Shown piece by piece: positions 1 to 41,071 of a stretch of 41,071 nucleotides of DNA. Source of the stretch: Deltaproteobacteria bacterium (GTDB lineage: Bacteria; Desulfobacterota; Desulfobacteria; Desulfobacterales; Desulfosarcinaceae); contig JAHLLR010000047.1 of NCBI GenBank assembly GCA_020444075.1, positions 1 to 41,071 on the forward strand, written 5' to 3'. The position numbers and the translations under genes are program-made. The first letter of the stretch is position 1. The number at the start of each line of letters is the position of its first letter. The notes under the pieces are model-generated. The model made no database searches. It saw only the letters and a program-made list of their open reading frames with translations, and was not told where the DNA came from.

Positions 1-783
1 CCGAACATTGCCGGCCAAACCAGGGACCCGGAATCCATGGCGGCGCTGGTTACGGATCAAAAAGCGGCTTCGTCCAGTGATGATGCCGCCGATTTCCAAG
101 GCAAAGACAAGCACAACCCTACCCCGCGAGTCGAGTTGGCGGATATCACTGAAGAGGAATTGCAGCAAGGCCAGTCATCGGATTCCGTGAAAAGCACCGT
201 TTCTGACCAGAACAAAGCCCACCTGTCTTTTCAGGACACCGCTAAAGCACTGTCAGGAGATCAATCGACAAATATGGCACTGAAGTCAACCACCGGTCAG
301 GCCGCAGCATCGGCAAGGCCGGAAGCGCCTGCGTCAAAACCATTCCAGACCGCGGTGATGGATCAAATCGTAGACAAAGCCGCCCTGCGTTCCATCCATG
401 GCCGCTCCGAAATACAGATTCGACTGAAACCTGAATTCCTCGGTAATGTGCAGATGAATATCGCCGCCGACAAGGAACAACTGGTGGTGCGCATCATGAC
501 GGATCGGCCGATGGTGAAGGAGATTATAGAAACCCATCTGCATCATTTGAAATCGGAACTGCAGAGCCAGGGACTGACCATCGACAAATTCGAGGTCATG
601 GTCAATCCGGATGCGAATCAACAGCACAGCCGCGAACAATTCGCTCAGATGTTCAAACATCATTCATCTCAGAACGGTCGGCGGCAGCCGAATGGCAGGA
701 ACCCGGAAGCATTGAATCGGGGGAGCGTCAACGATTCCGACGATGATCAGTCCCACCGTGATGGAGTCAATTATTTCGCCTGA
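1..783 (+). CDS. fliK: Flagellar hook-length control protein FliK, C-terminal part (5' end outside window)
   Basis: The reading frame is open from base 1, so the start lies upstream and only about 260 residues are visible. The first ~110 residues are low-complexity and rich in S, Q, D and K, as in FliK linkers. The last ~130 residues form the Flg_hook domain, with the typical IRLKPEFLGNVQMNI stretch (an L-P-x-x-LG-x-V core) followed by a hydrophilic Gln/Asn/Arg-rich tail. FliK is a secreted molecular ruler; its C-terminal domain contacts FlhB and switches export from hook to filament substrates. It is followed by flgD and flgE, the usual hook operon order. The internal ATG at 37 is not the true start, because the frame continues upstream of it. 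Confidence 0.9.
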   Translation, partial: PNIAGQTRDPESMAALVTDQKAASSSDDAADFQGKDKHNPTPRVELADITEEELQQGQSSDSVKSTVSDQNKAHLSFQDTAKALSGDQSTNMALKSTTGQAAASARPEAPASKPFQTAVMDQIVDKAALRSIHGRSEIQIRLKPEFLGNVQMNIAADKEQLVVRIMTDRPMVKEIIETHLHHLKSELQSQGLTIDKFEVMVNPDANQQHSREQFAQMFKHHSSQNGRRQPNGRNPEALNRGSVNDSDDDQSHRDGVNYFA

Positions 784-837
784 TCAAAAAGCGGGTGACC
801 ATCGCGCCGACACTATTTTTCACGGAGGTGAAGGACA

Positions 838-1521
838 ATGACAGTCATGAGTGTATCCGATGTCTACAGTCAAGCCAGCACTCCCAAAACGCAGGATAAC
901 AGCGTGATGGGGAAAAACGATTTTCTGACGCTGCTGGTGGCCCAACTGAAGAACCAGGATCCGCTGAATCCATCGGATAGCACCGAGTTCACGGCGCAAC
1001 TGGCCCAGTTCAGTTCCCTTGAGCAGCTTCAGAACATCGACGCCACACTGAGCGGGTTCGAAGTCTATCAATCCACATTAAACAACATTCAGTCTTCCGG
1101 ATTCATCGGTAAAACGGTCACCGCTACCGGCAGCATGTTCGGCGTCAACAACGGAAACCCGGATCCCATCCGGTTCGATCTGGTTAACGACGCGGACAGT
1201 GTTTTCATCCAGATCTATGACAATTACGGAGGATTCGTGTCGGATATCCAGGTGGGCTCCCGGCAAGCGGGCGAACAGCAAGTGGTGTGGGATGGGCGGG
1301 ATTCAAATGGTGCTGCCGTTGCCGACGGCCCCTACACGTTTACCGTCATGGCCATGAACGCGGATGGTTCTGTCGTCAGTTCCAACAGCTACACCACCGG
1401 TGTCGTCACCGGCGTCGATTATAAAACCGGCGCCACGAATCTATTGATCAATGATCATGAAGTTCCCATTTCATCAGTGATCCGCATCGAGGAAACCGGG
1501 AACGTAGAAAATAGTCAATAA
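838..1521 (+). CDS. flgD: Flagellar hook capping (scaffold) protein FlgD
   Basis: The 227-residue protein is exported and sits at the tip of the growing hook, where it directs FlgE polymerisation before being discarded. The N-terminal part carries the diagnostic FlgD block (NDFLTLLVAQLKNQDPLNP, then EFTAQLAQFSSLEQLQN). The second half is a beta-rich FlgD Ig/tudor-like region with a DGRDSNGAAVADGPYTFTV segment. The start at 838 is supported by a GGAGGTG about 10 bases upstream; the next in-frame ATG (847) is poorly placed. It lies 54 bases after fliK and 28 bases before flgE, consistent with one transcript. The length is normal for the family. Confidence 0.95.
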   Translation: MTVMSVSDVYSQASTPKTQDNSVMGKNDFLTLLVAQLKNQDPLNPSDSTEFTAQLAQFSSLEQLQNIDATLSGFEVYQSTLNNIQSSGFIGKTVTATGSMFGVNNGNPDPIRFDLVNDADSVFIQIYDNYGGFVSDIQVGSRQAGEQQVVWDGRDSNGAAVADGPYTFTVMAMNADGSVVSSNSYTTGVVTGVDYKTGATNLLINDHEVPISSVIRIEETGNVENSQ

Positions 1522-1549
1522 ACAAAACCGTCAGAAAAGGAGAGCAACC

Positions 1550-2782
1550 ATGATCGGTTCATTGTATTCAGGTATTTCAGGATTGAAGGCCAACACCAGC
1601 GCCATGGCGGTTATCGGTGATAACATCGCCAATGTCGACACCACCGGATTCAAAGCCTCACGCGTATCTTTTGCGAATATATTCAGCGCATCGTTGAGCC
1701 AGACCAATCTTCAGATCGGGCGCGGCGTGACACTCAACGGGGTGAATCCCCAGTGGCAGGCAGGTTCCCTGGAAAACACCAATAGCGCCACAGATCTTTC
1801 CATCAACGGTTCAGGACTTTTCATGGTTGACGACCCAACCAACGGAATCTCTTATTACACGCGAGCCGGGCAGTTCGAGTGGGATAAGGATGGGAACCTG
1901 GTCACCCCGGACGGTTTTATCGTCCAGGGTTACGCTCTCGATCCAACGACCGGGGCCGTCGGCAGTATTGGTGATGTCGTCCTGCCCAACGGCACCAGCG
2001 CGCCCAATCCCACACAGAACATTTCTTTTGGAATGAACCTGAACAGCGACGCTGCTGTCGGGGATACGTTTACCAGTTCCATCACCACCTTCGACTCCCT
2101 TGGGTCGGAAGCGGTTCTGGATGTCGTTTTTACGCGCACTGCCGCGGGGTGGGATTGGGACGTGAACGTGAGTCACGCCAATCCGGCCGCCGCGTGTGCC
2201 TCTACCGGATCCATTGTATTTGACGCCAGCGGCAACCTAGACCCGGCCGCCAGCACACCTGCTGGTGCGAATCCCACCATCGTGTTGACCGGCATCGATC
2301 CGGCAACGACGCCGATGACCATCACCTGGAACTATCTGGACGCTGCCGGCGCTTCCGATGGCAGCATTACCGGGTACAGCTCCGAATCCAGCAAGACCGC
2401 CCAGAGCCAGGACGGATATCCTTCCGGAAGCCTGCAATCGGTGGCTGTCGATGAAGACGGGTATTTTACCGGCATTTATTCCAACGGCTCGATGATTCCC
2501 TTTGCTCAACTCGCCCTTGCGGATTTTGCCAGCTATTCGGGACTGGCCAAACAGGGCAGCAATCTGTATGCGGAGTCTCTGGCCTCCGGCCAGGCCCTGA
2601 TCGGCCCTCCCAATTCGGCAGGGATGGGTTCCATCGCTCCCAGCACCCTGGAGATGTCCAACGTGGACCTGGGTACGGAATTTGTTGAGATGATCACCAC
2701 CCAGCGAGCGTTTCAGGCCAATTCCAAAGTCATTACCACCAGTGATGAGATCCTGGCCGAGTTGCTGAATATCAAGCGCTAA
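1550..2782 (+). CDS. flgE: Flagellar hook protein FlgE
   Basis: At 410 residues this is a hook subunit of ordinary size. It opens with the flagellar rod/hook N-terminal motif (SLYSGISGLKA, then IGDNIANVDTTGFKASR) and closes with the matching C-terminal helix (NVDLGTEFVEMITTQRAFQANSK), which together form the coiled-coil core of axial proteins. The middle is the variable beta-rich D1/D2 region exposed on the hook surface; it contains one cysteine near residue 215. A good ribosome site (AAGGAGAG) sits 8 bases upstream. It is last in the fliK-flgD-flgE unit and is followed directly by a strong terminator hairpin. Confidence 0.95.
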   Translation: MIGSLYSGISGLKANTSAMAVIGDNIANVDTTGFKASRVSFANIFSASLSQTNLQIGRGVTLNGVNPQWQAGSLENTNSATDLSINGSGLFMVDDPTNGISYYTRAGQFEWDKDGNLVTPDGFIVQGYALDPTTGAVGSIGDVVLPNGTSAPNPTQNISFGMNLNSDAAVGDTFTSSITTFDSLGSEAVLDVVFTRTAAGWDWDVNVSHANPAAACASTGSIVFDASGNLDPAASTPAGANPTIVLTGIDPATTPMTITWNYLDAAGASDGSITGYSSESSKTAQSQDGYPSGSLQSVAVDEDGYFTGIYSNGSMIPFAQLALADFASYSGLAKQGSNLYAESLASGQALIGPPNSAGMGSIAPSTLEMSNVDLGTEFVEMITTQRAFQANSKVITTSDEILAELLNIKR

Positions 2783-2798
2783 CTTCTTAATAAAATAA

Positions 2799-2854
2799 CC
2801 GGCTGTGAACAATAGATCGGGTCCACTTTGTTCACAGCCGGAGGCCCTTTTTTT
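2799..2854 (+). terminator. Rho-independent terminator after flgE
   Basis: A perfect 14-bp inverted repeat (CCGGCTGTGAACAA at 2799-2812, TTGTTCACAGCCGG at 2828-2841) encloses a 15-base loop. A run of seven T (2848-2854) follows after a six-base gap. It lies 16 bases after the flgE stop and should end the fliK-flgD-flgE transcript, separating it from the fliL operon. Confidence 0.85.
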
Positions 2855-3019
2855 CAGCGGAGCTGATTTCCCGCTTTCGGGCCGCCGGCCGCGTTCTGTC
2901 AACCCCTTGACTCTTTTCAGCGATTATTGACACTCCCGCGGACTATTACGATTGATTTTTAATCCCCCTCTTTATTTTCACGCCGGGATTTCGCCTCAAC
3001 GCTGAGGACTTTGGAGTTT

Positions 3020-3081
3020 TTCCGACCCATAAAGCAGGTGTGAATGGCCCAAAGGACCCGGATTTCATTCTTCCGACCCAT
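3020..3081. repeat. Two direct copies of TTCCGACCCAT upstream of the fliL promoter (candidate activator sites)
   Basis: The 11-base word TTCCGACCCAT occurs at 3020-3030 and again at 3071-3081, 51 bases apart, or about five helical turns. Both copies lie 20-85 bases upstream of the sigma-54-type box at 3104. Sigma-54 promoters need an enhancer-binding activator, and same-face repeated sites at this distance are typical. The activator role is inference; no regulator gene is in the window. The rest of the 2783-3191 gap holds the flgE terminator and no convincing gene. Confidence 0.35.
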
Positions 3082-3103
3082 TCCTTAAAGTTCTGAAATG
3101 GAG

Positions 3104-3119
3104 TGGCATGCAACATGCT
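3104..3119 (+). promoter_or_regulatory. Sigma-54-type (-24/-12) promoter for the fliL operon
   Basis: TGGCATGCAACATGCT matches the pattern TGGCAC-N5-TTGCW with GG and GC at the required 10-base separation and two off-consensus bases. The expected start point is near 3130, giving a ~60-base leader before fliL at 3192. The box resembles the one upstream of flhA in spacing and in the sequence that follows (CTACTTCC versus CTATTTCC). Confidence 0.6.
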
Positions 3120-3191
3120 ACTTCCCATCTTTATTAGTTTCTCATTCTAAATCTTCGAAATTTTTTAAAACCATTCGGCGGAGGGTGACGA

Positions 3192-3650
3192 ATGTCGAAA
3201 ACAGTGTTGATCATCATTATTTCGGTAGCTGTTCTCTTTATGGGGATGGTGGGCGCAGGTTTCTTCATCCTTTGGAACAAGATATCTCAGGTCCCCCAGG
3301 ATCCAACCAAAGTTGCCGAGATGCCGGTTGAAGAAGAGGAGAATCTCATTGGTCCCCTGTATTCTCTGGATACCATGATCGTGAACCTGGCGGATCACGG
3401 AGGCAAGCGCTATCTTCGGGTCACCATGGCCCTGGAACTCAGCGATCCGGAGGCTGTGGCTACCGTAGAAAGCCGGCTGCCCCAGGTGAGGGATGCCGTT
3501 TTGATGATCCTGCCCACCAAGACCTATGAAGATGTCAGTACCACGGACGGGAAAATTGCCTTGCGAAACCAGGTGATGGAAAAGATCAACACCCTAATGA
3601 CCAAGGGCCGTGTAAATAACATTTACTTTACTGAGTTCGTCGTTCAATAG
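3192..3650 (+). CDS. fliL: Flagellar basal body-associated protein FliL
   Basis: This 152-residue single-pass inner-membrane protein has a short cytoplasmic start, a transmembrane helix at about residues 4-28 (TVLIIIISVAVLFMGMVGAGFF), then a periplasmic FliL domain with the typical YSLDTMIVNLAD and LRVTMALEL strands and a C-terminal NIYFTEFVVQ. FliL rings surround stator units and support torque and stator stability. The ATG is preceded by GGAGGGTGA at good spacing. It is the first gene after the sigma-54-type promoter and lies 9 bases before fliM. Its stator partners motA/motB are in this window but on the opposite strand under a different promoter. Confidence 0.93.
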   Translation: MSKTVLIIIISVAVLFMGMVGAGFFILWNKISQVPQDPTKVAEMPVEEEENLIGPLYSLDTMIVNLADHGGKRYLRVTMALELSDPEAVATVESRLPQVRDAVLMILPTKTYEDVSTTDGKIALRNQVMEKINTLMTKGRVNNIYFTEFVVQ

Positions 3651-3659
3651 GAATCGACC

Positions 3660-4643
3660 ATGGCCGACCAGATCCTGTCACAAGAGGAAATTGATGCCCT
3701 GCTTTCGGCAATGGACAGCGGAGAGATCGATGTCGTCGAGGAAAAGCAGGAAGTCGCCGTCCAAGTCCGCTCGTATGATCTGACCACCCAGAACATCATG
3801 CAGCGCGGCCAGTTCGATGCGCTGGAAGAAGTTTACGACAAGTTTGTCAACCTGTTCCAGGGATCCCTGTCCAGCCTTTTTCAACGAACCATTACCGTCA
3901 AGGCCATCTCCCGGGAAACCGTCAAATTCGGGGAGTTCATCAAGGCTTTCTCGAACCCCACCGGATTTATCATTTTCGGCATGGAACCGCTGATCGGATC
4001 TGCGCTTCTGGCCTTTGAACCCAACCTGGTTTTTTCCCTGATTGACTGCATGTTCGGTGGTGAAGGGAAACCCATGGAAAAAATTCGTGAATTCACCATG
4101 ATCGAACGGCGGATGCTCCAGCGGATCGCCATGGCCGTGTTGAAAGATCTGGAAACCGCATGGGAAGCCGCTTATCGCGTCCGCCTGGCCTTGCGGAAAA
4201 TTGAAACCAAACCGGAGTTCGTTTATCTGGTCAACCCCAGCGATCAACTGGTCATCGTTGTCTTCGCCATCAGTACGGAAGGGTTTTCAGGCAATATCCA
4301 TCTGTGCCTGCCATATCTCATGCTCGAGCCCATCAAGGACCAGCTGAGTTCCAGCTATCTTCGGGAAAAAGACCGGGCCAGTTCATTTGGCGATGAGATT
4401 CGCAAGCTGCTGGGACGCACCGAGGTGAATATCGTCGCGGAATTGGGAAAAACCGTCTATTCGGTTGAGGACATTCTAAATTTTGAAGTGGATGACATTC
4501 TTCGATTGAACACCGGTCCCCAGAACAACGTCGTCATTAACATAGAACGCGTTCCCAAATATCTGGGGATGCCCGGTGTCGTCAAGGGAAGCAAGGCCGT
4601 TCAAATTACCGAAGTGATCGATCAGGACCGCGGAAAGGGATAA
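3660..4643 (+). CDS. fliM: Flagellar motor switch protein FliM
   Basis: This 327-residue C-ring protein links CheY-P binding to the rotation direction. The N-terminal QEEIDALLSAM (about residues 8-18) is the CheY-binding EIDALL peptide. The middle CheC-like domain (~45-240) includes the PTGFIIFGMEPLIGSALLAFEP segment. The C-terminal SpoA domain (~250-320) pairs with FliN. Length is normal. It is followed 3 bases later by fliN, so translational coupling is likely. The intact CheY-binding peptide implies that chemotaxis control exists, although no che gene lies in this window. Confidence 0.96.
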   Translation: MADQILSQEEIDALLSAMDSGEIDVVEEKQEVAVQVRSYDLTTQNIMQRGQFDALEEVYDKFVNLFQGSLSSLFQRTITVKAISRETVKFGEFIKAFSNPTGFIIFGMEPLIGSALLAFEPNLVFSLIDCMFGGEGKPMEKIREFTMIERRMLQRIAMAVLKDLETAWEAAYRVRLALRKIETKPEFVYLVNPSDQLVIVVFAISTEGFSGNIHLCLPYLMLEPIKDQLSSSYLREKDRASSFGDEIRKLLGRTEVNIVAELGKTVYSVEDILNFEVDDILRLNTGPQNNVVINIERVPKYLGMPGVVKGSKAVQITEVIDQDRGKG

Positions 4644-4646
4644 ACG

Positions 4647-5033
4647 ATGGCAGAAAGAAAAAATCATGCACCGTCCGGGACAGCCGGCAAAGGAAAACAA
4701 GCGGAGCAGACATCCGGAACGGCTGGATCTTTTGAGATTTCAAACATCGGCGCCAACGGACATGCCGGCGGCACAGACAATCTGGACCTGTTGCTGGATA
4801 TTCCCCTGGAAATCACTATCGAACTGGGGCGAACGAAAATGTTGATCAATGATCTGCTCAAACTTGGCCAGGGGTCTGTGATCGAACTGTCCAAGGAGGC
4901 CGGCGACACCCTTGAAATCCTGGCCAACAACCGGTTGGTTGCCAAGGGTGATGTGGTCGTCGTGAATAAAAAGTACGGCATTCGTCTTACCGAAGTGATC
5001 AGTCCCGTCGAACGGGTGGAGAAACTGGGATGA
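4647..5033 (+). CDS. fliN: Flagellar motor switch protein FliN
   Basis: The protein has 128 residues. The first ~45 are a Gly/Ser/Lys-rich flexible segment, and the last ~80 form a SpoA (surface presentation of antigens) domain: LDLLLDIPLEITIELGRTK, then LLKLGQGSVIEL, LANNRLVAKGDVVVV and YGIRLTEVIS. FliN forms the lower C-ring with FliM and also docks the export ATPase complex. It sits tightly between fliM (3-base gap) and fliO (4-base ATGA overlap), which supports translational coupling. Confidence 0.95.
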   Translation: MAERKNHAPSGTAGKGKQAEQTSGTAGSFEISNIGANGHAGGTDNLDLLLDIPLEITIELGRTKMLINDLLKLGQGSVIELSKEAGDTLEILANNRLVAKGDVVVVNKKYGIRLTEVISPVERVEKLG

Positions 5034-5407
5034 ACGGTACACCGGACATGATTACCGCCGGGTTGAAAATGATTGCCTCGCTGGGTGTGGTGCTGGCGAT
5101 GATTCTTGCCCTTTTATACGGGGTCAGGAAACTATCCAGTCAACGAATGGGCGCATCCGGGGGGAAACGGATACAGGTGCTGGAAAGCCATTACATGGGC
5201 GTCAAAAAAACCATTTCCCTGGTCCGTGTACCGGGAAAGGTATTGGTGCTGGGCATTTCCGGAGATCGAATCAATCTGTTGGACACCCTTGATGAAGACA
5301 TTGTCCAGCAGGAGATGCCGCCCGGCGAGTCGAAATCTTTCGGGCCGATGCTATCCGATCGATTGAAAAAAATTGGCAGCGGGTTCAAGCGAAAGGAAGA
5401 CCTGTGA
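5030..5407 (+). CDS. fliO: Flagellar biosynthesis protein FliO
   Basis: This 125-residue protein has one N-terminal membrane helix (about residues 8-28, GLKMIASLGVVLAMILALLYG) and a small cytoplasmic FliO domain (RIQVLESHYMGVKKTISLVRV, then VLVLGISGDRINLL). It helps assemble the FliP pore of the flagellar type III export gate. It overlaps fliN by 4 bases at its start and fliP by 4 bases at its end, a coupled fliN-fliO-fliP arrangement. Sequence conservation in this family is low, so position and architecture carry much of the call. Confidence 0.9.
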   Translation: MNGTPDMITAGLKMIASLGVVLAMILALLYGVRKLSSQRMGASGGKRIQVLESHYMGVKKTISLVRVPGKVLVLGISGDRINLLDTLDEDIVQQEMPPGESKSFGPMLSDRLKKIGSGFKRKEDL

Positions 5408-6210
5408 AAAACATTGGCAATCGGCGGCAGGTCAACCATAGCGATCGGAAAAAAAAAATAGCGATCCGGTTTGGCCTGTTGGCCATCCTGCTGATAGGTT
5501 TTGCCGCCATGGCAGGCAGCGCCTGGGGCCAGACGCCCGCACCGCTGATCAGCATCGGTCTGGACCAGGAGGCAGATCAGGGGCAGGTGGCTGTGGTCAT
5601 GCAGCTGTTCCTTCTCATGACGGTGCTTTCCCTGGCACCATCGATCCTGATCATGCTCACCTCTTTTACGCGTATTGCCATTGTCTTCTCGCTGCTTCGC
5701 CAGGCCATGGGAACCAACCAGCTGCCTCCCAACCAGGTGGTGATCGGCCTGTCGCTCTTTCTGACTTTTTATGTGATGGCACCGGTCTGGCAGCAGGTGA
5801 ATCAGGATGCCCTTCAACCGCTTATCGCCAAGGAAATCAATCAGACGCAGGCCCTGGACAAGGCGCTGGGGCCCATCCGAAAATTCATGATTTCCCAGAC
5901 CCGCGAAAAGGATCTGGCCCTGCTGGTCAACGTGGCCAAGATGCAGCGTCCGGCCAATATCGGCGACGTACCCACCACGGTGTTGATTCCCTCTTTTATC
6001 ATCAGCGAGTTGAAGACCGCCTTTCAGATCGGATTCATGCTTTACGTACCCTTTTTGATCATTGACATGGTGGTGGCCAGCGTTCTGCTGTCCATGGGGA
6101 TGATGATGCTGCCGCCCATTATGGTCTCACTGCCGTTCAAACTGATGATTTTTGTGCTTGCCGATGGGTGGCACCTGATCGTCGGTTCCCTAGTCAAAAG
6201 TTTTGCCTGA
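5404..6210 (+). CDS. fliP: Flagellar export gate pore protein FliP
   Basis: The product has 268 residues. An N-terminal signal peptide (basic start, hydrophobic stretch ~23-38, cleavage near SAWGQ) is followed by FliP membrane segments with the conserved MLTSFTRIAIVFSLLRQAMGTNQLPPNQ block and the C-terminal FLIIDMVVASVLLSMGMMMLPP block. FliP forms the fivefold core of the FliPQR export channel. Translation starts at GTG (5404), overlapping the fliO stop by 4 bases with AGGAAG just upstream; no better ATG precedes the signal sequence. The length is usual. Confidence 0.95.
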   Translation: MKNIGNRRQVNHSDRKKKIAIRFGLLAILLIGFAAMAGSAWGQTPAPLISIGLDQEADQGQVAVVMQLFLLMTVLSLAPSILIMLTSFTRIAIVFSLLRQAMGTNQLPPNQVVIGLSLFLTFYVMAPVWQQVNQDALQPLIAKEINQTQALDKALGPIRKFMISQTREKDLALLVNVAKMQRPANIGDVPTTVLIPSFIISELKTAFQIGFMLYVPFLIIDMVVASVLLSMGMMMLPPIMVSLPFKLMIFVLADGWHLIVGSLVKSFA

Positions 6211-6224
6211 AGGAGTGTTTTCCC

Positions 6225-6494
6225 ATGACCCCTGAATTTATCACCGGTTTTTTCATGCAGGCCATCAAAACGGCCATTTTTCTCGCCACCCCCATGCTGG
6301 CGGTGGGCCTCATCGCCGGCGTGCTGGTGAGCATGTTCCAGGCGGCCACCCAGATCAATGAGATGACTCTGGTATTTGTACCCAAGATGTTGGGCGTCGC
6401 GCTGGCGCTGCTGTTTTTTTTCCCCTGGATGCTGAAGGTCATCATCGGATATACCCAAAACCTGTTCATCAACCTGCCCACCTACATCCGATGA
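6225..6494 (+). CDS. fliQ: Flagellar export gate protein FliQ
   Basis: The 89-residue, two-helix membrane protein begins MTPEFITGFFMQAIKTA and contains the family block SMFQAATQINEMTLVFVPK between its two transmembrane hairpin helices. FliQ subunits wrap around FliP and FliR in the export gate. The frame is open further upstream (from 6168), but the ATG at 6225 has GAAGGAGTG 7 bases ahead and gives the standard family length. The gene follows fliP by 14 bases and precedes fliR by 15. Confidence 0.94.
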   Translation: MTPEFITGFFMQAIKTAIFLATPMLAVGLIAGVLVSMFQAATQINEMTLVFVPKMLGVALALLFFFPWMLKVIIGYTQNLFINLPTYIR

Positions 6495-6509
6495 CTGCGG
6501 ACGAAAACC

Positions 6510-7298
6510 ATGGCGACGCTTAATATCCCCCTGGATGCATTTTACGGGGTGATGCTGATTTTTCTCAGGGTTGCCGCCATCGTTTTCAGTGCACCGGTTC
6601 TGGATACCGCCACCATCCCGGTTGTCTTCAAAGCCGGGCTTGCCTTTGCCGTCAGTATCCTGCTGCTCCCGGTGGTGGATGCGGTGGTTAGCGTGAGGGA
6701 TCTGAGCCTGATGGCTTTTGTCATCGGTATTTTTTCCGAAATTGCCATCGGCGTGACCATCGGGCTTTCGGTGAAGCTGCTGTTCACCGGCATTCAGCTG
6801 GCCGGGCAGATTGTCGGCTATCAGATGGGCTTTGCCGTGGCCAATGTGATGGACCCCGCCACCAGCGCCCAGATTCCGATTTTGGCGCAGTTCTATAATT
6901 TGACGGCAATGCTTGTCTTTCTATCGATCAACGCCCACCATATGTTCTTTTCAGCGCTGGTGGACAGCTATACCATCCTTCCGCCCCTGTCTATCCATAT
7001 CAGTCCGCAACTGGTGGGGATGATGATGCGGCTGGCCACGAACATGTTTGTTGTAGCCATTAAAGTGGGAGCCCCCCTGATCGCGGTCATGCTGATGGTC
7101 AGCGTCGCCCTTGGCCTGGTAGCCAGAACCGTTCCCCAGATGAATATTTTCATCGTGGCCATGCCCATGAAAATTGTCATCGGGCTGATATTTATGGTGA
7201 TTGTAACCCCGTATCTGACGGCTTATCTGATCGATCTGTTTTCGTCCTATCAGGTGACCCTGTTTGATCTGATACGGTTGATGGCATCGGCAAGGTGA
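6510..7298 (+). CDS. fliR: Flagellar export gate protein FliR
   Basis: This 262-residue polytopic membrane protein completes the FliPQR pore. It shows about six hydrophobic segments, the GIQLAGQIVGYQMGFAVANVMDP block typical of FliR/SctT, and the C-terminal VPQMNIFIVAMPMKIVIG block. The ribosome site is weak; the ATG follows the fliQ stop by 15 bases, so coupling to fliQ translation is likely. flhB follows after 3 bases. Confidence 0.94.
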   Translation: MATLNIPLDAFYGVMLIFLRVAAIVFSAPVLDTATIPVVFKAGLAFAVSILLLPVVDAVVSVRDLSLMAFVIGIFSEIAIGVTIGLSVKLLFTGIQLAGQIVGYQMGFAVANVMDPATSAQIPILAQFYNLTAMLVFLSINAHHMFFSALVDSYTILPPLSIHISPQLVGMMMRLATNMFVVAIKVGAPLIAVMLMVSVALGLVARTVPQMNIFIVAMPMKIVIGLIFMVIVTPYLTAYLIDLFSSYQVTLFDLIRLMASAR

Positions 7299-7301
7299 CC
7301 C

Positions 7302-8369
7302 ATGTCCGGTGAACAGAGTCAGGACAAAACCGAACAGCCGACCGGCAAAAAGCTTTCGGATGCCCGCGAAAAGGGCAACGTGGCCCAGAGCCGGGAGATT
7401 CCTTCCGTATTGATTCTTTCCGGTAGCATCGGCGTTCTTTTTTTTGCCGGCTCCTGGATGCTCGGGCGGCTGACCGAGGTGATGCGCGTCATGTATCAGC
7501 GGGCCGGCACCCTGGACATGATGCCCGAAACCATGCATACCCTGTTTTGGGAGGTCTTTCTCAATTGCGTCGTTGTCCTGATTCCCCTGATGCTGGTGGT
7601 CATGACCGCCGGTGTTTTTGGCAATGTCGCTCAGTTCGGTTTTCTTTTTACCGGTGAAAAACTGACGCCCAACCTGGCCAAGCTGAATCCCATCAGCGGG
7701 CTCAAGAAGCTGGTTTCCCTCCGGTCGCTGGTGGAACTGGCCAAATCCGTCATCAAGCTCGTCATTATCAGTGTCGTCGCCTATATCGTCATCTGTCGTT
7801 ATCTGGATCAGATTCCCGGTCTGATGCAATTGAGCATTGGCAATATCATCCGCTTTATCGGTCAGGTATCATTCCAGATCTGTTTCTATTCCTGCATGGT
7901 TCTTTTTCTCATGGCTGTCCTTGATTTTGCCTACACCAAATGGCAGCACCAGCAGGATCTGAAAATGACCAAACAGGAGGTTAAGGATGAATATAAGCAG
8001 CGGGAAGGGGACCCGTCCGTAAAGGCCCGGATCCGGTCCGTCCAGCGTGAAATGGCCAGACGGCGGATGATGGAGGCGGTGCCGGAAGCTACCGTGGTCA
8101 TCACCAACCCCACCCATCTGGCCATCGCCCTGAAATATGAAGAAGGGATGCATGCGCCTACCGTCGTAGCCAAGGGCGCCGGTTTCGTTGCCCAGAAAAT
8201 CAAGTCCATGGCCATCGAAAATGACATCCCCTTGGTGGAGAATAAACCGCTGGCCAGAACCATGTTCAAATCAACGGAGATCGGTGATTTCATTCCCGCG
8301 GAACTGTACCGTGCCGTGGCTGAGATCCTTGCTTATGTCTTCCGCCTTAAAGGGTTGGTTAACGGCTGA
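7302..8369 (+). CDS. flhB: Flagellar export switch protein FlhB
   Basis: At 355 residues, this protein starts with the family signature QDKTEQPTGKKLSDAREKGNVAQSRE in its first ~30 residues, has four membrane helices (up to ~residue 210), and a cytoplasmic domain carrying the autocleavage motif NPTH at residues 269-272 within VVITNPTHLAIALKYE. Cleavage between N269 and P270 and interaction with FliK switch substrate specificity from rod/hook to filament. It is the last gene of the fliL-flhB run. A 318-base gap follows before flhA, so this is probably a transcript boundary, though I see no convincing terminator. Confidence 0.96.
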   Translation: MSGEQSQDKTEQPTGKKLSDAREKGNVAQSREIPSVLILSGSIGVLFFAGSWMLGRLTEVMRVMYQRAGTLDMMPETMHTLFWEVFLNCVVVLIPLMLVVMTAGVFGNVAQFGFLFTGEKLTPNLAKLNPISGLKKLVSLRSLVELAKSVIKLVIISVVAYIVICRYLDQIPGLMQLSIGNIIRFIGQVSFQICFYSCMVLFLMAVLDFAYTKWQHQQDLKMTKQEVKDEYKQREGDPSVKARIRSVQREMARRRMMEAVPEATVVITNPTHLAIALKYEEGMHAPTVVAKGAGFVAQKIKSMAIENDIPLVENKPLARTMFKSTEIGDFIPAELYRAVAEILAYVFRLKGLVNG

Positions 8370-8619
8370 TCCGCCCTTGATTCCTGCTGGCGACGGCTGC
8401 CGGCGTCAAAATATAGACCTCTTTTTATCCTCTCTCGACACTGTCGTCTTCCCGGGACAATAAATTGACGCTCCATGGAACCGCCTGCCGGTTTAAATCT
8501 TCAACTCGAAGGTTGGACCGGTTCCCCTGAAAATTCAGAAGATAAAATTTATAATATAAACATAATGTTCGATTCGAACGGATCGTCGTATCGGCAGAAA
8601 ACCTCGACAGAAATGGAAT
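8370..8619. other. Intergenic leader between flhB and flhA
   Basis: This gap holds no gene I can support. It is AT-rich toward 8535-8565. A 14-base word ATCGTCGTATCGGC at 8582-8595 recurs with two mismatches upstream of the flgF promoter (14628-14641). The sigma-54-like box for flhA lies at its downstream edge. Confidence 0.4.
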
Positions 8620-8635
8620 AGGCATGGAATGTGCT
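8620..8635 (+). promoter_or_regulatory. Sigma-54-like promoter for the flhA-flhF-flhG-fliA unit
   Basis: AGGCATGGAATGTGCT keeps the essential GG (-24) and GC (-12) at correct spacing but departs from TGGCAC-N5-TTGCW at three positions. It is close in sequence to the fliL box at 3104. The expected start point is near 8647, about 40 bases before the flhA ATG. It would place fliA under sigma-54 control. Confidence 0.45.
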
Positions 8636-8687
8636 ATTTCCAAATGCATTGACACTTTCCAGTAATCAAGGAGCGCCAAACCGCATC

Positions 8688-10799
8688 ATGGAACTTGCCG
8701 AACGCAAACAGTATTTAGACCGGTTCGCCTTTGTTGCCAACAACTCCGATGTCCTGATGGGGTTTGCCGCCATGTCCATTCTCATGGTCATGGTCATTCC
8801 CATTCCGGCGATGCTGCTCGACCTGTTTCTCTCCTTTAATATCACGTTGTCACTGATCATCCTTCTGGTGGGCATGTACATCCTTAAGCCACTGGATCTG
8901 TCTTCCTTCCCTTCGCTGTTGTTGTTGTCCACGCTGTTCCGCCTTTCCCTGAACGTAGCGTCCACAAGAATGATTCTGCTCCATGGAAACGAGGGGACGC
9001 AGGCTGCCGGGAAAGTGATCATGGCTTTCGGCAACTTTGTGGTCGGCGGGAACTACATTGTCGGATTTATCGTTTTTGTCATCCTGGTGGTGATCAACTT
9101 CATGGTCATCACTAAAGGTGCCGGCAGAATCGCCGAAGTCGCCGCCCGGTTTACCCTGGACGCCATGCCCGGCAAGCAGATGAGCATCGATGCCGACCTG
9201 AACGCCGGACTGATCGATGAAACTCAAGCCAGGGAGCGTCGCGGACAGATCAGCCGCGAGGCGGAGTACTATGGCGCCATGGATGGTGCCAACAAGTTTG
9301 TGCGCGGCGATGCCATTGCCGGCATCATTATTACCTTCGTCAATATTTTGGCCGGTCTGGCCATTGGCGTCTTCCAAAAGGACATGAACTTCGTCGATGC
9401 CGCCCAGACCTATACCCTGCTGACCGTTGGCGACGGATTGGTAAGCCAGATCCCGGCGCTGATAATTTCCACCGCCGCAGGCATCGTTGTGAGCCGTGCC
9501 GGTGCTGAAAAAAATCTGGGGCTTGAAATCGGGAGCCAGTTGCTGATTCAGCCCCGGGCCTTCGTTGTCGCTTCAGTTATCCTTTTCGGTTTCGGGCTGG
9601 TCCCCGGAATGCCGACCCTTCCGTTTCTGATTTTATCCGCTACGGCTGGACTGGTGGCCTACCTTGTGTTTCAGACGGAGCGGGCCAAACGGGAAGATGC
9701 CCGGGAACTCTCCCTGCAACAGACAAAAAAGGATCAAGAGAAACCGCCGGAAACCTTCAAACCCCTGCCTCCCATCGACGTGCTGGCCCTTGAGGTCGGT
9801 TATGGCCTGATTCCGCTGGTGGATGTGGAACAGGATGGCGAACTGCTCGAACGTATCAAATCGATCCGGCGACAGATTGCCCAGGAGATCGGCATCGTGG
9901 TCCCGTCGATCCACATCCAGGACAACATGAAACTCAAGCCGGGAGCCTATTCCATTTTATTGAAGGGGATCGAAGTCGCCAAAGGCGACATGATGATCAA
10001 CCATCTGCTGGCCATGAATTCGGGCAACGCCGATGCGAAGATCATCGGCATTGCCACGCGGGAACCTACCTACGGACTGGAGGCATTCTGGATCAAACCC
10101 GCAGCCCGTGAGGACGCCAACGCCAAAGGGTATACGGTGGTTGACCTGGCCACGATCATGACCACGCATCTTTCCGATGTGATCCGCCGACATGCCCACG
10201 AGTTGGTTGGCCGACAGGAAGTCCAGAAAATGCTCGACATCATCAAGGGCAGTCATCCCAAGGTGGTTGAGGAACTGGTCCCCAATCTCATGTCCCTGGG
10301 GGGGGTCGTCCGGGTGATCCAGAATCTTCTGCAGGAACAGGTTCCGGTGCGGGATCTGCTGACTATCCTGGAGACCCTGGCGGATTGGACCCCTGCCACC
10401 AAGAAACTGGAAATTCTGACCGAACATGTCCGTCAGGCCCTGGCCCGGACCATTACCCGTTTCTATCAGGCGGAAGATGGCAAGCTGCATGTGCTTACCT
10501 TGGATCAACGCATTGAGAAAAAAGTCGCCGAATCCCTCCAGCAGACCGATCAGGGCGCTTTTCTGGCCATCGACCCCGCTTTTGCAAAATCCATTATGGA
10601 CGACCTGACCGTTAAGATGGAAGATTATAAATCACTGGGTGTTCAACCCCTGCTCGTCTGCTCAGCCCAGATCCGGAGCCATTTCAAAAAATTGGCTGAC
10701 CGGTTCCTTCCAGGTTTGGCTGTGCTTTCCTATGACGAGATTGTCAGCAGTGCCAAGATCCAAATAGTGGGAACCGTGGAGGCCTCAGATGCAGATTAA
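8688..10799 (+). CDS. flhA: Flagellar export gate component FlhA
   Basis: The 703-residue protein has an N-terminal half of about eight membrane helices, with the FHIPEP-family block (LDLFLSFNITLSLIILLVGMYI, then FPSLLLLSTLFRLSLNVASTR) and the cytoplasmic-loop TLDAMPGKQMSIDADLNAG. The soluble C-terminal half forms the nonameric export ring (VLALEVGYGLIPLVD, RRQIAQEIGIVVPSIHI). FlhA uses the proton-motive force to drive export. I place the start at ATG 8688 (AAGGAG 14 bases upstream). A GTG at 8631 is in frame but lies inside the promoter box, so it would be at or before the transcript start. flhF overlaps the 3' end by 11 bases. Confidence 0.96.
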   Translation: MELAERKQYLDRFAFVANNSDVLMGFAAMSILMVMVIPIPAMLLDLFLSFNITLSLIILLVGMYILKPLDLSSFPSLLLLSTLFRLSLNVASTRMILLHGNEGTQAAGKVIMAFGNFVVGGNYIVGFIVFVILVVINFMVITKGAGRIAEVAARFTLDAMPGKQMSIDADLNAGLIDETQARERRGQISREAEYYGAMDGANKFVRGDAIAGIIITFVNILAGLAIGVFQKDMNFVDAAQTYTLLTVGDGLVSQIPALIISTAAGIVVSRAGAEKNLGLEIGSQLLIQPRAFVVASVILFGFGLVPGMPTLPFLILSATAGLVAYLVFQTERAKREDARELSLQQTKKDQEKPPETFKPLPPIDVLALEVGYGLIPLVDVEQDGELLERIKSIRRQIAQEIGIVVPSIHIQDNMKLKPGAYSILLKGIEVAKGDMMINHLLAMNSGNADAKIIGIATREPTYGLEAFWIKPAAREDANAKGYTVVDLATIMTTHLSDVIRRHAHELVGRQEVQKMLDIIKGSHPKVVEELVPNLMSLGGVVRVIQNLLQEQVPVRDLLTILETLADWTPATKKLEILTEHVRQALARTITRFYQAEDGKLHVLTLDQRIEKKVAESLQQTDQGAFLAIDPAFAKSIMDDLTVKMEDYKSLGVQPLLVCSAQIRSHFKKLADRFLPGLAVLSYDEIVSSAKIQIVGTVEASDAD

Positions 10800-12189
10800 G
10801 CGCTTTGAAGCGACCGATATGACAGAAGCCCTTCGCCTGGTTAAGCGTGAGTTTGGCGACAACGCCGTGATTTTGTCGGCAAAAGAAATACGACCGGGTG
10901 GTTTTTTCAGTGCGTTGAGAAAAAAAAGTGTCGAGATCACTGCAGCCACCGATTATCCGGTGGACGATGCCCGGGAAAACGATGGCTTTTCCGGACTGTT
11001 GTCGGAACATCTGAACAGCGCAGGAGAAACGGACCGCGTTTCCCTGTCGTCGTCACCTCAGGCATCTATGCAAACAGGCCTGAAAGCCAGGGCCGATTTG
11101 CATCAGCCGCGGGAACCGGAAAAGCAGCGGGCACCGCGGGATGGATGGGATCTCCTGCCGGAACAGGCATTCATTCCTGATGCGGTAAAATCTAACCTGG
11201 AGATCAATGGGAGTCCGATGGCAGATAAGGGTTTGCTGTCAAAACAAATGTCACGCCCGCACAGCGACCGTCTGATCGCCGAACCCTTTTACCGCGATCT
11301 GGCGGTACAGAAAATTATTGCCCTGGTAGGGCCGTGCGGTGCGGGAAAATCCACCACGGTGGCCAAGCTGGCCTGGCATTGCCAGGTGGTTGAAAAGCAA
11401 CGGATTGGGCTCATCAGTCTTGATCGATTCAGAATCGGTGCGAACGGCATGCTGGCACGTGTTGCGCAAATCATGAACCTGCCGCTCGCGGTCGTCCACG
11501 ACGCCGAGCAACTGCAGTCGGCCTTAACCGATCTTATGGACGTCGATGTGGTGTTTATCGATACACCGGGAATCAGCAGAATGGACGATTCCATGATGGA
11601 CGGCGTCCGTGCATTGCTCCGATCCGCCAATCCGGATGAGACCCATCTGGTGATCGGTGCGACCGTCCGGGACGACGTGTTCGAGGCCACCGTAAACTCC
11701 TTTTCACCCTTGGGGGTGAATCGTTTACTGTTCACCCATATGGATGAGCCTGTCAGGGAGGGGGTCGTTTTGAATCTATTGAAGAAAAGCGGGCTGACTT
11801 CGTCCTTCTATGGCGATGGGGTGGATCTGTTCGATGGATTGCATGAATCGACGGCCGATAGGCTGGGCGGGTTTCCCCAGAATCGTGAACCCGCAGGTGG
11901 ACGGGTGAGCGTTTTTTCCAGGAAACGGACACAGCTGGAAACCGGTGCGGTTATCAGCGAGGTCAACCGCGGTTCAGTCCACTATGTGGCCAACCGCAAT
12001 TCCGAACTTTTTCACCATCCCAGCTGCAAGTCAGTCAAACGGATCAACGTGGAGAACATTACTGCGTTCAACAGCATTGAACAAGCCATGGACGAAGGGT
12101 TCAAACCGTGCCGGGCATGCTGTGACATCAGCATGCTCAGAAAAACGGTGAATGAACCTTTTGGTTTTCAGCGTGCGAGTGCCATATAA
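10789..12189 (+). CDS. flhF: FlhF, SRP-type GTPase for flagellar placement, with an unusual Ada-like zinc-binding tail
   Basis: This 466-residue protein opens with the FlhF N-terminal block (MQIKRFEATDMTEALRLVKREFGDNAVILS), has a variable linker (~75-170), then an NG GTPase domain: P-loop GPCGAGKST at 181-189, the IGLISLDRFRIGA block, DTPG at 258-261 and THMD at 316-319. The family normally reads DTAGR and TKxD, so G3 and G4 are altered and GTP binding may be weak. After the GTPase, residues ~395-450 form a domain not expected in FlhF: YVANRNSELFHHPSC, then ENI-AF-S, and GFKPCRAC, giving H409, C413, C441 and C444. This matches the Ada metal-binding fold with His at the methyl-acceptor position. 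It overlaps flhA by 11 bases; flhG follows after 17 bases. FlhF recruits early flagellar parts to the pole. Confidence 0.9.
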   Translation: MQIKRFEATDMTEALRLVKREFGDNAVILSAKEIRPGGFFSALRKKSVEITAATDYPVDDARENDGFSGLLSEHLNSAGETDRVSLSSSPQASMQTGLKARADLHQPREPEKQRAPRDGWDLLPEQAFIPDAVKSNLEINGSPMADKGLLSKQMSRPHSDRLIAEPFYRDLAVQKIIALVGPCGAGKSTTVAKLAWHCQVVEKQRIGLISLDRFRIGANGMLARVAQIMNLPLAVVHDAEQLQSALTDLMDVDVVFIDTPGISRMDDSMMDGVRALLRSANPDETHLVIGATVRDDVFEATVNSFSPLGVNRLLFTHMDEPVREGVVLNLLKKSGLTSSFYGDGVDLFDGLHESTADRLGGFPQNREPAGGRVSVFSRKRTQLETGAVISEVNRGSVHYVANRNSELFHHPSCKSVKRINVENITAFNSIEQAMDEGFKPCRACCDISMLRKTVNEPFGFQRASAI

Positions 12190-12206
12190 TCGGGAGACAG
12201 ACCATA

Positions 12207-13094
12207 ATGCCAAATTTTGAGAAGACCGGACAGATCATCAGCCTGAACCAGAAAAGAAGACAGAGGCATTCGATGATGAAAAAGGGTGCAGCGCAGCCGT
12301 CACCGGCCAGGGTTATTGCTATCACCAGCGGTAAAGGCGGGGTCGGCAAAACCAATATCGTCGCCAATTTGGGCTACACCCTGTGCAAGGCGGGCAAAAG
12401 GGTGCTTATCTTCGATGCGGACCTGGGCCTCGGGAATCTGGATGTGCTGTTGGGACTGACCCCCCAGTACAATCTTTCCCACGTGGTCGAAGGCAGGAAA
12501 AAAATATCGGAAATCATCATCAGCGGACCGGGAAATTTAAAAATTCTGCCCGCATCGTCGGGAATTCAGGAACTGACCAAGTTGACATCTGCTCAGAAAA
12601 TTGGGATATCTAATGAACTCAATACCCTGTTGTCCGACTATGACATCGTGCTGATTGACACGGCCGCCGGCATCTCCTCCAACGTACTCTATTTCAATGC
12701 GTCGGCCAACGAGATAATGGTCGTCGTCACCCCTGAACCGACGTCCATCACCGATGCTTATGCATTGATGAAAATCCTTTCGGTCAAATACCAGGAGAAG
12801 CATTTCCGGCTGATCGTCAACCTGGCAAAAAATTCAAAGGAAGCCGAAGAGGTGAGCCGGCAGCTCTGTCTTGTGGCCAATCGCTTTCTGGATGTCTCCA
12901 TCGAATATTTCGGGAATGTGCTGGTAGACGACAAGGTGAAAGAGGGTGTCCGCAAGCAGAAAGTCGTCAGTGAATTCGCCCCCATGACCCAGGCGAGTCG
13001 AAACTTCGCCGAATTGGCCCATAAACTGGTCCGATCCCAGCCGATGATTCCCAGCCTGGAGAATCGGCCGCTGATCTGGCGGGATATCGTGTAA
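12207..13094 (+). CDS. flhG: FlhG (FleN/YlxH), MinD-like ATPase controlling flagellar number
   Basis: The 295-residue ParA/MinD-family ATPase has the deviant Walker A motif SGKGGVGKTN near residue 40, the switch I block IFDADLGLGNLDVLLGL, the Walker B stretch IVLIDTAAGIS and a C-terminal basic/amphipathic segment for membrane contact. It partners FlhF to set flagellar number. The first ~30 residues are basic; the FlhF-activating DQAxxLR peptide of other FlhG proteins is not clear, though GQIISLN at residues 8-14 may be a decayed version. The start at 12207 has GGGAGA upstream. It lies between flhF and fliA, the conserved order, with 157 bases to fliA. Confidence 0.93.
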   Translation: MPNFEKTGQIISLNQKRRQRHSMMKKGAAQPSPARVIAITSGKGGVGKTNIVANLGYTLCKAGKRVLIFDADLGLGNLDVLLGLTPQYNLSHVVEGRKKISEIIISGPGNLKILPASSGIQELTKLTSAQKIGISNELNTLLSDYDIVLIDTAAGISSNVLYFNASANEIMVVVTPEPTSITDAYALMKILSVKYQEKHFRLIVNLAKNSKEAEEVSRQLCLVANRFLDVSIEYFGNVLVDDKVKEGVRKQKVVSEFAPMTQASRNFAELAHKLVRSQPMIPSLENRPLIWRDIV

Positions 13095-13251
13095 ACCATG
13101 CGGACATCAACGGACCGACATCCCGATGAAATCGTGAATATCATTTTGGAACCGGGCTGAACGGAGTGGGGAAAAACGGCCTTTCCCGGCAACGGAAGGG
13201 TGGATGGATAAAAGAGTAGAACGGAAGAATTCCTAAACCTGGAGCAAAAAC

Positions 13252-14010
13252 ATGGACCTGGCGCAATCACGAGAAGAAAATTTCGGTAAAGACAGCCATT
13301 TGCTGCGAAATCAGATTATCAACGAATACCTTCCCTATGTGAAGCGTATTGTGAACCGGATCGCGGTTCATTTGCCGGCCACCATCGAGGTGGATGATCT
13401 GATTAATGTGGGAATCATCGGGTTGATTCAGGCCATTGAGCGTTACGACCCCTCCCGGGACAATAAATTTATCACCTTCGCCGTGTTTCGTATCAAGGGA
13501 GCCGTGTTGAGTGAACTGCGGTCACGCGATTTTCTGGGCCGTACCACGCGAAGGAAGATCCGCGACCTGGAAAAGGCCTATCTGAAGCTGGAACAGAAGC
13601 TGGGTCGGGAAGTCGCCGACCAGGAGGTGGCCGACGAGATGAACATGGATCTGGAACAGTTTTATAAGGTCAAGCGGATGTCCAGCATCTCTTTTGTCAG
13701 CTTCGAGGAGGTCGGGCAGGGATCGCGAAACGATGTCTCGACGCTTTCCAGTACCATGGCTTATGGCGATGCTGATGACGCGCTGTCCATGACTACCATG
13801 AAAGAGATCAAATCTACCATCGCCAAGAATATCGACCTGCTTCCGGAAAAGGAAAAGCTCGTCGTATCCCTTTATTACTCCGATGAATTAACCATGAAGG
13901 AGATCGGCAAGGTCATGGATATTACCGAATCCCGTGTTTCGCAGATCCATGCCCAGGCCATCATTCATCTGAGAAGCAAACTGCGCCGGGATGGATTGCT
14001 TGAGGATTGA
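13252..14010 (+). CDS. fliA: Flagellar sigma factor FliA (sigma-28)
   Basis: This 252-residue sigma-70-family factor has region 2 (LPYVKRIVNRIAVHLPATIEVDDLINVGIIGLIQAIERYDP, with the FITFAVFRIKGAVLSELRS core), region 3 (RKIRDLEKAYLKLEQKLGREVADQEVADEM) and region 4 helix-turn-helix (ELTMKEIGKVMDITESRVSQIHAQAI). It directs transcription of late flagellar genes. The ATG has CTGGAG 8 bases upstream. Its anti-sigma factor FlgM is encoded at 19750-20085. Sigma-28 promoter sequences are recognisable upstream of flgM and upstream of the regulator-motA-motB genes, so FliA targets lie in the same window. Confidence 0.96.
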   Translation: MDLAQSREENFGKDSHLLRNQIINEYLPYVKRIVNRIAVHLPATIEVDDLINVGIIGLIQAIERYDPSRDNKFITFAVFRIKGAVLSELRSRDFLGRTTRRKIRDLEKAYLKLEQKLGREVADQEVADEMNMDLEQFYKVKRMSSISFVSFEEVGQGSRNDVSTLSSTMAYGDADDALSMTTMKEIKSTIAKNIDLLPEKEKLVVSLYYSDELTMKEIGKVMDITESRVSQIHAQAIIHLRSKLRRDGLLED

Positions 14011-14072
14011 TCGAAGCCGCACGCATCGATTTGAATGCGAGACCGTATCGACAAGAATAAAAAGAGGTGAAC

Positions 14073-14525
14073 ATGTTACATGCCAGCTATGAAATTTGGG
14101 CCGTCGCCGTTATCTTACTGCTGATCGGGTTCTGGATCCTGAAACGGGGGCTTGCCCGAAAAAGTCCTGAACAGGGGGACGGATTGAATAGCGCATGGTT
14201 CGATTCCTCCAGCCGGGAGCACGATATCGAGCATCGGGCACTGATGTTCCTGATGGCTCAAAAAACCGATTCCGTACTGGCCGCACTGGCTCGCACCCTC
14301 GAGCATGAACGACAAAAACTGGGCGGCGTCGTCAGAAAACCGTCGATGTCCGACGCCATTGATGCATTGCAGGCAGAAGCGAACCCTGCCTCGACCCATC
14401 GTCATTCGTCCTACGACCAGATTCTGCCCATGGCCCACGACGGGATTGCCGTTGCGAATATCGCCCGTCAACTGCAATTGCCCGAAGCGGAAGTTTCTTT
14501 GGTAATGCGTCTGAATGCCGCATAA
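14073..14525 (+). CDS. Small membrane-anchored protein downstream of fliA, SwrB-like in position and layout
   Basis: The product has 150 residues. One N-terminal membrane helix (about residues 6-25, IWAVAVILLLIGFWILKRGLA) is followed by a charged, poorly conserved cytoplasmic middle and a C-terminal helix-turn-helix-like segment (YDQILPMAHDGIAVANIARQLQLPEAEVSLVMRL). This layout, and the place directly after the sigma-28 gene, match Bacillus SwrB; the C-terminal segment also resembles DUF2802-type motility proteins. I chose ATG 14073 over the in-frame GTG 14067 because AGAGG then lies 5 bases upstream. A terminator follows, so it ends the flhA unit. A role in export-gate or basal-body maturation is inference from position; sequence identity to SwrB is not established. 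Confidence 0.7.
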   Translation: MLHASYEIWAVAVILLLIGFWILKRGLARKSPEQGDGLNSAWFDSSSREHDIEHRALMFLMAQKTDSVLAALARTLEHERQKLGGVVRKPSMSDAIDALQAEANPASTHRHSSYDQILPMAHDGIAVANIARQLQLPEAEVSLVMRLNAA

Positions 14526-14565
14526 CCGCGGAACTGGCGTTGCCTTTAATCATAAGGGAAAAAAG

Positions 14566-14598
14566 ACCGGTAAGGTATTTGTTGCCTACCGGTTTTTT
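14566..14598 (+). terminator. Rho-independent terminator closing the flhA-fliA unit
   Basis: ACCGGTA (14566-14572) pairs with TACCGGT (14587-14593), extended by GG/CC across a one-base bulge, and runs into TTTTTT ending at 14598. It lies 41 bases after the stop of the small membrane protein gene and 77 bases before the flgF promoter. Confidence 0.8.
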
Positions 14599-14674
14599 AT
14601 TTTTCAGCCGGTCAACCCCATGCTTCAATCGTCCGATCGGCCTGAAATAGAGCATCCTCGGAAAGTTCAGGTTG

Positions 14675-14690
14675 TGGCACATAGTTTGCA
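14675..14690 (+). promoter_or_regulatory. Consensus sigma-54 promoter for flgF-G-A-H-I-J
   Basis: TGGCACATAGTTTGCA is a full match to TGGCAC-N5-TTGCA. The expected start point is near 14702, giving a ~43-base leader to flgF at 14745. It is the best sigma-54 site in the window and sits between a terminator and the rod/ring genes. Confidence 0.85.
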
Positions 14691-14744
14691 TAATACTGCC
14701 TCAGACATGGACAAACTCAATACAACCCATCAGGAGTCAACACC

Positions 14745-15491
14745 ATGAGTGGTGGAATGTACCTTGCCGCAGCCGGCGCTCTGGTTCAGCAATTGCGACT
14801 GGAGGTGCTCGCCAACAATGTGGCCAACATCAGTACCATCGGCTATAAAGGCGATCAATCCATCTTCAGGATCCCGGAAGAGACCGACCCCCAGACCTTT
14901 CCGACATCCATTGAAGGGATTCAATCGTTATCACCCTATGCGCCGCCATTTTCCACCGTCATCGATTTCAGTCAGGGAGCGATTCGACAGACCGGCAACC
15001 CCTTGGATGTGGCCATTAACGGCGATGGGTTTTTCTCCATTCAGACGCCCGACGGTGTCCAATATACCCGCCAGGGAAGCTTTACGCTGAATGCCGAAGG
15101 GGTGCTGGTCACACCGGACGGCTATCCGGTGCTGGGCGAAGGCGGTGAAATTTCCCTTGAGGAAGGAACCGTTGAAATCGACATGGAGGGGGCCGTGTAT
15201 GTGGACGGGGACGAAGTCGGACGACTCCGGATAACCGATTTTCCCAATACCGACACGCTGAAAAAAGCCGGCAACGGTCGATTTGTCGGATCGGATGCTT
15301 CAATTTCGGGAAAACGTCCGGAAAACACCACCTTGAGCCAGGGTTATCTGGAAACCGGAAACGTCAACCCGGTAAGGGCAATGACCGAGATGATTGAAAC
15401 CTCGCGGGCCTTTGAAGCCTATCAGAAGGTGATCCAAAGTGCTGACGAAGCCACATCCAAAAGCATCAATGATGTGGGCAAAACCATATAA
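14745..15491 (+). CDS. flgF: Flagellar proximal rod protein FlgF
   Basis: This 248-residue axial protein begins SGGMYLAAAGALVQQLRLEVLANNVANISTIGYKGD, the FlgF form of the rod N-terminal motif, and has the central block NPLDVAINGDGFFSIQTPDGVQYTRQGSFTLN. The C-terminal helix reads ETGNVNPVRAMTEMIETSRAFEAYQKVIQ. FlgF forms part of the rod that crosses the periplasm. The ATG has CAGGAG 9 bases upstream. It is the first gene after the consensus sigma-54 promoter; flgG follows after 84 bases. Confidence 0.94.
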   Translation: MSGGMYLAAAGALVQQLRLEVLANNVANISTIGYKGDQSIFRIPEETDPQTFPTSIEGIQSLSPYAPPFSTVIDFSQGAIRQTGNPLDVAINGDGFFSIQTPDGVQYTRQGSFTLNAEGVLVTPDGYPVLGEGGEISLEEGTVEIDMEGAVYVDGDEVGRLRITDFPNTDTLKKAGNGRFVGSDASISGKRPENTTLSQGYLETGNVNPVRAMTEMIETSRAFEAYQKVIQSADEATSKSINDVGKTI

Positions 15492-15575
15492 ATGATGAAC
15501 CGACACGGACCCTGTGGCTGATCGAATCTCCGCCACCGGGTCCCTGCCAATGAAGCGACGCTACAGGAGGAAACC

Positions 15576-16364
15576 ATGATCAGAAGCCTATGGTCCGCAG
15601 CCACTGGAATGCAGGCTCAGACATTGAATATCGATGTGATTTCAAACAACCTGGCCAATGTCGGCACCTCCGGATTCAAGAAAAGCCGGGCCGATTTCCA
15701 GGATCTGCTTTATCAGACGCTTCGATCGCCGGGGGTGTCATCCTCCGCAGATACCCAGGTGCCTACCGGAATCCAGGTGGGCCACGGCGTGCGTCCCGCC
15801 GCCACCCAGAAGATGTTCACCCAGGGGGAATTCAACCACACGCAGAATCAACTGGATATGGCCATCGAAGGCGGCGGGTTTTTCCAGGTGATCCAGCCCA
15901 ACGGAGAAATCGGGTACTCCCGGGCAGGGACATTCAAACTGGACAGCGACGGCCGGCTGGTGACATCGGACGGGTTTCCCATGGAACCGGAAATCACCAT
16001 CCCGGCTGATGCGATTTCCGTTTCCATCGGAACCGACGGAACGGTATCGGTCCTGTTGGCAGGAGAAAATCAACCATCGGAAATCGGCAATATTGAACTG
16101 GCCAACTTTGTGAACCCGGCGGGGTTGAGGAGCATCGGCAGGAATCTTTACGTCCCGTCCGCTTCCTCGGGAGATGCCACCACCGGGACACCGGGTGAGG
16201 ATAGCTACGGCACCATTGCACAGGGGTATCTGGAGATGTCCAACGTGAGCGTGGTGGATGAGATGGTCAATATGATCGTGGCCCAACGGGCCTATGAAAC
16301 CAACAGCAAGACCATTCAGGCCTCCGATGATATGCTTCAGACCGCAACCAACCTGAGAAGGTAG
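15576..16364 (+). CDS. flgG: Flagellar distal rod protein FlgG
   Basis: At 262 residues this is standard Flg[48 protein letters not shown] at the N-terminus, the [15 protein letters not shown] block, and the C-terminal helix [23 protein letters not shown]. FlgG polymerises into the distal rod that ends at the outer membrane. The residues after FQDLLYQT include the FlgG-specific rod stretch. A strong CAGGAGG site lies upstream. flgA follows after 5 bases. Confidence 0.96.
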
Positions 16365-16369
16365 CACCG

Positions 16370-17374
16370 ATGATGACACTCGGAAGGCAACGATATCACG
16401 ATAGGGGAAAACTGGGTGAATGCCTCATTTTAATCGTTGCGGTATGCCTGCTTTCACCGCCAGCTTTTTCATCGGACGGCACCTGCCTCACCCTCAACGC
16501 GGCGGTCCTGGTCGAGCAGGATTCGGTTCGCCTGTCCGACATTGCCACGTTGACCGGCACTTCAAACGGCCGGTTGGAGACGTTGGGAGCAATCGTTGTG
16601 GCCAGGGCCCCCCAGCCCGGTCAGACCCGGTTCGTGAGTATCGACTATATTCGCATCCGTCTCAAACAGGCCGGTATAGACACGACATCGATTCTTTTTA
16701 AAGGCCCCCAGGATGTGAGGATTACCCGTCAGGGAGCCGCGTTGCCCACTCAACGCATCCAGCGTGCGGTAGAAATGGCGATCCGCAGCAGGATGCCGTG
16801 GAAAAACGAAGATGTGACCATCAGCGACATCAACCTGGATGAAACCCTTCAGCTGCCTGTGGGGAAACTGACCTACCAGATCCTGCCGTCTCGCAACGAA
16901 GATTATCTGGGCCAGACGATTTTGGCGCTGCATCTTTTTGTAGACGGGGAACCGGTGCGTAAGGTCTGGGTGAATGCGACCATTTCCGTCATGGCGGATG
17001 TGGTCACGGTGGTCCGGCCCCTGGGAAAATATGCGGTTATCGAACTGGCTGATCTGTCTCTCGAACGCCGCGATCTGTCGGGTCTGTCCTCGGATACCGT
17101 CAGCCGTATCGAAGATGTTTTGGGAAATCGAACCACGCGGATGATCTATCCCCAAACCGTGCTTCAAACGAGCATGTTTGCCTCACCGCCTCTGGTCAGA
17201 AGGGGCGACATCGTAAAGATTGTCGCCAATACCGGCCCAATGATCATTACCGCCACCGGCATGGTCAAACAGCAGGGATGCAAAGGGGATATGGTACGGG
17301 TGGTGAACACGGATTCCAATCGCATCATCACTGCCCGGGTAACCGGACCGGGTGCCGTTGAAGTCGACTTTTAG
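16370..17374 (+). CDS. flgA: P-ring assembly chaperone FlgA
   Basis: The 334-residue precursor has a basic N-terminus and hydrophobic signal segment (~18-35, ending SPPAFSS), so it is periplasmic. The C-terminal ~130 residues form the SAF-type FlgA domain (RPLGKYAVIELADLSLERRDLS, then VLQTSMFASPPLVRRGDIVKIVANTG). FlgA is needed to assemble FlgI into the P-ring. It is longer than enterobacterial FlgA (about 220 residues) because of a ~100-residue N-terminal extension. The start is ATG 16370 or the adjacent ATG 16373; GAAGG lies upstream. It sits between flgG and flgH/flgI, the genes it serves. Confidence 0.9.
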   Translation: MMTLGRQRYHDRGKLGECLILIVAVCLLSPPAFSSDGTCLTLNAAVLVEQDSVRLSDIATLTGTSNGRLETLGAIVVARAPQPGQTRFVSIDYIRIRLKQAGIDTTSILFKGPQDVRITRQGAALPTQRIQRAVEMAIRSRMPWKNEDVTISDINLDETLQLPVGKLTYQILPSRNEDYLGQTILALHLFVDGEPVRKVWVNATISVMADVVTVVRPLGKYAVIELADLSLERRDLSGLSSDTVSRIEDVLGNRTTRMIYPQTVLQTSMFASPPLVRRGDIVKIVANTGPMIITATGMVKQQGCKGDMVRVVNTDSNRIITARVTGPGAVEVDF

Positions 17375-17385
17375 CGAGGTGCATC

Positions 17386-18147
17386 ATGTTTCATCAATTT
17401 ATAGTCAACGTTGCCTGCAGATGGGGGACATTGGGGGTCATTTTTATTTCTGGATTTGGTTTGGCCGCTTGCGCCAATGGTTTTCCCGGAACCGGCAAGC
17501 CGGTCCAATCCAAGGCGCCCAGTTATGGAATCAATCAACAGGCTCCTTCCCCGTCCGCGTCGGCGACAATCCCTGAATCCCAAACGGAGGGCTCATTGTG
17601 GCAGGATGACGCCCCGTTGATCTCCATGTTTGCCGACCAGAAGGCCCGAACCGTAGGGGACATCGTCACCATTAAAATCGCTGAATCGTCGGCGGCCACC
17701 AACAAAGCCAGTACGGCGACGGACCGCTCTTCTTCCCTGAGCGCGAGTGTGGATGCTTTTTTCAACATGGAAAAACGGTTTCCTGCCGATCAACCGTTCT
17801 TCAATCCTTTTTCCAAAGTGGCCGGCGGGGTGCAAAGTGATTTTCAAGGCAATGGTACCACCAAGCGGAGTGGGGACCTGAATGCCTATATCACCGCATT
17901 GGTGACGCAGGTGCTGCCCAACGGCAACCTGGTCGTCACCGGTTCGCGGGAGGTGTTGATCAACAGCGAAAACCAGATCATCCAGCTCACCGGTGTGGTG
18001 CGGCCCCGCGATATCAGCTCAGACAATCAGGTGCTTTCCACCTATGTTGCCGATGCCAGGATTTCATATAGCGGTACCGGCGTGGTCAACGACCGGCAAA
18101 AACCCGGATGGCTGACCAATATCGTCATGAAGGTATGGCCCTTTTAA
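17386..18147 (+). CDS. flgH: Flagellar L-ring lipoprotein FlgH
   Basis: The 253-residue precursor has a lipoprotein signal with the lipobox LAAC (about residues 26-29), placing mature FlgH in the outer membrane. The FlgH core includes LFADQKARTVGDIVTIKIAESSAATNKAST-type sequence, GTTKRSGDLNAYITALVTQVLPNGNLVVTGSREV and the C-terminal VRPRDISSDNQVLSTYVADARISYSGTG. It forms the L-ring bushing around the rod. GAGGTG precedes the ATG. flgI follows after 20 bases. Presence of FlgH confirms an outer-membrane-bearing cell. Confidence 0.95.
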   Translation: MFHQFIVNVACRWGTLGVIFISGFGLAACANGFPGTGKPVQSKAPSYGINQQAPSPSASATIPESQTEGSLWQDDAPLISMFADQKARTVGDIVTIKIAESSAATNKASTATDRSSSLSASVDAFFNMEKRFPADQPFFNPFSKVAGGVQSDFQGNGTTKRSGDLNAYITALVTQVLPNGNLVVTGSREVLINSENQIIQLTGVVRPRDISSDNQVLSTYVADARISYSGTGVVNDRQKPGWLTNIVMKVWPF

Positions 18148-18167
18148 ACCCGAGGACTCAAGGACCC

Positions 18168-19274
18168 ATGAAAAGAATACGAACAGTCATGATCGGCATG
18201 TTCATTGTCATCGGAGTGGGGTGGCATAACGTTGCCGATGCGGTCAGGCTCAAGGATATCGCCGAGATCAGCGGGGTTCGCATGAACCAGCTGGTGGGCT
18301 ATGGCCTCGTGGTGGGGCTGGACGGATCCGGAGATGGAAAAAAAGCCACCTTTACGGTTCAATCCATGGCCTCCATGCTGGAAAAAATGGGGGTGACCAT
18401 CAACCAGAAGGATATCCAGGTGAAAAATGTCGCTGCGGTCATGGTGACGGCCAATTTCCCGCCCTTTGCCAAACGGGGAAACCGCATCGACGTGCTGGTC
18501 AGCTCCATCGGCGACGCCAACAACCTTCAGGGCGGCACGCTCATGCTTACGCCGCTTAAAGGTGTTGACGGAAAGGTATATGCGGTGGCGCAGGGTCCGG
18601 TGAATACCGGTGGCTTCGGTGCCGGCGGGGCGGCCTCTACGGTGGTGAAGAATTTCCCCACCGTGGGTCGGGTGTTGTCCGGAGCCATCATCGAACGAGA
18701 GGTTCCCAATGATTTCAGGGAACGCGAGAGTTTGCTGTTCAGTCTGCACAATCCCGATTTCAACACGGCTGCGCGGGTGGTTGATGCGATCAATGCCCAG
18801 TTTGCCGAGCCGCTCGCCCGAGCCCAGGATGCGGGCACTATTGAAATAACCATTCCGGAACGCTACCTAGGCAACACGGTCCCCTTGGTGGCTTCGCTGA
18901 GCACGCTTGAGGTGGAGCCGGACAATGACGCCAAGGTGGTGATCAATGAACGGACCGGCACGGTGGTGATGGGAGAGCAGGTGCGCATCTCGACCATCGC
19001 CATTGCCCACGGAAATTTGAGCATCGTTGTCAAGGAGAACACAGATGTCTCCCAGCCGCTGCCTTTTTCAGACGGACAGACGGCGGCTTTGCCCAATACC
19101 CAGGTCAACGTCCAGGAGGATGCCAATCAACTGGTGGTGGTTCCCGAAGGGGTGAGTATCGGTGAAGTGGTCAATGCCCTCAACGCCTTGGGGGTTACCC
19201 CCAGGGACCTGATTGCCATTTTCCAGGCCATCAAGGCGGCTGGTGCCCTTCAGGCGGATCTGGAGGTGATTTAA
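18168..19274 (+). CDS. flgI: Flagellar P-ring protein FlgI
   Basis: This 368-residue periplasmic protein has a signal peptide in its first ~25 residues, then the FlgI core: RLKDIAEISGVRMNQLVGYGLVVGLDGSGD, MASMLEKMGVTI, VKNVAAVMVTANFPPFAKRGNRIDVLVSSIGDA and PVNTGGFGAGGAAS. FlgI forms the P-ring in the peptidoglycan layer. The frame is open 20 codons further up, but ATG 18168 follows AAGGA and starts the signal peptide, so it is preferred. The stop overlaps the next ATG (TAATG). Confidence 0.95.
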   Translation: MKRIRTVMIGMFIVIGVGWHNVADAVRLKDIAEISGVRMNQLVGYGLVVGLDGSGDGKKATFTVQSMASMLEKMGVTINQKDIQVKNVAAVMVTANFPPFAKRGNRIDVLVSSIGDANNLQGGTLMLTPLKGVDGKVYAVAQGPVNTGGFGAGGAASTVVKNFPTVGRVLSGAIIEREVPNDFRERESLLFSLHNPDFNTAARVVDAINAQFAEPLARAQDAGTIEITIPERYLGNTVPLVASLSTLEVEPDNDAKVVINERTGTVVMGEQVRISTIAIAHGNLSIVVKENTDVSQPLPFSDGQTAALPNTQVNVQEDANQLVVVPEGVSIGEVVNALNALGVTPRDLIAIFQAIKAAGALQADLEVI

Positions 19275-19612
19275 TGACCGATTTAAATCCGGTGGACACG
19301 AATTCCACAATTTCCCAGCTGCGGTTGTCGAGCGTTGACAAAACCCTTTCCGCGGCTGAGTCGGGGGCGCGGCGTGACGGTCATTCAGATGCCGATATCG
19401 AAAAGGCCAGCGAACAGTTCGAGTCCCTGCTGCTCAATTTCATGATTCGTGAAATGCGGGCAACGGTTCCTGAATCCACATTGTTCCCCCCATCCATGGC
19501 CGAGGAGATTTTTACCGGCATGATGGATGAACAAATTGCCGGGGAGATGGCGCAAAACGGGGGCATCGGCATTTCACGCATGATTTTCAACCAGCTCAAA
19601 GGAACAAGATAA
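19274..19612 (+). CDS. flgJ: FlgJ rod-binding domain protein (no muramidase domain)
   Basis: The 112-residue protein matches only the N-terminal rod-binding half of enterobacterial FlgJ: IEKASEQFESLLLNFMIREMRATVPESTLFPPSMAEEIFTGMMDEQIAGEMAQNGGIGISRMI. FlgJ caps the growing rod; in Salmonella a C-terminal glucosaminidase domain opens peptidoglycan, and this is absent here. The single-domain form is common in deltaproteobacteria, so a separate hydrolase must do that job. Start and flgI stop overlap by one base (TAATG), implying coupling. It ends the sigma-54 flgF unit. Confidence 0.88.
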   Translation: MTDLNPVDTNSTISQLRLSSVDKTLSAAESGARRDGHSDADIEKASEQFESLLLNFMIREMRATVPESTLFPPSMAEEIFTGMMDEQIAGEMAQNGGIGISRMIFNQLKGTR

Positions 19613-19655
19613 TTTCAGCAACGGATGCGTATGACAATCCGAGGGATCGAAAAGC

Positions 19656-19683
19656 TAAAGGCATCGCTGTAGGGTGCCGATAA
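19656..19683 (+). promoter_or_regulatory. Sigma-28 (FliA) promoter for flgM-flgN-flgK-flgL
   Basis: TAAA at 19656-19659 and a perfect GCCGATAA at 19676-19683 are separated by 16 bases, within the 14-16 range of the FliA/SigD consensus. The expected start point is near 19690, about 60 bases before flgM. It makes flgM self-limiting through FliA and puts the hook-filament junction genes in the late class. Confidence 0.75.
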
Positions 19684-19749
19684 CAAGGGAAACCGGACTA
19701 TGGTCGCTGACCATGGAAAATGAGATCAGTGCTTACCAGGAGATCTTGA

Positions 19750-20085
19750 ATGGAAATTCCCGAAAAAGGCCCCTTGCCATCCCCGCCCACACATAATCGG
19801 GCCGCTGAAGAACTACCCCATCCGACAGTGGAACCGACGGCCGGTGTGCAGCGAAAAACAGCAGGAAGGGACATCGTCAGCCTGACGGAAAGAGGCCGAG
19901 AGTTCAAAGCAGCGGCGGAGCTTGTTCATTTACTGCCTGAAATCCGAGAAGATCGGGTAATGCAATTGAAACGTCAGCTTGAAGAGGGGACATACCGCGT
20001 AAAAGGCCATCGGATTGCAGTGAACATGATCAACGAGACCATGGAAAACAACTACGTACTGAAACACATCGACACCAAGGCATGA
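19750..20085 (+). CDS. flgM: Anti-sigma-28 factor FlgM
   Basis: This 111-residue protein has a disordered Pro-rich first half and a C-terminal sigma-28-binding half (DIVSLTERGREFKAAAELVHLLPEIREDRVMQLKRQLEEGTYRVKGHRIAVNMI), with the family pattern VxxLKxxIxxGxYxVdxxxIAxkmi. FlgM holds FliA inactive until the hook is complete and it is exported. CCAGGAG lies upstream of the ATG. The gene sits directly under a sigma-28 promoter and 22 bases before flgN. Confidence 0.93.
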   Translation: MEIPEKGPLPSPPTHNRAAEELPHPTVEPTAGVQRKTAGRDIVSLTERGREFKAAAELVHLLPEIREDRVMQLKRQLEEGTYRVKGHRIAVNMINETMENNYVLKHIDTKA

Positions 20086-20107
20086 CCGCAACCCACAGGA
20101 CAATACC

Positions 20108-20620
20108 ATGAATGTGAAGATAATCGAACTGCTGACCCTACTGGATGAAGAGACCGCCTGTTACCAGAGCATGCAAAACGTCCTGATCGATGAGGAAACA
20201 TCGATTTCCCTTTCGAGAAAGGAACCTTTCGACCGGGTTCAGTATGAAAAGGAATCTCTGGTGGTCAAACTCCAACAGCTTGAAGAAAAAAGAAAAACGC
20301 TGGTTGACCAGCTGTCGGGCGCCTACGCGACAGACGGCGAATCAATGACGGTCACGCAACTGGCAGGATCAGTCAAGCCTCCAACCAGTGAAAAACTGAT
20401 GTCCCGCGCCAGTCGCCTGCGATCGATCATCGAGGATGTGCGTGAGAAGAACAGGCGCAACCAGCTGTTGATCAACCAAAATCTGGATCTGGTTAAGGGA
20501 TCATTGAAACTGCTGACCAATCTCATTATAGACAGCCCGGTTTATCAAAAACCGGGAACCCATCAATCTTCGGTCGGTTATCAGGCCCCTGGGGGCAGGT
20601 TCATTTGTGGAACCGTTTGA
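20108..20620 (+). CDS. flgN: FlgN-type export chaperone for FlgK/FlgL
   Basis: The 170-residue, mostly alpha-helical protein has the FlgN layout: an N-terminal helix (IIELLTLLDEETACYQSMQNVLIDEET), a coiled-coil middle (YEKESLVVKLQQLEEKRKTLVDQLS) and a C-terminal helix ending in a short tail (NQNLDLVKGSLKLLTNLI). FlgN keeps the hook-filament junction proteins unfolded for export. It lies between flgM and flgK, the standard place, which strengthens a call that rests on weak sequence similarity. Confidence 0.85.
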   Translation: MNVKIIELLTLLDEETACYQSMQNVLIDEETSISLSRKEPFDRVQYEKESLVVKLQQLEEKRKTLVDQLSGAYATDGESMTVTQLAGSVKPPTSEKLMSRASRLRSIIEDVREKNRRNQLLINQNLDLVKGSLKLLTNLIIDSPVYQKPGTHQSSVGYQAPGGRFICGTV

Positions 20621-20651
20621 ACATCGATAGGCAATAACAGAGGCACAAGCC

Positions 20652-22058
20652 ATGGCAAACATCATATACGGCATGTTGAACGTTGCCAAGACCGCACTGA
20701 TCACTCAGCAAAAGGCCTTGGACATTACGGCCAACAACATCGCCAATGTGAACACCGAAGGCTATTCCCGCCAACGGCTCAATATGGAGCAGAATGAACC
20801 GGTCCGGTACGAGGGGGGGACCTTGAGCACCGGCGTCCGGGCCAACCGGACCATTCAGCGGATCTATGACCGGTTTATCAATGCCCAGCTTGCCGATGCC
20901 GCTTCCAAGGAAGGCCGCTGGCAGGCACAGGGGGAAACCCTGGAAAAGGCTGAACTGATGTTCGATGAAGTCTCCGGATATGGCCTGAACAATGCCATGA
21001 GTCAGTTCTGGAGTGCCTGGCAGCAGCTGTCCAACAACCCGTCCGGGTATACGGAACGGGTGACCCTGATCGGAGAGAGCCAGAACATGACCGACGTGTT
21101 CAATAAATTGACCCGGGATCTCAATCAGGTTCAGATAGACAGCGACACCAGCGTCAATGGCGCAGTGAATGACATCAACACCTTGACCAAGGAAATCGCC
21201 GAACTCAACCTGAAAGTCGCTGAAATCGAAGCCGGCAATGATCACAGTGCCAATGAATTCAGGGACCAGCGGGATCTCAAGCTCAAGGAACTCTCCAATC
21301 TCATTAACGTCAACAGTTTCGAGGATGCCGACGGTTATTTAACGGTTGTTACGGCCAACGGCCACACCCTGGTCGATCGCGTCAATTCCTGGGATTTGAC
21401 CACCGGCCTGAATGCCAACGGATTTAATGATGTATTCTGGCAGAGCAGCAGCGGGACCCTGCAGAATATCACCAGTGATATCTCAGACGGAAAATTAAAA
21501 GGATGGATCGAGGCGCGGGATACCGTCATCCCCGATTATCTGACCCGGTTGGACGATATGGCCCTGACCATGATCACCGCGGTCAACACGCTTCACAGCA
21601 GCGGTCTTACCATGGAGGCGCCGCCGGATGACACCGGCATAGCCTTTTTTACGGGTACGGATGCGTCGGATATCGCCGTCAATACGGATATCGTCAATAA
21701 TTCAAACTTGCTGGCGGCAGCCTTGAATACCGAAGGGGTCCCCGGCGGCAACGGCAATGCCATCGCCATCAGTGAACTCCAGAACAGCCTGTCCATGTCC
21801 GGCGGAACGGCGACTTTCGATGATTTTTACGATTCTCTGGTCAGCGACGTGGGAAGAAACGTTTCCCAGGCCAAGGTAAATACCGATCATCAATCCATGG
21901 TGTCCCTGCAGTTGTCCACCTACCGTGAGGAGGTGTCGGGCGTCTCCATGGATGAAGAGATGGTCAATATGGTCCAGTTCCAGAGTGCTTATACTGCCGC
22001 TGCCAAACTCGTCAGCACGGTTGATCAGATGCTTCAAACCCTCATAGATATGGTATAA
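20652..22058 (+). CDS. flgK: Hook-filament junction protein FlgK (HAP1)
   Basis: The product has 468 residues. It begins with the axial-protein motif (YGMLNVAKTALITQQKALDITANNIANVNTEGYSRQR), followed by HAP1-type sequence (QFWSAWQQLSNNP, then LTKEIAELNLKVAEIEAG with EFRDQRDLKLKELSNLINV), and ends with VSMDEEMVNMVQFQSAYTAAAKLVSTVDQMLQTLIDMV. It joins hook and filament with FlgL. It is shorter than enterobacterial FlgK (~550), the difference being in the variable outer domain. The ribosome site is weak (AGAGG). Confidence 0.95.
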   Translation: MANIIYGMLNVAKTALITQQKALDITANNIANVNTEGYSRQRLNMEQNEPVRYEGGTLSTGVRANRTIQRIYDRFINAQLADAASKEGRWQAQGETLEKAELMFDEVSGYGLNNAMSQFWSAWQQLSNNPSGYTERVTLIGESQNMTDVFNKLTRDLNQVQIDSDTSVNGAVNDINTLTKEIAELNLKVAEIEAGNDHSANEFRDQRDLKLKELSNLINVNSFEDADGYLTVVTANGHTLVDRVNSWDLTTGLNANGFNDVFWQSSSGTLQNITSDISDGKLKGWIEARDTVIPDYLTRLDDMALTMITAVNTLHSSGLTMEAPPDDTGIAFFTGTDASDIAVNTDIVNNSNLLAAALNTEGVPGGNGNAIAISELQNSLSMSGGTATFDDFYDSLVSDVGRNVSQAKVNTDHQSMVSLQLSTYREEVSGVSMDEEMVNMVQFQSAYTAAAKLVSTVDQMLQTLIDMV

Positions 22059-22077
22059 CCGACGGCAGGAGGATCCG

Positions 22078-22944
22078 ATGAGAATCAGTGCCAAAATTAT
22101 GGCAGACAACATAAAGGCCAACATTGCGAAGCAAAGCGCCCAGTTGATGAATACCCAGCTGAAACTGGCATCCGGGAAACGGATCAACCGACCTTCCGAT
22201 GATCACATTGGCATCGGAAAGGTTCTCGGCTACCGGAGCACCCTCAGCACCATCGATCAATATCAGGAAAACATCACCGATTCGCAGACCCGTGTGAAAT
22301 ACACGGAGACCATTTTGGGGCAGATCCATGACTTCCTGCGTGAGGCCAAGGGCATCGCGTCATACCCGGGGACGGATGATAAAACCGCCCTTGCCGAGGC
22401 AGTCAGGGATATCCGCGACCAGACAATTGGTCTGGCCAACAGCAAGTACGGCAAAAATTACCTCTTCTCCGGCAACCTCACCGATACCCCGGCCTTTGAT
22501 TTGGCCACCTATGCCTACAATGGCGATGCCGGTTCCCATCGGGTAATGATCGGGGAGGGGATTACGGTTGAGCTCGAAGCGGACGGGAGCCAGATGTTTA
22601 TCGATAGCGGCGACAACCTGTTTCAGGTGCTCGACGATCTGGAGGCGGCGTTGACCGCCGATGATCCGGTGGCTATTCAGGCTGCCGTTGACCCGCTGGA
22701 ACGGATAGGGGACCGCATTCAGATAGCAAGAAGTGGCCTCGCCTCCGATTACAAGCGGCTGGAAGCCACCAATGATTATTGGAGCAGTTTTGGCAATGCC
22801 GTGGAAACCATGCGGTCAGGTGTGGAAGACGCCGATATCACCCAGACCGCCCTTGATATGCAGGTGCAGCAGACTTCCTACGAAGTCCTGCTGGCGACCG
22901 CCGCGCAGGTCATTCAACCCACCCTGGTGGATTTTCTCAGATAA
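22078..22944 (+). CDS. flgL: Hook-filament junction protein FlgL (HAP3)
   Basis: This 288-residue, flagellin-like protein has the N-terminal KIMADNIKANIAKQSAQLMNTQLKLASGKRINRPSDD block, the central ANSKYGKNYLFSGNLTDTPAF segment typical of FlgL rather than flagellin, and a C-terminal helix (DITQTALDMQVQQTSYEVLLATAAQVIQPTLVDFLR). AGGAGG lies 7 bases upstream of the ATG. It ends the sigma-28 unit and converges on motB with only 21 bases between stops. The usual csrA, fliW or flagellin genes do not follow here. Confidence 0.93.
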   Translation: MRISAKIMADNIKANIAKQSAQLMNTQLKLASGKRINRPSDDHIGIGKVLGYRSTLSTIDQYQENITDSQTRVKYTETILGQIHDFLREAKGIASYPGTDDKTALAEAVRDIRDQTIGLANSKYGKNYLFSGNLTDTPAFDLATYAYNGDAGSHRVMIGEGITVELEADGSQMFIDSGDNLFQVLDDLEAALTADDPVAIQAAVDPLERIGDRIQIARSGLASDYKRLEATNDYWSSFGNAVETMRSGVEDADITQTALDMQVQQTSYEVLLATAAQVIQPTLVDFLR

Positions 22945-22965
22945 GTCATCGAGGCAGCCGAAAGG

Positions 22966-23736
22966 TTACTGCGGCAGGGGATTGCTCTCGTAATTCGCCA
23001 TGCCTTCGCGGCGGGGAATGGTGCCGACAATGATTTCGACCCGGCGATTTTTGCGCCGACCCTGTTCCATGTGGTTATCTGCAATGGGTCGGTATTCCCC
23101 GAATCCCATTGTGGATAAACGCTTGGGGTCGATAGCCGTCTGGTCCAGCAGAAACTGGGCGACACTGGCGGCCCGGGCGATGGACAGTTTAAGGTTGGAT
23201 TGAAAGGGTCCGCCCCTGACCGGTACATCATCGGTATGGCCGGCAATGATGATGTCGCCGGCGGTTTCGCTTGACAGAATCTGGCCGATTCTCAGAATCA
23301 ACGGTTTGAGTTCGGGTTTGATTTCCGCCTTGCCCGAGTCAAATGTGCTCTCTCCCATCATGCGGATGATCACCTGGTCTTTCTTGGCTTCGATTTCAAT
23401 GTCGTCTTCAATTTTACCGTAGAGTTCGTCAAAGTTCTCTTCCAGTTCTCGACCTATAAATTCCTTCACCCGCGTGGCAATGGCTTCTTGGTCAAAATCC
23501 TTGGCAATCATTTTCAGTCCATGGCGCGGCGATTCGGAAACATTTTTTTGACGTTGCATGCCAAACGCTTTTTCCATGGATCCGGCTACCACCTTGTATT
23601 TCTGACGATCGATTTCGGAAAAGGACAGCAGCAGCACGAAAAAACAGAGCAACAGGCTCATCAGATCGCCGAAGGTGCACATCCACATGGGGGCGCCTTT
23701 AACACATGGGGGGCATTCCTGGGTATCGTTACTCAT
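22966..23736 (-). CDS. motB: Flagellar stator protein MotB, PomB-like (sodium type inferred)
   Basis: This 256-residue protein has a short Cys/Pro-rich N-terminus, one membrane helix with the ion-binding aspartate at residue 24 (MWMCTFGDLMSLLLCFFVLLL), a plug/linker, and a C-terminal OmpA-like peptidoglycan-binding domain (~130-245; GHTDDVPVRGG, then LSIARAASVAQFLL and RRKNRRVEI). The first ~60 residues closely follow Vibrio PomB, including SFSEID and the following AGSM-AFG stretch, which suggests sodium coupling; that is inference. The gene follows motA by 10 bases and ends 21 bases from flgL, convergently. Confidence 0.94.
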   Translation of the reverse strand: MSNDTQECPPCVKGAPMWMCTFGDLMSLLLCFFVLLLSFSEIDRQKYKVVAGSMEKAFGMQRQKNVSESPRHGLKMIAKDFDQEAIATRVKEFIGRELEENFDELYGKIEDDIEIEAKKDQVIIRMMGESTFDSGKAEIKPELKPLILRIGQILSSETAGDIIIAGHTDDVPVRGGPFQSNLKLSIARAASVAQFLLDQTAIDPKRLSTMGFGEYRPIADNHMEQGRRKNRRVEIIVGTIPRREGMANYESNPLPQ

Positions 23737-23746
23737 CGTTTACCTG

Positions 23747-24523
23747 CTATTCGACTTTCTTGTTTTCGGTTTCCGCCTGCTGCCGCTCCTTGGGAGAGAG
23801 GAAGATTTTGAGGGATTCTTCCAGTACCATGGGAGAAACGCCCCTGTTGATGGCAATGGCCGCCTCTACAATGATGCTTTTGTTCAAACGCTCCTGCTCA
23901 CTTCTCAATGCCAGCTTATCGGCAATGGGCAGGGCGATGAGATTGGCGATGACCGCGCCATACAAAGTCGTCAGCAGCGCGACCGCCATGGATGGCCCGA
24001 TGCTGGACGGGTCCGACATGGAGGAAAGCATCTGAACGAGGCCGATGAGCGTCCCGACCATACCGAATGCCGGAGCTGAATCGCCCATCCCTTTAAATAC
24101 ATTCTGGCCGGTGGTATGCCGCTGCCCCATCAGACGGATATCCTTGTGGAGCATATCGGCGATCAATCCTTCGTCATAACCGTCAGACAGGTATCTCAGT
24201 GCTTTGACGGAAAAGGGATCCGATGGATTCTCCTTCTCCAGGGCGATCAGCCCTTCTTTTTTGGCAATGCGGGTAAAGTCCACCATCTCTTTAATGATGT
24301 TTTCCGGCGCTTCTATTTTTACCAGAAAGGCTTTCATGGCTACGCTGATGGAGCCGATGACATCGGACATGGTAAACTTGATGAAGGTGGCTGCCAGGGT
24401 CCCGCCGACGACGATCAACAGGCCGGGGATATTGATGAAGACCAGGGCGCTGCCGCCGATAACAATGGAGACCAGAATCAGTACGCTTCCACTGACCAGG
24501 CCGATGATGGTTGCAAGATCCAT
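23747..24523 (-). CDS. motA: Flagellar stator protein MotA, PomA-like
   Basis: The 258-residue protein has four membrane helices and a large cytoplasmic loop (~55-150). It begins MDLATIIGLVSG, like PomA, and keeps the ion-channel helices GMVGTLIGLVQMLSSM and SMAVALLTTLYGAVIANLIALPIADKL, including the threonines that line the PomA channel. Together with MotB it forms the torque-generating stator. Its ATG abuts the stop of the upstream response-regulator gene (TAAATG), with GAGGAG inside that gene, so the two are translationally coupled. The operon order is regulator-motA-motB. Confidence 0.95.
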   Translation of the reverse strand: MDLATIIGLVSGSVLILVSIVIGGSALVFINIPGLLIVVGGTLAATFIKFTMSDVIGSISVAMKAFLVKIEAPENIIKEMVDFTRIAKKEGLIALEKENPSDPFSVKALRYLSDGYDEGLIADMLHKDIRLMGQRHTTGQNVFKGMGDSAPAFGMVGTLIGLVQMLSSMSDPSSIGPSMAVALLTTLYGAVIANLIALPIADKLALRSEQERLNKSIIVEAAIAINRGVSPMVLEESLKIFLSPKERQQAETENKKVE

Positions 24524-25696
24524 TTAGCTCCTCATGGAAGATTTGCGAATCAGCACCTTGTTGGTGATGGCGCCGATATTATGATAATGTTTAAGTTTGT
24601 CGATACTGTGGTCGTCCAATTCAGTGTCGGCCGCCATGACAAAGGCTCCGGTTTTCATGCGTACGTTGGCCGCTGTCACCATGCCTGGCTGTAAATCATT
24701 CAATTCCCATTCCTCTTCCATTTTTCGTGCCAGGTCATATTGCTGCGCTACATTGATTTCAAGCAACAATTCCACCATTTGCGGCGACAACTGGTAGCCT
24801 CGGATCCGCTGTAGATTTTCCGCGATCCTGTCGAGGGTGATCTTGCCCTTATGGATCATGTTGTCATAAATGGAGGCTGCCGATATGAGCTGCGCCCCGA
24901 TGGGAATTTCATCACCGCCAAGCCCATCGGGGAACCCCTTGCCGTTGTATTGTTCGTGGTGCATCCGCACCAGAAGGGCTGCCGGCTTCATGATCTCTAT
25001 TTCACCGATGATGCGTGCGCCCGTAGCGGCGTGGGATTGGTACAACTGCCTTTCATCATTGACCATTTCCGTGCGGCGTTTGTTCAGGATGGACTTGGGA
25101 ATGCCCACCATACCGATGTCGTGGAGCAAAGCCGCCGTCTCGATGATGGGGATTTCCGCGTCACCCACGCCGGGATGCCGACCGGCCATCTGAACGGCCA
25201 GGTTGGCTGTTCGGCGGCAGTGCCCTCCCAGTTCATCGTCAATGACTTCCATCATCCGGGAGAACATGCGGATGGTCTGGTAGTGGTTGGCGGTGATGAT
25301 CTCAATTTTGCGGTTGAGCCTCCGCTCCAGATTGACGATTCGCGCGCCAATTTCAATCCGGGCGTGCAAGGCGTCCAAGTCAATAGGCTTGGTGATATAG
25401 TCGTCAACGCCACTCTCCAGACCGCGGACGATATCCGCTTTCGAATCCTGGGCGCTGATCAGTATCAGGTAAATATAGCCAGTTTCCTTGAGCTCCCGGA
25501 TTCGGCGGCATAATTGAAGACCGTCCAGTCCAGGCATTATCCAGTCGCTGACCACCATATCGATGGGGGTTCGGCAAATCGTTTCCCAGGCCGCGTTGCC
25601 ATCGGAAGCCTGATGCACGGTATGGCCCCACGCACAAAGGCGTGATGACAAAAGGCTTAAGGTGACGGGGTCGTCGTCTGCAATCAGGATGTTCAT
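24524..25696 (-). CDS. Response regulator with degenerate HD-GYP domain, first gene of the motAB operon
   Basis: The protein has 390 residues. The receiver domain (~1-120) is intact: acidic pocket DDD at 7-9, phospho-acceptor D51, S81 and K103. The HD-GYP domain (~135-330) keeps E155, H159, H192-D193, H222 and H246-H247, but GYP reads GFP (254-256) and the metal-binding Asp of the ADVFDAL segment is Ser (S275 in AASIYD). A C-terminal domain with LQPGMVTAANV and LKHYHNIGAITNKVLI follows. Intact HD-GYP proteins hydrolyse cyclic di-GMP; this one may be weakly active or act by binding. It is translationally coupled to motA and lies under a near-consensus sigma-28 promoter, so a role in tuning motor output is a fair inference. 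I see no clear ribosome site. Confidence 0.88.
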   Translation of the reverse strand: MNILIADDDPVTLSLLSSRLCAWGHTVHQASDGNAAWETICRTPIDMVVSDWIMPGLDGLQLCRRIRELKETGYIYLILISAQDSKADIVRGLESGVDDYITKPIDLDALHARIEIGARIVNLERRLNRKIEIITANHYQTIRMFSRMMEVIDDELGGHCRRTANLAVQMAGRHPGVGDAEIPIIETAALLHDIGMVGIPKSILNKRRTEMVNDERQLYQSHAATGARIIGEIEIMKPAALLVRMHHEQYNGKGFPDGLGGDEIPIGAQLISAASIYDNMIHKGKITLDRIAENLQRIRGYQLSPQMVELLLEINVAQQYDLARKMEEEWELNDLQPGMVTAANVRMKTGAFVMAADTELDDHSIDKLKHYHNIGAITNKVLIRKSSMRS

Positions 25697-25821
25697 GGTT
25701 GGGTATGCTTTAATTCATTGTGCATGGGTATGATGTAATCATGATACCTCATTTCTGACCGGGAGCGCCTGCCGGCGGCACTCTTGTGGCCATGGCCGGC
25801 ACCTCGCGATGCTGTAAGTTC

Positions 25822-25848
25822 ATATCGGCAGCCCCAATTAAAACTTAA
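25822..25848 (-). promoter_or_regulatory. Sigma-28 (FliA) promoter for the HD-GYP regulator-motA-motB operon
   Basis: Read on the minus strand, TTAAGTTT-N11-GCCGATAT matches the FliA consensus TAAAGTTT-N11-GCCGATAA at 14 of 16 positions with exact spacing. The expected start point is near 25815, giving a ~120-base leader to the ATG at 25696. The rest of the gap up to 26050 holds no other gene I can support. Confidence 0.78.
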
Positions 25849-26050
25849 ATAAAGAATTTCAGGGATTTTAATCACATTTGCAGGACGGCTGTCCGGTGAT
25901 GGGCAGGTGAATCCAAGCCGCAAATGTCTGCTTGACAAGATTGCGGCTGAACCGGTAGGAACAGACATCTCTGAACCCGTTTTCCAGCCACCCGATTTTT
26001 TCATTGCTTGTAATGACAGGCAATGGGAGCGCCAACAGGAGACGCCCTCC

Positions 26051-26383
26051 ATGGAAAAAGATTGCCTTTTCTGTAAGATATCACACGGACAGATGGGAAC
26101 CGATTTTATTTACGAGAACGATAACCTGGTGGTTTTCCGAGACATCAACCCCCACGCCCCCGTCCACCTGCTGATCGTTCCCAAACGGCATATCCGCAGC
26201 GTCAACGATCTTTCCGAAGCGGACAGCGGCATTCTGGCCGAAATGATCCTGACCGCCAGGCAGATGGCCATAAGGGAGAAAGTTGATGCTTCCGGGTACA
26301 AGCTTCTTTTCAATGTTGAAAAAGGGGGCGGACAGGTGATCTTTCATCTCCACCTGCACCTCATCGGAGGATGGGACAAATAA
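26051..26383 (+). CDS. HIT-family (histidine triad) nucleotide-binding protein, HINT-like
   Basis: This 110-residue protein has the HINT layout: CLFCKI near the N-terminus (a CxxC pair), then VVFRDINPHAPVHLLIVPKRHI, GYKLLFNVEKGGGQVIFHLHLHLIGG, with the HxHxHxx triad at the end. HINT proteins hydrolyse adenosine phosphoramidates and similar nucleotide conjugates. The frame is open upstream to 25907, but ATG 26051 has AGGAG 9 bases ahead and gives the normal family length. It is divergent from the regulator-motAB operon and followed by kdsB after 108 bases. Confidence 0.93.
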   Translation: MEKDCLFCKISHGQMGTDFIYENDNLVVFRDINPHAPVHLLIVPKRHIRSVNDLSEADSGILAEMILTARQMAIREKVDASGYKLLFNVEKGGGQVIFHLHLHLIGGWDK

Positions 26384-26491
26384 ACCCATTTTCCACACGC
26401 CAAACCGACCTAATTTTAAGCTTTGGTAAAATAAATGTCATCATGAAGCTGTGATGCCTACGCCGGTATTGAACGGAAAAAGGATAAATAA

Positions 26492-27238
26492 ATGCGGGTT
26501 GTGGTGATCATCCCATCGCGTTACGGTTCCTCCCGATTTGATGGTAAACCGCTGGCCAATATCTGCGGCAAGCCGATGATCCAATGGGTCTGTCAGCGGG
26601 CTATGCAGGCCAGATGTATAGAATCCGTACACGTGGCAACCGATGACAGCCGGATCCGGGACGCGGTTAACCGTTTTGGCGGCAACGTCGTCATGACGTC
26701 GTCCACCTGCCGGTCCGGCACCGACCGGGTGGCCGAAGCCGCTGAACAGCTCGGCCTGGATGGGCGGGACGTGGTGGTGAATATCCAGGGAGACCAACCC
26801 CTGGTGGATCCCCGATGCTTTGACGCGGTGGTGCAACCCTTTTACGATGATCCGTCGGTAAAGATGAGCACCCTGGCCTTTGCCATCGTGGACCCGCGTG
26901 AGATCAGCGATCCCAAGGATGTCAAGGTCACCTTCGACCATAATGGTGATGCGCTCTATTTCTCCAGGGCGACCATTCCCCACGGAAGGGACGGGACCGA
27001 CGGGTACAAAACCTACAAACACCTGGGGGTTTATGCCTATACTCAAAAATTTCTGGAGTGCTTTCGAACGCTTTCGCCCGGCCGTCTGGAGGAGATCGAA
27101 AAGCTCGAACAGCTTCGGGCCATGGAGCACGGCTTCCGTATTCGGGTGGTGGTGACCCCCTATGATTCTCCCGAGGTAGATCTTCCGGTCGACATCCAGC
27201 GCATCGAGGAGAAAATGGCGGCCATGGGATTATGCTGA
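26492..27238 (+). CDS. kdsB: 3-deoxy-manno-octulosonate cytidylyltransferase (CMP-Kdo synthetase)
   Basis: The 248-residue nucleotidyltransferase activates Kdo with CTP for lipopolysaccharide inner-core synthesis. It has the N-terminal nucleotide-binding loop IIPSRYGSSRFDGKPL, RSGTDRVAEAAE, NIQGDQPLVDP (most family members read GDEP), and the KTYKHLGVYAYTQKFLECF and LEEIEKLEQLRAMEHG blocks. AAGGAT lies 8 bases upstream of the ATG. The usual partner kdsA is not in the window. Its presence supports a Gram-negative LPS-making host. It converges on the coiled-coil gene, with 120 bases between stops. Confidence 0.95.
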   Translation: MRVVVIIPSRYGSSRFDGKPLANICGKPMIQWVCQRAMQARCIESVHVATDDSRIRDAVNRFGGNVVMTSSTCRSGTDRVAEAAEQLGLDGRDVVVNIQGDQPLVDPRCFDAVVQPFYDDPSVKMSTLAFAIVDPREISDPKDVKVTFDHNGDALYFSRATIPHGRDGTDGYKTYKHLGVYAYTQKFLECFRTLSPGRLEEIEKLEQLRAMEHGFRIRVVVTPYDSPEVDLPVDIQRIEEKMAAMGLC

Positions 27239-27358
27239 CAAGCGGTATTTCATTGGCGACTGCAATTTCCGGTGCGGCCGGTGCCGCACGGAATACAGGG
27301 GAAATCGGGCATTAATCTTTTCAATATATCAAACCCCGGGGCCAACGTCCTCTCCATG

Positions 27359-28222
27359 TCAATTAATCGTTTGTTCCACGATGGGCGGAGGACTGGAATT
27401 GGCATCGGGCGGGGCGGGCGGCCTCGGGGCGACGACTGACGACGGTGACGGAGATGCTTTGTTCGCCTGCGTGTTCAGTCGCTGAGTCAATGCATCCATC
27501 TGCTTGGAAACGTCAGCCAGTTTCTTTTCAATTTCACGAATTTTGTCCTTGACCATTTCCTGAAGACCCAGCCGCTCAAGACCCAGGGCCAGATCCATCG
27601 ACGCTTTGCTCAACTTTTCCGCATCTAACTGCTGGGTTTTCTTTTCGATCTCAGCAAGCCGGCCCTGATCCTTTTTAAGCCCCTCCGCCATGAGCAGAAT
27701 CTGGGCGGCCAGTTCGTCGTCGAACTTGTTGAAGGCGGCGTTCAGATCGGTCATCTCCTTTTTCAGGGCGGCGACGGACGCTTCTGTTTTGTTGCTTATG
27801 GCAGTGAGCTCTGACCGGTCCGGCTTGTTGTCAGTGATTTGCTTGAATTCGGTAGCGGCTTTTTTCAGGTTGACCTGCAAGGCAGCGGTGGCGGTTTCCA
27901 GGGCTTTGGTGTTCTGGGCGAGCTGTTCCTCCATTTTTGCCTGTTTGAGAGAGAGGTTGGAGAACCTGGATTCCAGATCTTTAGATAGATTCTGGACACC
28001 CATGGAGCCGGAATTTTGCGTGTTGATGACCCGGTTTTTTATATCCAGATAGGCGATTGCCAAAACAACTACCAGCAGGCAGGGGATGAGCACGGCCACC
28101 AGCGTGACCCGGGTGCTCAGCTTCTCGATACGCAAATTTTCCGCATCCGAAATATAATTGGACTCAGGCTCCGGTTCCCCATCGCGGATGGTGAACCGGG
28201 CGGTATCGTCTTTTTCGCTCAT
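27359..28222 (-). CDS. Membrane-anchored coiled-coil protein of unknown function, downstream of guaA
   Basis: I do not recognise a family. The 287-residue protein has a ~40-residue charged cytoplasmic start, one membrane helix (about 41-62, LVAVLIPCLLVVVLAIAYLDI), then ~170 residues of predicted coiled coil (regular heptads of L, A and I with K/E; few Gly or Pro), and a Pro/Ser-rich tail (~250-287). The predicted orientation is N-in, with the coiled coil in the periplasm. It starts 7 bases after guaA on the same strand, so it is probably co-transcribed with it. It could be an envelope or secretion scaffold; that is speculation. Confidence 0.8.
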   Translation of the reverse strand: MSEKDDTARFTIRDGEPEPESNYISDAENLRIEKLSTRVTLVAVLIPCLLVVVLAIAYLDIKNRVINTQNSGSMGVQNLSKDLESRFSNLSLKQAKMEEQLAQNTKALETATAALQVNLKKAATEFKQITDNKPDRSELTAISNKTEASVAALKKEMTDLNAAFNKFDDELAAQILLMAEGLKKDQGRLAEIEKKTQQLDAEKLSKASMDLALGLERLGLQEMVKDKIREIEKKLADVSKQMDALTQRLNTQANKASPSPSSVVAPRPPAPPDANSSPPPIVEQTIN

Positions 28223-28227
28223 TGGTT

Positions 28228-29759
<1,532 letters not shown>

Positions 29760-29963
29760 GGGCGGTCTCCAGGCTAAAACATCGCAAATACGCTATAATT
29801 CAACAAAATGATAGATTTTGGGGGTAATACCATTATCAATTGAAAAAGGCAACCGGACCCTTGTGCTAAGCGATCTACAGGGAGCCGGGGACAAACCGGT
29901 GACCTTTTGTCCATGTGGAAACCCCTGTCGGTTGGACCGGCAAATAAGAGGGTGGGGTTCGGG
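29760..29963. other. Intergenic region between guaA and the mltF-like gene
   Basis: No gene is supported here. A 7-bp inverted repeat GGACAAA (29889-29895) / TTTGTCC (29906-29912) and GC-rich repeats (GGTTGGACCGG near 29930, AACCGGACCC near 29854) suggest RNA or DNA secondary structure. I do not recognise a known RNA family. The mltF promoter lies just downstream. Confidence 0.3.
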
Positions 29964-29992
29964 TTGAAAAATTCGACATCTCCGACTATAAA
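29964..29992 (+). promoter_or_regulatory. Sigma-70-type promoter upstream of the mltF-like gene
   Basis: TTGAAA (29964-29969) and TATAAA (29987-29992) are separated by exactly 17 bases, close to the -35/-10 consensus. The expected start point is near 30000, giving a leader of about 90 bases before 30088. Confidence 0.6.
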
Positions 29993-30087
29993 ACACCACA
30001 CACCTTACAATATCTCGGCGATGAAATTCGTGAAACCACCAAACTCACTGGAACGCGGATGTAAACCATGAAACGGTTTGGCTGAAT

Positions 30088-31506
30088 ATGCGTGATGGCA
30101 AGCTGCAAAAAATCTGGTGTTGTCTGGTTGGGCTGTGCGGGTTTCTGGTGATTTCGGGATGCAATTCTCCCCTGACCCAAAATGATCTTGAAGCACTGCT
30201 GTCCCGGGGAGAACTGGTGCTGATTACCCGCAACAATTCCGCTTGCTATTATGAAGGCCCCCATGGTCCGGCCGGATTTGAGCATGATCTGGCAAAGGCC
30301 TTTGCTGAATATCTGGGGGTGGGTCTCCGCATTGAGATCATTGAGGAGGAGGTCGAAATGATTGCCGCCCTCAGGGCGGGTAAAGGTGATATCATCGCCC
30401 CCGGCGTTCCCTTTGGCAGCCAGTCGGCCCGTTTGCTTTCGTTGGGGCCGGGGTATCTGGAGGTAGAACAGCAGGTGGTCGGGCGTCGCGGGGGGCCGGA
30501 AATCCAAAACCGGAAAGCACTCGAGGCATACACCCTCTGGACGACCGGCAGCAGCGCCCGCATCGAATATCTGGAAGAATTACGCCGCTCCTATCCTGGC
30601 GTCAGCTGGCAGATCCTGACCGCTTACAGTGACGAAGATCTGCTCCAGATGGTGTGGAATCGTTCCCTGCCGCTTACGGTTGTGGATTCCAACATCATGT
30701 CCATGAACCACCACTATTACCCTGAACTGAAAATTATGCTGACCCTGGGGCATCCCCTCAAACTGACGTGGGCCACGGATCAGCGCAACCGCCGATTGAA
30801 ACAGGCTTTATTCACCTGGTTCGACCGGAAAGAGACTCGGGACACGATCAAGGGACTCGTCGAGCATTATTATAGCCATCTGGAATCATTCGATTACGTC
30901 GATCTGACCCGGTACCGCCGGCGAATCAAAGTCCGGCTTCCCAAATATCGCCCCTATTTCGAGGCCGCGGCCAAAAAATACAAACTGGACTGGAAACTTG
31001 TCGCTGCCCTGGCCTATCAGGAGTCCCATTGGAATCCCAAGGCAGAAAGCTATACCGGCGTTCGGGGGATGATGATGCTTACCCGCGACACGGCGGCATC
31101 CATGGATCTGGAAAACCGTATGGATGTCGAATCGTCGATTTTTGCCGGCGCCCGCTATTTGGCCCGCCTGCACCGCCTGGTGAGCAAGACGATTCCCGAG
31201 CCCGACCGCACCCTCATGGCTTTGGCTGCCTACAATATCGGATTTGGCCACCTGCAGGACGCGAGAATCCTCGCCCGGCGGTTAGGCAAGCCTGAAAACA
31301 GCTGGCACGGCGTCCGATCGGTATTTCCGCTGCTGCAGCAGAAAAAATATTACAGCACGCTCGACCATCGCTACGCCCGTGGAAATGAAGCCGTCATGTA
31401 TGTGGACCGTATCCGGACATATTACAAGATGCTTCGGCCGAATTTGGACCTGATCGCGTCCGATCCGGCTACCCATGACGGACCCCCCGTGTTTAAGGGC
31501 CCTTAG
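30088..31506 (+). CDS. mltF: Membrane-bound lytic murein transglycosylase F-like lipoprotein
   Basis: The 472-residue protein has a lipoprotein signal ending in VISGC (about residue 29), then a periplasmic substrate-binding-type domain (SBP family 3; ~35-270, GELVLITRNNSACYYEGPHGPAGFEHDLAKAFAEYLG) and a C-terminal SLT lysozyme-like domain (~290-450), with catalytic Glu312 in LAYQESHWNPKA followed by GVRGMMMLTRDTAASM and LMALAAYNIGFGHLQDA. It cleaves peptidoglycan glycan strands to 1,6-anhydro products; the sensor domain modulates activity in MltF. The ribosome site is weak, so the exact start is less sure; the lipobox position fits ATG 30088. It appears monocistronic under its own promoter. 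Confidence 0.92.
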   Translation: MRDGKLQKIWCCLVGLCGFLVISGCNSPLTQNDLEALLSRGELVLITRNNSACYYEGPHGPAGFEHDLAKAFAEYLGVGLRIEIIEEEVEMIAALRAGKGDIIAPGVPFGSQSARLLSLGPGYLEVEQQVVGRRGGPEIQNRKALEAYTLWTTGSSARIEYLEELRRSYPGVSWQILTAYSDEDLLQMVWNRSLPLTVVDSNIMSMNHHYYPELKIMLTLGHPLKLTWATDQRNRRLKQALFTWFDRKETRDTIKGLVEHYYSHLESFDYVDLTRYRRRIKVRLPKYRPYFEAAAKKYKLDWKLVAALAYQESHWNPKAESYTGVRGMMMLTRDTAASMDLENRMDVESSIFAGARYLARLHRLVSKTIPEPDRTLMALAAYNIGFGHLQDARILARRLGKPENSWHGVRSVFPLLQQKKYYSTLDHRYARGNEAVMYVDRIRTYYKMLRPNLDLIASDPATHDGPPVFKGP

Positions 31507-31673
31507 CAGGGTGGCTGAAAATGTCTGCATAGGGAAACCAGGTTTTTCCAAATTCATAAAATGCTCTTTTCGTCCAAGGGCCTGCGGTTGGTGATACGAT
31601 TTGCACAGTGGCCTTGAATGTGATAGAAACGGCCACCGGCAGGACAACGATAAAGACACTTAACTATTTAAAA

Positions 31674-32474
31674 ATGCTTACGAAAATGCCAGGAACCATC
31701 GTTCAGATATATGAAATTCAGACGCCTGATGAAGCCCGGGACATGATCGGATTGGGTGTGGATCACATCGGCAGTGTGATCACTTCGTGCGATGATCGAC
31801 ACGATCCGGCCATCCGTGAGACTATTGCCGTGGTGCGGAAGCTGGAGGCTGTCAGCAGCCTGATCCCGTTGTTTGCAAACCCAGATGCGGTATTTGATAC
31901 GCTGGACTATTACCGGCCGGATATTGTCCATTTCTGCGACCGGCTGGACGGGTACGGCGGCAGTTCGGTTGATGCAGCGCTTCAGTTGCAGGCGGCGGTA
32001 AAAAGACGGTTTCCAAATATCCGCATCATGCGCTCCATCCCCATCGGGCAGACGGCGGGAGCAAACCGTGATGCCGTGCTGGCGCTGGCCGCCAGGCTGG
32101 AACCGCAGAGCGATTATTTTCTTACCGATACGGAAATCATTGGCGAGTCCGGTGCGGCCGATGAGGATCAGCCGGTGGTCGGATTCGTCGGCATTACCGG
32201 ACTTGTTTGCGACTGGGCAACGGCCGCCCAGCTGGTGGCCCGGAGCCGAATCCCGGTGATTCTGGCCGGAGGCATTTCTCCGGAAAATGTTGCCGACGGC
32301 ATCCGTCAGGTTCGACCCTTTGGGGTGGACAGCTGCACCTGCACCAATGCCGTAGACCAAAACAGGCGTCCAATCCGTTTCAAAAAGGATCTGGCTCGGG
32401 TCAAGGCCCTCGTGGCGGAAACGCGCCGGGCAGACGGCATGGCCGTGGTCGGACATCGAACACAGACGAAATGA
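31674..32474 (+). CDS. TrpF-like (phosphoribosylanthranilate isomerase fold) protein lacking the usual catalytic Cys
   Basis: The ~267-residue TIM-barrel protein resembles N-(5'-phosphoribosyl)anthranilate isomerase. The C-terminal phosphate-binding part is clear (RIPVILAGGISPENVADGIRQVRPFGVDSCT, then KDLARVKALV), and LTDTEIIGESG matches the strand carrying the catalytic Asp. The N-terminal KICGIT motif with the catalytic Cys is replaced by QIYEIQTPDEA, so Cys is Tyr. Classical TrpF activity is therefore doubtful. No trp gene is nearby. The frame is open from GTG 31608; ATG 31674 or ATG 31686 gives the normal barrel start, and neither has a good ribosome site. The upstream neighbour is mltF; efp follows after 84 bases. 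Confidence 0.75.
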   Translation: MLTKMPGTIVQIYEIQTPDEARDMIGLGVDHIGSVITSCDDRHDPAIRETIAVVRKLEAVSSLIPLFANPDAVFDTLDYYRPDIVHFCDRLDGYGGSSVDAALQLQAAVKRRFPNIRIMRSIPIGQTAGANRDAVLALAARLEPQSDYFLTDTEIIGESGAADEDQPVVGFVGITGLVCDWATAAQLVARSRIPVILAGGISPENVADGIRQVRPFGVDSCTCTNAVDQNRRPIRFKKDLARVKALVAETRRADGMAVVGHRTQTK

Positions 32475-32558
32475 CCCGGCTGGGAAAAGGCTAAGCCGGA
32501 GATCACACACCCCATTAACCGAATTGTTAATTGAATTCCAAGGGAGGTTGAAAACCAT

Positions 32559-33119
32559 ATGTATGAGAGCAGTGATTTACGCAAAGGACTGAAGATAGAG
32601 ATTGACGGCGATCCTTATGTAATCGTTCAATTCGAGTTTGTGAAGCCCGGAAAGGGGCAGGCACTCTACAAGTGCCGGCTGAAGAACATGATTTCCGGCT
32701 CGCAGTTCGACAAGACCTACCGTTCCGGTGAGAAATTCAAGGAGGCCAATCTGGAAGCGGTGGAGATGGAGTATCTCTACTTCGATGGAAGCACCTACTG
32801 CTTCATGAACTCGTCCAACTATGAACAGGAGTTCCTGTCCGAGGAACAGGTGGGTGATGCCAAGGCCTTTCTCAAGGAAAATACCGTGTGCAACGTTCTC
32901 ATGTTCGATAAAAAAGCCCTTGAAGTCTCGGTTCCCAACTTTGTGGAATTGACCATCACCGAGGCGGAACCCTGGGCCAAGGGGGATACCGCCGCCGGGT
33001 CCACCAAACCGGCTACCCTGGAAACCGGCCATGTGGTTCAGGTTCCCCCCTTTGTCAACGAAGGAGAAAAAATCCGCATCGACACCCGCACCGGGCAATA
33101 CGTTGAGCGGGTAAAGTAG
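32559..33119 (+). CDS. efp: Translation elongation factor P
   Basis: The 186-residue, three-domain beta-barrel protein relieves ribosome stalling at polyproline stretches. Domain I carries the loop KPGKGQALYK with the modifiable Lys32; domain II starts near YRSGEKFKEANLE; domain III ends with the family signature VVQVPPFVNEGEKIRIDTRTGQYVERVK. AAGGGAGG lies 10 bases upstream of the ATG. Lys at the tip of a PGKGQA loop suggests EpmA-type lysylation rather than rhamnosylation; no epmA or epmB lies in the window. Confidence 0.97.
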   Translation: MYESSDLRKGLKIEIDGDPYVIVQFEFVKPGKGQALYKCRLKNMISGSQFDKTYRSGEKFKEANLEAVEMEYLYFDGSTYCFMNSSNYEQEFLSEEQVGDAKAFLKENTVCNVLMFDKKALEVSVPNFVELTITEAEPWAKGDTAAGSTKPATLETGHVVQVPPFVNEGEKIRIDTRTGQYVERVK

Positions 33120-33322
33120 CCTCCCGCAGGGCCGTTTGGGATAGGTTCCCACCACCAGAATGGCGCAGACAGCGAGGTTCAGGCAGCCGATCAGAATGTC
33201 GATGAGCTTGCCGGGCAGGATGGTGCAGTCGAGCAGGTAGAACTGAAGGGCTGACCTGAAATCGAGGCGGGCCATGCGGGGCGGTTCAGCGTTTCATTGG
33301 AAGGACCCGTCGGGGCAGCCAT

Positions 33323-34561
33323 TTATGCTTTGTCGGGGGGGGACAGCGCCTGAACCAGATAGCGCTTGATCCGGTTGCCGTCCATCTCCATGACCACCAC
33401 CTTATGGCCGTTGATGGTGAACTCTTCATCCTCCTCGGGGATCCGGCCGATTCTGTCGAGGATGAATCCGGAAAAGGTATCATACTCCCTGGATTCGGGA
33501 ATGTTCATACCGATCTTTTCGTTGACTTCCTCGATGTCCGATTTGCCGAGCACCATCCACTCCTTGGGCTTTTTGCTGGTGATGTGAGGCTCTTCTTTGT
33601 CAGTCTCGTCACGGATCTCGCCCACCAATTCCTCAAGGGCGTCTTCCATGGTAATCAATCCGGAGACGCCGCCATACTCGTCGACAATGATGGCCATGTG
33701 GTTTTTGCGGGCCTTGAACTGGTGAAGCATCCGGTCCAGTTTCTTGTTTTCCGGGACAAAATAGGGCGGGCGCATAATGGCGCGGACATTCACCGGCGTT
33801 TCCGATGTGGCCTGGTGCATGAAAATGTCCTTGATATTTAAAATGCCCACCACGTGGTCGATGTCGCCTTCGATTACGGGAATCCGGGTAAAACCGGAGT
33901 CGGCAATGGCCTTGAAATCGAGCGGGGCGTCTGCATCCACCACGAACATGTCGGCCCGCGGGGTCATGATCTCGGACGCGCTGGTGTCGTCCAGGTCGAA
34001 AACGTTGTGAATCATCTCCCGTTCTTCTTCCTTGATTTCTCCCTGCTCCTCGACCACTTCAACAAAGGTGATCAGTTCCTCTTCGGTGGCTGAGGGCGTC
34101 TTGGTCATCTTTCCGGTAATGCGCGGAATAAAATTGAGAAAGATGATGATCGGAAAAAAAAGGATGGACATCCAGTAGATGGGGAAAATCGTCAGCTTGG
34201 CGATGAGGATATTGTTGCGGGTGGCAAAGGATTTTGGAATCACTTCGCCGAACACGAGGATCAGAAACGTCATGACGCCGGTGGAGAGGCCGACGGCATA
34301 ATTGGCGGACATGTTGATGGTCAGGGAAGTGGCGATTGCCGATGCAGCCACATTGACCACATTGTTGCCGATAAGGATGGTGGTCAGCAGTTTGTGGGGA
34401 TCATCTTTCATCCGTTTGATCAGCTGATGAGACCGAATGTTCACTTTGGCCATGTGCCTGGCGCGGGTCTGGCTGATGGAGAACAGGGCGGTTTCCGCCG
34501 ACGAAAAGAAAGCGGAGAGCATCAACAGGATGAAAAGGAGAAGCAGCTGGTTCGCCATCAT
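33323..34561 (-). CDS. CNNM/CorC-HlyC family membrane protein with paired CBS domains
   Basis: The 412-residue protein has an N-terminal CNNM (DUF21) membrane domain with about four helices (~5-150, [50 protein letters not shown]), then two CBS domains (~205-325, [12 protein letters not shown] and [27 protein letters not shown]) and a C-terminal CorC_HlyC FAD-binding-like domain. Relatives include CorC/YtfL/TlyC proteins linked to magnesium or polyamine export and membrane integrity; substrate cannot be told from sequence. AGGAG precedes the tandem ATGs at the start. It is divergent from the helicase gene. Confidence 0.93.
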
Positions 34562-34926
34562 CCGCAGGCTCCTGAACCAGTGACGCAGATGGGCAGATGA
34601 TTACGATTCCGGTGGCTTAAGTGACAACTACGAGAAACGGAAAAAAGGCGGAAACTACCCAGGAATCTGGAACCCGGGCCGGGTAAAAATGGGTCGTCCA
34701 ACGTTATGGCCTTCCTCTTGAAATTGGAGATGATGTCATGCGATAGTAGCCCTTCCCGGTAAAGGTCGGGGCCTTTTTCGGTGAGGTGTTGTCAATCGCT
34801 GCCTTAAGATTAACGGATGCAGGCCGCAAATAGCCAATAATTAGTTACTATAGCGTATTTTTTCAGTTTTTCAAGTGAATATGAACGTAAAGATGCGATC
34901 GGTGATCAGATTGTGGTTTTCGAAGC
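34562..34926. other. Intergenic region between divergent CNNM-CBS and helicase genes
   Basis: No gene is supported. On the plus strand an imperfect GC-rich hairpin (34749-34773, GCCC paired with GGGC plus inner pairs) is followed by TTTTT (34773-34777), which could be a leader attenuator or the end of a small RNA; it follows no annotated plus-strand gene. The stretch 34825-34880 is AT-rich and is the likely promoter area for the helicase gene, but no clear -35/-10 pair stands out. Confidence 0.3.
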
Positions 34927-37812
34927 ATGACTGACAGCATGGCGATCAATGATTACATCACCGCGCTCAAGGCTTCCAGCGCATTTGACGGCCAGGTGGT
35001 CTATCACCGTGAGTTTGCGCCAAGTGAATCCACCTTCGGGGAACCCCGAAAGCCTTGGCCGGCGCCGATTGGCCGCCTGCTCGTGGCCATGGGCATCGAA
35101 CGCCTATACGACCACCAGGCTCAAACCATCGACCGGGTGCGCGCTGGCATCCATACGGTAGCCGCCACCCAGACGGCTTCAGGCAAGACCCTGGCCTATG
35201 CGCTGCCGGTCTTCGAGGCCGTTATCGAGGATGCTTCATCCTGTGCCCTGTTTGTCTACCCCTTGAAAGCCCTGGCCCAGGATCAACGTAAAGCCATCAC
35301 CAACATGTCCGCCCATCTGCCCGACATCAACCTTCGGGCCGAAATATACGACGGGGACACGTCAGCCTACCGACGCAAGAAAATCCGCGACAACCCACCG
35401 CACATACTGATGACCAACCCGGAAATGATTCATCTCTCCGTGTTGCCCTATCACGACCGATGGACCGATCTGCTCTCCAGGCTCCGGTTCGTGGTGGTGG
35501 ACGAGGTGCATACGTACCGGGGAATCCTCGGTTCCCACATGGCACAGGTATTTCGTCGTCTGCAAAGAATCTGCAACCATTATGGTGCCGCGCCCACGTT
35601 CGTTTTCACGTCGGCCACCGTAGCCAATCCGGATGAGCTGGCCAACCAATTGACCGGATTAAGCGTTGAAACCGTTACGCAGAGTACCGCCGGCATTGGG
35701 CGGCGTCACCTGATCCTGATGGATCCGGTGGACGGGCCGCTGACGGCAACGGTGATGCTGCTCAAGGCTGCCGTTAATCGGGGACTGCGCACCATCGTTT
35801 ACACGCAGTCCCGCAAATTGGCCGAGCTGCTGGCGATCTGGGCCAAAAATCGTTCCGGACCTCTTGCCGATCGCATCAGTGCCTATCGTGCCGGATTTTT
35901 GCCTGAAGAGCGTCGCGAAATCGAGTCCAAGCTCGCTTCCGGAGAATTGCTGGCGGTGATCACCACCAGTGCCCTGGAACTGGGCATCGATATCGGCAGC
36001 CTGGATCTCTGTATTTTAGTTGGGTACCCGGGATCCATTGTGGCCACCTGGCAGCGCGGGGGCAGGGTGGGGCGCAGCGGACAGGAATCGGCGGTGGTGC
36101 TGGTGGCCGGAGAGGATGCCCTTGATCATTATTTTATCAACCATCCGGAGCAGCTGGTGATGCGCCCGCCGGAAGCGGCCGTAATCAATCCCCACAATCC
36201 GGATATCATGTCCCGGCATCTGGTTTGCGCTGCAGCAGAATTGCCGCTGAAAATCAATGATCCCATGCTGACACCGGACCCGATGAAATCCGGCCTGATG
36301 CGGTTGATCGCCTCTGGTGAACTTTACCTGAGCGCCGACGGGTCCACCTGCTTTTCACCATTGAAAAACCCGCACCGACATGTGGATCTGCGGGGCTCGG
36401 GGTCGCGGTTTTCGATCATCGACGCTGCCGGCAAGACCACGTTGGGGGAAATCGACGGAATCCGCGTCTACCGGGAGACCCACCCCGGTGCCGTTTACCT
36501 GCACCGCGGGAAGCCCTTTATCGTGGACTCCCTGGATCCGGAAATCCGTAAGGTCTTTGTCGTAGCGTCACGGGCCAGCTTCCACACCCGGGTGAGATCC
36601 CACAAAGACACGCAAATTCTGGAAATTACCGATCAGCAGCCGGTTTACGGGACTGTGATGGCTGTCGGCCGCCTTCGGGTCACCGAGCAGGTCACCGGCT
36701 ATGACCGCATTCAGACCCGAACGGGAAAGGTGATAGAGCGGATCCCCCTCGACCTGCCGCCCATGATTTTTGAAACCCAGGGGATCTGGTTTGCGGTTCC
36801 GCAGGCAGTCGCCGCCATGGCGGAAAAGTCGTGGATTCACCTGATGGGCGGACTGCATGCCATCGAGCATGCGGCCATCGGCGTTTTCCCCCTCCTGGTG
36901 CTGGCGGATCGGAACGATCTGGGGGGGATTTCCACCCCCTTCCACCCCCAGCTGGAAAGCGCCGGCATCTTCATTTATGACGGACAGCCCGGTGGTTCCG
37001 GGCTCTGCGCCCAGGCATATTCAGATGGCAACGGGCTGCTTGATGCCACCCTTTCGGCAATATCCGGGTGTCCCTGTGAAACCGGTTGTCCCAGTTGCGT
37101 CCATTCACCCAAATGCGGGTCAGGGAACCGTCCCATTGATAAGGCGGGGGCGATTTTTTTGTTGAAGGCATTGATTTCTGCTCCTGTTGCGTCCGCGTCC
37201 CATTTTTTCCCCGAACCGATGGTTGTCGAGGAAGAGGCGGCGGATGAAGCCGTGATGGCTGTCCATTCAACGGATAAGCCCATTTGTTACGGGGTGTTGG
37301 ATATTGAAACCCAACTGTCTGCCCTGGAAGTGGGCGGGTGGCACCATGCAGCGAGGATGCGGGTGAGTTGTGTCGTGCTTTACGATTCCCGGTCGGATAA
37401 GTACTACGAGTTCGTCGAGGGTCAGGTTCCCATGCTGCTGGATCATCTGCGGCAGTTGGACCTGGTGGTCGGGTTCAACATCAAGCGTTTTGATTATCGG
37501 GTGCTCTCCGCATATAGCGAGATGGATTTCCGGCAGATTCCCACCCTGGACATTCTGGAGAAGGTGAAAGACCAACTGGGGTACCGACTCTCTTTGGACC
37601 ATCTGGCACGGGTAACGCTGGATGCCGGCAAAACGGCCGATGGGCTGGATGCCCTGCGATGGTGGCGGGAGGGAAAAATGGCCAAAATTCTTGAATACTG
37701 CCGGTCGGATGTAGCCATTACCCGCGATCTATATCGGTTCGGCCGGGAAAACAGGTACCTCCTGTTTCAGAACAAGGCCGGGCAGACCGTCCGGTTGCCG
37801 GTGAACTGGTGA
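34927..37812 (+). CDS. MrfA (YprA)-type DEAH helicase with DUF1998, fused to a DEDDy (MrfB/YprB-like) exonuclease domain
   Basis: The 961-residue protein starts with a superfamily 2 helicase: Q82-T83-ASGKT (82-88), DEVH at 192-195, SAT at 229-231 and QRGGRVGR at 376-383. A DUF1998 region carries the cysteine cluster CPCETGCPSC with C715, C717, C721, C724 and C730, as in MrfA/YprA/Hrq1-type helicases. The last ~175 residues form an RNase H-like 3'-5' exonuclease: D792 and E794 in LDIET, D856 in GFNIKRFD, and Y924xxxD928, a full DEDDy set. In Bacillus the helicase MrfA and nuclease MrfB are separate proteins of a mitomycin C lesion repair pathway; here both activities are in one chain, without the TPR part of YprB. 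The start has no clear ribosome site; ATG 34942 is an alternative. Confidence 0.93.
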   Translation: MTDSMAINDYITALKASSAFDGQVVYHREFAPSESTFGEPRKPWPAPIGRLLVAMGIERLYDHQAQTIDRVRAGIHTVAATQTASGKTLAYALPVFEAVIEDASSCALFVYPLKALAQDQRKAITNMSAHLPDINLRAEIYDGDTSAYRRKKIRDNPPHILMTNPEMIHLSVLPYHDRWTDLLSRLRFVVVDEVHTYRGILGSHMAQVFRRLQRICNHYGAAPTFVFTSATVANPDELANQLTGLSVETVTQSTAGIGRRHLILMDPVDGPLTATVMLLKAAVNRGLRTIVYTQSRKLAELLAIWAKNRSGPLADRISAYRAGFLPEERREIESKLASGELLAVITTSALELGIDIGSLDLCILVGYPGSIVATWQRGGRVGRSGQESAVVLVAGEDALDHYFINHPEQLVMRPPEAAVINPHNPDIMSRHLVCAAAELPLKINDPMLTPDPMKSGLMRLIASGELYLSADGSTCFSPLKNPHRHVDLRGSGSRFSIIDAAGKTTLGEIDGIRVYRETHPGAVYLHRGKPFIVDSLDPEIRKVFVVASRASFHTRVRSHKDTQILEITDQQPVYGTVMAVGRLRVTEQVTGYDRIQTRTGKVIERIPLDLPPMIFETQGIWFAVPQAVAAMAEKSWIHLMGGLHAIEHAAIGVFPLLVLADRNDLGGISTPFHPQLESAGIFIYDGQPGGSGLCAQAYSDGNGLLDATLSAISGCPCETGCPSCVHSPKCGSGNRPIDKAGAIFLLKALISAPVASASHFFPEPMVVEEEAADEAVMAVHSTDKPICYGVLDIETQLSALEVGGWHHAARMRVSCVVLYDSRSDKYYEFVEGQVPMLLDHLRQLDLVVGFNIKRFDYRVLSAYSEMDFRQIPTLDILEKVKDQLGYRLSLDHLARVTLDAGKTADGLDALRWWREGKMAKILEYCRSDVAITRDLYRFGRENRYLLFQNKAGQTVRLPVNW

Positions 37813-37845
37813 GGGGTTGGTCACGCTTATCGCCGTGCTTTCAGG

Positions 37846-38502
37846 TTACCCGGGAATCCAGGCAGCCGAAAAGGCCAGCAGAAACTGGGCGGCATAGTAC
37901 AGGGGCAATCCCAGCACCCGGTTGACATGGGCGCCGACCACGAAGCGCTGACGGGCGACGAATAGATCCGATGCGTAGAAGAGTATGGCGCCGGCAAATA
38001 TACAGGCTCGTGCATGAAACGGAATGGATGGGTTGCCGACAAGACCGAATGCGCCGCCTACCATGATGCTGATGACCACGATGTAAGCCAGGACAGGGTT
38101 GCGCATGTTACCCAGATGAGGCTCCAGCCACCGCCAGGTCAATGCAGCCCCGAGCATCAACAGAATAACGCCCACAGCCATGACCGGGCCGACCGTTCCG
38201 ACCGAAAAAAAGGCGGCGGCGTAAATCACGTGTCCCAAAAGAAAGCTGACCAGACCGGAAAGAAAGCTTTTCCGGGAGCCCAGGGCCAACAGGACGTCCC
38301 CACCCAGGCAAAACACCAGGGCGATGAGTATAAGACCGGCAAAGCGCGTATCCTGGGCCGGCTGCAAGGTCCAGGCAACGATGAACAAAAGCGACAGCGG
38401 TGTTTTGAACACCAGAATCCATTTGGGTTTTTCCGTCTTCTCCGCCTTGACCAGTCCCACCAGAAGCGCCATTGCCAGTCCCAGAACCATCCCGATACCC
38501 AT
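37846..38502 (-). CDS. YhhN/TMEM86 family membrane protein (lysoplasmalogenase-like)
   Basis: This 218-residue, strongly hydrophobic protein has about eight membrane helices. Family features include KWILVFKTPLSLLF near the start, FCLGGDVLLAL in the middle with the conserved GD, and FYASDLFVARQRF near the end with the conserved SD. Characterised relatives (TMEM86B, some bacterial YhhN) hydrolyse the vinyl-ether bond of lysoplasmalogens. The frame is open to 38673, but ATG 38502 has AAGGAA 9 bases upstream and begins the first helix. It lies 61 bases after queC on the same strand and may share its transcript. It converges on the helicase gene. Confidence 0.85.
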   Translation of the reverse strand: MGIGMVLGLAMALLVGLVKAEKTEKPKWILVFKTPLSLLFIVAWTLQPAQDTRFAGLILIALVFCLGGDVLLALGSRKSFLSGLVSFLLGHVIYAAAFFSVGTVGPVMAVGVILLMLGAALTWRWLEPHLGNMRNPVLAYIVVISIMVGGAFGLVGNPSIPFHARACIFAGAILFYASDLFVARQRFVVGAHVNRVLGLPLYYAAQFLLAFSAAWIPG

Positions 38503-38563
38503 CAGGCATTCCTTTCCTTTTTTTTGTCGTGATGCAGGCGACGATTGCGGATTGTCATTTTTT

Positions 38564-39259
38564 TTAGGAAATATAGCGTGTCGGGTCGGGTACGCCGGCG
38601 GTCGCAAACCCGCTTCTGCGAAGGATGCACGAGTCGCAGCTGCCGCAGGCCAGGCCCAGGGGGGATGGGTCATAACAGCTGTGCGTCATTCCGTAGTCCA
38701 CGCCAAGCGCCGTTCCCGCCTGGATAATCTGGGCCTTGGTCATGTCGATCAGCGGCGTGTGGATGTGAAAGCGCCCCTTTCCCTCGACGGCCGTTTGGGT
38801 GGCCAGATTGGCCATGGTTTCAAAGGCCTGAATAAATTCCGGTCGGCAATCGGGGTATCCACTGTAATCGATGGCGTTTACGCCGATGAAAATATCCCAG
38901 GCGCCGAGGACTTCGGCCCAGGCCAGGGCATAGGAGAGGAAAATCGTGTTTCGTGCCGGCACATAGGTGACGGGGATCGCTTCAGTCATATGGGACTCCC
39001 CGCGGTTTTTGGGTATGGCGATATCATCGGTAAGGGCCGATCCGCCGATCGGTTTCAGATCCACCCGGGATACCAGATGCCGTTTCACCCCCATGGCCGC
39101 GGCGACCTTTTGGGCGGCCTGGAGCTCGACATCGTGCCGCTGGCCGTAAGAAAAGCTGAGGCTGTACAGTTCGTATCCCTGGCTTTTGGCCATGGCGAGC
39201 ACCGTGGTGGAGTCGAGACCGCCGCTGGACAATACAACGGCCTTTTTTATATCAAACAT
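38564..39259 (-). CDS. queC: 7-cyano-7-deazaguanine (preQ0) synthase QueC
   Basis: The 231-residue enzyme converts 7-carboxy-7-deazaguanine to preQ0 using ATP and ammonia. It has the PP-loop SSGGLDSTT near residue 11, [48 protein letters not shown], and the C-terminal zinc site HSCYDP through [14 protein letters not shown] with four cysteines. AAGG lies 10 bases upstream of the ATG. It follows queE by 81 bases, so two consecutive steps of queuosine biosynthesis are adjacent; queD and queF are not in the window. Confidence 0.96.
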
Positions 39260-39340
39260 GGGTGGTTACCTTAATTTAAATAAAGTATCGAATTAATATG
39301 AATCCCGTTGAAAGACCGGCGTTCTTTATGTGGTTTCCCG

Positions 39341-39985
39341 TCAAACACCTCGATCCCGATCCGGCCAGATCACTTTGTGCAATTGCACCTGCAGCCTGGC
39401 CTTGATCCGGCCATCCAGGATCCATCGGGCCAGCCGCTCCGGCGATAATCGCCCGGAAACCGCCGAAAAGAGGACACGGTCCGGGCACAGGAATTCCGGC
39501 AGAAGGGACGCCATTTGCCTGGCAAAAAGGAAATCGTCATGATCGCCGATGACAAATTTCACCTGGTCATTGGCGGTCAGCCGTTTCAGGTTATCCAGAT
39601 CGTTCTTCGCGTGTTCCCCGCTGGACGGGCATTTGATGTCCATGATCCGGCTGCACCGGCGATTCACCCGATCGATGTCCAGGGAACCGTTGGTTTCCAT
39701 CAATACCCGATACCGCGCCTGGAGCAAATCTTCCACCAGCACGGATGTGCCTTGCTGAACCAGAGGTTCCCCACCGGTAATTTCAACCAGGCTGCAGTCG
39801 AAATATTGTATCTTTTCGAGAATTTGCGGCACGGTCATCGCCGTGCCTTCATCAAAGGCATATTCGGTGTCGCAATAGCTGCAGCGCAGGTTGCAGCCGG
39901 TCAACCGGACGAATACACAGGGCAGACCCGCATGCACGGATTCGCCTTGAATACTGTAAAAGATTTCATTTACCTTGAGGTTCAT
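39341..39985 (-). CDS. queE: 7-carboxy-7-deazaguanine synthase QueE (radical SAM)
   Basis: The 214-residue radical SAM enzyme makes 7-carboxy-7-deazaguanine from carboxy-tetrahydropterin. It has FYSIQGESVHAGLPCVFVRLTGC, the cluster-binding CNLRCSYC with C31, C35 and C38 (Cx3CxxC), and EITGGEPLVQ. The length is typical of the small QueE group. No clear ribosome site precedes the ATG. It is divergent from manA with 93 bases between starts and upstream of queC on the minus strand. Confidence 0.95.
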   Translation of the reverse strand: MNLKVNEIFYSIQGESVHAGLPCVFVRLTGCNLRCSYCDTEYAFDEGTAMTVPQILEKIQYFDCSLVEITGGEPLVQQGTSVLVEDLLQARYRVLMETNGSLDIDRVNRRCSRIMDIKCPSSGEHAKNDLDNLKRLTANDQVKFVIGDHDDFLFARQMASLLPEFLCPDRVLFSAVSGRLSPERLARWILDGRIKARLQVQLHKVIWPDRDRGV

Positions 39986-40078
39986 GGTATTGCATGTATC
40001 ATCGTTAATTTAATAGCGGATGATCTATATCAAGGTGCTACCGGTTAGTAAACAGCCCTTTGCCGGGAAGATATGAGC

Positions 40079-41071
40079 ATGCATATTTACCGTCTCGAAA
40101 ACGTTGTCCAGCCCTACGAATGGGGATCGAGGACCGCCATCGCCGATTTGCTGGGTCAGCCCAGCCCCGCTCCGGAGCCCCAAGCGGAACTATGGATGGG
40201 CACCCACCCCAAGGGCCCGTCCATGGTGGTTGCCGGCGATCGGAAATTCCCGCTTCAGCAGTTGATCGACCGTCATCCCGTCGGGATTCTTGGCCGGGAT
40301 GTCTCCATGCGGTACGGCACTGCACTGCCGTACCTGTTCAAGGTATTGGCCGCCGCCCGGCCCCTCTCCATTCAGGCTCACCCCGGCAAACGCCAGGCGG
40401 TAGAAGGGTTTTCAAGGGAAAATCGTGAAGGAAAGGCCATGGATGCACCCGACCGCAATTATCGGGATGACAACCACAAACCGGAAATCATCTGTGCCCT
40501 GACCCCATTTTGGGGGTTGAACGGATTCCGGCCGGCAGCGGCAGTCGTCGATCTGTTGGCGCCGGTTTGCCCCACCGCCCTGCGCGATGCATTCCAGGAC
40601 CTGAAAAGAAGGCAGGGCAAAGGGGTCAGAAATTTTTTCGAAGCCATGATGAGACTCACCACTGAAAAACGGAAGGTCGCGGCCCGGGAGGTCCTGAATA
40701 AGGCCGGGCCATTGGCGGATACCTCCTTGCCCTGCCAGTGGATGGTTAAACTGGCCAGCGCTTATCCGGGCGATATGGGCGTCTTGTCTCCGGCACTGCT
40801 GAACCTGATCTGCCTTGAACCCGGACAGGCCATGTTCCTGCCTGCCGGTCAGCTTCACGCCTACCTGGACGGTGTGGGAATCGAACTGATGGCCAATTCG
40901 GACAACGTGCTCCGGGGTGGGTTGACCCCCAAGCATGTGGATGTCCCGGAGCTGCTCAGCGTTTTCCGGTTTGAGGAGACGCCAATCAAGATCCTCGAGC
41001 CCGTAACGGTGGGGCCGGCTGAATCCGGCTACGATTGCCCGGCAGAGGAATTTTCACTCACCGTCATTCGG
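40079..41071 (+). CDS. manA: Mannose-6-phosphate isomerase, class I (3' end outside window)
   Basis: The frame is open to the end of the window, giving 331 residues without a stop. Type I phosphomannose isomerase motifs are clear: YEWGSRTAIADLL near the start, SIQAHPGKRQAVEGF (zinc ligands Gln and His), NHKPEIICALTPF (zinc ligand Glu), and FLPAGQLHAYLDGVGIELMANSDNVLRGGLTPKHVD with the catalytic-site His and Arg. It interconverts mannose-6-phosphate and fructose-6-phosphate for sugar nucleotide and polysaccharide synthesis. I chose ATG 40079 because GGGAAG then lies 8 bases upstream; in-frame ATG 40073 would leave only 2 bases. Only the C-terminal end is missing. Confidence 0.95.
   Translation, partial: MHIYRLENVVQPYEWGSRTAIADLLGQPSPAPEPQAELWMGTHPKGPSMVVAGDRKFPLQQLIDRHPVGILGRDVSMRYGTALPYLFKVLAAARPLSIQAHPGKRQAVEGFSRENREGKAMDAPDRNYRDDNHKPEIICALTPFWGLNGFRPAAAVVDLLAPVCPTALRDAFQDLKRRQGKGVRNFFEAMMRLTTEKRKVAAREVLNKAGPLADTSLPCQWMVKLASAYPGDMGVLSPALLNLICLEPGQAMFLPAGQLHAYLDGVGIELMANSDNVLRGGLTPKHVDVPELLSVFRFEETPIKILEPVTVGPAESGYDCPAEEFSLTVIR

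Follow-up and report, generated by a model that had tools for sequence, protein, structure and literature searches.

FlhF proteins of a Desulfobacterota lineage carry a C-terminal Ada-like His-Cys3 domain

We found that the FlhF encoded in the window (the whole 41,071-nucleotide stretch of DNA analysed here) ends in a domain that, judged from its sequence, is homologous to Ada's zinc domain and belongs to a His-Cys3 accessory type. An earlier note on this DNA had pointed out an Ada-like domain at the C terminus of FlhF and framed it as a feature of one protein. The tail is real, but it proved to be a trait of a whole FlhF lineage rather than of a single protein. The surprise lies less in the domain itself, which is common, than in the fact that a whole lineage has it fused to FlhF, alongside the absence of a helix from the accompanying FlhG and the erosion of the GTPase centre in the window's own group. 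We think the chances somewhat better than even that the tail is a zinc-stabilised docking module, held on a flexible linker, within a rewired FlhF-FlhG switch; the zinc, the partner and the rewiring are what we infer.

FlhF of the window and its C-terminal domain

The flhF gene stands in the order flhB-flhA-flhF-flhG-fliA, with flhB and flhA upstream and a MinD-type flhG and fliA downstream. The features of this locus that bear on the argument are as follows.

10789..12189, + strand: flhF, with C-terminal Ada-like domain; continuous ORF of 466 aa
10789..10959, + strand: FlhF residues 1-57, N-terminal head resembling the FliG interaction domain (FID); AlphaFold2 pLDDT 78-96 in blocks of ten
10975..11226, + strand: FlhF residues 63-146, predicted disordered (AlphaFold2 pLDDT), at the expected place of the N domain
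11281..11868, + strand: G domain of FlhF, approximately residues 165-360, with an intact P-loop but a substituted chamber Gln and G4 Lys
11869..11979, + strand: variable flexible linker, residues 361-397; AlphaFold2 pLDDT below 50 at 367-369 and 371-395
11980..12126, + strand: Ada-like His-Cys3 tail domain, residues 398-446 (PF02805, AlphaFold2, Foldseek, dN)
12013..12027, + strand: predicted zinc ligands H409 and C413 (HxxxC), present in 65 of 65 tails
12109..12123, + strand: predicted zinc ligands C441 and C444 (CxxC), then C445
12207..13094, + strand: flhG (MinD-like), without DQAxxLR, with substitute motif GQIISL (12228-12245)

The protein matches the SRP54 GTPase domain (PF00448, E 2.4e-27, Pfam) and, in two stretches, TIGR03499 (E 9.3e-51), where its 173.5 bits fall just below the cut-off of 174.15. 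A sequence search gave the FlhF entries 2px0 and 8r9r as its closest solved structures, and 8r9r and 2px0 were also the best Foldseek matches to the full AlphaFold2 model, which was built with 59 FlhF sequences. We class the protein as a diverged FlhF, an assignment made on features other than the chamber Gln and the G4 Lys. In the model, pLDDT is below 50 at residues 63-109 and 111-146, and the N domain seems to be missing or disordered. Because a regular expression for the N domain gave no discrimination among FlhFs, this is claimed from the model of the window protein and for that protein alone.

The Ada likeness of the tail was recovered by each kind of search. Residues 398-445 match PF02805, the "metal binding domain of Ada", at E 1.2e-7 and 32 bits (cut-off 23), and the tail alone reaches 36.5 bits (E 5e-9); the window's genome passes this cut-off at two places only, one on contig C167 (102.8 bits) and the other in flhF. 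Four E. coli Ada sequences top the PDB sequence search with the window FlhF (E 0.001-0.0027). The AlphaFold2 model shows the tail as a separate, confident fold, with block means of pLDDT of 92-95 over residues 401-440 and values below 50 in the linker to the G domain; modelled on its own, the tail has core block means of 86. When this tail model was compared with the PDB by Foldseek, the top four matches were the N-Ada structures 1u8b, 1zgw, 1adn and 1wpk at probabilities of 0.92-1.00, with a fifth match at only 0.15; the best E value was 0.0035, and none was at or below 0.001.

The ligands named in the earlier note, H409, C413, C441 and C444, proved right in both residue and coordinate (codons 12013-12015, 12025-12027, 12109-12111 and 12118-12120). 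In the PDB sequence search they align under C38, C42, C69 and C72 of Ada, where we take C42 and C72 to be the ligands that correspond to C413 and C444. A survey of FlhF homologues, as that note had proposed, found the tail in 65 of 119 distinct FlhFs; all 65 tails carry the four-ligand pattern HxxxC-x27-CxxC and none of the 54 FlhFs without a tail does. When the last 110 residues of each of the 65 tailed FlhFs were shuffled, 65,000 times in all, the pattern arose a single time. The tail probably holds one structural zinc at these four residues. The passages of PMC4437013 used here name C38 and C69 of Ada. At the first of these positions all 65 FlhF tails have His in place of the methyl-accepting Cys38, and because the acceptor Cys is replaced, we rejected methyl-phosphotriester repair as a function of the tail, at least by that route, in agreement with what had been proposed from the window sequence.

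We likewise rejected the idea that a frameshift, raised as a caveat in the earlier note, or an assembly artefact joins a separate gene to flhF. The ORF is continuous, and the same continuous fusion recurs in independent genomes, among 65 distinct FlhFs in all; one of these (L042) comes from Desulfosarcina widdelii NZ_AP021875, a complete chromosome. An artefact is therefore exceedingly improbable. The other outcome by which that note would have been refuted, the lack of an Ada-type profile match, is excluded by the PF02805 result.

To gauge conservation within FlhF, the window protein was compared with its six nearest named FlhFs. Identity is 76-94% in the tail and 81-93% in the head, against 47-74% in the NG region and 19-54% in the two linkers, and dN is 0.035-0.139 in the tail as opposed to 0.168-0.481 in the NG region, a difference of 1.7 to 5.4 times when taken pair by pair. 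By these values the head and the tail, not the GTPase, are the best-conserved parts of FlhF in the window's group. The linker before the tail varies between 15 and 59 residues (median 36) among the 65 tailed FlhFs.

Spread of the tail, and changes in FlhG and the GTPase centre

The FlhF match runs into the tail in 26 of the 30 genomes of the window's family, its own included; the other four, some of which are incomplete, gave distant GTPase matches and none at the level of FlhF. Across 194 genomes of the order, an FlhF match at E 1e-50 or better was obtained in 105, and 42 of these, spread over 15 family codes, have the tail. In an even draw of 297 genomes from the phylum, 158 gave a match at E 1e-30; among the matches listed, 7 of the 158 have the tail, and four of the 7 belong to families f116 and f133, which lie outside the order. 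For these genome counts a tail was scored when the match reached at least position 465 of the 484 in the model, and the count for the order is our own tally. We also scanned 84,980 species, one genome each, with two peptide patterns from the FlhF head, a search that may miss tailed FlhFs elsewhere. The best 80 of 108 confirmed relatives were taken, and the tailed ones among them belong to Desulfosarcina, Desulfatitalea, Desulfatibacillum, Olavius symbionts, and genomes named as Desulfobacterales or Deltaproteobacteria.

The 119 distinct FlhFs, pooled after 21 duplicate rows had been dropped, were placed in a tree built without the tail columns, on which the tail was then marked. The tree was inferred rapidly under LG+G4, and many of its forks are open. 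One branch, with an SH-aLRT of 99, separates 42 tail-less rows from 77 rows that hold all 65 tails. We refer to the 77 rows as the lineage, a usage that assumes a root among the 42 or between both sets, and the distribution of the FlhG motif described below agrees with that assumption. The tailed lineage is largely Desulfobacterales, and most of its members are sulfate reducers. Twelve lineage rows have no tail, one of which (L088) is a contig end and is not counted as a loss, leaving 11 that are truly tail-less. The tail label needs nine changes on the tree with L088 left out, while the supported branches force only two with all rows, so that, given the open forks, the numbers of gains and losses are uncertain. 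A single clade of FlhF tails is compatible with the data (AU p 0.927; 128 related domains, 53 columns), and a single origin, which 53 columns are too few to establish, is not rejected. The tail is best read as having been added to FlhF once or a few times, in one Desulfobacterota lineage.

We considered whether the tail had split off as a separate gene in the tail-less kin and rejected this, since no credible free tail was found among ORFs of at least 25 codons at the 119 flhF loci, the best stray match having E 0.006. In eight genomes with a tail-less FlhF (seven from the lineage, and G487 from outside it), the domain was found elsewhere in the genome in six and was not found in two.

The gene next to flhF has also changed in this lineage. 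In other bacteria, according to passages of PMC12826062 and PMC11236974, FlhG has an N-terminal helix with the motif DQAxxLR, the Gln of which stimulates FlhF, and the FlhF head binds FliG while the NG domain binds HubP (passages of PMC11236974). DQAxxLR is absent from the window's FlhG. It occurs in none of the 65 FlhGs beside tailed FlhFs, as against 36 of the 53 beside tail-less ones (one locus has no FlhG), and when DQV and DQG are allowed, the counts are 0/76 for FlhGs of the lineage and 37/42 outside it. Because FleN of Pseudomonas likewise has no DQAxxLR (according to the part of PMC12713375 consulted), absence of the motif alone is not unique. The FlhGs of the lineage have a substitute N-terminal motif around V-I-x-L, in 75 of 76 as opposed to 1 of 42 outside; this pattern is loose and was defined after the sequences had been inspected, with the outside rows, two of them without a readable P-loop, as the control. 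As a side observation, the V-I-x-L motif makes a clean marker of the lineage, seen in the FlhG of the window (12207-13094) and in FlhGs beside the FlhFs of L008-L246.

The GTPase centre of FlhF was examined at two residues, the Gln of the EQL motif, which we take to be the catalytic chamber residue, and the Lys of TKxD, which we take to be the G4 residue of SRP GTPases. In the window FlhF they are replaced by M221 (11449-11451) and H317 (11737-11739), respectively, and the P-loop Gly/Lys and Asp319 are retained. The chamber Gln is kept in none of the 16 Desulfosarcina/Desulfatitalea proteins, in 40 of the 49 other tailed FlhFs, in 10 of the 12 tail-less lineage rows and in all 42 rows outside the lineage. 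For the G4 Lys the corresponding counts are 0/16 (15 His, one Cys), 41/49 (the other eight have Arg), 10/12 and 42/42. Judged by these two residues, the GTPase centre is eroded in Desulfosarcina/Desulfatitalea. With L088 dropped, Gln is lost in 25 of 65 tailed and 2 of 53 tail-less FlhFs, and Lys in 24 of 65 and 2 of 53; we claim no correlation between the tail and these losses, since both follow the tree and tree-aware pairing had no power to separate them from common descent. Separately, the G3 motif reads DTPG, with Pro, instead of DTAG in 54 of 65 tailed FlhFs.

Kin of the tail and its possible roles

The domain is by no means confined to FlhF: a profile of 30 FlhF tails matches 138 of the 297 phylum genomes at E 0.001. 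Host proteins were examined at 70 loci, of which the tool selected 30 and we picked 40 by hand for unusual lengths or families, so the proportions that follow are not representative. Typed by sequence motif, the 63 non-FlhF hosts comprise 37 SNase-type nucleases, one of them in the window's own genome (L148), seven small proteins no longer than about 140 residues, each of which to the eye has a hydrophobic stretch close to its N terminus, two S1/P1-type nucleases (a third, L166, was recognised by eye), five Ogt/Ada-type proteins and 12 others, at least one of them a diverged relative of SNase and another a TPR protein. Pfam, run on the true locus sequences of seven hosts, gave SNase for L143, L148 and L170, S1/P1 for L161, Ogt-type for L162 and TPR for L154; the Ada domain passes the Pfam cut-off in L143, L150, L161, L162 and L130, and not in L148 or L170. 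Where the motif can be read, the first ligand is His in 30 of 32 SNase tails and in all seven small proteins, and Cys in all five Ogt/Ada-type proteins. Nine hosts have no readable motif, and five of these are SNases that have lost Cys ligands.

By this comparison the FlhF tail is most closely related to the His-type modules that SNase-type nucleases and small, probably secreted proteins carry in the same phylum. Of the likeness to Ada proposed earlier, the Ada-type fold held, but Ada itself is not the closest relative. More broadly, these matches show that the Ada zinc fold is in wide use as an accessory module, that it has a His-type form, and that it is common in the phylum. Several hosts are worth recording in their own right. 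L160, L161 and L166 are S1/P1-type nucleases (Pfam was run on L161) that end in an Ada-like tail in which part of the ligands is lost, and L126-L129 are small proteins of about 110-136 residues in which a hydrophobic stretch accompanies one His-type Ada-like domain. Genomes G150 and G213 have four and three matches, respectively, in several kinds of host. The SNase tails of L176, L177, L179, L182 and L183 have lost the Cys ligands and kept the sequence core, and are perhaps metal-free versions.

Two positions and the overall charge set the FlhF tails apart from these relatives. Position 401 is Ala in all 65 FlhF tails, compared with 4/28 nucleases (24/28 have Gly), 1/7 small proteins and 2/9 others. 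Position 406 is Asp or Glu in 53 of 65 FlhF tails, compared with 0/7 small proteins and 0/9 others, and in the nucleases neither is among the six commonest residues, which account for 25 of 28. The mean net charge is +2.71 in FlhF tails (n=65), +7.59 in SNase tails (n=32) and +4.57 in the small proteins (n=7). The Ala401/acidic 406 signature and the lower charge suggest that the FlhF tail has specialised away from a basic surface.

A polar landmark is one kind of partner that such a module might have. The C-terminal domain of FimV/HubP was not found over its cut-off in any of 60 relatives, the window's genome included, nor did any match pass it in 14 control genomes; matches below the cut-off occur in 27 of the 60 relatives (E up to 0.01), with none in the window's own genome, and with silent controls this is a weak negative. 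Downstream of fliA, a FipA-like DUF2802 protein is encoded at 14067-14525 (E 3.8e-7; 30.6 bits, cut-off 33.5), and DUF2802 matches at E 0.001 were found in 22 of the 60 relatives, with three passing the cut-off; within the genus, 11 of 13 genomes have a match. The partner of the tail may be the FlhG N terminus, the FipA-like protein or another landmark.

What might the tail do? The role had been left between localisation and the binding of DNA or of a partner, and the evidence now leans to partner docking, with nucleic-acid binding as the main rival. In the docking reading, the FlhF head would hold FliG, as it is known to do elsewhere, and the tail would bind a protein partner at the pole or within the FlhF-FlhG pair, the disordered linker giving it reach. 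FlhG of the lineage has lost the glutamine-bearing helix that stimulates the FlhF GTPase elsewhere, and with that enhancer gone the tail would likely be part of a rewired scheme of control or anchoring, the tie between tail and rewiring being one that we draw. This tie is loosened by the 11 tail-less FlhFs of the lineage that also adjoin a DQAxxLR-less FlhG: the FlhG change reaches tail-less members, so the two are not strictly tied, and this favours a change in FlhG that either preceded the tail or came about independently. A stronger version, in which the switch has been rebuilt, the FlhF GTPase is decaying towards a pseudo-switch in Desulfosarcina/Desulfatitalea and the tail is a HubP-independent pole anchor, possibly acting through the FlhG motif or the FipA-like protein, strikes us as rather doubtful. 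Docking must also be set against the nature of the other typed hosts, most of which are nucleases (37 SNase-type and two S1/P1-type of 63) and point to nucleic acid instead. If the tail were a nucleic-acid-binding module, it would tether FlhF at the pole to DNA or RNA, and it would hold in FlhF the place of the RNA-binding M domain of Ffh. The best argument for this comes from Ada, whose DNA affinity is set by the charge at C38, methylation of that residue relieving repulsion from DNA (passages of PMC4437013); His at this position would leave the metal site permanently less negative and so keep it competent for DNA. The tail's net charge, moreover, is still positive, and basic residues are common after C413, K or R occupying position 414 in 54, position 417 in 48 and position 418 in 55 of 65 FlhF tails. 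Yet R45 and R71, the base contacts of Ada (according to the same passages of PMC4437013), are each replaced in at least 64 of 65 tails, the position of R45 being V/A/T/I/S/C and that of R71 being M/A/T/Y/S/N/L/D in 64/65. In addition, the charge is far below that of the nuclease tails, the residue at 406, near the site, is mostly acidic, and Pfam finds in FlhF no second, AraC-like DNA-binding part. Nucleic-acid binding is thus a minority possibility in our estimation, and on balance a protein partner seems the likelier for the tail.

Two further explanations carry less weight. The metal site could be a sensor, with zinc loss or oxidation under oxygen or metal stress altering FlhF activity in these anaerobes, and C445, found directly after C444 in 75% of 28 tails compared earlier (the window's included), could take part in it in the members that have it. 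In 16 of the 65 tails, however, NP follows the last ligand and C445 is absent, and the same module occurs in proteins with signal-like starts, where cytosolic redox sensing is unlikely; we regard a sensor as improbable. Marginally less probable still is that the tail does no more than stabilise FlhF, or that it has no specific role and is tolerated as a passenger. Its loss, or failure ever to be gained, in 11 lineage members would fit a passenger, but the low dN of the tail relative to the NG region in all six comparisons and the retention of four ligands in every tail speak against one, and the predicted disorder of the joint makes it probable that the tail is not packed on the G domain.

Comparison with known systems

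The tail was said at the outset to be foreign to textbook FlhF, and the layout described in passages of PMC12826062 and PMC11236974 (FID head, linker, NG domain) agrees with this. The word "zinc" is absent from the main texts of PMC12713375, PMC12826062 and PMC11236974, as far as the portions consulted extend. Among the papers listed by searches of the open PMC literature, no title or abstract describes an Ada-like or zinc tail on FlhF, subscription papers lying outside the scope of these searches. As far as these searches go, the combination of tail and FlhF is new within the open literature, and it may be described in subscription papers or domain databases. A 2025 review treats FlhF placement without known polar landmarks as a matter for future studies (passages of PMC12826062). 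The lineage described here pairs an extra, strongly conserved FlhF domain with the loss of the FlhG enhancer helix and, in the window's group, with the erosion of the catalytic Gln and the G4 Lys, all of them textbook parts of the switch. It offers the tail as a small, defined module for probing landmark binding, and a natural experiment on the need of GTP hydrolysis for flagellar placement.

With FlhF, the SRP-type GTPase of flagellar placement, the window protein shares the FID-like head, the SRP GTPase domain and the flhB-flhA-flhF-flhG-fliA gene order; it differs in its extra zinc-type tail, in the replaced chamber Gln and G4 Lys, and in having no confident N domain. The neighbouring protein resembles FlhG/YlxH/FleN in being a MinD-type ATPase that adjoins flhF, but the FlhGs of this lineage lack the DQAxxLR enhancer helix (as does Pseudomonas FleN) and have a conserved V-I-x-L motif. 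The tail itself has in common with the N-terminal zinc domain of Ada (PF02805; 1u8b, 1zgw, 1adn, 1wpk) the fold, the four-ligand spacing and the ENI/ENV...F...GF.PC..C core. In contrast to Ada, it has His for Cys38, is without the base-contacting R45 and R71, and sits C-terminally on a GTPase with the other Ada domains absent. The His-type modules on SNase-type and small Desulfobacterota proteins share with it HxxxC-x27-CxxC and the same core, and are mostly C-terminal or free-standing. Their hosts, however, often start with a hydrophobic segment that reads by eye as a secretion signal, and their tails are more basic, whereas the FlhF tails are cytosolic by context and have Ala401 and mostly Asp/Glu406.
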